The position numbers and the translations under genes were made by a program. Positions 1 through 54,674 of a stretch of DNA of 54,674 nucleotides are shown here, piece after piece. The notes beneath the pieces were generated by a model. That model did not search any database. It saw nothing but the letters and a program-made list of their open reading frames with translations, and was not told the DNA's origin. Positions within the stretch are counted from its first letter, which is position 1. The number at the start of each line of letters is the position of its first letter. Source of the stretch: Chitinophagaceae bacterium (GTDB lineage: Bacteria; Bacteroidota; Bacteroidia; Chitinophagales; Chitinophagaceae); contig CANGNA010000027.1 in assembly GCA_947455215.1 (NCBI GenBank), positions 1-54,674 on the forward strand, read 5' to 3'.

Positions 1-156
1 GAATATCCACTCGATCTTGATGAAGACGGCAATAGCAGCTATAACAATAACTACTGCTGAGCGGACAATATGCCACCTGAGCGCCTCTACATGATCGAGG
101 AAGCCCATTTCCGCATTGGGATTTACGGTTTGATTTGTTTTTTTGAATACACTCAC
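1..156 (-). CDS. tatC: Sec-independent translocase TatC, N-terminal fragment
   Basis: TatC is the multispanning inner-membrane receptor of the twin-arginine export pathway. Only about the first 52 codons lie here; the gene runs off the left edge. The translation reads VSVFKKTNQ..., then MGFLDHVEALRWHIVRS, which is the hallmark cytoplasmic N-terminal motif of TatC, and then the start of the first membrane helix (VVIVIAAIAVFI). The likely start is GTG at 156; the ATG at 164 is in another frame and stops at once. A TAnnTTTG box lies at 182-175, leaving an 18-base gap to the GTG. The family call is firm from the motif; the start codon is less sure, since an in-frame TTG lies further upstream. Confidence 0.85.
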   Translation of the reverse strand, partial: MSVFKKTNQTVNPNAEMGFLDHVEALRWHIVRSAVVIVIAAIAVFIKIEWIF

Positions 157-174
157 GGTAGCATGTTGGGATGG

Positions 175-182
175 CAAAGGTA
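175..182 (-). promoter_or_regulatory. -7 promoter box for tatC
   Basis: TACCTTTG on the minus strand matches the Bacteroidota sigma-ABfr -7 consensus TAnnTTTG, 18 bases upstream of the tatC GTG. Confidence 0.6.
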
Positions 183-246
183 GGTAAATGGGCCTTTCAG
201 CAAAAAAATGCTACCTAATAGAACAATTTTAATATTTTTTTGCCCA

Positions 247-1032
247 TTATTTGCCCCTGGTAGCCAGGTAGTTGTAGTCGTACAACAGCTGTTCCAGGAA
301 GTCGTAGCCCCCCAGTTCCGATTCTATTTGCAACACAGCCTTTATTTTATGTACCACCTGGTGCATATAGGCAATATCATCTTTTCCTGCTCTTTTTATC
401 TTCAGCAGGTTCCTGATGCCGTTAATGTCGCGGTCGGTAAGGCGCATTACTTGCGGGAAGACAGGGTTGTAGTCTTTTACTTCTATCTCTTTGTATATGG
501 TTTCTGTAATGTCGGGCTGGTATGTAGCGTCTATGACAACGGTACCGGCGGCAAGATCGCCGATGCGCTGCGATTTTTTGCTGGCGAGGATGGTGATCAC
601 ATCCGGCACATAAAATACTGCTATGCCCACAATGGTGAACGGATTGGAAATAATGACCAGGGGCATGAGGAACACGAAGTAATTGCCAAAGGCCAGTGTC
701 CAGCGGATGAGGTATTGTCCCCATGTGGGTTCCTGTCCGGCGGAGTCTATTATTTTGATGCCCATGGCTTTTTTGCCAATGGTCTGCCCGTTGAAGAATA
801 TTTCGAAAGAAAGCTGGTAGGCCATTACCGGCAGAATAAGCAGCAGAATATCCGCAATGATACTTTTGTCTACCGTAAGGTCGAAGGGTTGGTACACAAA
901 CCGGGCGATGATATAGAAGTAGGCGCTGATGACCATAATATCGATGAACCATGCCAGCACCCGCTTGCCAAAGTTGGCCAGCCTGAATTCCAGGTCTATA
1001 TTGAACGGGGTAGATATTGTAATAAGGGACAT
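247..1032 (-). CDS. RDD family membrane protein
   Basis: This 261-residue protein carries an RDD domain in its first 160 residues. The signature R-x-x-A-x-x-I-D is seen as R24, A27, I30 and D31 (GKRVLAWFID), and GQTIGKKAMGIKI fits the conserved loop between helices. Three to four hydrophobic helices are visible. The C-terminal 90 residues are soluble and charged and resemble no domain I can name. RDD proteins are membrane proteins of mostly unknown function, some linked to ion transport. It is divergent from the SpoIIM-MoxR operon, an arrangement I recall as common in Bacteroidota, which suggests shared regulation, though this is inference. Confidence 0.82.
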   Translation of the reverse strand: MSLITISTPFNIDLEFRLANFGKRVLAWFIDIMVISAYFYIIARFVYQPFDLTVDKSIIADILLLILPVMAYQLSFEIFFNGQTIGKKAMGIKIIDSAGQEPTWGQYLIRWTLAFGNYFVFLMPLVIISNPFTIVGIAVFYVPDVITILASKKSQRIGDLAAGTVVIDATYQPDITETIYKEIEVKDYNPVFPQVMRLTDRDINGIRNLLKIKRAGKDDIAYMHQVVHKIKAVLQIESELGGYDFLEQLLYDYNYLATRGK

Positions 1033-1183
1033 CGGGTCTTGAAAATGTGTTAGGTGCCTAAATTACGTATTCGCTGCCAATTTGGAGCGGGCTGGTAGCT
1101 AATTTATGACGGTAGTATAATTTTCACTTTTCTTGATTTGGTCATTTTGACATTATAGTTGTAGTTTTAGCACTATAAACCAT

Positions 1184-2143
1184 ATGCGCGAAGGACAGTT
1201 TATTAAACGCAACCTGGATCGCTGGCAATCGTATCAGCACCAGACCGACGACCCTGATGAAGTTGCCAGGCAATTCACCTACCTGGTTGACGACCTGTCT
1301 TACGCCAAAACATTTTATCCCAAGAGCAATACCATCCGCTACATTAACAGCCTGGCTGCTAATATTTACCTGTCCATCTACAAGAACAAAAAGGAAAAGG
1401 GGAACAGGTTCACTACTTTCTGGAAAACGGAATTGCCCCTGGCCATTCAGCGGAATCACCGCATCATGTTGTTTGCCTTTATTTTCTTCCTGTCGTTTGT
1501 TATTTTGGGTGTGTTCTCAGCCTACCTGGATCAGACATTTGTAAGGTCGGTATTGGGGGATGGCTATGTAGACATGACGGAGCAGAACATTGCCAATGGT
1601 CATCCGTTTGCAGTATACAGCGGCGAGAACGAGTTCCTGATGTTCTTCTTTATTGCCTTTAACAATATCAGAGTAGCCTTTCTTACCTATTGTTTTGGTG
1701 TAACGGCCGGGGTAGGCACTGTGTATATGTTGTTCACCAACGGGCTAATGGTGGGTGTGTTTGAATACATGTTCTTTCACCACAATCTTGGCTTCCAATC
1801 TATACTTGTCATTTTTATCCATGGTACATTAGAATTGTCTTCTATAGTAATAGCCGGTAGTGCGGGTCTGATGTTGGGCAATGCCATGCTTTTCCCTAAA
1901 ACATATACCCGTATGCAATCGCTGATGCTGGCAGCCAAGGATAGCATCAAGATAATGGTTTCATTGATCCCGGTATTTATCGTGGCTGCTTTTTTCGAGA
2001 GCTTTGTTACCCGGCATACCGACATGCCGGTATGGCTTAGTCTGTCTATCCTCTTATTATCCGGGGCGTTTATTGCCTGGTATTATATATTATATCCTAT
2101 CAAAATAAGTAAGCGCGTAAAGCAACATGTCCCGGTTAGTTAA
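1184..2143 (+). CDS. SpoIIM (DUF95) family membrane protein
   Basis: A 319-residue integral membrane protein and first gene of the MoxR operon. Residues 1-90 are cytoplasmic, followed by about five membrane helices from residue 92 onward. The motifs NNIRVAFL (about residue 160) and HGTLELSSIVIAG (about 210) are typical of the SpoIIM/stage II sporulation protein M family. Despite the name, Bacteroidota do not sporulate; in this phylum the gene travels with MoxR and DUF58 and probably works with them at the membrane. The start ATG at 1184 has no obvious ribosome site. The 3' end overlaps the next gene by 17 bases, which supports translational coupling. Confidence 0.85.
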   Translation: MREGQFIKRNLDRWQSYQHQTDDPDEVARQFTYLVDDLSYAKTFYPKSNTIRYINSLAANIYLSIYKNKKEKGNRFTTFWKTELPLAIQRNHRIMLFAFIFFLSFVILGVFSAYLDQTFVRSVLGDGYVDMTEQNIANGHPFAVYSGENEFLMFFFIAFNNIRVAFLTYCFGVTAGVGTVYMLFTNGLMVGVFEYMFFHHNLGFQSILVIFIHGTLELSSIVIAGSAGLMLGNAMLFPKTYTRMQSLMLAAKDSIKIMVSLIPVFIVAAFFESFVTRHTDMPVWLSLSILLLSGAFIAWYYILYPIKISKRVKQHVPVS

Positions 2144-2807
2144 ATGCTGTATATATATGCTGGTAGCACTGTGTTGCGGGGTAATATCGCCCGTAATGGC
2201 TGCCACGCGTACTATAACCGACCAGCAGTGGCACGAACTGGCCAGGGATCCTGCGTTTTCTTATCGCGATTCGGTGGAGCATCATAAAAAGCTGGTGCCC
2301 GAAGAACCATCGGCTGCCTGGACTGCGATAGATAAGTTCCTTAGTTTTTTTAATAAAGATATCATCCAGATATTGTTTTGGTGCCTGGTAGGGCTTGTGG
2401 CGGTATATATCATCTACAAATTATTCCTTGCCAATGACCAGGCACTTTTTGGCCGTAAAGAGAAGGGTGTAGTCTCAGCTGGTGGCGCTGGTGACGATAT
2501 AGCTTCTGATAATTGGGAGGCCTTGCTACAAAGGGCCATTAATAACAACGATCTGCAACAGGCGGTGCGTTACAGCTACATGTGGCTGTTGCACATGCTA
2601 CAGGAGGCAGAGCTTATCCGCTATCGCGAAGACAAGACCAATTTCGACTATTATAAAGAGTTGAGGGAAACAGCCTACAAGCAATCGTTCAGGCAATTAT
2701 CGCGGCAGTATGAATATGTGATCTACGGTAACTATCACCTGTCGGCAACGGCATATAACCAGTATATAGATTTGTTTAACCAGGTAAAACGACAGTTAGG
2801 CAAATGA
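2127..2807 (+). CDS. DUF4129 domain protein
   Basis: A 226-residue protein with an N-terminal hydrophobic signal or anchor (residues 7-25), a periplasmic segment, a membrane helix at about 79-100, and a cytoplasmic C-terminal DUF4129 region. The segment KTNFDYYKELRE...FRQLSRQYEYVIYGNY matches the usual DUF4129 pattern of a Tyr/Glu-rich helix followed by R-x-Y-E-x-x-x-Y-G. The function is unknown; the family co-occurs with MoxR and DUF58 proteins and sometimes with transglutaminase domains. It overlaps SpoIIM by 17 bases and shares an ATGA overlap with the next gene, so it is inside a tightly coupled operon. Confidence 0.78.
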   Translation: MSRLVKCCIYMLVALCCGVISPVMAATRTITDQQWHELARDPAFSYRDSVEHHKKLVPEEPSAAWTAIDKFLSFFNKDIIQILFWCLVGLVAVYIIYKLFLANDQALFGRKEKGVVSAGGAGDDIASDNWEALLQRAINNNDLQQAVRYSYMWLLHMLQEAELIRYREDKTNFDYYKELRETAYKQSFRQLSRQYEYVIYGNYHLSATAYNQYIDLFNQVKRQLGK

Positions 2808-4174
2808 ACAGAACGAGCAGGTTATGTACTTTACTGTTACTGTTGTCTGTAGTGCTGAGCGCATGTAAGAAAAAGCCGGTAGACTGGAGCATCCATATGA
2901 ATAAGGGGGATAAAAATCCTTATGATACTTACCTGGCGCATAATTCACTAAAGTACTTTTTCCCATCTGCAGATATAAAAGACCTGTCCAGGTCCTATCG
3001 TTTCAGCAGTATAGATGGAGGAACGATAAACAATAGCGGTGGCACTACCCTTATGGTGCTTACGGGTCTCAATTTCGGTGTGTCTGAGAAAGAGTGGCAA
3101 AAGTTGAAGATGTTTGTCCGCTCGGGCAATGAGCTGGTGATATTCGCCAGTGCATTCGATAGTAAGATCACTGATGCATTTCATATAGAAAGGGCTGGAG
3201 CTGATGAAGAGATGGAAGCCCCTGATGCCCAGTACTTTGAAAGTAACAAGGACGTGCTACAGTTGGCGGGCGATCATGTGCGCAGGTTCGGCTATGTTGG
3301 TCGTCCCATCAATGGGTATTTTGCCGGTAGAGGGGTGAACTATACTTTGTCGCACTTGCAGCACAAGGTTGCTCCTGCTGCAGATACAGTTCAGCAATCT
3401 GCTATAGATACCGCCATAGCTATAGCCGGTCCGGACAGTATAACGGTAACGGAAGAGGATTATGACGCAGACACATATGCCGATGATTCTTACCTGATGT
3501 CTGATACGCTGAGCCTTGCCAATGGCCGCCCCGACTGTTTGCGCATAGCTATGGGGCGTGGGCATATTACCTTGCATGTAGCGCCGTTGGTAACCAGCAA
3601 TTACTTTTTGTTGCAGGGACGTAACATAGATTATCTGGCAGGGCTTTGGAGTGCACTGCCTGCTGATATCAACAAGATCTATTGGGACGATTATTACATC
3701 CATTCCTCGCAGGAGTCTGATTCGAATGCACTGTGGAAGTATGCGCCTACGCGCTATGGATTGTTGCTGGCCATACTGGTAGCTATTACTTATGTGCTGT
3801 TCCAGATGAAGCGCAGGCAAAGGATAGTACCAGTGATACCACCATTAAGGAATGATTCAGTTTCGTTTGTAGAAACTGTGGGCAGGTTGTATTACAATAA
3901 GGGTAACAATGCCAATCTTGCTGAAAAGATGGCACAACAGTTCCTGGAATGGGTGCGCATTAATTGTTACCTGGGCACCAACAGGCTGAACGAAGAATTT
4001 ATACAACAATTAACCGTAAAGACCGGGCAGCCACAGGCAAATGTGGAGGCTTTGGTACAGATGATACATGAGGTAAGATTGGGTGGAGTGGAAATAGATG
4101 ACGCCTATCTTTACCAGTTTTACACAACTATTCAGGAATTTTATAAAAACCATCATACACAATGGAAGGCTTAG
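2804..4174 (+). CDS. DUF4350 domain lipoprotein
   Basis: A 456-residue protein beginning with a lipoprotein signal (LSVVLSAC, lipobox Cys21) followed by charged residues KKK. Residues 30-310 form an extracytoplasmic alpha/beta region with the DUF4350 pattern (NPYDTYLAHNSLKYFFP, and a segment resembling a glutamine-amidotransferase-like fold: VRSGNELVIFAS). A membrane helix at about 317-335 is followed by a cytoplasmic tail of roughly 120 residues. Such proteins sit between DUF4129 and MoxR genes in Bacteroidota. The role is unknown; an assembly or sensor role with the MoxR ATPase is inference. It begins in the ATGA of the upstream gene and overlaps moxR by 13 bases. Confidence 0.75.
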   Translation: MNRTSRLCTLLLLLSVVLSACKKKPVDWSIHMNKGDKNPYDTYLAHNSLKYFFPSADIKDLSRSYRFSSIDGGTINNSGGTTLMVLTGLNFGVSEKEWQKLKMFVRSGNELVIFASAFDSKITDAFHIERAGADEEMEAPDAQYFESNKDVLQLAGDHVRRFGYVGRPINGYFAGRGVNYTLSHLQHKVAPAADTVQQSAIDTAIAIAGPDSITVTEEDYDADTYADDSYLMSDTLSLANGRPDCLRIAMGRGHITLHVAPLVTSNYFLLQGRNIDYLAGLWSALPADINKIYWDDYYIHSSQESDSNALWKYAPTRYGLLLAILVAITYVLFQMKRRQRIVPVIPPLRNDSVSFVETVGRLYYNKGNNANLAEKMAQQFLEWVRINCYLGTNRLNEEFIQQLTVKTGQPQANVEALVQMIHEVRLGGVEIDDAYLYQFYTTIQEFYKNHHTQWKA

Positions 4175-5145
4175 AACCGGATATCATACCACAGGAAGAG
4201 TCGGCGCCGCTGGCAGGACTTATAGAGCAGGTACAGGAAAAAATACACCAAGTGATAGTTGGGCAGGACGACATGATAGAGCAACTGCTTGCCGGCCTGC
4301 TTGCCGACGGGCATATACTGATAGAGGGTGTGCCGGGTGTTGCCAAGACACTTACAGCCAAAATGCTGTCTAAGCTCATCAATACGCGTTTCTCCCGCAT
4401 ACAGTTCACGCCCGATCTGATGCCGAGCGATGTGCTGGGTACCAGTGTGCTGAACCAGGCAGCTGGCTCATTCCAATTCCGTGCCGGGCCGGTATTCAGC
4501 AACATAGTGCTGATAGATGAGATCAACCGTGCGCCTGCCAAAACACAGGCAGCCCTGTTCGAGGTGATGGAAGAGCGGCAGGTGACCATAGACGGTTTGA
4601 CGCACAAAATGCAGAACCCATTCATGGTTATAGCCACACAAAACCCCATAGAGCATGAAGGTACCTACCGCCTGCCAGAAGCACAGCTGGACAGGTTTAT
4701 GATGAAGATAACGGTGGGCTATCCCACGCTGGAAGAGGAGATAAAGATACTGGAGCGTCACGACGAAAGCCTGATGGCAGAAGTGCTGGCTAATATACAG
4801 CCAGTGATCACGCCGGAGGCATTGCAAAATGCACGCCAGGTAATACGCTGCATACATATAGAGCCTAAACTGGTAGCCTTTATAGCTAAGATAGTTTACG
4901 AAACGCGCAACGATAAAAGCATATTCCTTGGCGCATCGCCACGAGCCTCTATTGCCATGATGCAGATAGCTAAGGCATTTGCAGTATTGCGTGGCCGCAA
5001 CTTCGTGATACCGGAGGATATACTGGAAGCAGTAAACCCGGTGCTGCGTCATCGTATCAGCCTGACACCTGAGCGTGAGATGGAAGGTGCTACAACAGAT
5101 GATGTGCTGAAAGAATTGATAGCCAGGATGGAAATACCGAGATAA
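4162..5145 (+). CDS. MoxR-type AAA+ ATPase
   Basis: A 327-residue cytosolic AAA+ ATPase of the MoxR family, thought to act as a chaperone that matures or activates partner proteins containing VWA or DUF58 domains. Visible motifs are Walker A GVPGVAKT (56-63), Walker B LIDEINRAP (117-125; D119, E120), sensor 1 MVIATQNP, and arginine-rich sensor regions in the lid (GASPRASIAMMQIAKAFA). The length is normal for the family. It overlaps the DUF4350 gene by 13 bases; the partner DUF58 gene follows after a 162-base gap that holds a repeat element. Confidence 0.93.
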   Translation: MEGLEPDIIPQEESAPLAGLIEQVQEKIHQVIVGQDDMIEQLLAGLLADGHILIEGVPGVAKTLTAKMLSKLINTRFSRIQFTPDLMPSDVLGTSVLNQAAGSFQFRAGPVFSNIVLIDEINRAPAKTQAALFEVMEERQVTIDGLTHKMQNPFMVIATQNPIEHEGTYRLPEAQLDRFMMKITVGYPTLEEEIKILERHDESLMAEVLANIQPVITPEALQNARQVIRCIHIEPKLVAFIAKIVYETRNDKSIFLGASPRASIAMMQIAKAFAVLRGRNFVIPEDILEAVNPVLRHRISLTPEREMEGATTDDVLKELIARMEIPR

Positions 5146-5148
5146 ATA

Positions 5149-5167
5149 ATGACTCAATGGCTCAATA
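5149..5167 (+). repeat. GGCTCAAT-type intergenic repeat, copy 1
   Basis: ATGACTCAATGGCTCAATA begins three bases after the moxR stop. The same 19 bases recur exactly at 33624-33642, upstream of prmA, and related units occur near 35491-35515 and 52254-52262. Confidence 0.65.
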
Positions 5168-5185
5168 TTCTTGTTAACAGAAATT

Positions 5186-5272
5186 GCTCTGAAAGAGCAA
5201 AAGATAATAGCCCGGGGTGCAGCCCCGGGGTCTAAAGAATAAGCTGAATGAGCTCTGTAAGAGCGAAAGATA
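5186..5272 (+). repeat. REP-like palindromic element inside the moxR operon
   Basis: The element has three hairpins. Two near-identical units with stem GCTCTGWAAGAGC (5186-5198 and 5252-5264), each followed by RAAAGATA, flank a GC-rich hairpin of CCCGGGG (5211-5217) and CCCCGGG (5223-5229). The two outer units are in direct orientation and match at 19 of 21 positions. This layout resembles the repeated extragenic palindromes spread in many Bacteroidota genomes, possibly mobilised by a REP-associated Y1 transposase; none is encoded here. The central hairpin lacks a T-run, so it is not a classic terminator, but it may affect moxR/DUF58 transcript balance. Confidence 0.7.
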
Positions 5273-5307
5273 TTTAAAATACGTAGTTGTACAGAAACAA
5301 AAACGCA

Positions 5308-6648
5308 ATGCTGAAAAAATACATAGGCGATCTGCAGATAAGCACCCGGTGGTACGTGGTGCTGAGTGCCTGTGTAGTGTTGTTTTTTGTGTCGTTCTTC
5401 TTTTCTCTGCTCTACAGGCTGGTGTTTACGGCCACTATGCTGGTATTCTTTTTCACCGTTATAGATTACATCTTATTGTTTGTGGTAAAGGGGCGGCTGA
5501 CCGGCAGCAGGCAGATGATGCCGCGCTTCAGTATTGGCGATGATAATGAGGTGGAGATATTGCTGAACAACGAGTATCCTTACAAGATAACCGGTTATAT
5601 TATAGATGAATTGCCGGTGCAGTTCCAGGTGCGCGATTTTCATATGGATATCCATGTGGAGCTGCAGTCCAGGAGTAGGATCGCTTATACATTAAAGCCA
5701 CTGTCTCGTGGCGAATATGTTTTCGGAGAACTTATCTGCTATGCATCCTCGCCCATAGGATTACTACAGCGGCGGATAGTACTCGAAGAGGCGACAATGA
5801 TAAAAGTGTATCCGGCTTTTCAGCAATTAAAACGCTACCAGTTGCAATTAATGGCTACTAGTACCAACACAGCTACTGGTATAAAAAAAGTAAGGCGGCT
5901 TGGGCATAGTCTTGAATTTGAGAAGATAAAAGACTACGTGCCGGGAGATGATGTACGCACCATTAACTGGAAGGCTACTGCGCGGAGTAACAGCCTGATG
6001 GTAAACACGTTTACCGATGCCCGCCAGCAGCAGATATACTGCCTGATAGACAAAGGTCGGAACATGAAGATGCCCTTTGAAGGGATGACCCTGCTCGACT
6101 ATTCTATAAACGCCAGCCTGGCGCTGCTGAATATTGCATTGCTGAAACAGGATAAGGCGGGCGTTATCACTTTTTCTAACAAGGTGAATGATGTAGTAGC
6201 GGCCGACAGGAAGAATAACCAGCTCCACCATATACTGGAGGTGCTGTACAAGCAGCAAACTGATTTTAAGGAAAGCGACTACGAGGCCGTATGGGTAGCA
6301 TTACATAAGCGCATTACCCAGCGCAGTCTTATTTTGTTCTTCACTAATTTCGAGACGTATTCGTCATTAGAGCGGCAATTGCCATTCCTGAAAAAGATAG
6401 CGCAGCACCACCTGGTATGCGTGGTGTTTTTTGAAAATACGTTGTTGAAGGAGATACATGAGTCGAACCCGGATGATATAGAAGGTATTTATATTAAAAC
6501 TATTGCAGATCAGTTTGCGTACGAAAAGCGGCAGATAGTAAAGGTGCTGCGCCAGCATGGCATCCTCTCTATCCTCTCTACCCCCGAAAAACTGAGTCTG
6601 GATGTTATTAACAAATATCTTGAAATGAAAGCCAGGCAGATGGTATAG
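5308..6648 (+). CDS. DUF58 domain protein
   Basis: A 446-residue protein, last gene of the MoxR operon. Two hydrophobic helices lie in the first 55 residues, then an extended region with RGEYVFGELICYASSPIGL, and a DUF58/VWA-like C-terminal domain whose core SLEFEKIKDYVPGDDVRTINWKATAR is split below 20 residues here as SLEFEKIKDYVPGDDVRT and INWKATAR. A Rossmann-like stretch IYCLIDKGRNM follows, as in MIDAS-type domains. These proteins are membrane-linked partners of MoxR ATPases. The open frame extends to a TTG at 5287, but ATG 5308 (MLKKYIGDL) gives the usual N-terminus. The gap from moxR contains the REP-like element. Confidence 0.88.
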   Translation: MLKKYIGDLQISTRWYVVLSACVVLFFVSFFFSLLYRLVFTATMLVFFFTVIDYILLFVVKGRLTGSRQMMPRFSIGDDNEVEILLNNEYPYKITGYIIDELPVQFQVRDFHMDIHVELQSRSRIAYTLKPLSRGEYVFGELICYASSPIGLLQRRIVLEEATMIKVYPAFQQLKRYQLQLMATSTNTATGIKKVRRLGHSLEFEKIKDYVPGDDVRTINWKATARSNSLMVNTFTDARQQQIYCLIDKGRNMKMPFEGMTLLDYSINASLALLNIALLKQDKAGVITFSNKVNDVVAADRKNNQLHHILEVLYKQQTDFKESDYEAVWVALHKRITQRSLILFFTNFETYSSLERQLPFLKKIAQHHLVCVVFFENTLLKEIHESNPDDIEGIYIKTIADQFAYEKRQIVKVLRQHGILSILSTPEKLSLDVINKYLEMKARQMV

Positions 6649-6691
6649 TATTTCTGCAAAAATCCTAACAATTTTTTTCGTGCAACAGTGC

Positions 6692-6699
6692 TAAATTTG
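6692..6699 (+). promoter_or_regulatory. -7 promoter box for the sigma factor/protease pair
   Basis: TAAATTTG matches TAnnTTTG and lies 95 bases upstream of the sigma factor GTG, after the DUF58 stop. The leader would be about 90 bases. Confidence 0.45.
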
Positions 6700-6794
6700 T
6701 CTGAGCAGACGGGTGTTGGCAGGCCTATTAACAAACTGTTTACATTTAATCTGCCGGTAACAAGGTTACTTTTCCCTTAAATAAGTATTAATAA

Positions 6795-7373
6795 GTGTAC
6801 AACGCCACAAATAGCGAACAGCAGTTACTGAAAGCACTGGCCAAAGGCGACAGGGTGGCTACCGAAACCATCTATAAACAGCAATATCCCATTATAAAAA
6901 GCTGGTTATTGAAGAATGGTAGTTCTGATGACGACGCGGCTGATATCTTCCAGGAATCGATGGTGGTTCTTTTTGGCAAAGTACAGAGTGCCGATTTTAC
7001 GCTCACTTGCGCCGTAGGTACGTACTTATTTTCCATAAGTAAAAATCTGTGGTTCAAGAGATTACAACAACAGCAACGTGAGCCCGGGCGTCTTTACGAC
7101 AATTCGGGCGACGATGAGGATGGTGGTATAGCGTATGAAGAGGACCTCAATATTCATCACGAAAGGGAGGCACACTTCAACCAGTTGAACAGTGCGCTCG
7201 ACCAGATAGGTGAACCATGCAGATCTTTATTGCAGGCTTTTTACCACAAGGACAAAAGCATGCAGGAAATAGCGGCAGATTTTGGGTATACCAACCCGGA
7301 GAATGCCAAGACTCAGAAGTATAAATGCCTGACGCGACTGAGGAAACTGTTTTACACGGTGCAGGCAAAATGA
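6795..7373 (+). CDS. ECF-type RNA polymerase sigma factor
   Basis: A 192-residue sigma-70 family protein of ECF size. Region 2 is visible as DDDAADIFQESMVVLFGKV and LFSISKNLWFKRLQQQQ (core binding and -10 recognition), and region 4 as MQEIAADFGYTNPENAKTQKYKCLTRLRKLF, a helix-turn-helix near the C-terminus. The start is GTG at 6795, which directly follows an in-frame TAA, so no longer form is possible. It lies 9 bases before a membrane protein with an anti-sigma-like N-terminus, so the two likely form a regulatory pair. The regulon cannot be read from this window. Confidence 0.9.
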   Translation: MYNATNSEQQLLKALAKGDRVATETIYKQQYPIIKSWLLKNGSSDDDAADIFQESMVVLFGKVQSADFTLTCAVGTYLFSISKNLWFKRLQQQQREPGRLYDNSGDDEDGGIAYEEDLNIHHEREAHFNQLNSALDQIGEPCRSLLQAFYHKDKSMQEIAADFGYTNPENAKTQKYKCLTRLRKLFYTVQAK

Positions 7374-7382
7374 GTACATCTT

Positions 7383-8465
7383 ATGAACACTAATAATGTT
7401 TGGGAATTAGCAGAAGCATACCTGGCGGGTACCCTTACCGCCGCCCAGGATGCAGAGCTAAGGAGCAGAAAGGAAACAGACGAAGTATTTGCTGCCGAAT
7501 TCAACGATAGTATCAATTTGATCAATTCCCTTCACGGTGCCGGAAAGCAGAAGCGTTTCCGCAATATGTTGCAGGATATACAACTGCAGCAGGCTAAGCC
7601 TAAGCGCATCATTAATTTTACTCCTGCATTCTGGCGTACAGCGGCAGTAGCTGCAACAGTAGCATTGGTAACGTCTCTTATCAATTACTCCATCATTAAC
7701 GGTTCCGCCAAGCGGAACAATGCAGACTATACTGTTATCAGCAAGCAGGTAAACGCAATAGCCAACAACCAGAAGAACCTGAACAAAATAGTACAGGACT
7801 CGCTGCTGAATAAAAAGCCTGTAGCACCACCATCAGACGTGCGTCGCACAGGTACTGGTGTAGCCCTCACCAACGATGGCTACTTTGTTACTGCTTACCA
7901 CGTGATCAATGATGGTAATGGTGATGGTGATTCTGTATACATACAGGCTAACGATGGCGCCTATTACAAGGCGTTCATGGTGAACTACAACGTTGAGTCT
8001 GACCTGGCTATATTAAAGGTAGAAAAGAAGAATTTCCAGTTCAACAAGGGTGAGGTGCCATATACATTTGTGGGTACAAAAGCTGCACTTGGTGCGCAGG
8101 TATACACGGTAGGTTATCCTAAGGATGATGTAGTATACAGCGAAGGCTATGTAAGTTCACGCAATGGTTACCATGGCAATAAGAACCAGTATACACTGGA
8201 ACTGCCTGCGGGCCATGGCCAGAGCGGTTCTCCGCTGGTAGACGCTCATGGTAATATACTTGGTATCCTTACCGCAATTGGCAAGGCCGGTGAATCTAAT
8301 ACCTATGCAGTTGGTTCGGAAGAGGTGATAGACCTGATAGACAACATGCCTGCCGGTAAGAAGATAAAATTGCCTAAGGGCAATAAGTTGGGCCGCCTGG
8401 GCCGCGAGGACCAGATATCGCGCATGGAGAATTACACCTTCTCCGTTAAAGTATATAAGAAGTAA
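7383..8465 (+). CDS. Membrane-anchored trypsin-like protease with anti-sigma-like N-terminus
   Basis: A 360-residue protein. Residues 1-75 are cytosolic and look like a short anti-sigma/zinc-finger-like sequence (WELAEAYLAGTLTAAQDAEL), though the Cys/His zinc ligands are absent. A membrane helix lies at about 84-104. Residues 155-320 form a trypsin-like domain with a complete triad: His173 in VTAYHVIND, Asp207 in ESDLAILKV and Ser281 in GHGQSGSPLV. The C-terminal 40 residues are basic. It is 9 bases downstream of an ECF sigma factor, so it probably tethers that sigma factor and senses or cleaves something in the periplasm. A housekeeping HtrA role is less likely because no PDZ domain is present. 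Confidence 0.8.
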   Translation: MNTNNVWELAEAYLAGTLTAAQDAELRSRKETDEVFAAEFNDSINLINSLHGAGKQKRFRNMLQDIQLQQAKPKRIINFTPAFWRTAAVAATVALVTSLINYSIINGSAKRNNADYTVISKQVNAIANNQKNLNKIVQDSLLNKKPVAPPSDVRRTGTGVALTNDGYFVTAYHVINDGNGDGDSVYIQANDGAYYKAFMVNYNVESDLAILKVEKKNFQFNKGEVPYTFVGTKAALGAQVYTVGYPKDDVVYSEGYVSSRNGYHGNKNQYTLELPAGHGQSGSPLVDAHGNILGILTAIGKAGESNTYAVGSEEVIDLIDNMPAGKKIKLPKGNKLGRLGREDQISRMENYTFSVKVYKK

Positions 8466-8482
8466 CGATCTCAGATATTTCG

Positions 8483-8515
8483 AAAAAAGCAGCTGTATAA
8501 ACGGCTGCTTTTTTT
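8483..8515 (+). terminator. Rho-independent terminator after the sigma/protease pair
   Basis: Stem AGCAGC/GCTGCT with a 10-base loop, preceded by an A-run and followed by seven T. Confidence 0.85.
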
Positions 8516-8526
8516 ATTGGCTGCAA

Positions 8527-9516
8527 ATGGCGAAATTTACCAGCTTTATGACCAGGTATATCCGTATTACCTTATTGGGTTGTTTTGTATTGCTGTATGC
8601 ATCCTGTAAAAAAGATGTATTGCACTGGCAGTATGTACAGCAACTGGCCAGCAATACAACCAGTAAGCTCAATCACGTGAGGTTTATTACAGATAGTATT
8701 TGCGTTATAGGTGGCGGTGTACATTTCGACAAGGCGGAGGTGTTACGCTCAACCGATGGTGGCTATACCTGGAGCAACTATTCTTACCCCGAAGCCGGTA
8801 AGGGCATGTACGGCCTCGGCATTGGTACCGACGGCACCATATATATGTGTGGCACTGATGGTTGCGTATTACGTTCCTCAGACTCCGGTGCAACTTTCCG
8901 TTTCCGGCGCATATGGGACTGGGAATATTATGTAGGCGTATCTTTTCCCTCCCCCGACACCGGCTTACTCGTTACAACGCACCTGGATGAGGATGGGTCG
9001 ATAACGAAAATCGACAGCGCATGTAATATCATTTCTAAGAAATATTTCGGTTTTGGCCTTTCGGATATTTATATGGTGAACGCAAAGATCGGTTATGTGG
9101 TAGGCTATGGTGCTGTTTTAAAAACTACAGATGGCGGCCTCAACTGGTCTTATCTTGACCCTTACGGCGATAAGTTCACCTGTATGGATGTTCATGGCGA
9201 TGAATTATGGTTATGTGGTTATGCCGGCAGTATTTTTCATTCTACAGATGCAGGTGCTCACTGGGCTCAGTTACGTAATGGTAACGACCTTGCGGTGAAG
9301 AAATACCGTATATGGAGCATAGTGTTCAAAGATAGTTACAAAGGGTGGGCCAGCTGCGACGACGGTACCGTGATATATACCGACGATGGTGGCCGGCATT
9401 GGAGCGAGTATGACAAGTTTACCAACCAGGCACTGCGCAGTATAGTCATATGTCCTAATAATGATGTGATGGTCTGCGGCGATAATGGTGCGCTATATCG
9501 CCTGACGCCAATGTGA
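8527..9516 (+). CDS. YCF48/BNR-repeat lipoprotein
   Basis: A 329-residue exported beta-propeller protein. A hydrophobic signal (ITLLGCFVLLYASCKK) ends in a probable lipidated Cys27, with Tyr at -3 making the lipobox slightly atypical. At least five Asp-box/BNR repeats are visible: STDGGYTW, SSDSGATF, TTDGGLNW, STDAGAHW and TDDGGRHW, the pattern of the YCF48/HCF136 family of sialidase-like propellers. In plants and cyanobacteria HCF136 assists photosystem II assembly; in heterotrophic Bacteroidota the role is unknown. The start ATG 8527 lies only 12 bases past a terminator; ATG 8548 is an alternative. No TAnnTTTG box was found upstream. Confidence 0.75.
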   Translation: MAKFTSFMTRYIRITLLGCFVLLYASCKKDVLHWQYVQQLASNTTSKLNHVRFITDSICVIGGGVHFDKAEVLRSTDGGYTWSNYSYPEAGKGMYGLGIGTDGTIYMCGTDGCVLRSSDSGATFRFRRIWDWEYYVGVSFPSPDTGLLVTTHLDEDGSITKIDSACNIISKKYFGFGLSDIYMVNAKIGYVVGYGAVLKTTDGGLNWSYLDPYGDKFTCMDVHGDELWLCGYAGSIFHSTDAGAHWAQLRNGNDLAVKKYRIWSIVFKDSYKGWASCDDGTVIYTDDGGRHWSEYDKFTNQALRSIVICPNNDVMVCGDNGALYRLTPM

Positions 9517-9566
9517 TAGCTATTTGGGAAATCTGTCTAAAAACACCTTGGAGCGAACTTTTTGCT

Positions 9567-9574
9567 TATTTTTG
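9567..9574 (+). promoter_or_regulatory. -7 promoter box for the DUF6580 gene
   Basis: TATTTTTG matches TAnnTTTG, 20 bases before ATG 9595, with a TTG at 9548-9550 as possible -33 element. Confidence 0.6.
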
Positions 9575-9594
9575 CCATAACACAACAACGAATA

Positions 9595-10155
9595 ATGAAA
9601 CGCAACGATATAAATACTCTGCTTGCCATAGCGCTGATACTCTCTGCTACCATACTCCGTACTGTAAGCGCAGGTATGCACCTGTACAATTTTGTGCCGA
9701 TGGCTGCAATGGGTGTATTCAGTGGGGCGATCATTAAAGACCGCCGGTTGCTGGCCTTATTTGTGCCGCTTGCAGGTCAGTTTGTAGCCGATCTCTATTT
9801 CCAGTTGTTTACCAATACTCCGGGCTTTTATCCGGGCCAGGTATTCAACTATGTAGCTATACTGGCTGCGGCATTGTTGGGTGCTACCATGAAGCAGCCT
9901 AAGCCGTCAAACGCACTGGGTTATGTATTGGGTGCATCTGGCCTGTTCTTCTTAATATCCAATTTTGGATACTTTATGTCTGGTTACAACGGTTATTCAC
10001 TTTCCGGATTGACCAAAACGTATGTCGATGCTATTCCATTCTTTAAAAACACCTTAGCAGGTGATATGGTAGGTGGTATCCTGCTTTTCGGCGGTTTCTT
10101 CCTGGCGCAGAAGCTATTCATCAGCAAGCTGAAAAAAGCAGAAGCAAACCAATAA
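9595..10155 (+). CDS. DUF6580-like integral membrane protein
   Basis: A 186-residue protein with about five membrane helices. The sequence MKRNDINTLLAIALILSATILRT...HLYNFVPMAAMGVFSGAII resembles the DUF6580 family of putative transport proteins, which looks like the S-component (substrate-binding) fold of ECF-type vitamin transporters; that functional link is inference. FVPMAAMGVFSG and FADLYFQLF-like QFVADLYFQLF are the most conserved-looking parts. The frame extends upstream to TTG 9562, but that overlaps the -7 box, so ATG 9595 is chosen. It is followed by a good terminator and is monocistronic. Confidence 0.65.
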   Translation: MKRNDINTLLAIALILSATILRTVSAGMHLYNFVPMAAMGVFSGAIIKDRRLLALFVPLAGQFVADLYFQLFTNTPGFYPGQVFNYVAILAAALLGATMKQPKPSNALGYVLGASGLFFLISNFGYFMSGYNGYSLSGLTKTYVDAIPFFKNTLAGDMVGGILLFGGFFLAQKLFISKLKKAEANQ

Positions 10156-10176
10156 GCATATTCAAATATTTTCTTG

Positions 10177-10210
10177 CGAACGGGTGGCTTGCCATCCGTT
10201 CGTGTTTTTT
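10177..10210 (+). terminator. Rho-independent terminator
   Basis: Stem CGAACGG/CCGTTCG with an inner GGC/GCC pair, followed by six T. Confidence 0.85.
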
Positions 10211-10266
10211 ATATGCAGGAGTGAATTGTAATAGTGTTTGTAAATACACACTTTTAGGTTTTCACT

Positions 10267-10295
10267 TTTGCCCTATGACTTAATCCTTACCTTTG
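10267..10295 (+). promoter_or_regulatory. prfB promoter (-33 and -7)
   Basis: TTTG at 10267-10270 and TACCTTTG at 10288-10295 are spaced by 17 bases, a good match to the Bacteroidota promoter. The ATG follows 11 bases after the -7 box. Confidence 0.75.
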
Positions 10296-10306
10296 CCTCC
10301 GTAAAT

Positions 10307-11395
10307 ATGACACAGGAACAACTGAAAGACATGCGGGACCGTATAGCGCACCTGCATCGTTTTTTACGTATAGAAGACCGCCTTGCCAAGCAGGAAAGCG
10401 ATAAGCAGCTAACGCTATCGCCCGGATTCTGGGACGACAATGCCCGTGCAACAGGCATCCTTAAAGAAATAAAGATAAGTAAGTACTGGACCGACCTTTA
10501 CGATAAAGTAAATGCCAGTGTGGAAGATAGTGCCGTGCTGTTCGACTTCTGGAAAGAAGGCGAGGCCACAGAAGAAGAAGTGAAAGAGTCTTACACCAAT
10601 GCATTGAAAGCTATTGACGAACTGGAGTTCAAGAGCACGCTGGATAAGCCGGAAGATGAAATGACCTGTATGGTGGTCATCAATAGTGGTGCCGGTGGTA
10701 CCGAGAGCCAGGATTGGGCCGAAATACTGATGCGTATGTACCGCATGTATGGCGAGAAGCAAGGCTGGAAGGTGATGGAGGTAGATGTGCAATATGGTGA
10801 CGGCGCAGGCATCAAGCAGGCTACCCTGGAATTTGACGGCGCATTTGCTTACGGTTTGCTGAAGGCGGAAAGCGGTGTGCATCGCCTGGTGCGCATCTCC
10901 CCGTTCGATTCTAATGCCCGCAGGCATACGTCGTTCGCATCGGTGTACGTATATCCGGTGATCGATGATACTATTGATATACAGGTGAATGCAGGCGACC
11001 TGGAGTGGGCGTTCTTCCGCTCGGGTGGTTCTGGTGGCCAGAACGTAAATAAGGTGGAAACAGCTGTGCGCCTGAAGCATATACCCAGCGGCATAATTGT
11101 AGAGTGTCAGCAGGCACGTACCCAGGGCGAGAACCGCGAGAAAGCACTCACCATGCTGAAGAGCCGCTTGTATGAGGAAGAGTTGCGCAAGCGCCAGGAA
11201 GTGTTGAATGCCAACAATGCCAATAAGAAAAAGATAGAGTGGGGCTCACAGATACGTTCGTATGTGTTCCATCCGTATAAAATGATCAAAGACCATCGTA
11301 CCGATTACGAAGTAGGCAATGTTGGCCCGGTAATGGATGGCGAGATAGACGACTTCATCAAAGCGTATTTGATGCAGAACCAGGAAGAGGAGTAA
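10307..11395 (+). CDS. prfB: Peptide chain release factor 2
   Basis: RF2 recognises UAA and UGA stop codons and triggers peptide release on the ribosome. The 362-residue product has the SPF stop-recognition tripeptide ([15 protein letters not shown]), which distinguishes RF2 from RF1 (PxT), and the catalytic GGQ at 243-245 in [16 protein letters not shown]. The start ATG 10307 ([13 protein letters not shown]) lies just after a promoter; an upstream in-frame ATG at 10268 would precede the promoter and is rejected. The region around codons 20-30 reads straight through with no in-frame UGA, so the +1 programmed frameshift common in RF2 genes is absent. It is followed at 6 bases by an ABC transporter gene. 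Confidence 0.96.
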
Positions 11396-11401
11396 CAAAA
11401 A

Positions 11402-13171
11402 ATGTCGGAGCAGAAGGATAAGAAAGCGAAGAGTATGGACCTGGCCTTGTTGCGCCGGTTGTTTACGTTTACCAAACCGTATCGTAGAACACTATACTTT
11501 GCCATGACGCTATCTGTAGTGCTGGCCTGTATCTCTCCGCTGCGTCCCTACCTCATACAGATGTCTGTAGATAAATACATCAAAGGGCATATGCTGCAGG
11601 CGCTCATTAATATAAGCCTGGTGCAATTAGGCATACTGTTGGCCGAAAGTGCAATCCGGTTCCTGTTCATGTACCGTATCAACTGGCTGGGGCAGTCGGT
11701 GGTTAACGACATCCGTAAGCAGGTATTTAAAAAGGTGTTGCACCAGAACATTAGCTACTACGATAATACAGCTATCGGCACGCTGACCACGCGCACTATA
11801 AATGACCTTGAATCGGTGAACGATGTTTTTTCCGAAGGGTTCATTTCTATTGTTGCGGATATACTCACCATTATTGCAATCATCACTGTGATGATGGTGA
11901 CCGACTGGCGTTTAACGCTGGTATGTCTTTCTGTATTCCCACTGCTTATACTGGCCACGTATATTTTCAAAGAGAGCGTTAACAAGTCGTTTCATAAGGT
12001 ACGTAATGCGGTAGCTGCGCTTAATGCATTTGTGCAGGAGCACCTTACGGGTATGTATGTGGTGCAGGCCTTTGCTGCGGAGCAGCGGGAGATGGCCATG
12101 TTCAATAAGATCAATAAAGATCATCGCGACGCCAATATCCAGAGCATATTTGCCTACTCAGTGTTCTTTCCTGTTGTAGAGATCATCCTGGCCACATCAT
12201 TAGGCTTGCTGGTATGGTATGGGGCATCGCGCATGCTGCATTATGGTGCATCGGTAGGGGTTATCATAGCATTTGTCATGTACCTCAACCTGTTGTTTCG
12301 TCCGCTGCGTATGCTGGCCGATAAATTCAACGTACTGCAAATGGGTGTAGTGGCTGGTGAGCGCGTATTTAAAGTGCTGGATAGCGATGAATACCAGAAA
12401 GTTAACGGCACAATACAGCCTTTGGCAATAAAAGGTGATGTGGCTTTTAATAACGTGCATTTCAGTTACAAGCCGGGCACCCCTGTGCTTAAAGGTATAT
12501 CGTTCACCTTACCAGCGGGCAAAACTATGGCTGTTGTGGGGCATACCGGAGCTGGTAAGTCATCGCTGATCAGCATCCTGAACAGGCAGTACGAAATAGA
12601 AAGCGGGCAGATACTGATAGATGGCATCAACCTGCACGATTATGATATTTATAGTTTGCGCAGGCATGTAGGGATAGTGTTGCAGGACGTGTTCCTGTTC
12701 TCCGGCACGGTGTACGACAATATTACTTTGCGTAACGAAACCATACCTGTGGCGCGGGTAGAGCAGGTGTGCCGGATGCTGGGCATCCATGAATTCATTA
12801 TGCGGCTGCCCGGCGGTTATTTGTTCAACATCATGGAGCGGGGCAGTACCTTATCACAAGGCCAGCGTCAGCTGCTGTCATTTGCCAGGGCCCTGTTATA
12901 CGATCCGTCAATACTTATACTTGATGAAGCAACCTCTTCTGTTGACAGCGAAAGTGAGCAACTCATTCAGCATGCTATAGATACACTCATTAAAGGCCGA
13001 ACCTCCATTATCATCGCTCACCGATTGAGTACTATCCGCAAGGCTGATGAGATCATTGTTATGGATCACGGGAATATTATAGAGCGTGGAGATCATAACG
13101 CCTTACTACGGGAAGGAGGAGCGTACTATAACCTGTACACTGCAGTTGAAAAGACCGCCGCAGAGGCGTAG
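11402..13171 (+). CDS. ABC exporter, fused permease and ATPase
   Basis: A 589-residue half-transporter of the MsbA/Sav1866/LmrA type. Residues 20-330 contain six membrane helices with coupling loops (YYDNTAIGTLTTRTINDLESV is the typical first coupling-helix region). The ATPase has Walker A GHTGAGKS (380-387), a Q-loop (VLQDVFLF), signature LSQGQRQ (484-490), Walker B ILILDEATS (D508, E509) and the switch His in IAHRLST. It would dimerise to export lipids, drugs or peptides; the substrate cannot be told. It starts 6 bases after prfB and so is likely cotranscribed with it. Confidence 0.93.
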   Translation: MSEQKDKKAKSMDLALLRRLFTFTKPYRRTLYFAMTLSVVLACISPLRPYLIQMSVDKYIKGHMLQALINISLVQLGILLAESAIRFLFMYRINWLGQSVVNDIRKQVFKKVLHQNISYYDNTAIGTLTTRTINDLESVNDVFSEGFISIVADILTIIAIITVMMVTDWRLTLVCLSVFPLLILATYIFKESVNKSFHKVRNAVAALNAFVQEHLTGMYVVQAFAAEQREMAMFNKINKDHRDANIQSIFAYSVFFPVVEIILATSLGLLVWYGASRMLHYGASVGVIIAFVMYLNLLFRPLRMLADKFNVLQMGVVAGERVFKVLDSDEYQKVNGTIQPLAIKGDVAFNNVHFSYKPGTPVLKGISFTLPAGKTMAVVGHTGAGKSSLISILNRQYEIESGQILIDGINLHDYDIYSLRRHVGIVLQDVFLFSGTVYDNITLRNETIPVARVEQVCRMLGIHEFIMRLPGGYLFNIMERGSTLSQGQRQLLSFARALLYDPSILILDEATSSVDSESEQLIQHAIDTLIKGRTSIIIAHRLSTIRKADEIIVMDHGNIIERGDHNALLREGGAYYNLYTAVEKTAAEA

Positions 13172-13262
13172 TGTAGGTGAATAATATGCGCGGCCGCCTA
13201 TTTTTTTATATATAACATACGCGTTAACACGATAGGTGCCCCAATGCGCTAAAAGTATCGAT

Positions 13263-13270
13263 TAGCTTTG
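13263..13270 (+). promoter_or_regulatory. -7 promoter box for the hybrid kinase
   Basis: TAGCTTTG matches TAnnTTTG, 36 bases before ATG 13307. Confidence 0.55.
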
Positions 13271-13306
13271 CTAATATTGCCTGTAAAATATTTGCAATAA
13301 GTGAGC

Positions 13307-16300
13307 ATGGAAGGGTTACCCTTGTCAAGGCATGAAGAAGGACGGGCAGCAGCGTTAAGATCCTATGACATAATGGATACACTACCTGAGCAGGAATACG
13401 ACAGCCTGACCCAGTTAGTGGCCCGTTTGTGCGGTACCCCTATTGCATACATCAGCTTCCTCGATGAAAAGATCCAATGGTTCAAGTCCAACGTTGGGCT
13501 TGGTATCAAGCAGATCAACCGCGATATTTCCTTTTGCCGTTACACCATTCTCGACGACGACCTGTTCGAAGTAAAGGACCCATTCTCAGATAGTAGATTT
13601 GCACGTAACCCAATGGTTACCGGCGTACAAAAGATAACCTATTATGCCGGTGTTCCCCTGATCAATAAGGAGGGGTATAGGTTGGGTACGCTTGCAGTGA
13701 TGGCGCAGGAAGAGCATGCGCTGAATGATGCACAAAAGGGTGCCCTTAAAACCCTGGCGCAATCGGTAATGACCTTGCTGGAGCTGAGGCGCGTGACCCG
13801 CGCCGCTAAAGCAAAGGTAGAACGCGTACCAACACCTGCTGTTCCTTTACCCCAACCCGTAACTCCTATGCCAGCGGCCGAGCCGTTGGTCATAGTAGAG
13901 AAGGTAGTGGATGATAGCCTGGTAAAGGCGCTCTCTGAGCAGTTGGCTCAAACTGAGGCGCTTGCCCGCAGCGGTAGCTGGGAATATGATATAGCCACAG
14001 GTAAAACCACCTGGAGCAGGGCAATGTATACGTTGATGGATACAGATATCCATGATAGTACTGCAAGTAAATCCATACTTAGTTACGTGGCCCCCGCCGA
14101 TTCCCGGTGGTTGGCGGCGCTGATCAACGAGTTGACCGGTGTGGATACAGGAACCGATTTTCAGCGAATAACAAAGAAGGGACGTTCTGTCGGGCCGGTA
14201 GCTGTGCCGGCGAGGAAACAGTCTGATATCATAGAGTTCACCGTTATTACTAATAAAGGAATAGAGCGTCATGTAAGGGGTTCCGTAAAAAAGATCAACG
14301 ACGCAGACGGTAACCCCAGGCTGGTGGGTATCATACACGATATAACCGGCAGTAAGGTAATTGAGAAGGTAACATTTGTTCCCGTTGAGCAAAAGACGGA
14401 CAGCTACAGCGGTGCTCCGTTTGGCTATCACTCTATTGATAGCAGGGGATATTTTACCGTGATAAATGATACCGAACTTGAATGGCTGGGCTATACCCGT
14501 GAAGAGGTGATAGGGCAGATGGTGTTGAAGAATGTGCTTACTGACGAGTCGATACGCGCATATGCGGATAGCCAGCTATTATTTGAGAAGAACGGTAAAC
14601 TGCGCGATTTGCACCTGGCATTGAAGCGGAAGGACGGAACGGAAATGATCGTGTCGGCCAACCTGAATGTGATATATGGAGATGGTGGCGCGCACATGGG
14701 TACCAAGGCTGTTTTATTTGACATCACCAGGCTGAAGAAAGCAAACGAAGCACTGGAGGAAAGTGAATCGATGTACCGGACGCTCATAGAGGAGTCGGCG
14801 CAGTTGCTTTTCACTGCCGATACGCAGGGTAGGTTTACTTACGTAAGTAACAGGTTGAAGAAAACGATCGGTTACACAAACAAAGACCTTTTAGGTAAAC
14901 TGTTTGCATCCATATATGATGGGGAATGGCGTAAGAAAGCCATTGCCTTTTATAACAAACAGTTGCTGGACGAAATAGAAGAAACTACTTATCTGTTGCC
15001 TATCATTATCCGCACAGGTGAACGCCTGTGGATAGAGCAGGTAGCAACGCTGATAAGGAAGAATGATGCCATTGTGGGCTACCGTTTTGCGCTTTACGAT
15101 ATTACCGAGCGACTTAAAACGCAGGAGGCCATGCAGGAGGCCGCCCGACTGGCCATGGAAGCGAAGGAAATGCAACAGACCTTCCTGGGCAAAATGAGCC
15201 ATGAGATACGCACGCCTATGAATGGTGTAGTGGGCATGGTGAACCTGTTGAACACTACCAAGCTGACGCAAGAGCAGCAGGAGTTTGTAGATGGCATCAA
15301 GGAGTCGTCGGTGAATATGATCCGTATCATCAATGACATCCTGGATGTGACCAAGATACAATCGGGTAAATTGGTTTTTGAGGATACTGACCTGGTATTA
15401 AAGAACCTGGTGAATGGGGTGATATTTGCCCTTCGTGCCAATGCCGACAGGAAAGGGGTGCAGCTCATATCGCAAATTGACAGCCAGGTACCGGACACCC
15501 TGATAGCCGATCCTGTACGACTGAACCAGGTGTTGCTTAACCTGGCCGATAACGCGTTGAAGTTTACCGAGAAAGGTAGCATCAGCATCCAGGTGCGTGT
15601 AAAGGAAAGCCGCATAGATGGCATGACGCTGGAGTTTATTGTGGCAGATACCGGCATAGGTATACCGGAAAATAAGATACAGGCCATTTTTGAGAGCTTT
15701 ACCCAGGCGCAGAGCGATACTACCCGTAAATATGGTGGCACCGGGTTGGGCCTCACTATTGCCAAACAGCTTATTGAGCAGCAAGGCGGCGAGATAAAGG
15801 TGATCAGCCGCGAAGGCGAAGGCACCACATTCACTTTTACGTTCAACTTTAAGCTGAAAAAGACGACAGAAGAAGAAGAACTGCAAAAGAAGGAAGCGGC
15901 CAGCGTCATACACTCGTTGGAAGGCTATAGCATATTGTTGGTAGAAGATAATGTGATGAACCAGCGCGTAGCTAAGTTTACCATAGAGAAATGGGGCGCA
16001 AAGATCACCATTGCAGACAGAGGGCAGAAAGCGCTCGATATTTTGGCGAATGAACAGTTCGATCTTATCCTGATGGACATCCAGATGCCGGAAATGAACG
16101 GCATCCAGACAACCGATAAGATACGGAATGAACTCAATATCACCACCCCCATTATGGCTATGACCGCCTCTGTAATGCAAAATGAAAAAGATAATTGCGT
16201 TAGGGCGGGTATGAACGATTACATTTCCAAGCCATTCAACCCGGCGGAATTGAACCATAAAATATGGGACTTGTTGCCCAAAAATGAACAATCGCAGGAG

Positions 16301-16651
16301 AAACGCATCACTAACATAAATTATCTGCGTAATGCAGTGGGGGGCGATCTGAATGCGATCAAAGAAATATTGGAGATTTATCTGAGTAAAACCCCGCCTA
16401 TATTAGATGCACTTGACAATGAGCTGGCCGAAAATAATATGGACAATGTGCAATCGCTTGTCCATAACCTGAAAAATTCTGTAGGTATCATTGGCGCGGA
16501 TGGACTTTTCCATATACTTGATACCATAGAGGCTAGTTTGCATAGTAAGCAAGTAAGTCCTGAGACGATCTCGAAAATCAAAAAAATGATGGAAATGGCG
16601 CGCAGGTCGGTAAAAGAGATCATAGATGAGTATAAGATATTATATAATTAG
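13307..16651 (+). CDS. GAF/PAS hybrid histidine kinase with receiver and HPt
   Basis: A 1114-residue soluble sensor kinase; no membrane helix is evident. The order is a GAF domain (about 10-165), a proline-rich linker, three PAS domains (about 205-345, 365-475, 485-605), HisKA with His632 in KMSHEIRTPMNG, HATPase with NLADNALKF, DTGIGIP and GGTGLGL, a receiver with acceptor Asp924 in LILMDIQMPEMNG, and a C-terminal HPt with His1053 in LVHNLKNS. All phosphorelay residues are present, so an internal His-Asp-His relay is expected, with an outside receiver as final acceptor; the response regulator at 19486 is a candidate. The frame also allows GTG 13301. The input signal is unknown. Confidence 0.93.
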   Translation: MEGLPLSRHEEGRAAALRSYDIMDTLPEQEYDSLTQLVARLCGTPIAYISFLDEKIQWFKSNVGLGIKQINRDISFCRYTILDDDLFEVKDPFSDSRFARNPMVTGVQKITYYAGVPLINKEGYRLGTLAVMAQEEHALNDAQKGALKTLAQSVMTLLELRRVTRAAKAKVERVPTPAVPLPQPVTPMPAAEPLVIVEKVVDDSLVKALSEQLAQTEALARSGSWEYDIATGKTTWSRAMYTLMDTDIHDSTASKSILSYVAPADSRWLAALINELTGVDTGTDFQRITKKGRSVGPVAVPARKQSDIIEFTVITNKGIERHVRGSVKKINDADGNPRLVGIIHDITGSKVIEKVTFVPVEQKTDSYSGAPFGYHSIDSRGYFTVINDTELEWLGYTREEVIGQMVLKNVLTDESIRAYADSQLLFEKNGKLRDLHLALKRKDGTEMIVSANLNVIYGDGGAHMGTKAVLFDITRLKKANEALEESESMYRTLIEESAQLLFTADTQGRFTYVSNRLKKTIGYTNKDLLGKLFASIYDGEWRKKAIAFYNKQLLDEIEETTYLLPIIIRTGERLWIEQVATLIRKNDAIVGYRFALYDITERLKTQEAMQEAARLAMEAKEMQQTFLGKMSHEIRTPMNGVVGMVNLLNTTKLTQEQQEFVDGIKESSVNMIRIINDILDVTKIQSGKLVFEDTDLVLKNLVNGVIFALRANADRKGVQLISQIDSQVPDTLIADPVRLNQVLLNLADNALKFTEKGSISIQVRVKESRIDGMTLEFIVADTGIGIPENKIQAIFESFTQAQSDTTRKYGGTGLGLTIAKQLIEQQGGEIKVISREGEGTTFTFTFNFKLKKTTEEEELQKKEAASVIHSLEGYSILLVEDNVMNQRVAKFTIEKWGAKITIADRGQKALDILANEQFDLILMDIQMPEMNGIQTTDKIRNELNITTPIMAMTASVMQNEKDNCVRAGMNDYISKPFNPAELNHKIWDLLPKNEQSQEKRITNINYLRNAVGGDLNAIKEILEIYLSKTPPILDALDNELAENNMDNVQSLVHNLKNSVGIIGADGLFHILDTIEASLHSKQVSPETISKIKKMMEMARRSVKEIIDEYKILYN

Positions 16652-16744
16652 TGTCTGGCGATTTATTTTATAAACGATTCATTTTCAATATTATGTAAGT
16701 TTTAAAAAAGTCAAAAATTGCTTATATTGTTAATTGCCTTTACG

Positions 16745-16752
16745 TATATTTG
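16745..16752 (+). promoter_or_regulatory. -7 promoter box for the PAS kinase
   Basis: TATATTTG matches TAnnTTTG, 37 bases before ATG 16790. Confidence 0.55.
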
Positions 16753-16789
16753 CTTTGCACATCTTACGCCAGGATAGTGGTTGCAATCT

Positions 16790-19438
16790 ATGAGTAAACT
16801 AAATTTGCTACTGCTCGAAGAAGATACACTTCGGGCAAATTTGATCCGGTCGATTTTTGAGCATTCAGGAATTGATTACAACATTGCCCATATCAGTGCT
16901 CCGGAACAATTGTCTACTGTAACAGCAACTCATGCCCCTGACGTGATCCTATCCGGTAATTTTCAGGGCATAGATGGTCGTAAGGCTGTTATTTCTTTTT
17001 TGGACAGTTTGGGGAATAACATACCATTAGTAACCATTACTAACCCTATTGGCGACGAGTATGCTCTGAGCCTGATGAAGGCTGGTGCTTTCAATTTCGT
17101 GCTTAAAGAGCGGCTGGAGAACATACCGGCGGCTGTTAAAACAGCAATTGAAAAGTACCACCTTAGCGAGAAACGCGAGCAATTTTTGAATGATATACTG
17201 CCCCGTGAGGCAATGATGAAGGAGGCGGAGCGACTGGCTCGTTTTGGCAGTTGGAAGCAAGACACGGCGGCGAATACTCTTTGGTGGAGCGACCAGCATT
17301 ATCGTATCCTAGGCTATGAACCAGGAGGCGTGTCGCCTACATGGGCAAATTTTACAGCCAGGGTGCACCCGGATGATGTTGACTTTGTGATGCATGCTAT
17401 TGACGAGGCTATTAAAAATCAGGAAAGGGCACAATATACGTTCAGGGTAAAAGATGGTAATGAAGAGATCAGGTACATCCATGCTGAAATATATGTAACG
17501 CGCGATAAGGACTTCAATGTAACGCTGGTGACTGGGTTCCTCAGGGACATGTCGGAACATGTGCAGGCCGAGATCCGCTCGGTGGAAAGTGAAGAGAACT
17601 ATTACAACCTCTTCGAAAATAATCCATGTTCGCTCACACTCATAGACATTGATACCAAGAAAATACTCGCGGTAAATAAGGCGACAACAGAACTGTTTGG
17701 TTACTCACGGGAAGAATTTCTGCAGATGGATGCTACTGCGGTATTGCCGACGCGAGAGTTAGTGAGATATAGCAATATATTGGCGAAAGGTGGTGGTACG
17801 GTCATCGCCGGTACGGGTGAAAGAGGGGCATGGGAAATACGCCGTAAAGATGGTACGACGATCTTTGTTGAGATCAACACATCTGATCTGAAGTTCAAGG
17901 CGGGTATGGCCAGGCTGGTACAGGCCACCGATGTGACAGATAAGATAATAAGTATAAAAAGACTGCAGGAAAGCGAAGCGCGTCTAATTGATTCTCAACG
18001 TATTGCTCATATAGGCAGCTGGGAGGTGAACTTCCAGGACGGCGAAGAACCAATAAAATGGAGTGATGAAACATACCGGATATTCGGCCTTGATCCTGAA
18101 ACGCATAAAATAACAGAAGAACTTTTTTATAGTCTTATTCATCCTGCTGACGTACATATACTGGACAGGGCTGTCAAAAAAGCCTATGCCAACAATGGTA
18201 TGTACGATGCCGAGTTCAGGATAATATTGCCCGATGGCAGCGAACGCCTGGTAAGCGAAATGGGTGAGATGACCATTGACCCATCATCCGGAAGATTATT
18301 GAAAGTTTCAGGTACTGCACAGGATATTACGGAGCGCAGAAACGCCCGGTTGATGCGGGAGAAATCGGAAGCCAACCTGCGCAGTATTTTTGAGAACACA
18401 GATACGGCGTATGTGCTGCTAGACCTGAGCCTAAAAGTGGTTTCCTTCAACGGACAGGCACATAAATTTTCTTTAGAGCACCTGGATAAGCCCATTGCAG
18501 AAGGCGAAGAGGCAGTGTCTTATTTTTCACATATTACGCAGGCAGTTGTAAAAAAATCGTTGCGCGATGCACTAAATGGCGCTAACCTGGGGTATGAAGT
18601 GAACTATCCAACAGATGGAGGCACCAATAAGTGGTACTACGCTCACTTTTATCCTGTTTGGGACAATGATGCGCGCATTTTGGGTGTTGTGATGTCTTTA
18701 AGAGATATTACACAGCGCAAGACATCGGAACTGCAGGAGAAAAAGATAACTACCGAGCTGATACAGCGGAATAAGGACCTGGAACAGTTTGCTTATATCA
18801 TATCGCACAATCTGCGCGCGCCGGTAGCCAATATATTAGGCATTACCGAAGCTTTGAACGATGACCTTGAGCCGGAAGAGCGTGATCTGTTTATGGCAGG
18901 TCTTTACGATTCTGTAAAGAAGCTGGATAATGTGATCACCGACCTGAACCGTATTCTGCAACTGAAAAACGGACTTAATGAGAATAAGGAGAAAATACAA
19001 TTCTCAAGCCTTGTCAACGAAATAAAGTACACCATCGGTGGTGGTGGCACCCAGGAAATGTTCCAGATAAGATCGGATTTTGACGACGTGGATGAAATGG
19101 TGACCTTGAAAAGCTATATGCACAGCATTTTCTACAATCTTATTTCTAATAGTATAAAGTATAAGAAGCCGGAGATCATTCCGGTCATAGAAATATCCAG
19201 CAAGAAAATTATAAATGGCATAGAACTTACTTTTAAAGACAACGGCCTGGGTATTGATATGGAAAAGAATGGTAAATTGCTCTTTGGTTTGTACAAACGT
19301 TTCAACCAGGACGCTGCCGAAGGCAAGGGAATGGGGCTGTTTATGGTGAAGACACAGGTGGAAACGCTGGGTGGCAGGATAAGTGCCAAAAGCAAGGTGA
19401 ACCACGGAACTGAGTTCAAGATCGAATTTTTAAACTAA
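16790..19438 (+). CDS. PAS-rich histidine kinase with degenerate N-terminal receiver
   Basis: An 882-residue soluble kinase. Residues 1-120 have a receiver fold (LLLLEED at strand 1, VLKERL near the conserved Lys), but the acceptor position after ILS is Gly/Asn (VILSGNFQGIDG) instead of Asp, so it probably cannot be phosphorylated. Four PAS domains follow (about 145-255, 265-385, 390-510, 520-640). The kinase core has His673 in YIISHNLRAPVANILG, and a HATPase with NLISNSIKY, DNGLGIDM and GKGMGLFM. The HNLRAP H-box variant is common in Bacteroidota. The single-domain regulator starts 47 bases downstream and is its most likely partner. TTG 16781 is an alternative start. Confidence 0.9.
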   Translation: MSKLNLLLLEEDTLRANLIRSIFEHSGIDYNIAHISAPEQLSTVTATHAPDVILSGNFQGIDGRKAVISFLDSLGNNIPLVTITNPIGDEYALSLMKAGAFNFVLKERLENIPAAVKTAIEKYHLSEKREQFLNDILPREAMMKEAERLARFGSWKQDTAANTLWWSDQHYRILGYEPGGVSPTWANFTARVHPDDVDFVMHAIDEAIKNQERAQYTFRVKDGNEEIRYIHAEIYVTRDKDFNVTLVTGFLRDMSEHVQAEIRSVESEENYYNLFENNPCSLTLIDIDTKKILAVNKATTELFGYSREEFLQMDATAVLPTRELVRYSNILAKGGGTVIAGTGERGAWEIRRKDGTTIFVEINTSDLKFKAGMARLVQATDVTDKIISIKRLQESEARLIDSQRIAHIGSWEVNFQDGEEPIKWSDETYRIFGLDPETHKITEELFYSLIHPADVHILDRAVKKAYANNGMYDAEFRIILPDGSERLVSEMGEMTIDPSSGRLLKVSGTAQDITERRNARLMREKSEANLRSIFENTDTAYVLLDLSLKVVSFNGQAHKFSLEHLDKPIAEGEEAVSYFSHITQAVVKKSLRDALNGANLGYEVNYPTDGGTNKWYYAHFYPVWDNDARILGVVMSLRDITQRKTSELQEKKITTELIQRNKDLEQFAYIISHNLRAPVANILGITEALNDDLEPEERDLFMAGLYDSVKKLDNVITDLNRILQLKNGLNENKEKIQFSSLVNEIKYTIGGGGTQEMFQIRSDFDDVDEMVTLKSYMHSIFYNLISNSIKYKKPEIIPVIEISSKKIINGIELTFKDNGLGIDMEKNGKLLFGLYKRFNQDAAEGKGMGLFMVKTQVETLGGRISAKSKVNHGTEFKIEFLN

Positions 19439-19485
19439 GACCTCAAAATTTATTTAATAACAGCTCCGTGAAAATTGGATAGCTC

Positions 19486-19899
19486 ATGCCCCAGAACAAA
19501 CATTTTATAGTAATTGACGATGATGCCTTGAATAACAAGATATGCAGGGTTTGTATAGAAAAGATAGATAAAGAGGCCAACGTGGTAACCTTTACTGATC
19601 CACAGGAGGGTTTCGACTATGTAGCAAAGGAATATGCCCGTACAGATCAGTCGCACAATGTAACGCTGTTCCTGGATATCAATATGCCTATGATGAATGG
19701 CTGGGAATTCCTGGAGTTGTACGACAAGCTGGACCCCAGGGTGCATAGCCGAGTAAAGATATATATCCTGTCATCATCGGTAGATAAACGTGATATGGAG
19801 CGGGCGAAGGAAAACAGGCATGTGGTGTATTATTTTATAAAGCCACTGACCAAGGAAACCATTTCCCTGATCACATACGCCCAACAGAAAAAGGCATAA
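19486..19899 (+). CDS. Single-domain response regulator
   Basis: A 137-residue CheY-like receiver without an output domain. Acidic pocket DDD (11-13), acceptor Asp64 in LFLDINMPMMNGWEF, the switch Ser in ILSSSV and the conserved Lys in YYFIKPL are all present, so it should be phosphorylatable. It lies 47 bases after the PAS-rich kinase and ends at a strong terminator. Such stand-alone receivers either shuttle phosphate to an HPt or act by protein contact; the HPt of the hybrid kinase upstream is a possible partner. Confidence 0.93.
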   Translation: MPQNKHFIVIDDDALNNKICRVCIEKIDKEANVVTFTDPQEGFDYVAKEYARTDQSHNVTLFLDINMPMMNGWEFLELYDKLDPRVHSRVKIYILSSSVDKRDMERAKENRHVVYYFIKPLTKETISLITYAQQKKA

Positions 19900-19920
19900 A
19901 ACAGACAAATAAATCTTGAA

Positions 19921-19950
19921 GCACAAGAGTGAATGCTCTTGTGCTTTTTT
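19921..19950 (+). terminator. Rho-independent terminator after the response regulator
   Basis: Perfect 9-bp stem GCACAAGAG/CTCTTGTGC, 6-base loop, six T. Confidence 0.92.
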
Positions 19951-20064
19951 ATGCATTGTGTAAAAAAAGTATCATTTTGGGCAATAATGTTACGTGCCTA
20001 ATGCATTAGTTTACTTGTATTTAGAGGATGTGTGTGCAGGTACGGTTTCGGTATATGGTGTTAT

Positions 20065-21261
20065 ATGGAGATCAATATAACCCCCGGCGACGACAAGGTG
20101 GCAAAAGTTTACCCATTCTATATAAAGGCTCCGGTCATCCTTTTAGGATTGGTCATCTTCTTTTTTATGCTGCACATCCTGGCCGATATATTGGTGCCAT
20201 TGGGCATGTCTTGCCTGTTTGCCGTATTGCTGAACCCTATGACCAACCGGCTGGAACAAAAGATACCCCGGGGCGTGGCCATTACTATCTCTATTACTGT
20301 AACTATCGTGCTGATAGCCGGTATCGTTTATTTTCTTTCTCACGAAATAGCTGCTTTTGGCAAGTCGGTCCCCGCGCTGAAGTCTAAATTCTTTGCCTTT
20401 GCCGATCAACTGCAGCAATGGATATATAGCCAGCTGGGCATTGCTACCGAGAAGCAGACAGAAATGGTGAAGCAGGCCGTGCAGGACGGCGGCATGAGCG
20501 TAAAAGATACGCTGAACAGTATGCTGGGGATGGTAGGGGTAATAGTTTTGATGCCCATTTATATCTTCTTGTTATTGTTTTATAAGCCGCTTATTCTCGA
20601 CTTTCTCTTCCAGGTATTTTCGGAGAAGTACTCGCTACGAGTTGCCGAGATATTGGGTGAGACCAAGACAGCCATACAAAGCTATGTGATGGGCCTATTG
20701 ATAGAAATGGTGATCGTGTCGGCGATGAATAGTGCGGCCCTGCTGATACTGGGTGTGCGCTCTGCTATACTACTGGGGGTGATAGGTGGCATACTGAATA
20801 TGATACCATACCTGGGTGGCATAGTAGCAATAGCTTTGCCTGTATTAATGGCAACCGTTACTAAAGATGGGTATCAGACGCAGCTGTTCATCATTATCGC
20901 TTATACGATCATTCAGTTCATCGATAACAATATATTGGTGCCCAATATTGTGTCTTCAAAGGTCAAGATCAATGCACTGGTATCTATTGTTATTGTGCTG
21001 ATGGGTGGTGCACTGTGGGGATTGTCTGGTATGTTCCTATCTATACCTTTCATAGCTATACTTAAGATCATCTTCGATAGGGTAGATGGCCTGAAACCCT
21101 GGGGGGCATTGCTGGGCACAGATATACCTGCGCAGCATGCCGGTGTAAAGTGGCAGGCTAAATGGGAACGGATATTGGGGCGGAGGAAGCAACTTACCGC
21201 CATTGATCCGGAGATGACCACAACAGTGGATGCACATGAAAACAAACCTAAACTCACCTGA
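20065..21261 (+). CDS. AI-2E family transporter (TqsA/PerM type)
   Basis: A 398-residue membrane protein with about seven to eight helices. Residues 10-75 contain paired helices, then an amphipathic domain (QLQQWIYSQLGI...), then the conserved block VIGGILNMIPYLGGIVAI and FIDNNILVPNIVSSKVKINALV, which is diagnostic of the AI-2E/PerM family. Members export autoinducer-2 or act in other transport such as sodium-proton exchange; the substrate here is not known. The frame opens at GTG 20032, but ATG 20065 (MEINITPGDDKVAKV) is preferred. No clear -7 box was seen; a CTAATGCATTAG palindrome lies at 19998. The 3' end overlaps the convergent next gene by 8 bases. Confidence 0.88.
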   Translation: MEINITPGDDKVAKVYPFYIKAPVILLGLVIFFFMLHILADILVPLGMSCLFAVLLNPMTNRLEQKIPRGVAITISITVTIVLIAGIVYFLSHEIAAFGKSVPALKSKFFAFADQLQQWIYSQLGIATEKQTEMVKQAVQDGGMSVKDTLNSMLGMVGVIVLMPIYIFLLLFYKPLILDFLFQVFSEKYSLRVAEILGETKTAIQSYVMGLLIEMVIVSAMNSAALLILGVRSAILLGVIGGILNMIPYLGGIVAIALPVLMATVTKDGYQTQLFIIIAYTIIQFIDNNILVPNIVSSKVKINALVSIVIVLMGGALWGLSGMFLSIPFIAILKIIFDRVDGLKPWGALLGTDIPAQHAGVKWQAKWERILGRRKQLTAIDPEMTTTVDAHENKPKLT

Positions 21262-21655
21262 AACGGAATACTATGTTATAGTATATTGATTTGTCCTCAT
21301 CGCCTTTATAATGACAGTTCCTAATAATTTTTACTGACTTTATGCAGTGATCGAGCAGCGTTTTGCACTGAGTTCGATACAGCCTGTCACAGTCATTATT
21401 ACAGGAAATCGTATCGTGAAGGGATATTAAAGCAAGTTTTACCAAATTATAGGACTCGATCTCTTTGTCTTTGTTTACCGTGAATTTCACAACAGCCTTA
21501 CCAGAAAAATAGTGGCCGGATGCATCTGGAATATGAAAATAGCCGCTGTCGCTTTTTATTTCGAACAGGTCTCTGTCTGAAGGGTCAACTATGGCTGTTT
21601 GACTATATGCAATGCTTGTGAGCAAAATCATTGCAATGGATAGTATAGTTCTCAT
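21254..21655 (-). CDS. Small secreted protein, unknown function
   Basis: A 133-residue protein with a clear signal peptide (MRTILSIAMILLTSIAYSQT). The mature part contains AVVKFTVNKDKEIESYNLVKLA, which resembles the strand-helix pattern of TonB C-terminal domains, and four cysteines in the middle and C-terminal parts (SCNNDCDRL, QCK, HCIK, NCH), possibly disulfide-bonded. I do not recognise a named family; a distant TonB-C-like fold is a guess. It is convergent with and overlaps the AI-2E gene by 8 bases and lies 21 bases downstream of adenine deaminase on the same strand, so it may be read through from that gene. Confidence 0.6.
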   Translation of the reverse strand: MRTILSIAMILLTSIAYSQTAIVDPSDRDLFEIKSDSGYFHIPDASGHYFSGKAVVKFTVNKDKEIESYNLVKLALISLHDTISCNNDCDRLYRTQCKTLLDHCIKSVKIIRNCHYKGDEDKSIYYNIVFRFR

Positions 21656-21676
21656 ATTCTTATAGACGCGGTAAGC

Positions 21677-23317
21677 TTATACTTCCACACTCGTAAAAGC
21701 AAACTTGCTGCCGTCAAACAATCCTTTGTCGCTTAGCTTCAGTGCCGGTATCACCAGCAGTGCCATAAAGGATAAGGTCATGAATGGTGCGTGCAGCGTA
21801 GTGCCTAGTTCTTTGGCTTTCCTGTCTACTTTAGTATAGGCTGTCGCCGCTGTATGTGCATCGTCCAGAGACATTAACCCGGCCACAGGTAGCGGCATTA
21901 ATGAAATGTCGCCATCGGCAGACACCGCACAAACGCCACCTTCGCTTGCTACCAGTGCATTTACGGCCTTGCATATACTTTCATCATCTACACCCACCGC
22001 AATTATATTGTGGCAGTCGTGGCCAACGGTAGAGGCTATTGCTCCCTGTTTCAGGCCAAAGTTTTTAATGAAGGCCATAGCTATGTCGGCTTTGGGTTCG
22101 TAGCGGTTCACAACTGCCAGTTTCAACACATCGTTGTCCTTATCGCTTACAAGATTGCCGTCAACAACCCTGGCAGGATGTTGTAGTTCATTGGTCACTA
22201 ACTGGCCTTCGACGGCTTCTATTACCCGGATGGTTGGTGCAGCCTGTGTTGCCTTTAGTGCAAACTCGTTTGCTGTGCGCGGCTGTGCTTTGAAGTTGTT
22301 GATCGGTGTCGCCTTTGTGTACGGTAGCAGGGATTTTCCGTTCTCGGCAACAACCTCGCCGTCTATGTATGTTTTAAGTATGTTGAAGTCCCCCGGGTTA
22401 TCTATAACAATAAAGTCGGCTGGTTCGCCGGCCTGCAGTAAGCCTACCGGCAGGTTGTAGTGCCATACGGGATTGTAGCTGGCAGATAACAGCACATCGT
22501 ATATGTTATAGCCTAGCGCCAGCGATCGCTTTACCAGTGCATTGATATGATCAACCACCAACTCGTCCGGATGCTTATCATCGCTGCAGAACATAACTTT
22601 TTCCGGGTGCAGGCTCAATAACTTGTGGAGGGCATTATAGTTCTTAGCCGCACTACCTTCGCGTATCAGTATGTTCATGCCGGCGAATACCTTGTCTATG
22701 GCTTCGCTAAGGGTCACACATTCGTGGTCGGTGGTTATACCTGCATTAGCGTAGTTTACCGCATCCTGGCCGTGTAGCCCCGGTGCGTGGCCATCTACAG
22801 GCTTGCCCACTTTTTTGGCTGCAGCTATCTTGGCCATTACCATAGGGTCTTTATGCAAAACGCCGGGGTAGTTCATCATCTCGCTCAGGTACCAGATGTC
22901 ATTGCTTTGCAGCAGTTTGGCTACATCATGCTCGTCGAGTGTGGCACCAGCTGTCTCGAAACTGGTAGCGGGCACGCACGATGGCGCTCCGAAAAAGAAC
23001 TTAAAGGGTGATAGCTTGCTGTTATCTATCATGTACTGCACGCCTTCCATGCCACACACATTGGCTATCTCGTGCGGATCACTCACCGTAGCTACAGTGC
23101 CATGTACTACAGCTGCCTGTGCAAACGATGTAGGCGCCAACATAGAGCTTTCTATGTGTATATGCGCGTCTACAAATCCGGCAGTTATATACACGTCGGG
23201 GGCTGATGCTACTTCTGTAATAGCCTGTATCAGGCCGTCAACCACAACTATATCTGCGGGATAAGTGCGGCGTTGATAAACATCTATAAGCTGGCCTGAA
23301 ATGGTGAATGTGCGCAT
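21677..23317 (-). CDS. ade: Adenine deaminase
   Basis: Converts adenine to hypoxanthine and ammonia in purine salvage. The 546-residue protein belongs to the amidohydrolase superfamily: N-terminal metal motif GFVDAHIHIESSML, then SDPHEIANVCG, DGHAPGLHG, DDKHPDELV, and the C-terminal adenine deaminase region with GHDCHNIIAVG and MTLSFMALLVIPALKLSDKGLFD. The frame stays open to 23497, but that would place the start beyond the promoter and inside the divergent ispF gene; MRTFTISGQL at 23317 with TACCTTTG 4 bases upstream is the real start. It is divergent from ispF across a 75-base region. Confidence 0.95.
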   Translation of the reverse strand: MRTFTISGQLIDVYQRRTYPADIVVVDGLIQAITEVASAPDVYITAGFVDAHIHIESSMLAPTSFAQAAVVHGTVATVSDPHEIANVCGMEGVQYMIDNSKLSPFKFFFGAPSCVPATSFETAGATLDEHDVAKLLQSNDIWYLSEMMNYPGVLHKDPMVMAKIAAAKKVGKPVDGHAPGLHGQDAVNYANAGITTDHECVTLSEAIDKVFAGMNILIREGSAAKNYNALHKLLSLHPEKVMFCSDDKHPDELVVDHINALVKRSLALGYNIYDVLLSASYNPVWHYNLPVGLLQAGEPADFIVIDNPGDFNILKTYIDGEVVAENGKSLLPYTKATPINNFKAQPRTANEFALKATQAAPTIRVIEAVEGQLVTNELQHPARVVDGNLVSDKDNDVLKLAVVNRYEPKADIAMAFIKNFGLKQGAIASTVGHDCHNIIAVGVDDESICKAVNALVASEGGVCAVSADGDISLMPLPVAGLMSLDDAHTAATAYTKVDRKAKELGTTLHAPFMTLSFMALLVIPALKLSDKGLFDGSKFAFTSVEV

Positions 23318-23321
23318 GGGG

Positions 23322-23329
23322 CAAAGGTA
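23322..23329 (-). promoter_or_regulatory. -7 promoter box for ade
   Basis: TACCTTTG on the minus strand, 4 bases from the start codon, so the transcript is probably leaderless. Confidence 0.75.
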
Positions 23330-23379
23330 ACACCGAAAGATGTCGTTTTGTTTACTTTCAGTAAGTCGGGCGAATAAGC

Positions 23380-23387
23380 TAATTTTG
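23380..23387 (+). promoter_or_regulatory. -7 promoter box for ispF
   Basis: TAATTTTG, 5 bases from the ATG at 23393. Leaderless transcription is likely. Confidence 0.65.
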
Positions 23388-23392
23388 GCCAT

Positions 23393-23872
23393 ATGTACAG
23401 AATAGGACAAGGAATAGATTTTCACCAGATGGTAGAGGGCCGCGAGTTCTGGCTGGGTGGTGTGTTGATACCGCATACCAAGGGTGCATTGGGTCACTCT
23501 GATGCCGATGTGCTATTGCATGCCATTTGCGATGCTCTGCTGGGCGCACTTAGCCTGGGCGATATAGGCAAGCACTTTCCTGATACCGATGGCGCATTCA
23601 AAAATATAGATAGCAAGATATTACTGGAGCGTTGTTACATGCTGATAGCTGAACGCGGCTATGCGGTGGTGAACATAGACAGTACAATACTGCTGCAGGC
23701 GCCTAAGATCATGAAGTATGCCGACAGTATGAAAGAAGCTATTGCCCGCATACTCCACATCAGGACAGAAGATATCTCTATTAAGGCTACCACAACAGAA
23801 CAGATGAGCTTTATAGGCCGCGAAGAAGGTATTGTAGCTACTGCCAATCTATTGCTGCACAAGGTAGGGTAG
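23393..23872 (+). CDS. ispF: 2-C-methyl-D-erythritol 2,4-cyclodiphosphate synthase
   Basis: IspF forms the cyclodiphosphate in the non-mevalonate isoprenoid pathway. The 159-residue length is normal. Metal ligands are Asp9 and His11 (GIDFH) and His43 (GHSDADVLLHAICD); DIGKHFPDTD and ATTTEQMSFIGREEGI are the other family signatures. It shows that this organism uses the MEP route. The next gene, an RsmI-like methyltransferase, follows after 35 bases without its own -7 box, so the two are probably cotranscribed. Confidence 0.96.
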   Translation: MYRIGQGIDFHQMVEGREFWLGGVLIPHTKGALGHSDADVLLHAICDALLGALSLGDIGKHFPDTDGAFKNIDSKILLERCYMLIAERGYAVVNIDSTILLQAPKIMKYADSMKEAIARILHIRTEDISIKATTTEQMSFIGREEGIVATANLLLHKVG

Positions 23873-23907
23873 TCAACCCTTTCTCTGTCGGTCTTAACTT
23901 ATATTCA

Positions 23908-24606
23908 ATGAAACAATCAGTATACCTGGTGCCGCTGCCTATTGTTGATGGGGCTTTACATACGCTTTCCCCTGATGTGACCAAACACACTACAGGGTTG
24001 ATGCACTATTTTGCAGAAGACCTGCGCACGGGGCGCCGTTTTATCAAGTCGCTGCATCCATCGCTGGTGATGGAAACCATAGAGTTTGCGGAGATAGATA
24101 AACATGATGGCCCGGATAAGCGGTTGTTCGAGCAGTGGCTGAAGGCGGGGCATAGTGTAGGCATTATGAGCGATGCGGGCTGTCCTGGTATTGCAGATCC
24201 CGGTGCCGATCTGGTGGCCATTGCGCACAGGCTTGGGGTAAATGTGGTGCCGCTTACCGGCCCCAGCTCTATACTGCTGGCACTGATGGCTTCGGGCCTT
24301 AACGGGCAAAGCTTTGCCTTTACTGGTTACCTGCCGGTAAAAGAGCCGCAGCGCAGCAAACGCATCAAAGAGCTGGAAACGCATTCTGCCAAAGAGAACC
24401 AGACCCAGGCGTTCATAGAAACACCTTATCGTAATAATCCGCTGCTGGCCGATCTGCTGAAGACCTGTAATCCGCGCACCCGTATCTGCATAGCCCAGAA
24501 TATTACGGCCGATAATCAGTACATAAAAACGCAAACCGCCGCCGACTGGAAGAAGAGCATTCCCACTCTGGAAAAGCAGCCCGCCATCTTCATGATATTG
24601 GCATAA
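23908..24606 (+). CDS. RsmI-like tetrapyrrole-methylase-fold methyltransferase
   Basis: A 232-residue SAM-dependent methyltransferase of the TP_methylase fold, related to RsmI, which 2'-O-methylates C1402 of 16S rRNA. Motifs are VGIMSDAGCPGIADPGADLV, VVPLTGPSSILLALMASGL and FTGYLPVKEPQRSKRIKELE, followed by FIETPYRNNPLLADLL. It is shorter than E. coli RsmI (about 286 residues) and its N-terminus (MKQSVYLVPLPIVDGALHTL) departs from the usual LYVVATPIGNL, so it may be the Bacteroidota-type paralogue rather than true RsmI. It follows ispF closely and ends at a bidirectional terminator. Confidence 0.85.
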   Translation: MKQSVYLVPLPIVDGALHTLSPDVTKHTTGLMHYFAEDLRTGRRFIKSLHPSLVMETIEFAEIDKHDGPDKRLFEQWLKAGHSVGIMSDAGCPGIADPGADLVAIAHRLGVNVVPLTGPSSILLALMASGLNGQSFAFTGYLPVKEPQRSKRIKELETHSAKENQTQAFIETPYRNNPLLADLLKTCNPRTRICIAQNITADNQYIKTQTAADWKKSIPTLEKQPAIFMILA

Positions 24607-24638
24607 AAAAACTGCGTACTATTCAGTACGCAGTTTTT
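24606..24638. terminator. Bidirectional terminator between the methylase gene and prc
   Basis: Stem ACTGCGTACT/AGTACGCAGT with a 4-base loop, flanked by an A-run on the left and a T-run on the right, so it can serve both convergent genes. Confidence 0.92.
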
Positions 24639-24658
24639 AGTTAGTTCATTTTTAAGTA

Positions 24659-26869
24659 TTATCCTTTCCTGTTTTTGCCCACGGTTACTTTCATGCCCGA
24701 TTTAGAAAGGTCACCAAGGATGTTCACAGTCTCGCTGATATAAATATCCTTGCTTACACGCTTCAACCATTCCTTGTTCCTGGTTGTAGTAGCGCTGTCT
24801 AAATTTACGCGTTCCTTATCAGCCGCCAGGTTGGCTACGTTAAGATCCGTAGCTTTCTTCTGCAGTTCTTCCAGCTGCTTGTTTATAGTGTTGGTCTCTT
24901 CCTGTTCTTTACGGTACTGTGCTTCATTAAGCGATACTGTGTTGTCATCCATTTTCTTTTTCCTTTGTGCCGCGGTGCGGGCTATAAGGCTGAATGTAGG
25001 ATTGGCGGCTACCCTGCTCTTACTCATCATAGCGAGTTGATCCACATTGGTAACGGCATTAGAAGAGCGGATAGTAGCGGCAGGTATCTCGTCGTAAGGC
25101 AGGGCTGATTTCTGTTTGCGTTCGCCCATGTCTTCATCGTCGATTTCTGTGAATGCATCCGGCAGTTCAATGTCTGGCCTTACACCTTTCAGCTGTGTAG
25201 AACCACCATTCACACGATAGAACTTTTCCATGGTCAGCTTCAGTGTGCCGATAGATGGGTCTGAAGAGCCTGTGTCGTTGGCCAGCTGCATGCGGGTCAT
25301 AGGGTTCAGCATCTCGTCCAGCGACAGTAGTTTCTGTACCGTACCTTTACCATAAGTTGGCGCGCCTACAATTACGGCACGTTTATAGTCTTGCATAGCC
25401 GCTGCCATTATCTCCGAAGCCGACGCGCTGCCCTGGTTCACCATTACAGCCATAGGGCCAGAGTAGATGGCGGTATCTGTAATAGAAGAGCGTAGCGTGG
25501 TAACAGAAGAATTGCTGTTCTTTACCTGCACTACAGGGCCCTTGCCCACAAATATGGCGGCCATTTCTACCACGTCTGGCAGCGATCCGCCGCCATTGCC
25601 GCGCAGGTCCAATATCATGCCGTCTACACCTTCAGCTTTCAGCTTCTTTACCTCTTCCAGCACATCGGTAGCGCAGCGGCGGCCGCTTGATTGGTTAAAG
25701 TTGGCATAGAATTCCGGCAGGTATATGTAGCCGATGCGGCCCTCTTTTGTACTGATCACCGCCGACTTGGCAAACGTCTCATCCAGATTCACCACATCGC
25801 GTTTGATAGGTATCACCTTTACAGATCCGTCTGTCTTCTTTACTGTAAGGCGCACTTCGGTGCCCTTAGGGCCACGTATCAGTTTGATGACATCGTTTAT
25901 TTCATAGCCCTGTACGTCAACAGGTGGCTTATCGCCTTGTGCTACTTTTATTATCTCGTCGTCAGCTTTTAGTTCACCTTGTTTCCACGATGGGCTGCCG
26001 GTGATGATGGCCACGATCATGATCTTGCCATTGTCGGGGTTCTCGCGAAGCGATGCTCCAATGCCAAAGAAGCTACCGCTCATCATTACATCAAAGTCGT
26101 CTTTGTTGGCAGGTGGCAGATACGATGTGTGCGGGTCTTCAGTTTCTGCTATGGCATTTACATAGGCAGTAAATCTGTCCTCATCCTTCATCTTGTGGTA
26201 TCCCTTATATACGCGCTGGTACAGCCTCTTCACATCTTCGCGTGCCTGGGCTTCCAGTTCAGCGTCGGTCTTATTTGGCGACATTTGTTCGTAACTGGCG
26301 CTATCTTTTATCTTCTTGGCCTGGGCATCTTTCAGGTCTACATACTTCTCCAGTACCCTGAATTTGAGCAATTCCTGCCACCTGGCAAACAGGCCTTCTT
26401 CGCCATTGGCGTAAGGTTCCTTTTGGGCATCCAGTTGCAATCTGTCTTCCGATGTAAAGGTGAAAGGTTTAGACAATATCTGCTCGTAGTATTTTTCTGA
26501 GCCTGCTATGCGGCGTTGATATATGGCATCAAAAGAATCGAAAAACTCTATTGATCCTGCCCTTATCTGGTCGTCGATAGCAAACCTGTATTTTGACAGT
26601 TTGTCGGCATCCTGGCGGGTGAGGAATATTTTGTTGTAATCAAAATTCTCCATCATCTTGTCGTACACGCGAGACGAGAAAGTATCGTCGATATTGCGGG
26701 GAGAGAAATGCTCATGCTGCAATGCTGCAACTACCGTTTCCACAACTAATTTTCTTTTATCCTGCGATGATCTTACGCTTTTTCCGCTATACTTAAATGA
26801 AAAGAAAGCCGCCAGAGCGCCGAGGATCAATAACGGGATCAGAATTTTATTCTTCATGAATCTCAACAT
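24659..26869 (-). CDS. prc: C-terminal processing (tail-specific) protease Prc
   Basis: A 736-residue periplasmic S41 protease. An N-terminal membrane anchor or signal (ILIPLLILGALAAFFSF) is followed by a helical N-terminal domain, a PDZ domain (GIGASLRENPDNGKIMIVAIITGSP...), the protease core and a C-terminal DUF3340 region with coiled coil (YRKEQEETNTINKQLEELQKK). The Ser/Lys dyad is in GSASASEIMAAAM and TYGKGTVQ. The family trims C-termini of envelope proteins and degrades tagged or lipoprotein substrates. ATG 26857 (MKNKIL) is an alternative start. A -7 box is at 26902-26895. Confidence 0.93.
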   Translation of the reverse strand: MLRFMKNKILIPLLILGALAAFFSFKYSGKSVRSSQDKRKLVVETVVAALQHEHFSPRNIDDTFSSRVYDKMMENFDYNKIFLTRQDADKLSKYRFAIDDQIRAGSIEFFDSFDAIYQRRIAGSEKYYEQILSKPFTFTSEDRLQLDAQKEPYANGEEGLFARWQELLKFRVLEKYVDLKDAQAKKIKDSASYEQMSPNKTDAELEAQAREDVKRLYQRVYKGYHKMKDEDRFTAYVNAIAETEDPHTSYLPPANKDDFDVMMSGSFFGIGASLRENPDNGKIMIVAIITGSPSWKQGELKADDEIIKVAQGDKPPVDVQGYEINDVIKLIRGPKGTEVRLTVKKTDGSVKVIPIKRDVVNLDETFAKSAVISTKEGRIGYIYLPEFYANFNQSSGRRCATDVLEEVKKLKAEGVDGMILDLRGNGGGSLPDVVEMAAIFVGKGPVVQVKNSNSSVTTLRSSITDTAIYSGPMAVMVNQGSASASEIMAAAMQDYKRAVIVGAPTYGKGTVQKLLSLDEMLNPMTRMQLANDTGSSDPSIGTLKLTMEKFYRVNGGSTQLKGVRPDIELPDAFTEIDDEDMGERKQKSALPYDEIPAATIRSSNAVTNVDQLAMMSKSRVAANPTFSLIARTAAQRKKKMDDNTVSLNEAQYRKEQEETNTINKQLEELQKKATDLNVANLAADKERVNLDSATTTRNKEWLKRVSKDIYISETVNILGDLSKSGMKVTVGKNRKG

Positions 26870-26894
26870 AATCTTTATCTGAATAAATTATAAA

Positions 26895-26902
26895 CAAATG
26901 TA
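26895..26902 (-). promoter_or_regulatory. -7 promoter box for prc
   Basis: TACATTTG on the minus strand, 25 bases upstream of ATG 26869. Confidence 0.55.
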
Positions 26903-27019
26903 GATTAATTGCTGTTAATAAAAGCCTAATCAAACCCTATGCAAGGGTTAAATGAAAGGGGGATATTTTACTGCAACAGCCGGCAGATAACTACATTGTT
27001 TTTTGTGTAAAATAGCGTT

Positions 27020-28015
27020 TTAATTGGCCATCTCCGCTATTGTAGAAGTTTTATCTACTATAGCCCTTATAACGGCATCCAGTTCTGTAGCTGCGTATTT
27101 TATGTTAGATATTATCTGCAGTTCTTCGTGGTAGGCCACATCGTATTCAAAAAGCTCGGAGAGGGCCATTATTTTAGCCAGTGGCGCACGTACATGGTGG
27201 CTCTGCATAAAAGCTATCTCGCGCAGGGCCTTATTTTGCTCTTCTATCATCTCCATGCGTAATACCTGTTCGGTAAGGTCGTTGCTATGGCAGCAAACCC
27301 CGGTTACCCGGCCGTCTTCGCTGACGATAGGGGCAAAGCTCGTTTCTACAAAATGCGAACGTCCGTTAATAGTTAATCTGTCTACCGATGTAAAGTGTTC
27401 TCCCGACAGCGCTTTCAGGTATTGCGATCTGCGCAGCGCTGCAAAATCGTTGTCAAATACATGATACAATACCAGCGTGCCCTCTGTGGGCATTATGCCT
27501 ACCTTTTCGTTTACAAACTGGCTGTAGGCCTTATTGCATATGATGATCTTCAGCTCGCTGTCAACCGACCAAACAAGGTTGTCTACGTTGTCTATCAGTT
27601 TTTGCAGGTTGCTTTTTATACGCATCATTTCATTCTCCAGGTCGCGCCGCACCGGGCGTATTTTGGGTGCCTGGTACTCATCGCTGGTTAGTTGTGCAAG
27701 GTCATCGGCATACACAAAATGGTTCATATGCAGCAGTTGCATCATTTGCTCTATGCCTGTGCCGGTGGTAGGCAGCACCGGGGTGAAGGCTGTGCCGGGA
27801 TGTGCTTCAGCTAGTTCCTTTAGTTCCATGAACGAGGGTATGCTGAATTCCGGGTATTCGTAGAAGATATGCGCTGCCGGTGCAAGGCTGGTATTACTTA
27901 TTGCTGATCTTTCCACAACAGCCACGGTCCCTTTACGTTCCAGCAGGCTTTTGAGCGTCGCCGTGCACAAGCCTGAGGATACGATCACCAATTGATGATC
28001 AGCCACATTGTTCAT
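27020..28015 (-). CDS. PAS protein with phospho-acceptor helix but no ATPase domain
   Basis: A 331-residue protein. Residues 1-115 form an alpha/beta region without a recognised family, possibly receiver-derived. A PAS domain spans about 133-252 (LIDNVDNLVWSVDSELKIIICN...). A HisKA-like dimerisation helix follows with LREIAFMQSHHVRAPLAKIM, carrying the phosphorylatable-type His of an H-box. The protein ends about 65 residues later (IVDKTSTIAEMAN), and the downstream sequence to prc encodes no HATPase in any obvious frame. It therefore cannot autophosphorylate alone and may act as an adaptor, dimerise with a full kinase, or be a truncated kinase. It seems intact as a gene. Confidence 0.8.
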   Translation of the reverse strand: MNNVADHQLVIVSSGLCTATLKSLLERKGTVAVVERSAISNTSLAPAAHIFYEYPEFSIPSFMELKELAEAHPGTAFTPVLPTTGTGIEQMMQLLHMNHFVYADDLAQLTSDEYQAPKIRPVRRDLENEMMRIKSNLQKLIDNVDNLVWSVDSELKIIICNKAYSQFVNEKVGIMPTEGTLVLYHVFDNDFAALRRSQYLKALSGEHFTSVDRLTINGRSHFVETSFAPIVSEDGRVTGVCCHSNDLTEQVLRMEMIEEQNKALREIAFMQSHHVRAPLAKIMALSELFEYDVAYHEELQIISNIKYAATELDAVIRAIVDKTSTIAEMAN

Positions 28016-28100
28016 GACATTAAAGATAGCTTTGCAGGGCTAAAAACCAAATTTTTTCTACAGGCTTTTTCCAAACTTTTCGTTATCCCGTGCCGATATA

Positions 28101-28730
28101 TTATTCAAAAATTGTCTTTACAAGCAGCAATAGCCCAAGGCACATTAAAACAAGCGAGGAGCCACGCTGTACATAAATAAGCCGGCGTGGCGTAAGCAGT
28201 ACGCGTATTTTCTCTGCCAGGAACACTTTTAGAAAGTCGATGGCCAGGATGAGCACCAGGCAAGATGCAAAAAGGATGAAGCGATACCAGCCGTTTTTAT
28301 TAGCTGTGGCCGATACTGCCGCCAGCCAGCTGATGATAACCCCGGGGTTGATAGTATTGATAAGGAAGCCGCTGGCCCATATACGCACATAGTGCGCGCC
28401 GCTGATGGTAGCCTGGGTTTTGGAGGGTCTTTTGGGCGTGGCCTTACGAAACAGGCCTGCAGCGCCTACGGCTATAAGTATAGCTGCGCCGCCATAAGCT
28501 ATATAAGAGGTGTATTCTTTTAATAGTGCCAGCCATGTGGCGGCTATGTTGGCGATGGTTACATACATGATGTCGCTGACCGATACCCCAAGCACAAAGG
28601 CCAGGCCGGCCTTGTAGCTGTTGTCCATACTGTATTTAATGACCGCAAAAAGAGTAGGGCCCACCGAAATGGCCATGAACAACCCGATAAGAATACCCTT
28701 TACTACCGCACTTAAAACTTCAGCCTGCAT
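28101..28730 (-). CDS. LysE family amino-acid exporter
   Basis: A 209-residue membrane protein with six hydrophobic helices, the typical LysE/RhtB size. The N-terminal signature GLFMAISVGPTLFAVIKYS and the middle FLINTINPGVIISWLA are typical of the family, whose members export amino acids or related small molecules by proton exchange. The substrate is unknown. It lies upstream of the PAS protein on the same strand with an 85-base gap. No perfect -7 box precedes it. Confidence 0.88.
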   Translation of the reverse strand: MQAEVLSAVVKGILIGLFMAISVGPTLFAVIKYSMDNSYKAGLAFVLGVSVSDIMYVTIANIAATWLALLKEYTSYIAYGGAAILIAVGAAGLFRKATPKRPSKTQATISGAHYVRIWASGFLINTINPGVIISWLAAVSATANKNGWYRFILFASCLVLILAIDFLKVFLAEKIRVLLTPRRLIYVQRGSSLVLMCLGLLLLVKTIFE

Positions 28731-28869
28731 ACGGGCGGCAATATACAGCTAATATTGGAGCGTGGGTTGCTGCGTGCCATATTGATATGATCGTAGCACT
28801 GATGTTGCTAAGTGTTATTATATAATCCATAGCATTTATTTATGTTTTTTCGTTATCGGCAGATACCCC

Positions 28870-28877
28870 TATCTTTG
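28870..28877 (+). promoter_or_regulatory. -7 promoter box for purC
   Basis: TATCTTTG, 32 bases before the ATG. Confidence 0.7.
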
Positions 28878-28909
28878 CACCCCAAAAAATACCAAAAAAC
28901 AACGGTAAT

Positions 28910-29830
28910 ATGAATCTACCCGGTCAAACCAACTTTTACAAAGGAAAAGTTCGCGATGTATACACCATAGATGACAAGTACATGGTTATGGTTGTGAGCG
29001 ATCGTATCTCTGCATTCGATGTAGTGCTGCCACGCCCTATACCCTACAAGGGCCAGGTACTGAACCAGATAGCTGCCCAGTTCCTGGATGCTACCAGGGA
29101 TATTGTACCTAACTGGAAATTATCTGTGCCGTTGCCTAATACTACTATAGGCCTGAAGTGCGAAACATACCCGGTGGAAATGGTAGTGCGCGGCAACCTT
29201 ACCGGCCACGCATGGCGTACGTATAAAAGCGGAAAAAGGGAATTGTGCGGTGTAGCTATGCCTGACGGCATGCAGGAGAACGACTTTTTTGAAAAGCCTA
29301 TTCTTACGCCAACCACGAAGGCACATGTAGGGCACGATGAAGATATCTCCCGCGAAGAGATCATCAGCAGCGGCCTGATACCGGAAAAAGAATATGCAGA
29401 GCTGGAGCGCATAACACTGGCACTGTTTGAAAGGGGCCGCGAAATGGCTAAAGACCGCGGACTGATACTGGTAGATACCAAGTACGAGTTCGGTAAGATA
29501 GGTGATACCATTTACCTGATAGATGAGATACACACACCTGATAGCAGCCGCTACTTCTACCTGGAAGGATACGAAGACCGCCAGAAGAATGGTGAAGCGC
29601 AGAAGCAGCTGTCTAAAGAGTTTGTAAGGGAATGGCTGATGGAGAATGGCTTCCAGGGTAAGGAGGGCCAGCAGGTACCAGAGATCACCGATGAGATAGC
29701 TGGCCAGATATCTGAGCGCTACATAGAGTTGTATGAGGTGGTTACCGGCAAGACATTCCAGAAGCAGGACATGAATTTCGGCGAAATGGAAAGCAAGATA
29801 ATTGCTGCGCTGAATGAAATAAAGAAGTAA
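28910..29830 (+). CDS. purC: Phosphoribosylaminoimidazole-succinocarboxamide synthase (SAICAR synthase)
   Basis: PurC joins CAIR and aspartate with ATP to form SAICAR in de novo purine synthesis. The 306-residue length matches the longer bacterial/yeast-type form. Motifs include [55 protein letters not shown] and [14 protein letters not shown]. It is monocistronic, with its own promoter and a terminator directly behind it. There is no other purine biosynthesis gene next to it, as is usual for scattered pur genes in this phylum. Confidence 0.97.
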
Positions 29831-29849
29831 GTAACACGTTCAATAATGT

Positions 29850-29887
29850 AAGCAGGCTCCATTTAGGGGCCTGCTTTATTTTTTACC
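29850..29887 (+). terminator. Rho-independent terminator after purC
   Basis: Stem AAGCAGGC/GCCTGCTT with an 11-base loop, followed by a T-rich run. Confidence 0.88.
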
Positions 29888-29929
29888 CAAGCATAAACAG
29901 GTAACTTACGTCTATTAGGTAACGTAACT

Positions 29930-30562
29930 ATGAAGCGCCCACAATCCATACATATCAACATCCCCAATCCCTGTTCTCAAAACTGGGATGAGATGACGCC
30001 ATCCGGCAATGGCCGTCACTGCACGCATTGCCGTACAACGGTTATTGACTTCACTACGTGGACTGATGCAGAACTGTACAAGTTTTTCACAAAAGGTAAT
30101 GGGAATGTGTGCGGAAGATATCTCTCTACTCAATTGAACCGCCGGATAAATATACCGCCACAACCACATAGCAGGTTGTACAGAATGATAGTGGCAATGG
30201 GATTGACGCTACTATTTACAAGTGCCAAAGGGACATACGGCCAAATAAAATCACCCCTTGTGAACGGGAAAATTAAGGGACACATAGTAAGCGTTCGCGA
30301 TGAGCCTAAGGACAAATATGCCATTACTGTAATGTGTGGCGATAAGGTTAAGGCGCAAGTATATGCAGACAAAAATGGAGATTTTGAAATTGCAGCTGTA
30401 GATACAGGCTACTATATGGTCGAAGTATCGAATGAAGTTTGGGATATGTCTGCTATAGTAGGCGTAAGAGTAGCACCTGGTGAAACAGCTATCGTGACGG
30501 TCGCACCGGAAGAGATTTTTATGGGAAAGATGATAGGTGGCGGACCTGCTAAAAACAAATAG
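29930..30562 (+). CDS. Four-cysteine membrane protein, paralogue A
   Basis: A 210-residue protein of unknown function. Residues 1-75 are a conserved cytosolic module with IPNPCSQNW, MTPSGNGRHCTHC, VIDFTTWTDAEL and VCGRY; Cys15, Cys31, Cys34 and Cys61 suggest a bound metal or a structural zinc site. A membrane helix follows at about 84-97. The C-terminal 110 residues look like a beta-sandwich (KAQVYADKNGDFEIAAVDTGYYMVEV, under 20 residues per motif: YADKNGDFEIAAVDTGYY), as in carboxypeptidase-regulatory-like domains. The N-terminal module is one I recall from many Bacteroidota proteins, without a known role. The adjacent paralogue B starts 6 bases later. Confidence 0.75.
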   Translation: MKRPQSIHINIPNPCSQNWDEMTPSGNGRHCTHCRTTVIDFTTWTDAELYKFFTKGNGNVCGRYLSTQLNRRINIPPQPHSRLYRMIVAMGLTLLFTSAKGTYGQIKSPLVNGKIKGHIVSVRDEPKDKYAITVMCGDKVKAQVYADKNGDFEIAAVDTGYYMVEVSNEVWDMSAIVGVRVAPGETAIVTVAPEEIFMGKMIGGGPAKNK

Positions 30563-30568
30563 ACATAA

Positions 30569-31315
30569 ATGAAGTGCCCACAATCCATACAGATCAACAT
30601 CCCCAATCCCTGTTCTCAAAACTGGGATAAGATGACGCCATCCGGCAATGGCCGTCATTGTGCACATTGCAGCACAGCGGTTATTGACTTCACTACGTGG
30701 ACGGATGCTGAGTTGTATCAATTTTTTGCGAAGGGCAATGAGCATGTATGTGGCAGGTATCTTTCTACTCAATTGAACCGCCCCATCAATATTCTACCTC
30801 AACCGCATAGCAGATTATATAGAATGGTAGTGGCAATGGGATTGACGCTGATATTTGGCGGTGTGGTTGAGGCTAAGGTGCAGAGTAAGGTGTTGGTGCA
30901 GCAGAACGATACTGTTAAAAAGGCTGTACACACAGAAGACTTAAAGACGGGTGTGATGGGAACAGTGGCAGATAGCGCTAAGGAGCCAGTAGTTAATGCG
31001 CTGATAATAGCTTGCTTGAATGGTCGTGAAATGGGTAGCACTATTACTAATATTGATGGTCAATACTCAATGCAGCTTACGCCCGGGCAATATGAGTTGA
31101 CCATTAGTTACTTGGGATTAGCAACACAAATAAAAAGTGTGGTTGTTGCCGATCATATGGTGTCGGCAGACTTCACTATGGATAGAGACAAAAATGCCAT
31201 TGTTCTTGGAGGGCCGATTGTGCGAATAGTAGATAGAAGAACATTTAATCGTAACCTTAGGGCAATAAAAAGAGGCGAAAGAAAGGCGCGAAGGAGAATG
31301 TCTGATGACGAATAG
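30569..31315 (+). CDS. Four-cysteine membrane protein, paralogue B
   Basis: A 248-residue tandem paralogue of the gene before it. The first 95 residues differ at only about 13 positions and keep Cys15, Cys31, Cys34 and Cys61 at identical numbers, plus an extra Cys3. After the membrane helix (about 84-99) the sequence is different: residues 128-205 form a carboxypeptidase-regulatory-like beta-sandwich (TGVMGTVADSAKEPVVNAL, TNIDGQYSMQLTPGQYELTI), and the tail is strongly basic (RAIKRGERKARRRM). The 6-base gap shows an operon. It ends 2 bases before the convergent methyltransferase gene. Function unknown; a paired membrane sensor is only a guess. Confidence 0.75.
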   Translation: MKCPQSIQINIPNPCSQNWDKMTPSGNGRHCAHCSTAVIDFTTWTDAELYQFFAKGNEHVCGRYLSTQLNRPINILPQPHSRLYRMVVAMGLTLIFGGVVEAKVQSKVLVQQNDTVKKAVHTEDLKTGVMGTVADSAKEPVVNALIIACLNGREMGSTITNIDGQYSMQLTPGQYELTISYLGLATQIKSVVVADHMVSADFTMDRDKNAIVLGGPIVRIVDRRTFNRNLRAIKRGERKARRRMSDDE

Positions 31316-31317
31316 AA

Positions 31318-31983
31318 TTACACCTCCCCCACAAACAATCTATTTATATCCGAACTGATGATATGATGCTTCGGGAATACAGATGCGAAGTTCTTCTGGG
31401 TATATGCCCATTCTTCGTGGTCGTTAATGATATAGTTGAAAGCAATGTGGCCACCCGGCGCTAACGCCTTCCTGCAGTTGGATAGAAAAGAAAGGGTGCT
31501 TACAAATGGCGGCACGGTGCGGCTATTGAAAATATCTATAAATACCAGGTCGAACTGACGCGTGTTGGTAGCTACAAATTGCTCGGCATTGGCGCAGATG
31601 GCTTCCAGTTTGGCATCTGCATCGGCAGACAAGCGCTCCATAGCCAGCTCCAGTATCACTTCATCCAGCTCCACCAATGTAAAAGAAGGTGAGTATCCTC
31701 TTTGGCGTATCATGCTGGCGGTGCTACCCAGCCCTACGCCCAATATGAGCACATTCTTTACTGCCGGCAAGTATGGCTTCAGGTCTTTAAGTATGGCCAG
31801 GGCGGGGGTGTAGGCATTGCCATCAGAATACAGGGCATCTTCAGTGGCCAATTGTATCCTGCCTTTGTACATCAGTAATTCCAGGTGTGGATTATGCTCA
31901 CTACGGAATTGCCTGATCCATACCGGATGCAGGTAGCTGATGAGCCTTTTATATAACGGTATTTCCCGGGCGTCAGATGTCAC
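31318..31983 (-). CDS. Spermidine-synthase-like SAM-dependent methyltransferase
   Basis: A 221-residue Rossmann-fold protein of the spermidine synthase/methyltransferase class. The nucleotide motif VLILGVGLGSTASMI, the acidic post-motif TLVELDEVILELA and FDLVFIDIFNSRTVPPFV match polyamine-synthase-like proteins. A true spermidine synthase would have a GGGDG motif; here it is GVGLGS, so aminopropyl transfer is not assured and a methyltransferase or other role is possible. It lies 36 bases behind plsY on the same strand and is probably cotranscribed. Confidence 0.78.
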   Translation of the reverse strand: MTSDAREIPLYKRLISYLHPVWIRQFRSEHNPHLELLMYKGRIQLATEDALYSDGNAYTPALAILKDLKPYLPAVKNVLILGVGLGSTASMIRQRGYSPSFTLVELDEVILELAMERLSADADAKLEAICANAEQFVATNTRQFDLVFIDIFNSRTVPPFVSTLSFLSNCRKALAPGGHIAFNYIINDHEEWAYTQKNFASVFPKHHIISSDINRLFVGEV

Positions 31984-32019
31984 TATACGTAGTTATGCAG
32001 CCCGATAAAGATAGTATAA

Positions 32020-32655
32020 TTACCCCTGGCGGTCCTTCTTTTTACGGAAGAAACCTACCTTGCTCTCATTACCACTGATGAGGCGGCCAATGTTTTTGCG
32101 GTGCGTAGATACTACCAGGAATGCTGTAGATATGGCAAACAGCTTATAGCTAAGCTCGTGGGCGTTGAAAATGAATACGATCATTACCGGGAAGGCAATG
32201 CTGGCAGTAATAGAACTGAGTGATACGTAGCGCGTAAGATACAGCATACCAACAAATACAGTCACCAGGCTCAGGGCTACTACAGGCTGTATAGACAGGA
32301 TCATACCAAACAGGGTAGCGATACCTTTGCCACCGCGAAAATCGGCCCAGATAGGGAAGATATGACCAAGCACCGATGCCAGGCCCAAAAACACCTGCAG
32401 GTTGCGGTATGCCTCCCATGTATCAGGCAGTCCCGATAGCATAGCCAGCTTTACGGCGATAAAGCCTTTCAGCATATCAGCCAGCATAACGCCCGATCCT
32501 GCTTTGGGGCCCAGTATACGGAAGGTATTTGTCGCGCCGGCGTTGCCGCTGCCATGTTCCCTTATATCTATACCAAAAACCCACTTACTTACCCAAACGG
32601 CTGAAGGTATGGAGCCGATCATATAAGCTAAAACAAGAAGTACTGCTATTAACAT
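32020..32655 (-). CDS. plsY: Acyl-phosphate:glycerol-3-phosphate acyltransferase
   Basis: PlsY makes 1-acyl-glycerol-3-phosphate from acyl-phosphate, the first acylation step of phospholipid synthesis, at the inner membrane. The 211-residue protein has the three loop motifs: GSIPSAVWVSK, HGSGNAGATNTFRILG, and GHIFPIWADFRGGKGIATLFG (G-K-G-I-A-T). Five to seven membrane helices are seen, and a basic C-terminal tail. A -7 box lies at 32690-32683. The next gene on the strand follows after 36 bases. Confidence 0.96.
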   Translation of the reverse strand: MLIAVLLVLAYMIGSIPSAVWVSKWVFGIDIREHGSGNAGATNTFRILGPKAGSGVMLADMLKGFIAVKLAMLSGLPDTWEAYRNLQVFLGLASVLGHIFPIWADFRGGKGIATLFGMILSIQPVVALSLVTVFVGMLYLTRYVSLSSITASIAFPVMIVFIFNAHELSYKLFAISTAFLVVSTHRKNIGRLISGNESKVGFFRKKKDRQG

Positions 32656-32682
32656 TTTTTATTATCCAATAGTTGAGAAAAA

Positions 32683-32690
32683 CAAATTTA
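32683..32690 (-). promoter_or_regulatory. -7 promoter box for plsY
   Basis: TAAATTTG on the minus strand, 27 bases from the ATG. Confidence 0.6.
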
Positions 32691-32774
32691 ATAGAACTGT
32701 ATCAAAATTCCTAATAGACCATTAGATAAAACTTATTTGCGGATATTGATTATTCAGTTAACAGTGTTTACTGC

Positions 32775-33584
32775 CTATTTGCGGAATGCAAGGGCAATCC
32801 AGTTGTTAAGTTCCTTATAGTCAAACAATTGCAGTCCCTCTTTAGCCGCAGCCGCTACTATGATCTCCTTATCGGTAGTCAACAGCCCACTCATAATAAC
32901 TATACCATTTGCATTGGTAGTCTTATAGAGTTGCGGCATGTATTGCAATAGTATGTGCCGATTGATGTTAGCCAGTATAACGTCGGCGGCTATCGCCGGC
33001 AATGTATCTGTGTTATTTTGCTCAACCGTAATGTAGCGACAGTTATTGCGGGCAAGATTTTCCAAAGCGTTCTCCACGCTCCATTCGTCATTATCAATGC
33101 CAAGTATCGATGTTGCTCCCAGTTTTTCGGCCATTATGGCCAATACACCCGTTCCGGTACCAAAGTCAAAAACTGTTTTGCTGGTCATGTCGGTGTCGTG
33201 CATCATCTGCATCACCAGCTGGGTAGTGGCGTGGTGGCCGGTTCCAAACGACATCTTTGGGGTAATGATGATCTCATAAGGCGTATCAACGGTAATATCG
33301 TGAAAATCGGCGCGTATGGTACACAGTCCATCAATGATGACCGGTTGAAAATTCTCTTCCCACACAGCATTCCAGTTTTGCTTGGCTATTACCTGCGTGG
33401 TAAACAATTTGTTGCCTGCAAGTTCTGTCAATTCTTCTCCATTAAATCCGTCTTCTTCTATATATGCTTGCAGGCTATCGGCGGTCTGCACAAACCCTTC
33501 GTAGCCATATTCGGCCATTTGAGCTATCAGTATTTCCTGCTCTTCTTCTTCTATATTGTTGATGGTAACTTCTACGTATTGCAT
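32775..33584 (-). CDS. prmA: Ribosomal protein L11 methyltransferase
   Basis: PrmA trimethylates L11 on the large ribosomal subunit. The 269-residue product has an N-terminal L11-binding region (MQYVEVTI...), then the methyltransferase domain with PKMSFGTGHHATTQL, VFDFGTGTGVLAIMA and DVILANINRHILLQYM (N-I-N motif). The frame is open to 33656, but those 24 codons are made of the GGCTCAAT-type repeat and lie upstream of the -7 box at 33598-33591, so the start at 33584 is firm. PlsY follows on the same strand but has its own promoter. Confidence 0.94.
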   Translation of the reverse strand: MQYVEVTINNIEEEEQEILIAQMAEYGYEGFVQTADSLQAYIEEDGFNGEELTELAGNKLFTTQVIAKQNWNAVWEENFQPVIIDGLCTIRADFHDITVDTPYEIIITPKMSFGTGHHATTQLVMQMMHDTDMTSKTVFDFGTGTGVLAIMAEKLGATSILGIDNDEWSVENALENLARNNCRYITVEQNNTDTLPAIAADVILANINRHILLQYMPQLYKTTNANGIVIMSGLLTTDKEIIVAAAAKEGLQLFDYKELNNWIALAFRK

Positions 33585-33590
33585 AGGCTG

Positions 33591-33598
33591 CAAAGATA
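33591..33598 (-). promoter_or_regulatory. -7 promoter box for prmA
   Basis: TATCTTTG on the minus strand, 6 bases from the start. No clear -33 TTG is seen; the repeat occupies that region. Confidence 0.7.
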
Positions 33599-33605
33599 CT
33601 TTTAT

Positions 33606-33642
33606 TAATGGCTGAATGGCTTCATGACTCAATGGCTCAATA
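33606..33642. repeat. GGCTCAAT-type intergenic repeat, copy 2
   Basis: Several degenerate units of an AATGGCT(N)AATGGCT pattern, with 33624-33642 exactly equal to 5149-5167. It lies between the prmA and rlmN promoters. Confidence 0.65.
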
Positions 33643-33718
33643 CCCGTTTTTTGCACAAATTAGGAGGGCCTTAACTAAGCGAAGAGCAGCCCGGTCGATA
33701 TAAAAACAATATATAACG

Positions 33719-33726
33719 TATCTTTG
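33719..33726 (+). promoter_or_regulatory. -7 promoter box for rlmN
   Basis: TATCTTTG, 4 bases before ATG 33731; the transcript is probably leaderless. Confidence 0.72.
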
Positions 33727-33730
33727 CCCG

Positions 33731-34783
33731 ATGAAGAATTTGCGGGATAGAAGCCTGGTTGAACTGGAAGAAATGATGGCAAAGCTGGGTGAGCCTAAGT
33801 ATAGGGCTAAACAAATATATGAATGGCTTTGGCAGCATGCAACAGGTGACATTAACGAAATGAGCAACCTGCCTAAGGCATTGAGGGAAAAACTGACCGC
33901 AGAATTCACCATACCTAAGGTAAGGAACAACCACAGCCAGTACAGCAGCGATGGTACGATAAAGAACCGCCTGCAGCTGCACGATGATTACTACGTAGAA
34001 AGTGTACTGATACCCGGCGATAAGCGCCTGACTGCGTGTGTATCGTCGCAGGTAGGGTGTTCACTCAGTTGCAGGTTCTGTGCTACAGGCACTATGGACC
34101 GCAAACGTAACCTGGATTTTGACGAGATAGTAGATGAGGTAACTCTGCTGAACGATATAGCCTTGAAGCACCACGGCAAGCCGCTGAGCAATATCGTATT
34201 CATGGGTATGGGTGAGCCGTTGCTCAATTATAGAAATGTGCTGAAGGCAATAGATAAGATCACATCGCCCGATGGCCTGGGCATGAGCCCGCGCCGCATC
34301 ACGGTATCTACAGCCGGCGTAGCCAAAATGATCCGCCAGCTGGGCGATGATAAAGTACGATTTAAGTTGGCGTTGTCTCTGCATGCCTGTAACGATACCA
34401 AGCGCAACGAGATAATGGCCATTAACGAGACCAATAATCTTAAAACGCTGATAGAGGCCCTGAACTATTTCTATCAGCAAACCGGCAACGAGATAACGTT
34501 TGAGTATATTTTGTTCAAGGATTTCAACGATTCTTTAAAGGATGCCGACGAATTGATAAAGATATATCGCCAGGTGCCTGCCGACCTGGTGAACATTATA
34601 GAATATAACCCTGTGCAGGGTATGAAGTTTGAAAAGCCCGACGAAGCGAAGACCGACGCCTTCATGCGCTACCTGCAGGCGCATAGGGTAAATGTGCACC
34701 TGCGCCGTAGCCGGGGCAAGGATATTGATGCGGCATGTGGCCAGTTGGCCAATATCGATCTTTCGAAAGTACCTGTTGCTTAA
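33731..34783 (+). CDS. rlmN: Dual-specificity 23S rRNA/tRNA methyltransferase RlmN
   Basis: A radical SAM enzyme that methylates C2 of A2503 in 23S rRNA and A37 in some tRNAs. The 350-residue product has the CxxxCxxC cluster motif at Cys110, Cys114 and Cys117 (GCSLSCRFCATG), the methyl-carrying second Cys336 (DAACGQLAN), and the conserved VFMGMGEPLLNY and VSTAGV segments. The length is normal. It overlaps the convergent small membrane protein by 4 bases. Confidence 0.97.
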   Translation: MKNLRDRSLVELEEMMAKLGEPKYRAKQIYEWLWQHATGDINEMSNLPKALREKLTAEFTIPKVRNNHSQYSSDGTIKNRLQLHDDYYVESVLIPGDKRLTACVSSQVGCSLSCRFCATGTMDRKRNLDFDEIVDEVTLLNDIALKHHGKPLSNIVFMGMGEPLLNYRNVLKAIDKITSPDGLGMSPRRITVSTAGVAKMIRQLGDDKVRFKLALSLHACNDTKRNEIMAINETNNLKTLIEALNYFYQQTGNEITFEYILFKDFNDSLKDADELIKIYRQVPADLVNIIEYNPVQGMKFEKPDEAKTDAFMRYLQAHRVNVHLRRSRGKDIDAACGQLANIDLSKVPVA

Positions 34784-35388
34784 AAGGTATGGACATAGCT
34801 GAGGCCCGCGCCGGAAACGCGCAGCTCATCCAGTATACGGCCCCAGCGGTCGTGGTATTTGTTGTGCGATAGTAAAATGATGTTGTCCAGCGCAGTAAGG
34901 AAGATGCCTTGCACCAGTAAGGCTTTGCCATAGCCCAGGTTCATATCGCGGGTTTGTGCATTGTCTTTGGCATGACCTGCCAGGTATGCTCCGGTTACCA
35001 TACAGGTAAGGTCGAGCCCAAGATGCACTAATAGCACATCCCTGTCGTTTTTATAGTATTGTATGGCGCTGTTGGGGTTGAACCTTGATGTGAGTTGTTT
35101 GCGGGTGCGCAGCATGCTGTAAACGGCCACTCCGCCATTTACCACGCCAACTATGCCGTTCATCTGGTGGAAGTACTTCCACTCATCTGTTTTGGCTACG
35201 TTGTAGCCTACAGCACCATCTGCAAAGCTGGCCGCAGCCCAGGCGGCGCGCACATTGGCGCTTTTTACATTAATGATCATGCGCTGCTTATCGTATTCGG
35301 CAATAGAATCCCTGAATGATATCTGGCCGAGGCTATTGATAGCACACAGCACCAGCACAAACAATAAAAAGATACGATGGCAACGCAC
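34780..35388 (-). CDS. Small membrane protein with signal peptide, unknown function
   Basis: A 202-residue protein with a signal (IFLLFVLVLCAINSLGQIS) and three to four further hydrophobic segments. YFHQMNGIVGVVNGGVAVYS and VHLGLDLTCMVTGAYLAG recall the DUF6992 family of Bacteroidota membrane proteins (alternating glycine-rich helices), but I am not certain of this. The function is unknown. It overlaps the rlmN 3' end by 4 bases and has its own -7 box at 35412-35405, downstream of the pyk terminator, so it is a separate unit. Confidence 0.7.
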   Translation of the reverse strand: MRCHRIFLLFVLVLCAINSLGQISFRDSIAEYDKQRMIINVKSANVRAAWAAASFADGAVGYNVAKTDEWKYFHQMNGIVGVVNGGVAVYSMLRTRKQLTSRFNPNSAIQYYKNDRDVLLVHLGLDLTCMVTGAYLAGHAKDNAQTRDMNLGYGKALLVQGIFLTALDNIILLSHNKYHDRWGRILDELRVSGAGLSYVHTF

Positions 35389-35404
35389 AGATGATAATTT
35401 GCAG

Positions 35405-35412
35405 CAAAGCTA
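35405..35412 (-). promoter_or_regulatory. -7 promoter box for the small membrane protein
   Basis: TAGCTTTG on the minus strand, 16 bases before ATG 35388. Confidence 0.6.
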
Positions 35413-35416
35413 TATT

Positions 35417-35444
35417 AAAAAAGCGCTCCTGAAAGAAGCGCTTT
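35417..35444 (-). terminator. Terminator after pyk
   Basis: On the minus strand, stem AAAGCGCT/AGCGCTTT with a 9-base loop followed by a T-run. Confidence 0.8.
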
Positions 35445-35490
35445 GAAAATGAATGTATGAAACACTATGCCGGGCTGTATTGAGGCATAG

Positions 35491-35515
35491 AGCCATCAAG
35501 CTATTAAGCCATTAG
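35491..35515 (-). repeat. GGCTCAAT-type intergenic repeat, copy 3
   Basis: On the minus strand TAATGGCTTAATAGCTTGAT and a further ATGGCT unit begin at the pyk stop codon, with the same 8-9 base period as copies 1 and 2. Confidence 0.5.
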
Positions 35516-36933
35516 ATCACCTTGGTTATCTTCAGCATATTTGTAGGCAGGTGCTCAGCTACCGGTGTGCTGCCGGTGTTTACCACCACATCGCCACTGT
35601 TCAGCAGCCCTTTCTCTTTCAGGAAGGCTACCTGGTCGTTGATGATGTCGTCAAGACTTTCTTCTTTGTCGTAATAAAATGCCTGCACGCCCCAGCTAAG
35701 GCTCAGCTGGTTGACCAGTGTCTGCGTTTTAGTGAACACATATAGCGGTGAATGCGGGCGATAGCTGGATAACATGAAACCGGTGTACCCGGATTGGGTT
35801 GTGCCTATCAGGGCATTGGCATTAATGTCTTTGGCTATTTCGCACGCGTTGTAACACAGGGCATCGCTCAGGAAAGAGGGCGAGTGTGGTTGTGGCACAA
35901 GATTGCGGTGATATACGGTCTCTTCTTTTTCCACTTCGCGGATGATGCTCACCATGGTACGGATCACCAACTCAGGATATTGGCCCATTGCAGTTTCTCC
36001 GCTCAGCATTACAGCATCGGCACCTTCCATTACGGCGTTAGCCACGTCGGTTATCTCGCTGCGGTTGGGGCGGGTGCGATCTATCATGCTCTCCATCATC
36101 TGGGTGGCTATGATCACCGGCTTGGCCCTATGGATACATTTACGAACAATGTTCTTTTGTATCATCGGTATCTGTTCCAGCGGCAGCTCTACGCCCAGGT
36201 CGCCACGGGCCACCATTACAGCGTCTGATGCCAATATGATCTCGCGCAGATGCTCCAGTGCTTCCGGCTTTTCTATCTTCGATATGATCTTGGCCTTGCT
36301 GTTCTTTTCTTTCAGTCGCCTTCTCAGATCTGTAACGTCGTCGGTGCGGCGTACAAAGGAAAGAGCTACCCAGTCTATATCCTGGCTGATGATGAAGTCC
36401 AGGTCATTCAGGTCTTTCTCTGATAAAGAGGGTAAGGATACATTGGTGTCGGGCAGGTTCACGCCCTTCTTGGATGTCAGCAGGCCGGGTGTCAATACTT
36501 CTACTTTCACCTTGTTCTCCTGCGTTATCTCCTTTACCAGTACTTCTATCTTGCCGTCGTCCAGCAATATCTTTTCGCCGATCTTCACGTCTTTATGAAA
36601 GTCGGGGTAGCTGATATAAATATTATCTAGGGTGCCTATTGTCTTTTCGTTAGAGAAATAAAAATTGTCGCCTTTGTGCAGGAACAGTCCGTCGTTCTCT
36701 ATTTCACCTACGCGCAGCTTCGGGCCTTGCAGGTCGGCCAGTATGGCTATATTGAACGGGAAAGTACTGTTAATAGCATGTATATGGTCTATAACAGCTT
36801 TGTGTTGTTCGTGCGTGCCATGCGAAAAATTGAGCCGGAACACATTTACACCCTCTTGTACCAGGGCTAATAATTTTTCATAAGTATTGGAAGCAGGGCC
36901 AACTGTGGCAATGATCTTTGTTTTATGTAACAT
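35512..36933 (-). CDS. pyk: Pyruvate kinase
   Basis: Transfers phosphate from phosphoenolpyruvate to ADP in the last step of glycolysis. The 473-residue length is normal. Motifs are TKIIATVGPAS, RLNFSHG, ILADLQGPKLRVG, SKIEKPEAL (catalytic Lys), MVARGDLGVELP, PVIIATQMMESM and the C-terminal allosteric-domain region. TATATTTG lies 4 bases upstream of the ATG. The stop codon is embedded in the GGCTCAAT-type repeat and a terminator follows. Confidence 0.97.
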   Translation of the reverse strand: MLHKTKIIATVGPASNTYEKLLALVQEGVNVFRLNFSHGTHEQHKAVIDHIHAINSTFPFNIAILADLQGPKLRVGEIENDGLFLHKGDNFYFSNEKTIGTLDNIYISYPDFHKDVKIGEKILLDDGKIEVLVKEITQENKVKVEVLTPGLLTSKKGVNLPDTNVSLPSLSEKDLNDLDFIISQDIDWVALSFVRRTDDVTDLRRRLKEKNSKAKIISKIEKPEALEHLREIILASDAVMVARGDLGVELPLEQIPMIQKNIVRKCIHRAKPVIIATQMMESMIDRTRPNRSEITDVANAVMEGADAVMLSGETAMGQYPELVIRTMVSIIREVEKEETVYHRNLVPQPHSPSFLSDALCYNACEIAKDINANALIGTTQSGYTGFMLSSYRPHSPLYVFTKTQTLVNQLSLSWGVQAFYYDKEESLDDIINDQVAFLKEKGLLNSGDVVVNTGSTPVAEHLPTNMLKITKVI

Positions 36934-36937
36934 GATA

Positions 36938-36945
36938 CAAATATA
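36938..36945 (-). promoter_or_regulatory. -7 promoter box for pyk
   Basis: TATATTTG on the minus strand, 4 bases from the ATG; probably leaderless. Confidence 0.68.
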
Positions 36946-37026
36946 CTTTTCTTACCCCACACGCAATGTGCTGAAAAAGTTAATTATAAATGACCCGGAA
37001 GTAGATACTCCGGGTGTATCATTAGC

Positions 37027-37494
37027 TTAATTTTTTATAAATATCTGGGTATAATACACCTGCCCGGATGAACTTGTGGCGATGCCAATGCCGGTCAGGT
37101 TGTAATCGCCCTCCATGTTCTTTTTGTGTACCGGGCTGTGTATCCAATTGTCCACCACATGTGCTGCGTTGCCTGATGTGTATTGCACGTTTTCTGCCAT
37201 AGATGTGGCGTTGGGTATGGCTTTGGCCAACCTGTCGAAACGACTATTAAATCCATCATGGCCAAAAGCTACTGAGCCGGTGGCCATGTTCCGGCTGTGT
37301 TTAGCGGCCTCTTTATTGATAGTTTCGTGCAACTTCAGTGGTTTAAGCCCTTTACTCTGTCGGTACTTGTTCACCAGTTTATAGATATCATCAACCGTGG
37401 TTGCCTTTCGCTCCGGCGCTTTGGCTGTTATAGGCCCCGTTCCGGTAAGGGTCAGCATCATCAGCAAGAAGAAAAAATATACGGTTTGCTTCAT
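37027..37494 (-). CDS. CAP-domain (SCP-like) secreted protein
   Basis: A 155-residue exported protein with a signal peptide (MKQTVYFFFLLMMLTLTG) and one CAP domain. LVNKYRQSKGLKPLKLH, the cleft His in AAKHSRNMA, FGHDGF, SMAENVQY and WIHSPVHKKNMEGDYNLTGIGI are typical of bacterial SCP-like/YkwD proteins. The biochemical role of bacterial CAP proteins is mostly unknown. ATG 37503 is also in frame; 37494 gives a standard signal. No -7 box was seen. It lies 33 bases downstream of the AraC regulator on the same strand. Confidence 0.9.
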   Translation of the reverse strand: MKQTVYFFFLLMMLTLTGTGPITAKAPERKATTVDDIYKLVNKYRQSKGLKPLKLHETINKEAAKHSRNMATGSVAFGHDGFNSRFDRLAKAIPNATSMAENVQYTSGNAAHVVDNWIHSPVHKKNMEGDYNLTGIGIATSSSGQVYYTQIFIKN

Positions 37495-37527
37495 GTTATG
37501 CATAATACAGAAAATGTGCCATTTTTA

Positions 37528-38526
37528 CTACAGTGCTATCTGCTCATAGCAGTCGTCGTTGATCATTTTCCTGTTATACTTTCTCCGGTAAGCCAGCGGG
37601 GAAAGCCCGGTGATCTTTTTGAATATACTGCGGAACGCCTTGTCGTCGGTATAGCCAACGGCATACATCACTTCGTTCACATTATTGTTCCCGCTTTCAA
37701 AGCTTTTCTTGGCGGCTTCCATACGCACGCGTTGCAAATATTCTACCGGTGTATTTGCCGTTGCCTTTTTAAACCTGCGCTCAAAATTGCGCCTGCTGAT
37801 AGCAAATTTTTGTGCTATTGTATCGATGTTCATTTTTTTGTCCAGGTTCTCTTCCATATACGCCTGTGCCTGTTTTATCGGCTCATCTTCATGGTCTTTT
37901 TGCCCTCGGAAAATAGTGAATGGCGACTGGCTGTCGCGTTCAAATTCAATCTCCATCAGTTTGGCAATATATATAGCTACCTCGCGCCCGGCATACTTCT
38001 CTACTATATACAACACCAGGTTCAGAAAAGAGTAAGCGCCGCCGCTGGAATATATGCCGTCCTCATCGGTCACTATCTTATCGGTCATCAGTGTGATATG
38101 GGGAAACATCTGGCGGAAGGCATCGGCAGCCATCCAGTGTGTAGAACAGCTTTTGCCATCCAGCAACCCGGTCATTGCCAGCAGGAATGCACCGGTGCAA
38201 AGGCTGGCCACCTCTGCGCCATTAGCATGCTCTTTCCGTATCCAGGGGATAAAATCAGTATTCTGCGCTACGTAGGGCACGCTGATAGCAGAGATAATGA
38301 CCAGGTCTGACTTGCGCGCCTGTTCAGGCGTTACATCGGGCGTTACGGTAAAGGCGCCGCCATACAAGGCAGACCTATCGTCCAATCCCACCAGTTGTAT
38401 GTTGAACATTGGTTCTTTGCCGGCGCGCCGCAGATAGGCATTAACAGCATTGAATATCTTGTAGCTACCCAATACGCTGCTGAGTATATACTCTCCGCGG
38501 GGAACAATAATGGAAATTTGTTTCAT
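37528..38526 (-). CDS. GlxA-type AraC regulator with DJ-1/PfpI domain
   Basis: A 332-residue transcription regulator. Residues 1-185 form a DJ-1/PfpI-like domain, with the nucleophile-elbow Cys in VASLCTGAFLLAMTGLLDGK. Residues 215-315 form an AraC DNA-binding region with two helix-turn-helix units (IDTIAQKFAISRRNFERRFK and VNEVMYAVGYTDDKAFRSIF, each 20 or fewer residues as given). GlxA-type regulators usually respond to small metabolites. It is divergent from a VOC protein gene across 161 bases and may control it. Confidence 0.92.
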   Translation of the reverse strand: MKQISIIVPRGEYILSSVLGSYKIFNAVNAYLRRAGKEPMFNIQLVGLDDRSALYGGAFTVTPDVTPEQARKSDLVIISAISVPYVAQNTDFIPWIRKEHANGAEVASLCTGAFLLAMTGLLDGKSCSTHWMAADAFRQMFPHITLMTDKIVTDEDGIYSSGGAYSFLNLVLYIVEKYAGREVAIYIAKLMEIEFERDSQSPFTIFRGQKDHEDEPIKQAQAYMEENLDKKMNIDTIAQKFAISRRNFERRFKKATANTPVEYLQRVRMEAAKKSFESGNNNVNEVMYAVGYTDDKAFRSIFKKITGLSPLAYRRKYNRKMINDDCYEQIAL

Positions 38527-38605
38527 GGCACCCTGTATTTGTTGTTTGTAAATTTACAGCTATATGTTGGCGCAAACAACCCTGTAGGTTGTCGTAATTA
38601 CCTGT

Positions 38606-38635
38606 TTGTGGCCGGTTGTAACAAATATAATTTTG
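38606..38635 (+). promoter_or_regulatory. Promoter of the VOC gene
   Basis: TTG at 38606-38608 and TAATTTTG at 38628-38635, spaced by 19 bases, an excellent fit to the Bacteroidota promoter. Confidence 0.7.
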
Positions 38636-38687
38636 AGGTAATAATTGATAACTAATTTTTTCCTTTCAAACTTTAAAAAGCAAGATC

Positions 38688-39071
38688 ATGAACAGCAATG
38701 TAAACACACTCAACTGGTTCGAAATATCTGTAAGCGATATGGCCAGGGCAAAGGAATTTTATCAAACAGTATTCAACATCGAGATGCAGGAAATGGAGAT
38801 GATGGGTATGAAGATGGCCATGTTCCCGTCAGAGAACATGAATGGTAAAGTATCCGGCGCACTGGTAGAAGGCCCGATGCACAAGCCAAGTATGGATGGA
38901 GCTAAGATCTATTTTAATGGCAACCCGGATCTGGCCGACGCGCTTAGCCGTGTAGAAGCTGCCGGTGGGAAGGTAATGATGCCTAAAACAAAGATCGGCG
39001 ACGATATAGGCCACATGGCGTTCTTTACCGATACTGAAGGCAATGCAGTAGCCATGCATTCCAGCAACTAA
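38688..39071 (+). CDS. VOC (glyoxalase/bleomycin-resistance fold) protein
   Basis: A 127-residue single-domain VOC protein. The first beta-alpha-beta unit NTLNWFEISVSDMARAKEFYQ and the second half with IYFNGNPDLADALSRVEAAGGKV and the metal/substrate segment GHMAFFTDTEGNAVAMHS (each listed at under 20 residues or in parts) fit the family. VOC proteins are metalloenzymes or binding proteins with varied substrates, so the function is open. It is divergent from an AraC/DJ-1 regulator that may regulate it, and its 3' end is followed by a long palindrome. Confidence 0.88.
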   Translation: MNSNVNTLNWFEISVSDMARAKEFYQTVFNIEMQEMEMMGMKMAMFPSENMNGKVSGALVEGPMHKPSMDGAKIYFNGNPDLADALSRVEAAGGKVMMPKTKIGDDIGHMAFFTDTEGNAVAMHSSN

Positions 39072-39080
39072 ATGTCAATA

Positions 39081-39118
39081 CGATTAGCTAATCAGCTAAT
39101 TAGCTGATTAGCTAATCG
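39081..39118. repeat. Perfect 38-bp palindrome between convergent genes
   Basis: Each half is CGATTAGCTAATCAGCTAA; the second half is its exact reverse complement. Each half itself contains GATTAGCTAATC, a shorter palindrome. It ends 2 bases before the stop of the next convergent gene (39120) and may act as a bidirectional terminator or as an intergenic repeat. Confidence 0.9.
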
Positions 39119-39119
39119 T

Positions 39120-41021
39120 TTACCGCCGTAGCCGTACTTCCACTCTCCTGTTTTTGCGTTGTCCTTCTTCAGTATCGTTGGGTGCAACGGGGTTGGCTTC
39201 GCCCCAGCCTTTAGCTATTATCTGCGTAGCATCTATACCCATCCCTTCCAGGGTTTTGGCTACCTGTTGGGCCCGCTTGTTCGACAGCTCTTCATTGATC
39301 ATCGGTGTGCCTGTATTGTCAGTATAAGCACTCACATATAAAACATAATCGTGGTCGAGCAGAAAAGGATCCACCCCTTTTCCCAGCACGGCCATATCGG
39401 CTTGTGATAGTTCTACTTTGTTCACATCAAAATGTACTACGGCCAGTAGGCTGTCATGTATGGGTTCTTTGTAGTCCTCCGGCAGCATGGGCACATTGCG
39501 GATGAGCGGCTGGTAGGTGTATGGCCTGTCGAAGGTGAAAGTGTCTGTTATGGCCGTATAGCCTACATGCACTACACTCATCACGTACTGCTTGTGCATA
39601 AATGCAGGTATCAGGAAACTGCCATCGCCCCGGTTGCTATGAAAGGTATAAATAGTATCACCGGTACGCATATCTATAAGATAGATGACCGCAAAGTTCA
39701 GCCGCTCTTTCGACAAGCTGTCATATATATATCCACCCACAAAACTGACCGGCTGCGGTTGCATGGTATAGTCCAGCTCCGATTGGTAAATGTCGAAATT
39801 ACCTGCCGGTCCTTGCCGGTCTGAAGCAAAGAACATTTTTTTGCCATCGGCGCTTATCCACTCACTCTGCTCATCAAATGGAGTATTGATAGGATAGCCC
39901 ATATTTACTGCAGCAGAGAATGAACTGTCGCCAATGCGATGGCTGATGTACAGGTCTGTACCGCCCATGCCGGTGTGCCCGTTGCTGGTGAACAGGAAGG
40001 TCTTGTTGTCTAAGGCTATGAACGGTGCTGTTTCATCGCCAGGTGTATTGATATTGGGGCCTGCATTCACCGGCAGTTGCCAGCGGCTGTTCTCGAACCG
40101 CGATACCCATATGTCAAGGCCGCCGTAGCCGCCTTCGCGGTCGCTAACAAAATACAATTCCCTGTTGTCGGGCGACAGGCAGGGCATGCCCTCGTATGCA
40201 GGGGTATTGATCGTGCCGCCAAAAGGTCGCGGGATGGACCAATCGCTGTCGGCTGCTATGCGGTAAGACATGAACAGATCATATCCCCCTTCAGCCCAGC
40301 CATTCTCGCTCCTGTTATCGTTCCGCGACAGGAATAAGTAATGCCCGTCGGCAGATATACATTGCGACTGCTCACTGCTGATGGTATTGATCGGCTCGCC
40401 CATGTTATAAGGGCGCAGCCATTCGCCGCAGGAGTCTGCACGGCCCACATAAATATCGTCGTCCATGTTATTTACCCTGCGGGTAAAATAAAGTACTGAG
40501 CTATCGGTGGTTTGCGATGGGAATAGTTCTGGGTATTTGCTGTTGATACGTGGGCTGATGTTTACGGGCCTGTAGGCGTGTATGTTGTTATACGCTGAAC
40601 GGATAAAATTACATTGCCGGCGCAGCCTGTCCCACGCAGCCGTATCCTTGCCATCCTGGTAGGCATTAATGATGCGGAGTGCACTGTCGGGCATATCGTT
40701 ATAAGCAAAACTGCGGGCCAGCGGCAAGGCAAAATACTTGCGCCCGTTCTTACAGTTAGCCGATGCCTGCCGAAAAACTTCTGTGGCTTCCCTGAACTTA
40801 TGCTGGCGGAAATACCATTCCCCCAATTGACTGTACAGTATGGGGTTGCCGGGCTCTTTTTTTATAGCCTTCTGCATCAGCCGGAAGGCATCGCTTTTGT
40901 GCCAGTAGGTCCACTTGTCCTGGGCTGCGTTATAAAAATGCCTTGCACGCTTCTTTGTTTGCGCCATAGTGGCACAGCACAACAATACACAGCAAAAGAG
41001 CAATGATAGTTTTCGCAGCAT
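39120..41021 (-). CDS. PorE-like TPR/propeller/OmpA outer-membrane-associated protein
   Basis: A 633-residue exported protein. A signal peptide (LSLLFCCVLLCCATMAQ) is followed by TPR-like helices (about 25-130), a PD40-type beta-propeller (about 165-420, with repeats such as LSPDNRELYFVSDREGGYGG), a carboxypeptidase-regulatory-like domain (about 425-500) and an OmpA C-terminal domain (about 525-633, LSNKRAQQVAKTLEGMGID and NRRVEVRLRR). The OmpA part should bind peptidoglycan. This domain order is that of PorE, a type IX secretion component in Porphyromonas, but paralogues with the same order exist. A -7 box lies at 41045-41038. Confidence 0.85.
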   Translation of the reverse strand: MLRKLSLLFCCVLLCCATMAQTKKRARHFYNAAQDKWTYWHKSDAFRLMQKAIKKEPGNPILYSQLGEWYFRQHKFREATEVFRQASANCKNGRKYFALPLARSFAYNDMPDSALRIINAYQDGKDTAAWDRLRRQCNFIRSAYNNIHAYRPVNISPRINSKYPELFPSQTTDSSVLYFTRRVNNMDDDIYVGRADSCGEWLRPYNMGEPINTISSEQSQCISADGHYLFLSRNDNRSENGWAEGGYDLFMSYRIAADSDWSIPRPFGGTINTPAYEGMPCLSPDNRELYFVSDREGGYGGLDIWVSRFENSRWQLPVNAGPNINTPGDETAPFIALDNKTFLFTSNGHTGMGGTDLYISHRIGDSSFSAAVNMGYPINTPFDEQSEWISADGKKMFFASDRQGPAGNFDIYQSELDYTMQPQPVSFVGGYIYDSLSKERLNFAVIYLIDMRTGDTIYTFHSNRGDGSFLIPAFMHKQYVMSVVHVGYTAITDTFTFDRPYTYQPLIRNVPMLPEDYKEPIHDSLLAVVHFDVNKVELSQADMAVLGKGVDPFLLDHDYVLYVSAYTDNTGTPMINEELSNKRAQQVAKTLEGMGIDATQIIAKGWGEANPVAPNDTEEGQRKNRRVEVRLRR

Positions 41022-41037
41022 TTTTCGAAAAGTACGC

Positions 41038-41045
41038 CAAAAATA
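41038..41045 (-). promoter_or_regulatory. -7 promoter box for the OmpA-domain protein
   Basis: TATTTTTG on the minus strand, 16 bases from the start. Confidence 0.55.
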
Positions 41046-41110
41046 AAAACTATGTGCATTCGGCGATAAATCTGAAATTTGCTACAGAATAATCTATATC
41101 AGTATTTTAT

Positions 41111-42418
41111 ATGTCAACTACCATCATCTGTCCAAATTGCCAGCACCAGTTCGAGCCCACTGAAGCCCTTGCACAGACCATAAAAGAAGAAATGCGCAAG
41201 CAGTTCAACCAAAAGTGGCTGGAAGAAAAGAAAGAACTTGAGAAAAGCTTTTCGGTAAAGGAAGCAGATGTAAAGAAGCAACAAGAGCAGCTTTTGCAGG
41301 AGAAAGAACAACTGCAAAAACAAGCCCAGGCGCAGCAGCAGGAATTCAACCGGAAACTGGAAGAGCAACGCAAAGCAATGGAAAGCGAGCTGTCGGCACA
41401 ACTGGCGCAAAAGATTAAGGGTGATTTCGAGACGAAGCTGAAGCACCTGGAAGACACTAACAAGACCAATGAAAATAAGTTGGTAGAGGCTCGTGAAAAG
41501 GAGCTGGAGTTCCTGAAACAGATGCAGAACCTTAAAACCCGTGAGCAGGAACTGGAACTAGAGGTGCAGCGCAAAATAGCAGATGAGCGAGCCAAGCTGG
41601 GCGAGATAATAAAAAAAGAAGAGGACGAAAAGAATAAGTTGCGCGAGGCTGAGTTTCAGTTGAAACTGCGCGAAAAGGATATGCAGCTGGAAGCACAAAA
41701 TAAACTGGTGGAAGAGATGAAGCGCCGTGCTGAGCAAGGCTCCATGCAATTGCAGGGAGAAGCACAGGAGCTGGCTCTGGAAGAATTACTCCGTCATTCG
41801 TTTCCATTCGACCTGGTAAGTGAGGTGGGCAAGGGCGTACGCGGGGCAGATTGTATACTGACGGTGCGCAACAGCTACGGACAAGAATGTGGTAAGATCA
41901 TTTTTGAAAGTAAGCGTACCAAAGACTTTAGCGAGGATTGGATAGAAAAGCTGAAGGCAGATTCCCGCACACTGAATGCAGACGTGGCAGTAATAGTAAC
42001 CCAGGCCATGCCTAAGGATATGCAGGAATTTGGCGAACGCCAGGGCGTGTGGATATGCAGCTTTGCCGATGTAAAGCCGCTCATCCACGTATTGCGCGAC
42101 CTGGTAATGAAAGTGTACCTGGCAGGCAAGAGCCAGGAAAACAAGGGCGACAAAATGAACCTGCTCTATAACTATCTCGTTAGCTCAGAATTTGCTGAGC
42201 AGTGGAGCGCTATACGGGAAGGGTTCATGGGTATGAAAATGTCCATCCAGCGCGAACGCGATCAGATGGAAAAGCTCTGGAAAGCGCGCGAAAAGCAACT
42301 GGAAAAAGTTTTGCTCAACGCTGCTCACATCCGCGGTTCTATAGAAGGTATCTCCGGCATGGATGTGGACCTTGACCTGCTGGGCGATGGTAATACTTAT
42401 ACGTTGGGTGAAGGGTAG
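41111..42418 (+). CDS. DUF2130 domain protein
   Basis: A 435-residue soluble protein. The N-terminus has a CxxC zinc-like motif (IICPNCQHQFEP), then a long charged coiled coil (about 20-220, rich in K, E and Q), then the DUF2130 domain (about 230-400) with GKGVRGADCILTVRN and GKIIFESKRTKDFS, which resembles a PD-(D/E)xK nuclease core (D-x-n-E-x-K: AD...FESK). DNA cleavage has not been shown for this family as far as I know. It is divergent from the OmpA-domain gene and convergent with the SPFH gene; no perfect promoter box was seen. Confidence 0.85.
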   Translation: MSTTIICPNCQHQFEPTEALAQTIKEEMRKQFNQKWLEEKKELEKSFSVKEADVKKQQEQLLQEKEQLQKQAQAQQQEFNRKLEEQRKAMESELSAQLAQKIKGDFETKLKHLEDTNKTNENKLVEAREKELEFLKQMQNLKTREQELELEVQRKIADERAKLGEIIKKEEDEKNKLREAEFQLKLREKDMQLEAQNKLVEEMKRRAEQGSMQLQGEAQELALEELLRHSFPFDLVSEVGKGVRGADCILTVRNSYGQECGKIIFESKRTKDFSEDWIEKLKADSRTLNADVAVIVTQAMPKDMQEFGERQGVWICSFADVKPLIHVLRDLVMKVYLAGKSQENKGDKMNLLYNYLVSSEFAEQWSAIREGFMGMKMSIQRERDQMEKLWKAREKQLEKVLLNAAHIRGSIEGISGMDVDLDLLGDGNTYTLGEG

Positions 42419-42440
42419 AAATTTGAACTATCTTATAGAC

Positions 42441-43388
42441 CTACTTCCCGGTTTTCTCCGTCACCGTTCCATCCTCATTGAACCCTTGCAGGGTAGACAT
42501 CAGCTGCTGCATAGTACGCTGATAGTTATTGCTCGATCCATCGAGGAATATCGTATTGCCCTTCCCATACTCAGCAAAGTGCTTTATAGCGTCCGTCCAC
42601 ATAGAGAAGAGAATGAATGAAGCATCGAGGTTCGCACTTTCCATTTCCTTAGCAGCTTGCGCCATACCGCGTGCTACTTCTTCGCGGAAGAGGGCTACAC
42701 CCTGTCCGCGCATCTGCGCTGCCTGTCGCTCTGCTTCAGCAGAAATTTTTATGGCATTACCCTCTGCTTCGGCAGCTTTCGTTTTGGTGATCAACAATGC
42801 CTGTCCTTCATTTTCGGCTGCAGCTTTCAAGTTGTTCGATGCCACTACTTGTGCCATAGAGCGGACTATAGCCTCATCAAAGGTGATATCGTTGATCTGT
42901 ATATCCAGCAGGTGGTAACCCCAGCCTTCCAGTTGCTGGTCCAGTTGCTCCTTCACGTGGCCTATTATCTCAGAGCGCAGTTGTAGTATCTCCGACTGCT
43001 TCTTGGTAGCTACAAAGCCGCGTACTTCTCCTTCAACTGAGCGGATGAGCGCCTGCATAAAACTCTGTTCGTCTACGAACTTGAAGGCTACATTTTCTAT
43101 GGTATGGGTCTCTTCGTTCAGCACGGCATAGAGCAACATGGCCGAAAAATATACATTGGCCTGGTCTTGCGATATGGCCTGGAACTTTAATTCTTTAGAG
43201 CGGTTCTGGTAGGATATGCGCTTATATATCTGTTCTATAAAGGGTATCCTGAAGTTGAGCCCGGGGCGCATAATGCGCTTGAACTTGCCGAATACTGTTA
43301 TTACGGCCACGGTACCTTGCTGAACAGTAACAAAAGAAAGAAAAAGAAAAGCAATGACGATGACGAGGAGTGCAAGTGACGGTGCCAT
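42441..43388 (-). CDS. SPFH/stomatin-prohibitin family protein
   Basis: A 315-residue membrane-anchored protein with an N-terminal helix (LALLVIVIAFLFLSFVTV), an SPFH domain (about 20-190) and a coiled-coil region rich in Ala and Glu (KAAEAEGNAIKISAEAERQ). It belongs to the HflK/QmcA/prohibitin group that forms membrane microdomain scaffolds and often regulates membrane proteases. An in-frame ATG at 43430 would add 14 residues (MHAFFIHSLSKSLF); I prefer 43388 since the family starts right before the helix. It is convergent with the DUF2130 gene. Confidence 0.87.
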   Translation of the reverse strand: MAPSLALLVIVIAFLFLSFVTVQQGTVAVITVFGKFKRIMRPGLNFRIPFIEQIYKRISYQNRSKELKFQAISQDQANVYFSAMLLYAVLNEETHTIENVAFKFVDEQSFMQALIRSVEGEVRGFVATKKQSEILQLRSEIIGHVKEQLDQQLEGWGYHLLDIQINDITFDEAIVRSMAQVVASNNLKAAAENEGQALLITKTKAAEAEGNAIKISAEAERQAAQMRGQGVALFREEVARGMAQAAKEMESANLDASFILFSMWTDAIKHFAEYGKGNTIFLDGSSNNYQRTMQQLMSTLQGFNEDGTVTEKTGK

Positions 43389-43473
43389 AAATAACGATTT
43401 TGATAACGAATGTATGAAAAAAGCGTGCATGTCTGCGGCTCATCATCCTCTTTTCCTAATTTTACAACACTAA

Positions 43474-43914
43474 ATGAAACTTAAGCTCAACGAAGCATTG
43501 ATGGAAGAGGAGTTTTTTGAAGAAACCTCCCTCATCGGCATTGCCTGTGCATTGCCTGCCTACCGCCTTTGCTGGGTACTTAACGATCTGTTCGATATTG
43601 AGTTTACCTGCGAAACAGATATGACCATTAGCCTGACAGGTAAAAAAGGCGATGAACTGCAATACCTGCCCGTTTACCAGTACCTGTTGCCCAATGGGGT
43701 GAACCGCTATCTTTTGTATAAACTCAAAGCGGATAACAATCTCTCGTTATTGCCGGAGATAGGCAAGATGGATTACATGTGGTTGGTACAAACCAGTGAT
43801 CATGAAAAAGACGCCGCGGAGATCATTACCCGCCTGAAGCGTAGCCCGGATATCGTACTTTCTCAGGCGCTGGAGCGTACGCAACTAAAAAATCTAAAAA
43901 ATCTGTTGATCTGA
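43474..43914 (+). CDS. IPExxxVDY family protein
   Basis: A 146-residue protein of unknown function, specific to Bacteroidota. The name-giving motif appears here as LPEIGKMDYMWLV near residue 104. The rest is an acidic alpha/beta sequence with no catalytic motif. In many relatives the gene sits beside pyk; here pyk is 6.5 kb away. TAATTTTA, one base off the -7 consensus, lies 11 bases upstream. It is divergent from the SPFH gene and convergent with the GtrA gene. Confidence 0.75.
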   Translation: MKLKLNEALMEEEFFEETSLIGIACALPAYRLCWVLNDLFDIEFTCETDMTISLTGKKGDELQYLPVYQYLLPNGVNRYLLYKLKADNNLSLLPEIGKMDYMWLVQTSDHEKDAAEIITRLKRSPDIVLSQALERTQLKNLKNLLI

Positions 43915-43930
43915 TCGGCTCAAAAGGCTA

Positions 43931-44470
43931 TTAGAGCCTGCTTTCCAGGTCGCGTAGCAATTCTTCTCTCGACTCCTGCTCTTCTTTGTCTATTTTAAAC
44001 GTAAATAGCCTTTGAGAGATGTAACTAAGTATTGCTGTAATAATGCTTACAAATATGTTATTTATATCGGCGCGGAATGGCAGGATGATAGCAAATACCT
44101 TGGTGAGCACATAAGAAAGCAGCAGGAAAGTTGCTGTAGCCAGCGAATACCGGAATAATTGTACCCTGCCATGTAACTGCGATTCCGGGAAAACGATGTA
44201 GCTGGACAGCGTAAAACCCAACGGAAAATTGATACAGAAGGCAATAAAAAGTGCCGCCACACGTGCAGTCACTTTATATTCGCCTGCAATGTGCACATCA
44301 TTCTGGTGCAGCAGGTGCACAAAAACCACCGAGTAAAGCACCAGGCCTAATACAGTATTAAAACCGCCGCACGCTATATACCTGAACGTACGTATAGGTA
44401 TGATACGCCTGAAGGGTATGTGGCAGAAATCTATAATACCGTTTACTATGCGCCGTATAGTGCTGAGCAA
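43931..44470 (-). CDS. GtrA family membrane protein
   Basis: A 179-residue protein with four membrane helices, the GtrA/DPMS-like family thought to flip polyprenyl-linked sugars. FRYIACGGFNTVLGLVLY is the classic first-helix signature, and FPLGFTLSSYIVFP (helix 2-3 boundary) and SYISQRLFTFKI at the end are typical too. No glycosyltransferase is adjacent, so the pathway is unclear. The start is probably TTG at 44470, because there is no ATG in frame upstream of the first helix; a start further upstream cannot be excluded. Confidence 0.85.
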   Translation of the reverse strand: MLSTIRRIVNGIIDFCHIPFRRIIPIRTFRYIACGGFNTVLGLVLYSVVFVHLLHQNDVHIAGEYKVTARVAALFIAFCINFPLGFTLSSYIVFPESQLHGRVQLFRYSLATATFLLLSYVLTKVFAIILPFRADINNIFVSIITAILSYISQRLFTFKIDKEEQESREELLRDLESRL

Positions 44471-44603
44471 GAAAATTAAATTTTGCGCGAAACTAAGATA
44501 ATTTTATCAGATATCTTATCCTTTGGGGTGTTCTCGGTGTTAACTCCGTGTTTAGTGGTGCGGTTATTATAGGTATGCCGCTATCCATTTATTTCAGGTT
44601 TAT

Positions 44604-44611
44604 TATCTTTG
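44604..44611 (+). promoter_or_regulatory. -7 promoter box for the CNNM/CorC gene
   Basis: TATCTTTG, 7 bases before ATG 44619. Confidence 0.7.
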
Positions 44612-44618
44612 ACCATTC

Positions 44619-45899
44619 ATGGACCATATTACAACTTCCCATTTATTGTTCTATATACTTGGCTGCATCCTGCTTATCGGCTTTTTTGCCGGTACGGAGA
44701 TCGCTTTTATATCTGCTAATAAACTAAATATAGAACTGCGGAAAAAGCAGGGTAAGTTTTCTGGCAAGATACTGGCCCGGTTCATGGAAAATCCTTCGGA
44801 GTTCATTGGTACCAGCCTTGTGGGTGTTAATGTACTCGTGGTAATATATGGCCTTCTTTTTACGCGGGCCACAGAAGAACTGTTCCAGTTCCTGGCCCAA
44901 AACGGAGTGGAGATACCGAATTACCTGGAGGTAATTGCCGATACTTTTATGGCCACTATCGTGATGCTCATATTCGCGGAATTTTTACCGAAGGCTATTT
45001 TCAGATCTAAGGCCGAGACCGTGCTGACGATTTTTGCGGTGCCGATGTTGCTGATGTACTACTTGTTCTTTCCGGTAGCCAAGGTGTTTGTGTCTATTTC
45101 AGAATTCATCCTAAAATACCTCTTTAATGTACGTATAAAGGAAAATAAGCAAGTGTTTAACCGCGTAGACCTGGAGGTTTTTGTAAAACAAGGCTTGCAT
45201 GGCCATGAAAATGAGAACGGTGAGGTGAATGCGGAGTTGTTTGAAAATGCCCTTTACCTGGTTAATGTGCGTATCCGCAAGTGTATGATACCCCGCAACG
45301 AGGTGGAAGCCGTCGATATCAATACATCTATCGAGGAAGTACGCCAGAAATTCATCAGTACAAAACTGTCTAAAATAATTGTTTACGACGATACAATAGA
45401 TAATATCGTTGGGTATGTCCATCACCTGGACCTGAATCGTCGTCCGGCTACGATAAATGAGATATTACATACCATAGTTGCCATACCGGAGGCGATGAGT
45501 GCTGTAGACCTGATGAACCGTTTTACCAAAGACAGGAAGAGTATTGCCTGGGTAGTTGATGAGTTTGGTGGTACTGCAGGTATCGTTACGATGGAGGATG
45601 TGCTCGAGGAAATATTCGGCGATATAAATGATGAATATGATGAGGAAGAGCATGTAGAAAAGCAACTGGCAGAGAATGAATATATCTTCTCCGGCCGACT
45701 GGAGCTTGACTACCTGAACGAAAAATATGGTTTTGAGTTTCCTACGGGTCAGTCTGAGACGCTTTCAGGTTACATCATATCCGGCCACGAGACCATACCT
45801 AAGATAAAGGAACAGATCATCTTGGATGATTATGAGTTTGATGTACTCCTGGTGTCCGATACCCGCATTGAGACCGTCAAAATGAAGGTGCTCAAGTAG
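44619..45899 (+). CDS. CNNM/CorC-type (hemolysin family) transporter
   Basis: A 426-residue membrane protein. A DUF21/CNNM domain with three to four helices (about 1-185; FFAGTEIAFISANKLNIE) is followed by a CBS pair (about 200-330; RKCMIPRNEVEAVDI, WVVDEFGGTAGIVTMEDVLEEIFGDI in parts) and a CorC/HlyC C-terminal domain (about 345-425). Such proteins are linked to magnesium or cobalt efflux. The gliding protein GldE of Bacteroidota is a close relative; neighbours typical of gldE (gldD, ssb, mutY) are absent, so I do not use that name. Confidence 0.9.
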   Translation: MDHITTSHLLFYILGCILLIGFFAGTEIAFISANKLNIELRKKQGKFSGKILARFMENPSEFIGTSLVGVNVLVVIYGLLFTRATEELFQFLAQNGVEIPNYLEVIADTFMATIVMLIFAEFLPKAIFRSKAETVLTIFAVPMLLMYYLFFPVAKVFVSISEFILKYLFNVRIKENKQVFNRVDLEVFVKQGLHGHENENGEVNAELFENALYLVNVRIRKCMIPRNEVEAVDINTSIEEVRQKFISTKLSKIIVYDDTIDNIVGYVHHLDLNRRPATINEILHTIVAIPEAMSAVDLMNRFTKDRKSIAWVVDEFGGTAGIVTMEDVLEEIFGDINDEYDEEEHVEKQLAENEYIFSGRLELDYLNEKYGFEFPTGQSETLSGYIISGHETIPKIKEQIILDDYEFDVLLVSDTRIETVKMKVLK

Positions 45900-46026
45900 C
45901 CGGAAATCCCGCAGGGCTGAACAAAATAATAAGGGAATAGCTTTTTGATTTTATAGCTAACTTTATAAAAAATGAACGGTCATCCTTATGCCGGTCTTAA
46001 ATATTAACACTTAATTGCCTCATAAT

Positions 46027-46554
46027 ATGCCAGTACAGCGCCCGTTCAATCTTCAAAAATGGATAGATGAAAACCGTCACCTCCTTAAGCCGCCTGTAGG
46101 TAACCAGAACGTGTATAAAGAAGCGGGCGATTTTATAGTGATGATAGTTGGCGGCCCCAACAGTCGTAAAGATTTTCATTATAACAATAGCGAAGAACTT
46201 TTTTACCAGTTACAGGGCGATGTATCTGTACGGATACAGGAAGATGGTAAAATAGTGGAGATACCAATAAAGGAGGGCGATATGTTCCTGTTGCCTGGTA
46301 AGGTGCCGCACAACCCCAGGCGTGGCCCCAATACTATCGGCCTGGTGATAGAGAAAAAGCGAGACGCAAGTGAGGTAGATGGTTTTATGTGGTTCTGCGA
46401 GAATTGCGGCGAAAAGCTCTATGAGCAGTTCATGAACGTTTCTGATATCGTTAAGCAGTTGCCCCCGGTTATGGAGGGCTTTTACGCGGATGAACATAAA
46501 CGTACCTGCAAAACATGTGGAACAATTATGGAACCGCCGCAATTACTTCAATAG
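46027..46554 (+). CDS. nbaC: 3-hydroxyanthranilate 3,4-dioxygenase
   Basis: Opens the ring of 3-hydroxyanthranilate to give the precursor of quinolinate, in tryptophan breakdown or eukaryotic-type NAD synthesis. The 175-residue protein is a cupin with catalytic iron ligands in DFHYNNSEELFYQLQG and GKVPHNPRRG (His, Glu, His), and the bacterial-type C-terminal rubredoxin-like iron site with CENCG and CKTCG. The frame opens at TTG 46015; ATG 46027 (MPVQRPFNLQKW) is chosen. No other kynurenine gene lies in the window. It is followed by a strong terminator. Confidence 0.93.
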   Translation: MPVQRPFNLQKWIDENRHLLKPPVGNQNVYKEAGDFIVMIVGGPNSRKDFHYNNSEELFYQLQGDVSVRIQEDGKIVEIPIKEGDMFLLPGKVPHNPRRGPNTIGLVIEKKRDASEVDGFMWFCENCGEKLYEQFMNVSDIVKQLPPVMEGFYADEHKRTCKTCGTIMEPPQLLQ

Positions 46555-46561
46555 CATTTTC

Positions 46562-46589
46562 AAAGCCATCCCGGAGGGATGGCTTTTTT
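46562..46589 (+). terminator. Rho-independent terminator
   Basis: 11-bp stem AAAGCCATCCC/GGGATGGCTTT, 3-base loop, T-run of six. Confidence 0.92.
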
Positions 46590-46680
46590 GCGTCATTTCT
46601 ACCTTCTGTCAGTGTCGTGACATTGTAATATTTGAGGAAATGATAAAAGGGTGGGTGCGCGAATATGACGTAATTATGAG

Positions 46681-46688
46681 TATTTTTG
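46681..46688 (+). promoter_or_regulatory. -7 promoter box for the NHL-repeat gene
   Basis: TATTTTTG, 31 bases before ATG 46720. Confidence 0.6.
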
Positions 46689-46719
46689 TAACATATCGAA
46701 GTGTGTAAACCGACATATT

Positions 46720-48918
46720 ATGAAGCGTACCCTGCTTAATTTGTTTTTTATCATTCTGTCCCTCAGCACTACCACCGGTAACGCGCAGTCAATTATCCGC
46801 ACCATTGCAGGCAATGGCAATTTTGATATTGGTGGCTACAATAATAATAATGGTCCTGCGGCAACGGCTACGCTCGGTGGGCTCTACGGCGTATGTACCG
46901 ATACCTTCGGGAATGTTTTTTTTAGTGATCAGTACAATAATGTTGTTCGGAGAATTGATAAAAATGGCATTATAAAGGTAATTGGCGGATCAGGGTTCCC
47001 GGGTTTTACGGGTGATGGTGGCCCTGCAACTGCGGCACGGTTAAGTAACCCACAGCCGGTGATATGCGATAAAGCCGGCAACTTATATGTTGGGGATGCA
47101 GGAAACGGAGAAGTCAGAAAGATAACACGTTCAGGAATAATCACTACTATAGCCGGCAATCACAGCATCCCAATATATTCGGGCGATGGTGGCCCGGCTA
47201 CAAATGCAGGTCTGGTTTCTGTAGCAGGTCTGGCGTTCGATACCTCCGGGAATCTATATATAGCAGATGGTAATTCGCATATCCGTAAGGTAAATACTGC
47301 TGGCATCATCAGCACGTTTGCCGGAAGCGGATCGCTGGGCTATGGAGGTAATGGCGGACCTGCCACGGCAGCTTCTATGGATGGGGTGGTTGATATGGCC
47401 TTTGACCGATACGGGAATATGTACGTAACTGAAAAGAACAATGCGACTATAAGGCGCATCAGTCCATCCGGTATCATAAGTGCTTATGCAGGCACTGTCG
47501 GCGTTTTCAGTAGTGCAGGCGATGGTGGGCCGGCCACGGCCTGTAAGTTCAGGGTTCCCTCTTGCCTTGCATTTGATACGGCGGGTAATTTATATGTTAC
47601 TGACCAGGGAGGTAATCGCATAAGAAAAATAAACCCAGGAGGCATCATCTCTTTATTTGCGGGTTCTGTTGGCGGATTTGCAGGTGACGGCCTGGCGCCG
47701 TCTACGGTCACAAGATTTTCTATACCTACAGGTATATGCGTGGATCGGAAAGGAAATATGTTTATAGTTGATGCGGGCTCCACATTTCCCGGGGGCAACC
47801 CGTGGGGGCGCCGCATACGAGAAGTGTTCAGGGTAGATACCTTTGGGATAACTGTTGCGCCGAGCCCGGTTTTGTGTGGCAATACGTTTGCTGCATTTAC
47901 CGCCCATCCTACAGCTGCGTATTACACCTATGTATATAAATGGTATCGCAATGGTCTGCCGGTAGGCACCAATTCAGCCACATGGTCGTCTCCGTCCATT
48001 AATAATATGGATACTATTACCTGTACTATAGTTGATACCGCCAATGGTGGTATGCTGCTGGCAGTATCGAATCCGATAGTGATGACAGTATTGCCACCTA
48101 TACTGCCGGAAGTACATGTGACCACAACGGGAGACACCATATGTAATGGATTGTCCATCACCCTTACGGCTACTGCTGTAAATGGAGGCACTGCGCCGGT
48201 GTTCACCTGGTTTGTAAATGGTGTTGTGCGGGGTACAGGTGCCATATTCACCTATATACCTGTTACAGGCGATGTGGTAACCTGCCAGGTTACCAGCAAC
48301 GACCCTTGTGCTTTTCCCAACACTGCTCATGTGGAGATACCGTTGTCGGTCATCCCGAGCTTTCTGCCAACCGTTATTGTAAATGCCAGCCCGGATACAG
48401 TGCTCAGTTACTGGGGGCAGATCATTACCTTCTTTACCAATGTTACTTTCGGGGGAACTAATCCCACCTACCAATGGTATAACAGTGCCGGAATTATTGA
48501 AGGAGCCACATCGTCAAGCTACTATCAGACAATGTATGCGCCCGATACTGTTTATTGTGTAATGCACAGTAATGCGTATTGCGCCGTGCCCGAGATAGAC
48601 ACCAGCAATTATGTGCACATCCTCCCAGGAACCCTGGCTATATCCGGTATGCCGGTAATGCACAGCAACCTGGGTGTGTATCCTAACCCTAATACAGGGC
48701 AGTTCACCATAAAGGGATTGATAAACACAGTTATTGGTGCCGATGTGGCCGTGGAGGTGAGGGATGTTCTTGGCCGATCGGTATATAGCCGCGTGGTAAA
48801 TGGTAATGACCCTGACGTAAAGTTGCCGGTGAGCCTGGGTAGTGCCCCTCCCGGCATGTATTATCTTATCGTGTCGGATGCTAATGGCAGGCATTCCAGT
48901 GCGTTCATCGTTAAATAG
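46720..48918 (+). CDS. NHL-repeat secreted protein with T9SS type A sorting domain
   Basis: A 732-residue exported protein. A signal peptide (LLNLFFIILSLSTTTGNAQS) is followed by at least five NHL-type propeller blades (about 25-375), each with an I-AG-G...GDGGPAT pattern such as FTGDGGPATAA. Two to three Ig/PKD-like domains (about 380-640) follow, then a T9SS C-terminal sorting domain (about 655-732) with GVYPNPNTGQFTIKG, VRDVLGRSVYS and APPGMYYLIV. It should be carried over the outer membrane by the type IX system and anchored or released there. Its ligand is unknown. Confidence 0.92.
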   Translation: MKRTLLNLFFIILSLSTTTGNAQSIIRTIAGNGNFDIGGYNNNNGPAATATLGGLYGVCTDTFGNVFFSDQYNNVVRRIDKNGIIKVIGGSGFPGFTGDGGPATAARLSNPQPVICDKAGNLYVGDAGNGEVRKITRSGIITTIAGNHSIPIYSGDGGPATNAGLVSVAGLAFDTSGNLYIADGNSHIRKVNTAGIISTFAGSGSLGYGGNGGPATAASMDGVVDMAFDRYGNMYVTEKNNATIRRISPSGIISAYAGTVGVFSSAGDGGPATACKFRVPSCLAFDTAGNLYVTDQGGNRIRKINPGGIISLFAGSVGGFAGDGLAPSTVTRFSIPTGICVDRKGNMFIVDAGSTFPGGNPWGRRIREVFRVDTFGITVAPSPVLCGNTFAAFTAHPTAAYYTYVYKWYRNGLPVGTNSATWSSPSINNMDTITCTIVDTANGGMLLAVSNPIVMTVLPPILPEVHVTTTGDTICNGLSITLTATAVNGGTAPVFTWFVNGVVRGTGAIFTYIPVTGDVVTCQVTSNDPCAFPNTAHVEIPLSVIPSFLPTVIVNASPDTVLSYWGQIITFFTNVTFGGTNPTYQWYNSAGIIEGATSSSYYQTMYAPDTVYCVMHSNAYCAVPEIDTSNYVHILPGTLAISGMPVMHSNLGVYPNPNTGQFTIKGLINTVIGADVAVEVRDVLGRSVYSRVVNGNDPDVKLPVSLGSAPPGMYYLIVSDANGRHSSAFIVK

Positions 48919-49004
48919 TATCGTAGTGAGCGTCACATCTGACAGCGTTTTGATTGTTATTATGGCATAGTTTTTGCTTATGTGTTTTCGGCGGGTGCTG
49001 TACG

Positions 49005-49012
49005 TAAGTTTG
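49005..49012 (+). promoter_or_regulatory. -7 promoter box for the fatty acid hydroxylase
   Basis: TAAGTTTG, 44 bases before ATG 49057. Confidence 0.5.
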
Positions 49013-49056
49013 TCATGTTCCTGCTACGCACACGTCACCTTTATCTCCGCTGCAAC

Positions 49057-49674
49057 ATGGAAATTGCCAAGATCAAAAACAAGGGCCAGGCAAGGCTTTT
49101 CGAGAGCGATACCCTGGAAATGATGACCAAAACACATCCTGTGGTTGTCTACATCATGTATTTTCCGGTCATCGCCTATATGCTTTATTATGGGGCAACC
49201 AACAAAGGTCTGATGCCGCTAAGAGAGATGGCCATATTCATTGGGGGTATGCTGTTTTGGAGCCTTTTCGAGTACATCATGCACCGCTATCTATTCCATA
49301 TTATTGCAGATAGCCCGCATGCGCAACGTATCATATATACCATGCATGGTGTACACCACGAATATCCCCGCGATAAAGACAGGCTGTTCATGCCGCCCAT
49401 TCCCAGTGTTATACTGGCTACCATTATATTTTATTTACAATATTTATTGATGGGGTGGAACGCACTGGCGTTTTTTCCCGGCTTCCTGTTTGGTTACATA
49501 CTATACGGATCGATGCACTATGCTATTCATGCGTTCCCTCCTCCGCGTTTTATGAAGGCGCTTTGGCGTAACCATCATTTGCATCATTACAAATATCCCG
49601 ACAAGGGATTTGGTGTCAGTTCCGTGCTGTGGGATGTGGTATTTGGTACCGTGCCTAAAAAAGACGAAGCATAA
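49057..49674 (+). CDS. Fatty acid hydroxylase/sterol desaturase superfamily protein
   Basis: A 205-residue membrane di-iron enzyme. The histidine clusters HRYLFH, HGVHHEYP, HYAIH and HLHHYKY are in the family order, between four membrane helices. The sequence FEYIMHRYLFH and WRNHHLHHYKYPDKGFGVSS are close to fatty acid 2-hydroxylases, which in Bacteroidota could act on sphingolipid or ornithine-lipid acyl chains; the substrate is inference. The open frame extends to 48982, but ATG 49057 (MEIAKIKNKG) lies behind the -7 box and gives the usual length. Confidence 0.9.
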   Translation: MEIAKIKNKGQARLFESDTLEMMTKTHPVVVYIMYFPVIAYMLYYGATNKGLMPLREMAIFIGGMLFWSLFEYIMHRYLFHIIADSPHAQRIIYTMHGVHHEYPRDKDRLFMPPIPSVILATIIFYLQYLLMGWNALAFFPGFLFGYILYGSMHYAIHAFPPPRFMKALWRNHHLHHYKYPDKGFGVSSVLWDVVFGTVPKKDEA

Positions 49675-49755
49675 CTATCGCATTTTGTGAATAAGGAGGG
49701 TGAGTGCCGATATACACGGTAAATGTTTAATAAGTACCCTTCCACTTATTTTAAG

Positions 49756-49763
49756 TACTTTTG
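49756..49763 (+). promoter_or_regulatory. -7 promoter box for the MMPL gene
   Basis: TACTTTTG, 30 bases before ATG 49794. Confidence 0.6.
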
Positions 49764-49793
49764 CGCCTTTATTCACTTTAACAGCGTCGCTTC

Positions 49794-52244
49794 ATGTGGC
49801 ATAAGATAGCCGCCTTTATTATAAAATTTCGTATAGCATTATTGGTCATCTTACTGGCTATCACGGGTGTAATGGGCTATTTTGCTGCCCAGGTCAAGCT
49901 TAGTTATGAGTTCACCAGTGCTGTTCCTACCGACAATATTAAATATATTGAATACCAGAAGTTCCGCTCGCAGTTTGGCGAAGACGGCAACCTGATGGTC
50001 ATTGGCGTAAAAACAAAGGACTTTTTCTCGCCAACTTTTTTTACCGATTATGCTGCCCTGGTGCAGAAAATAGCCCATGTAAAGGCAGTAGAGAATGTGC
50101 TGAGCATCCCGGGCGCTATCAACCTCGTAAAGGATACCGTTACCCAAAAGTTGCGTGTAGATACCATAGCAGGGCTGCCGCCATTTAAGAATGTAGATAG
50201 TATCAGAACCACATTTTTAGGCCTGCCATTCTATAAAGGCTTCCTGTATAATGCAGACTCCAATACTTATCTGATGGCCATCCGCATACAAAAGGATGTG
50301 CTGAATTCTAAGGACAGGGCGGGGGTGATCAATGAGATCGTAAAAACCGGCGACGAGTTTGGTGCGAAACACAACATAGAGATGCACTATTCTGGTCTGC
50401 CGCTCATCCGCACGGAAATGGCGGTACGTGTGCAGAGCGAGATGAGGTTGTTTCTCATTCTTTCGTTTGTGCTTACCGCAGTTATCCTTGCGCTGTTTTT
50501 CAGGTCTGTGGCTGCAGTACTGTCGTCTATGTTTGTAGTGGCTATTGGCGTGGTATGGTCTATAGGCACTATTGTATTGCTGGGTTACAAGATCACACTT
50601 CTTACAGCACTTATACCGCCACTGGTAGTGGTTATCGGCATCCCCAACTGTGTGTACCTGCTCAACAGGTATCACTTTGAGTATAACCGCAATCCTAATA
50701 AAATGCGGTCGCTGCTGCGCACGGTAGACAGGATGGGTATTGTTACCTTCTTTACCAATCTTACGGCTGCTATTGGCTTTGGTGTATTCTTTTTTACAAA
50801 AAGCGTATTGCTTAAAGAATTTGGCCTCGTAGCAGGTATAAATATTCTTGGGTTGTTCTTTATTTCGCTCATCTTTATCCCTGCGTTGTTCAGCTTCCTG
50901 CCGCCGCCTAATGTGCGTCATACCAGCTACCTGGAGAGCGGTTGGATCAACAGGCTGCTGGACAGGATCACCGATTGGGTGTTCAGTCATCGTTCGTGGA
51001 TATATGGTGCCACATTGGTTATCTGCGGCCTGTCTACCTGGGGAGTGTTGCGTTTGAAGAACGATGCGCACATTGTTGACGACCTTCCGAAGTCTGACAA
51101 AGTATACCAGGATCTGAAATTTTTTGAGAGCAATTTTAAGGGTGTGATGCCTTTGGAGATAGTGCTGGATACTAAAAAGAAGAATGGTGTCATCTCTTTG
51201 GATATCCTGGGCAAAATGGATTCCCTTGGTAAATACCTGCAACGTAACCCTGCTATCGGTCGTCCGCTGGCTATAACAGAGGGCATAAAATTTGCCAACC
51301 AGGCCTACTTTGGCGGCGACCCTATCTATTACGAGGTGCCGCAAGACCCCATACAGGCAGCATTTGTATTGCCTTACCTCAGGGCCAAGGGCGATAACAA
51401 TGGCAGCATGTTCAATAAGCTGCTCCGTTCGTTTATAGATAGTACCAAGCAAAAAGCCAGGTTAAGCGTAAGCATGGCCGATATCGGATCGCACAAATTG
51501 CCTGCCCTGGTAGATAGTTTGTGTCCGCAAGTGCTGAATATCTTCGATACTGCCAAGTACAATATCCGTTTTACAGATTCTGCGCTCAACAGTAAGTTCG
51601 TTAAGAATACACGTATCGATCCTGATAAACAAAGCCTTGACGTAACGTTTACAGGTACCAGTATTACCTTCCTGGAAGGTAGCAAGTTTATAGTGAACAG
51701 TCTGCGTGATAGCCTGATACTGGCATTCCTGTTCATCTTCGGTTGTATGGTGTCCGTGTTCCGTTCATGGAGGATATTGGTGATGTCGATAGTGGTGAAC
51801 ATTGTGCCATTGCTGATAACAGCTGGCCTGATGGGTTGGATGGGTATCCGCATCAAACCATCTACAGTACTGGTATTCAGTGTGGCGCTGGGTATTACGA
51901 TAGATGTGACCATACGTTTCCTGGTCAACTTCAAACAAGAACTGGCGCAGCACGACGACAGTATAGCAGATACCGTACACCGCACCATACGCGATACTGG
52001 TCTTAGTATTATTTATACATCGTTTATCCTCGTTGCTGGTTTCGGTGTGTTTGCACTCTCGCAGTTCGATGGTACCAAGTCGCTCGGTTATCTTACTTCC
52101 ATCACGCTGTTGCTGGCTATGGTGGCCAACCTTATCTTGCTGCCGGCACTGCTGTTGTGGATGGATAAAGTAATAGAAAGGAAGAATAAATCTGTCGACT
52201 TCCTGATGGGTGAAGATGCAGATGATGTGATAAAAATGGACTAA
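49794..52244 (+). CDS. MMPL-type RND exporter
   Basis: An 816-residue membrane protein with the RND/MMPL layout: one helix (13-33), a large periplasmic loop (about 34-210), five helices (about 215-385), then helix 7 (about 400-420), a second loop, and five more helices to the C-terminus. The proton-relay-like segments and the repeat of the SSD-type helices (LLTALIPPLVVVIGIPNCVYLLN) are visible. Members export lipids, hopanoids or other hydrophobic compounds. No periplasmic adaptor or outer membrane factor gene is adjacent, so it probably works alone. A bidirectional terminator follows. Confidence 0.92.
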   Translation: MWHKIAAFIIKFRIALLVILLAITGVMGYFAAQVKLSYEFTSAVPTDNIKYIEYQKFRSQFGEDGNLMVIGVKTKDFFSPTFFTDYAALVQKIAHVKAVENVLSIPGAINLVKDTVTQKLRVDTIAGLPPFKNVDSIRTTFLGLPFYKGFLYNADSNTYLMAIRIQKDVLNSKDRAGVINEIVKTGDEFGAKHNIEMHYSGLPLIRTEMAVRVQSEMRLFLILSFVLTAVILALFFRSVAAVLSSMFVVAIGVVWSIGTIVLLGYKITLLTALIPPLVVVIGIPNCVYLLNRYHFEYNRNPNKMRSLLRTVDRMGIVTFFTNLTAAIGFGVFFFTKSVLLKEFGLVAGINILGLFFISLIFIPALFSFLPPPNVRHTSYLESGWINRLLDRITDWVFSHRSWIYGATLVICGLSTWGVLRLKNDAHIVDDLPKSDKVYQDLKFFESNFKGVMPLEIVLDTKKKNGVISLDILGKMDSLGKYLQRNPAIGRPLAITEGIKFANQAYFGGDPIYYEVPQDPIQAAFVLPYLRAKGDNNGSMFNKLLRSFIDSTKQKARLSVSMADIGSHKLPALVDSLCPQVLNIFDTAKYNIRFTDSALNSKFVKNTRIDPDKQSLDVTFTGTSITFLEGSKFIVNSLRDSLILAFLFIFGCMVSVFRSWRILVMSIVVNIVPLLITAGLMGWMGIRIKPSTVLVFSVALGITIDVTIRFLVNFKQELAQHDDSIADTVHRTIRDTGLSIIYTSFILVAGFGVFALSQFDGTKSLGYLTSITLLLAMVANLILLPALLLWMDKVIERKNKSVDFLMGEDADDVIKMD

Positions 52245-52253
52245 CTCCGCTTC

Positions 52254-52262
52254 GGCTCAATA
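52254..52262 (+). repeat. GGCTCAATA unit, copy 4
   Basis: GGCTCAATA ten bases after the MMPL stop codon, the core of the repeat seen at 5149 and 33624. Alone it is too short to be certain. Confidence 0.3.
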
Positions 52263-52282
52263 GATATCATACGCGCATAAAG

Positions 52283-52318
52283 AAAAAGGATGTTGTAGTT
52301 AATACAACATCCTTTTTT
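52283..52318. terminator. Bidirectional terminator between the MMPL gene and trhO
   Basis: A 15-bp perfect stem (AAAAAGGATGTTGTA and its complement) with a 5-base loop, with A- and T-runs on both sides, serves both convergent genes. Confidence 0.93.
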
Positions 52319-52333
52319 ATGGTTAGTGGGCAA

Positions 52334-53395
52334 TTACTCAGCCCGTTGTTCCTTCCACTCATCGCGGTGTTTGCGCAGCGGGTGATCTTTAGATTTGTTG
52401 AAGATCATTGTGCCGTTTTCCCGGCCTGCACGGCGGGCTTTCTGTTCGTCCGGAGAGAGGTGCATCTCCTCCCTGCAATCTTCGCTGCAGCAACCTTCAT
52501 ATTTAGCTGCACAGTCATCGCACTGTATGAACAGCAGGTGGCAACCATCATTCTTACAATTAGTATGCGTATCGCAGGGCTTGCCGCATATATGACATTC
52601 GGATATGATGTCGTCTGTTATGCGCTCTCCAAGGCGTTCGTCGAAGACAAAGTTCTTACCAATGAATTTTAACGGAAGGCCCTGTTCTTTTGCTTTGCGG
52701 GTATATTCAATGATGCCACCTTCTACATGGAACACATTTTTGAAGCCATTGTGCAGCATATATGCACTGGCTTTCTCGCAACGGATACCACCCGTGCAAT
52801 ACATGATGATGTTCTTATCCTTCTGGTCTTTCAGCATATCCACCGCCATAGGCAACTGATCGCGGAAGGTATCAGAGGGTACCTCTATAGCGCCTTTAAA
52901 GTGGCCTACCTCGTATTCGTAGTGGTTGCGCATATCCACTATAATAGTGTCTGGCTTTTCCGACAGCTCGTTATATTCCGCAGCTTTCAGGTAAGTGCCT
53001 GTTTTAGCCGGGTCGAAGGTAGGGTCGTCAATACCATCTGCCACCACTTTGGCGCGTACTTTCATGCGCAATACCCAGAACGATTTACCGTCATCATCAA
53101 CGGCTATGTTCATACGTATGCCGTTCAGTTCCGGTGCGGCAGCATATAATGCATCGCGAAATGCCTCGTAATTGCTTTCCGGCACACTTACCTGTCCGTT
53201 AATGCCTTCATTGGCAATGTAGATACGACCAAAGACCTTCAGCTCATAAAATGTGAGGTACAATGCATCACGAAATGCCTTGGGATCGGCAATGTGGAAA
53301 TACTTGTAAAAGGAAACTGTCTTACGCGGTTCGGTCTCGCGCAGCATCAATTGCTTCAGTTCCCCATTATTAACCCGGTTGTGTAACACTGGCAT
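52334..53395 (-). CDS. trhO: tRNA uridine 34 hydroxylase TrhO (YceA family)
   Basis: Hydroxylates U34 of tRNA with oxygen, the first step of 5-methoxyuridine or 5-oxyacetyl-uridine formation. The 353-residue protein has an N-terminal ferredoxin-like domain with [18 protein letters not shown] and [13 protein letters not shown], a rhodanese domain (about 130-225) with the catalytic Cys in [18 protein letters not shown], and a C-terminal cysteine-rich segment ([35 protein letters not shown]). The rich cysteine tail is common in the Bacteroidota form. The -7 box is at 53438-53431. Confidence 0.94.
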
Positions 53396-53430
53396 GGTGC
53401 TCCTTCCAAATTTTTTAAGTGAGAAAGGTG

Positions 53431-53438
53431 CAAAGGTA
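53431..53438 (-). promoter_or_regulatory. -7 promoter box for trhO
   Basis: TACCTTTG on the minus strand, 35 bases from the ATG. Confidence 0.68.
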
Positions 53439-53459
53439 CAATTTATCCTTTACATGTAT

Positions 53460-54674
53460 TTACAGCACTATCTGTTGTAGCCGCTCACTCTTTTCCGGGT
53501 AATCGGTATTAAAGTGCAGCCCACGGCTCTCTTTCCGGAACTGTGCCCCTTTAACTACCAGGTAGCCTATGGTTATCAGGTTACGGAGTTCGCACAACTG
53601 TGGCGATAAGGTGACGTGTTTATACAGGTCTTCGGTCTCGTCGTGCAGCAGGTCTATACGCTTCATGGCCCTGAACAGGCGCACATCGTTACGTACTATA
53701 CCCACATAATCGCTCATCACCTGCTGCAGCTCTTTAAGGCTCTGTGTTATCAGGATCATTTCTTTCGGATCTGTGGTGCCACCGGCATTCCAGTCAGGCA
53801 CATCGTTGCGGAATACGACCGTATCCAGCATGTTCGCCATATCTTCGGCGCAGCGGTGTGCAAATACAATTGCCTCGAGGAGTGAATTAGATGCCAGGCG
53901 GTTGGCGCCGTGTAGGCCCGTGCTGGAGCATTCGCCACAGGCATACAGGTTCACTATCGATGATCTGCCTTTATCGTCTACCTTAATGCCGCCGCAGCAG
54001 TAGTGTGCTGCCGGCGCTACGGGTATCATTTGCTCGAATACATTAATGCCTATGCTCTCGCACTTGGCATGTATATTAGGAAAGTGAGTTTTGAATTTTT
54101 CCTTGTCCATGTGCCTGCAGTCCAGGTACACGTGTTCCGTGCCCGTTCGCTTCATTTCGCTATCTATGGCTCGCGCCACCACATCGCGCGGTGCCAGGTC
54201 GGCACGATGGTCGTACGATGGCATGAACGCTTCGCCATGCTTGTTGCGCAGTATGCCGCCATCGCCACGCACAGCCTCAGTTATCAGGAACGATGGACTT
54301 ACACCTGCTTCATAAAGGGCAGTAGGGTGGAACTGTATGAATTCCATATTTTCTATACGCCCCTTGGCGCGGTATACCATAGCAATGCCATCGCCCGTAG
54401 CTATCTTAGGATTGGTAGTCGTTCTGTATACTTGTCCCACACCGCCGCTCGACATTAATGTGACCTTGGAAATGATCTTCTCGATCTGGTTGGTATGCAG
54501 GTTCAGCGCATATACACCGTAGCAGGTAATATCGGGCGTTGCCTTGGTGACGAGGTAACCGAGATGGTGTTGTGTAATAATGTCTACTACAAACCAATGG
54601 TTATGTATATGTATGTTGCTATACTTCTTAGCTTCTTCTACCAATGCCCGCTCTATCTCGAAGCCGGTTATATC
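53460..54674 (-). CDS. nadB: L-aspartate oxidase, C-terminal part
   Basis: NadB oxidises L-aspartate to iminoaspartate with FAD, the first step of de novo NAD synthesis. About 404 residues are seen; the N-terminal FAD-binding part lies beyond the right edge and the frame is open to base 54674 (first residues DITGFEIERAL). Motifs are IQFHPTALYEAG, LITEAVRGDGGILRN, CGGIKVDDKGRSS, LYACGECSSTGLHGANRLAS, NSLLEAIVFAHRCAED and ESRGLHFNTDYPE. The last two separate it from succinate dehydrogenase and fumarate reductase. TrhO lies downstream on the same strand after 64 bases with its own promoter. Confidence 0.95.
   Translation of the reverse strand, partial: DITGFEIERALVEEAKKYSNIHIHNHWFVVDIITQHHLGYLVTKATPDITCYGVYALNLHTNQIEKIISKVTLMSSGGVGQVYRTTTNPKIATGDGIAMVYRAKGRIENMEFIQFHPTALYEAGVSPSFLITEAVRGDGGILRNKHGEAFMPSYDHRADLAPRDVVARAIDSEMKRTGTEHVYLDCRHMDKEKFKTHFPNIHAKCESIGINVFEQMIPVAPAAHYCCGGIKVDDKGRSSIVNLYACGECSSTGLHGANRLASNSLLEAIVFAHRCAEDMANMLDTVVFRNDVPDWNAGGTTDPKEMILITQSLKELQQVMSDYVGIVRNDVRLFRAMKRIDLLHDETEDLYKHVTLSPQLCELRNLITIGYLVVKGAQFRKESRGLHFNTDYPEKSERLQQIVL

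Follow-up and report, generated by a model that had tools for sequence, protein, structure and literature searches.

What is encoded by two adjacent genes that begin almost identically and end differently? The question was raised by a tandem pair in a 54,674-nt stretch of a Chitinophagaceae bacterium genome (contig CANGNA010000027.1), hereafter referred to as the window. A first-pass annotation had described the pair as membrane proteins that share a four-cysteine N-terminal module, here called the head, and carry unrelated outer domains, here called the tails, as might be expected of a receptor family or of a domain-shuffling duplication. The reading favored here, judged to have about an even chance of being right, is that each gene encodes the precursor of a small beta-sandwich protein destined for export, with an N-terminal cassette common to both, in which the head would act as a cytosolic, probably metal-bound pilot before or during Sec export.

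A tandem gene pair with a repeated N-terminal cassette

The two ORFs were confirmed to lie on the same strand with an intergenic gap of 6 bases, and C15, C31, C34, and C61 were found at matching positions in both proteins (Table 1). A single direct-repeat family was identified, composed of two 288-nt copies with 85% identity (29930-30217 and 30569-30856) that correspond to the first 96 codons of both genes, in agreement with the near-identical nucleotide starts noticed earlier. These codons included 23 synonymous and 14 non-synonymous differences; the reported likeness of the first 95 residues stood, with the number of differences corrected from about 13 to 14. Over head codons 1-79, the pair had a dS of 0.81 and a dN of 0.067 (dN/dS 0.083, Nei-Gojobori): strong purifying selection has acted on the two heads since their divergence. 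Given this ratio, their similarity is attributed to selection at the protein level together with shared ancestry. The neighboring genes in the window were purC-like, spermidine synthase-like, and plsY-like when judged by eye, and they suggested no link to the head genes.

Table 1. Features of the tandem gene pair in the window (a slash within a motif marks the predicted cut)
Feature	Positions	Strand	Remarks
Gene 1 (P0001, 210 aa)	29930..30562	+	Cys4 head, signal peptide, and CarboxypepD_reg-like tail (predicted)
Gene 1 head, residues 1-79	29930..30166	+	Without Pfam or NCBIfam match
Gene 1 head Cys codons	C15 29972-29974, C31 30020-30022, C34 30029-30031, C61 30110-30112	+	
Gene 1 signal-peptide hydrophobic core, residues 86-96	30185..30217	+	MIVAMGLTLLF
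Gene 1 predicted SPase I site TYG/Q, after residue 104	30241/30242		Motif reading, not SignalP
Gene 1 predicted mature exported tail	30242..30559	+	PF13620 at residues 115-192, below gathering cut-off
Gene 2 (P0002, 248 aa)	30569..31315	+	Cys4 head, signal peptide, CarboxypepD_reg tail, and basic C-terminal helix (predicted)
Gene 2 head, residues 1-79	30569..30805	+	85% identity to gene 1 head
Gene 2 hydrophobic core, residues 86-96	30824..30856	+	MVVAMGLTLIF
Gene 2 candidate SPase I site VEA/K, after residue 102	30874/30875		Fails the Gln motif
Gene 2 predicted mature tail	30875..31312	+	PF13620 (E 4.6e-12) over residues 129-204; model with a transthyretin-like fold

Distribution and conservation of the head domain

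For the head sequences P0003 and P0004, neither Pfam-A nor NCBIfam gave a match at E <= 10, which bears out, in the libraries searched, the earlier view that the module was undescribed. Similarly, P0003 had no match among PDB sequences (phmmer), and a search of one open-access literature library found no description of such a four-cysteine head. As far as this literature was searched, the head is a new domain family, and head and signal together are an undescribed kind of extended signal peptide.

Five head copies with E-values below 1e-11 were found in the genome itself; two are those of the window, and the other three are clustered at C20:54691-57019. Heads were present in 24 of the 60 sampled genomes of the same family; one of the 24 (G018) had a weak match containing stops. 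When Bacteroidota as a whole was sampled (profile A1), relatives of the module were found in 54 of 395 genomes, counting the window's own. Among 98 places with a head, 26 had a second copy at most 2.5 kb away, and these were distributed over 10 of the 54 genomes. Named relatives included those in three Pedobacter genomes, in Aureibacter plasmids, and in Hymenobacter plasmids. Additionally, 14 copies were found in the 4.3-Mb genome of a MAG labelled Cyanobacteria bacterium TGS_CYA1 (G445; loci L041 and L112-L119), and heads occurred in two of 146 sampled genomes of that MAG's phylum, the MAG included. Eight of nine heads read in G445 had, ahead of the signal peptide, a DGTI-type stretch with an additional Cys-Pro at its end. 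A free-standing head variant, with neither signal peptide nor tail, was encoded in the Calothrix plasmid AP018211 (L122, 4998-5270). No match to P0003 was found in phages at E <= 0.1, and a single scan of viral contigs with the L015 head found no relative.

Gene annotation can clip the head. At the Aureibacter locus L121, one annotated start (6124) falls 41 codons into a head whose first base is 6001; in three other annotated Aureibacter genes, the head is part of the gene.

A set of 99 members was derived from 109 head-bearing ORFs by requiring a length of at least 110 aa and removing redundant copies. This excluded the ORFs of L012, L045, L064, and L122, a cut ORF of L071, and a broken ORF of L094, all shorter than 110 aa, as well as four truncated duplicates; L030 (in G018, E 4.6e-4, two internal stops) and a hit labelled C15 (E 0.23) were also left out. 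Most members belonged to the family of the window or to a single genus group (g70) within its class, and the counts given here are hence not counts of independent events.

Conservation of the cysteines in homologues, on which the original proposal depended, holds: all four were kept in 98 of the 99 members (C15, C31, and C34 in 98, C61 in 99), and the sole exception was a frameshifted head (L094_+5000). The spacing between C15 and C31 was exactly 15 residues in all 98 members showing the pattern, and the gap between C34 and C61 ranged from 25 to 30. Apparent frameshifts were seen in the head of one L094 member (5001-5696), a locus that also holds an intact member, and in the tail of an L063 member (1504 onward).

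Predicted fold and putative metal site of the head

The AF2 model of the head, built with eight sequences, was of moderate confidence (pLDDT 69.9, pTM 0.52). It included strands at residues 6-8, 23-25, 28-31, and 36-40, a helix at 46-54, and further strands at 61-63 and 72-74. In this model, C31 and C34 would lie between two strands, as in zinc knuckles. With its four conserved cysteines, the predicted site could plausibly bind Zn or Fe-S. Against PDB folds, the best Foldseek match of the model had an E-value of 4.7.

Several candidate relatives of the head were rejected. The best match in the profile search was the tubulin polymerization-promoting protein (E 0.042), which is not taken as evidence of kinship; a pairwise hhalign comparison with the printed fragment of that protein gave a probability of 81%, but it was post hoc and the first cysteine was missing. 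In a Pfam scan of 32 heads at E <= 10, where the HMMER filters drop most weak matches, 23 families including several zinc fingers were each matched by one head, all with E > 0.01. The best NCBIfam match, a triheme cytochrome, was found for four of the 32 heads (best E 0.0019) and was read as a chance CxxC similarity. The zinc anti-sigma domain (ZAS) has the motif H-x3-C-x2-C. An identity with ZAS was dismissed, as the window heads have Asn and not His at residue 27 and no anti-sigma Pfam family was matched.

The helix after the head as a predicted signal peptide

The helix that follows the head, called a membrane helix in the first-pass annotation, more probably forms the hydrophobic core of a signal peptide that can be cleaved, and the hallmarks of such a peptide extend through the family. 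With fixed motifs, an SPase I motif with Gln after the cut followed the core in 53 of the 99 members and a lipobox in 27, with either one present in 78. Across 2000 shuffles of the same sequence windows, the mean was 18.5 and the maximum 32. As controls, 22 multi-pass proteins had the same motifs at 12 of their 148 helices, and the motifs were present in 36 of 54 proteins whose only hydrophobic stretch was N-terminal, both sets being drawn from crude gene calls around the loci. Stricter motifs retained 32 members with [AV]xAQ and 25 with a lipobox. While 21 of 99 failed the fixed motifs, several of these nearly fitted (NSA/Q, SSSC). Gene 1 had an SPase I-Gln motif (TYG/Q), and gene 2 was among the misses. 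In the MAG labelled Cyanobacteria, six of the nine included members carried SPase I-Gln or lipobox motifs. A Gln directly after the cut is described as the Q-rule of Bacteroidetes in PMC5837995 and PMC10653852.

The stretch before the hydrophobic core had a median length of 85 residues (74-105). The mean net charge was +2.3 in the 15 residues before the core and +1.0 after it, with the former greater in 62 of 99 members, equal in 22, and less in 15. This bias leans towards a head on the inner side. A cytosolic head, as originally supposed, is thus the predicted arrangement from the charge bias and the cleavage motif beyond the helix. At most one strong hydrophobic segment was found in 98 of the 99 members, and within the first 45 residues no hydrophobic 19-mer capable of exporting the head was present in any of the 99. 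An exported head, which would have spoken against the original proposal, is therefore rejected.

Head-less paralogues and split ORFs

Downstream of the head gene L080.5, the gene L080.6 encodes a protein that is without approximately 65 head residues and retains the signal peptide, the lipobox, and the tail. Its sequence starts MKMKHKIT-ISNRVLYSQ...TTLFSC, and its residues 6-227 aligned to residues 74-296 of L080.5 with 37% identity (blastp, E 5.7e-45). Further apparent head-less cases were L081.3, L072.3, and L076.3, with weaker alignments to their neighbors. As the head-less paralogue keeps both signal and tail, the head is a module that can be removed from an otherwise ordinary signal peptide.

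In three genomes (L012 from 1498 onward, L045 from 1492 onward, and L064 from 1492 onward), a single in-frame stop was observed where the head meets the signal peptide, beyond which signal peptide and tail continue in frame; the L064 head lacks C61. These stops may represent decay, sequence errors, or separately translated heads. Together with the solitary head of L122, they would be expected if the head were an independent cytosolic enzyme or binding domain fused to an exported partner, such that signal peptidase yields two products from each gene. That explanation is considered improbable: the three stops may be decay or error, one of the heads has lost C61, and just six of the 109 head-bearing ORFs were shorter than 110 aa.

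Tails diverge beside conserved heads

The tails of the window pair share 19% identity, and no match between them was found by blastp at E <= 1 within a set of 14 tails. Nevertheless, both matched PF13620 (CarboxypepD_reg), with an E-value of 4.6e-12 and 46.6 bits for gene 2 (cut-off 32.3) and an E-value of 2e-6 and 28.5 bits, below the cut-off, for gene 1. Hence the tails are diverged, but the earlier view that they are unrelated is not borne out. Gene 2 scored above and gene 1 below the cut-offs of both PF13620 and PF13715. For the model of the gene 2 tail, which has a transthyretin-like fold, the best matches were carboxypeptidase regulatory domains, and the N-terminal extension (NTE) of SusC BT3090 (9hfj) ranked eighth (E 4e-6, TM-score by target 0.78).

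Across the 99 members, the overlapping families CarbopepD_reg_2 and CarboxypepD_reg were found in 50 and 47 tails, respectively, at E <= 0.01. Other families at this threshold included TonB_C (16), a T9SS sorting tail (14), Plug (3), and an alpha/beta hydrolase (1). The T9SS sorting domain (PF18962/TIGR04183) found in these 14 members was absent from the window proteins. In the MAG labelled Cyanobacteria, seven of nine members had no Pfam match.

Among 109 pairs with heads at least 60% identical, head identity exceeded tail identity in 106. The tails were under 30% identical in 29 of these head-conserved pairs, including the window pair (85 and 19). The idea of a domain-shuffling duplication is hence partly right: the cassette of head and signal evolves slowly, while the tails diverge. 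A non-functional relic carried along by duplication is strongly disfavored and regarded as very improbable. Head-less paralogues persist and a frameshifted head exists, as a relic would allow, but the low dN/dS of the window pair, the better conservation of heads over tails, and the retention of the four cysteines all argue against it.

The pattern of diverged tails beside near-identical heads would also suit a stable single-pass membrane receptor, in which a conserved inner metal head is combined with swapped outer sensor domains, and so would the likely N-in/C-out topology with at most one strong hydrophobic segment. Such a receptor is nonetheless quite unlikely. The cleavage motifs occur at the frequency seen for signal peptides and far above that of multi-pass helices, lipobox versions exist, and a head-less version has an ordinary signal peptide. 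T9SS sorting tails should, in addition, need release from the inner membrane. The proposed receptor family of membrane proteins is not retained in view of these motifs, the head-less paralogue, and tails that are common exported domains. Since head and tail are expected to be cut apart, a receptor-like coupling between them is unlikely.

A proposed pilot for export and its nearest analogues

Under the favored reading as export precursors, the cassette would consist of the four-cysteine domain of approximately 80 residues followed by a cleavable Sec signal peptide. The head would fold around a metal, most likely Zn bound by C15, C31, C34, and C61, and remain in the cytosol. The signal peptide would insert as a loop and be cut by signal peptidase, and the tail would proceed to the periplasm, the outer membrane, or the surface. 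While the precursor is uncut, the head may serve as a pilot or a brake that delays or directs Sec export, a guess in line with what was proposed for the unrelated extended signal peptide region ESPR. After the cut, what remains of the signal peptide would carry the head as a tail, for removal. A more specific form of this proposal is put forward tentatively and is thought rather unlikely: the metal or redox state of the folded Cys4 head would act as a cytosolic checkpoint that decides the timing or manner of export of the attached protein, with the module reused in Bacteroidota, and in some bacteria outside it, on tails of the SusC-NTE-like, TonB_C, T9SS, and lipoprotein kinds. Several observations speak against the pilot reading: the 21 members that miss the cleavage motifs, gene 2 among them, a charge that is not higher before the core in 37 of 99 members, the lack of a neighbor that recurs throughout, and the moderate confidence of the head model. 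The absence of heads from most sampled genomes of the phylum (341 of 395 negative) is as compatible with a specific function as with an export aid.

Signal peptides are commonly regarded as short, disposable tags. If many of them are preceded by a selected cysteine domain of approximately 80 residues, combined with two types of signal peptidase site and many tails, this would imply that a step at or ahead of export has gone unrecognised. The domain would also bring proteins annotated as 'carboxypeptidase-like regulatory domain-containing protein' or 'energy transducer TonB' (Aureibacter) into one testable family.

The YSIRK/GxxS signal is a short motif without a cysteine domain, and it belongs to another phylum than the head proteins. 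It resembles the head in being attached to signal peptides, those of Gram-positive surface proteins, with a role before translocation (PMC12004944). A closer likeness is found in ESPR (PF13018) of type V secretion, which is also a conserved N-terminal extension before an otherwise normal Sec signal peptide. According to the account in PMC8151025, targeting itself can usually proceed without this extension, for which a slowing of export was proposed. In contrast to the approximately 25 residues of ESPR, the head is approximately 80 residues long, has four conserved cysteines, and is predicted to adopt a beta/alpha fold, and it is found on small exported proteins mainly of Bacteroidota, whereas ESPR is found on autotransporters and other type V proteins. 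PF13018 was not among the 23 Pfam families matched by the 32 heads at E <= 10. ESPR is the nearest working analogue of the head and not a relative.

A further comparison concerns the SusC NTE (PF13715), since the model of the gene 2 tail matched the BT3090 NTE and CarboxypepD_reg domains. Whereas the NTE is fused to a TonB-dependent barrel, the window domain is free-standing, and a Cys4 head would precede it in export. Deletion of the NTE in another SusC led to no detectable growth on levan, and the passage of PMC7782687 that reports this describes the function of the NTE as unknown.

Genomic neighborhood and an ECF sigma lineage

Among 49 loci examined, no neighbor recurred throughout that would name a partner of the head. 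In the g70 group, heads were located between dxs-like and tadA-like genes (by eye) at several loci. A head-less gene, from a BLAST cluster that includes TonB_C proteins, directly adjoined a head in seven of the 49 loci, one of which was the C20 cluster described above.

In at least 10 genomes of the window's family, with many flanks covering only 1.5 kb, a related ECF sigma gene was found near a head gene (L010, L012, L015/L106, L018, L019, L020, L021, L029, L064, and L107). These genomes are among the 26 in the family with any head match. The sigma gene was directly divergent from the head gene in eight cases and separated from it by one gene in two. Relatives of a membrane protein that looks anti-sigma-like by eye accompanied the sigma gene in all 10 genomes. 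Five such proteins were scanned, and they matched CarboxypepD_reg and/or TonB families, some below cut-off, and no anti-sigma Pfam family. The C-terminal domains of the sigma-adjacent membrane proteins at L104, L106-L108, and L110 were of the same kinds as the tails of head proteins. As a xerD-like gene (by eye) was also nearby at six of the sigma loci, the sigma link looks like a single syntenic lineage, and it was not found at the other loci searched.

Sigma and possible anti-sigma neighbors in one lineage would suit a regulatory role better. In such a role, cleavage by signal peptidase at site 1 and by a site-2 protease would free the cytosolic head, which would then report the state of export or of the envelope, either as in RsiV and RsiP or as a functional signal peptide. 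This is the main rival of the pilot reading, though it is considered rather unlikely. According to PMC8844934, the cytosolic part of RsiV and RsiP is released after a first cut by signal peptidase: SPase I is a proven site-1 protease for RsiP, and lysozyme-bound RsiV is cut by SPase. RseP is described as clearing remnant signal peptides after their detachment (PMC10470546). The position of the ECF sigma gene beside the head gene in 10 family genomes, followed by the anti-sigma-like membrane protein, agrees with such a role. However, the sigma factor seems to have this protein as a partner of its own, though one without an anti-sigma Pfam match, the apparently single lineage was not matched elsewhere, and a head-less paralogue exists. 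The heads also differ from RsiV and RsiP in having canonical or lipobox cleavage sites and exported, lipoprotein, or T9SS tails, in the lack of a general sigma partner, and in the absence of any anti-sigma family among their Pfam matches. Specifically, 32 of 99 sites fit [AV]xAQ and others are lipoboxes, whereas RsiP uses VQS, and a change of VQS to VQA is reported to make its degradation constitutive (PMC8844934).

In the region 6795-8465, the window itself also included a sigma-like gene (a weak tblastn hit at 7140-7286) with a second gene after it. Judged by eye, the product of this second gene combines an anti-sigma-like start with one helix and a trypsin-like protease domain.
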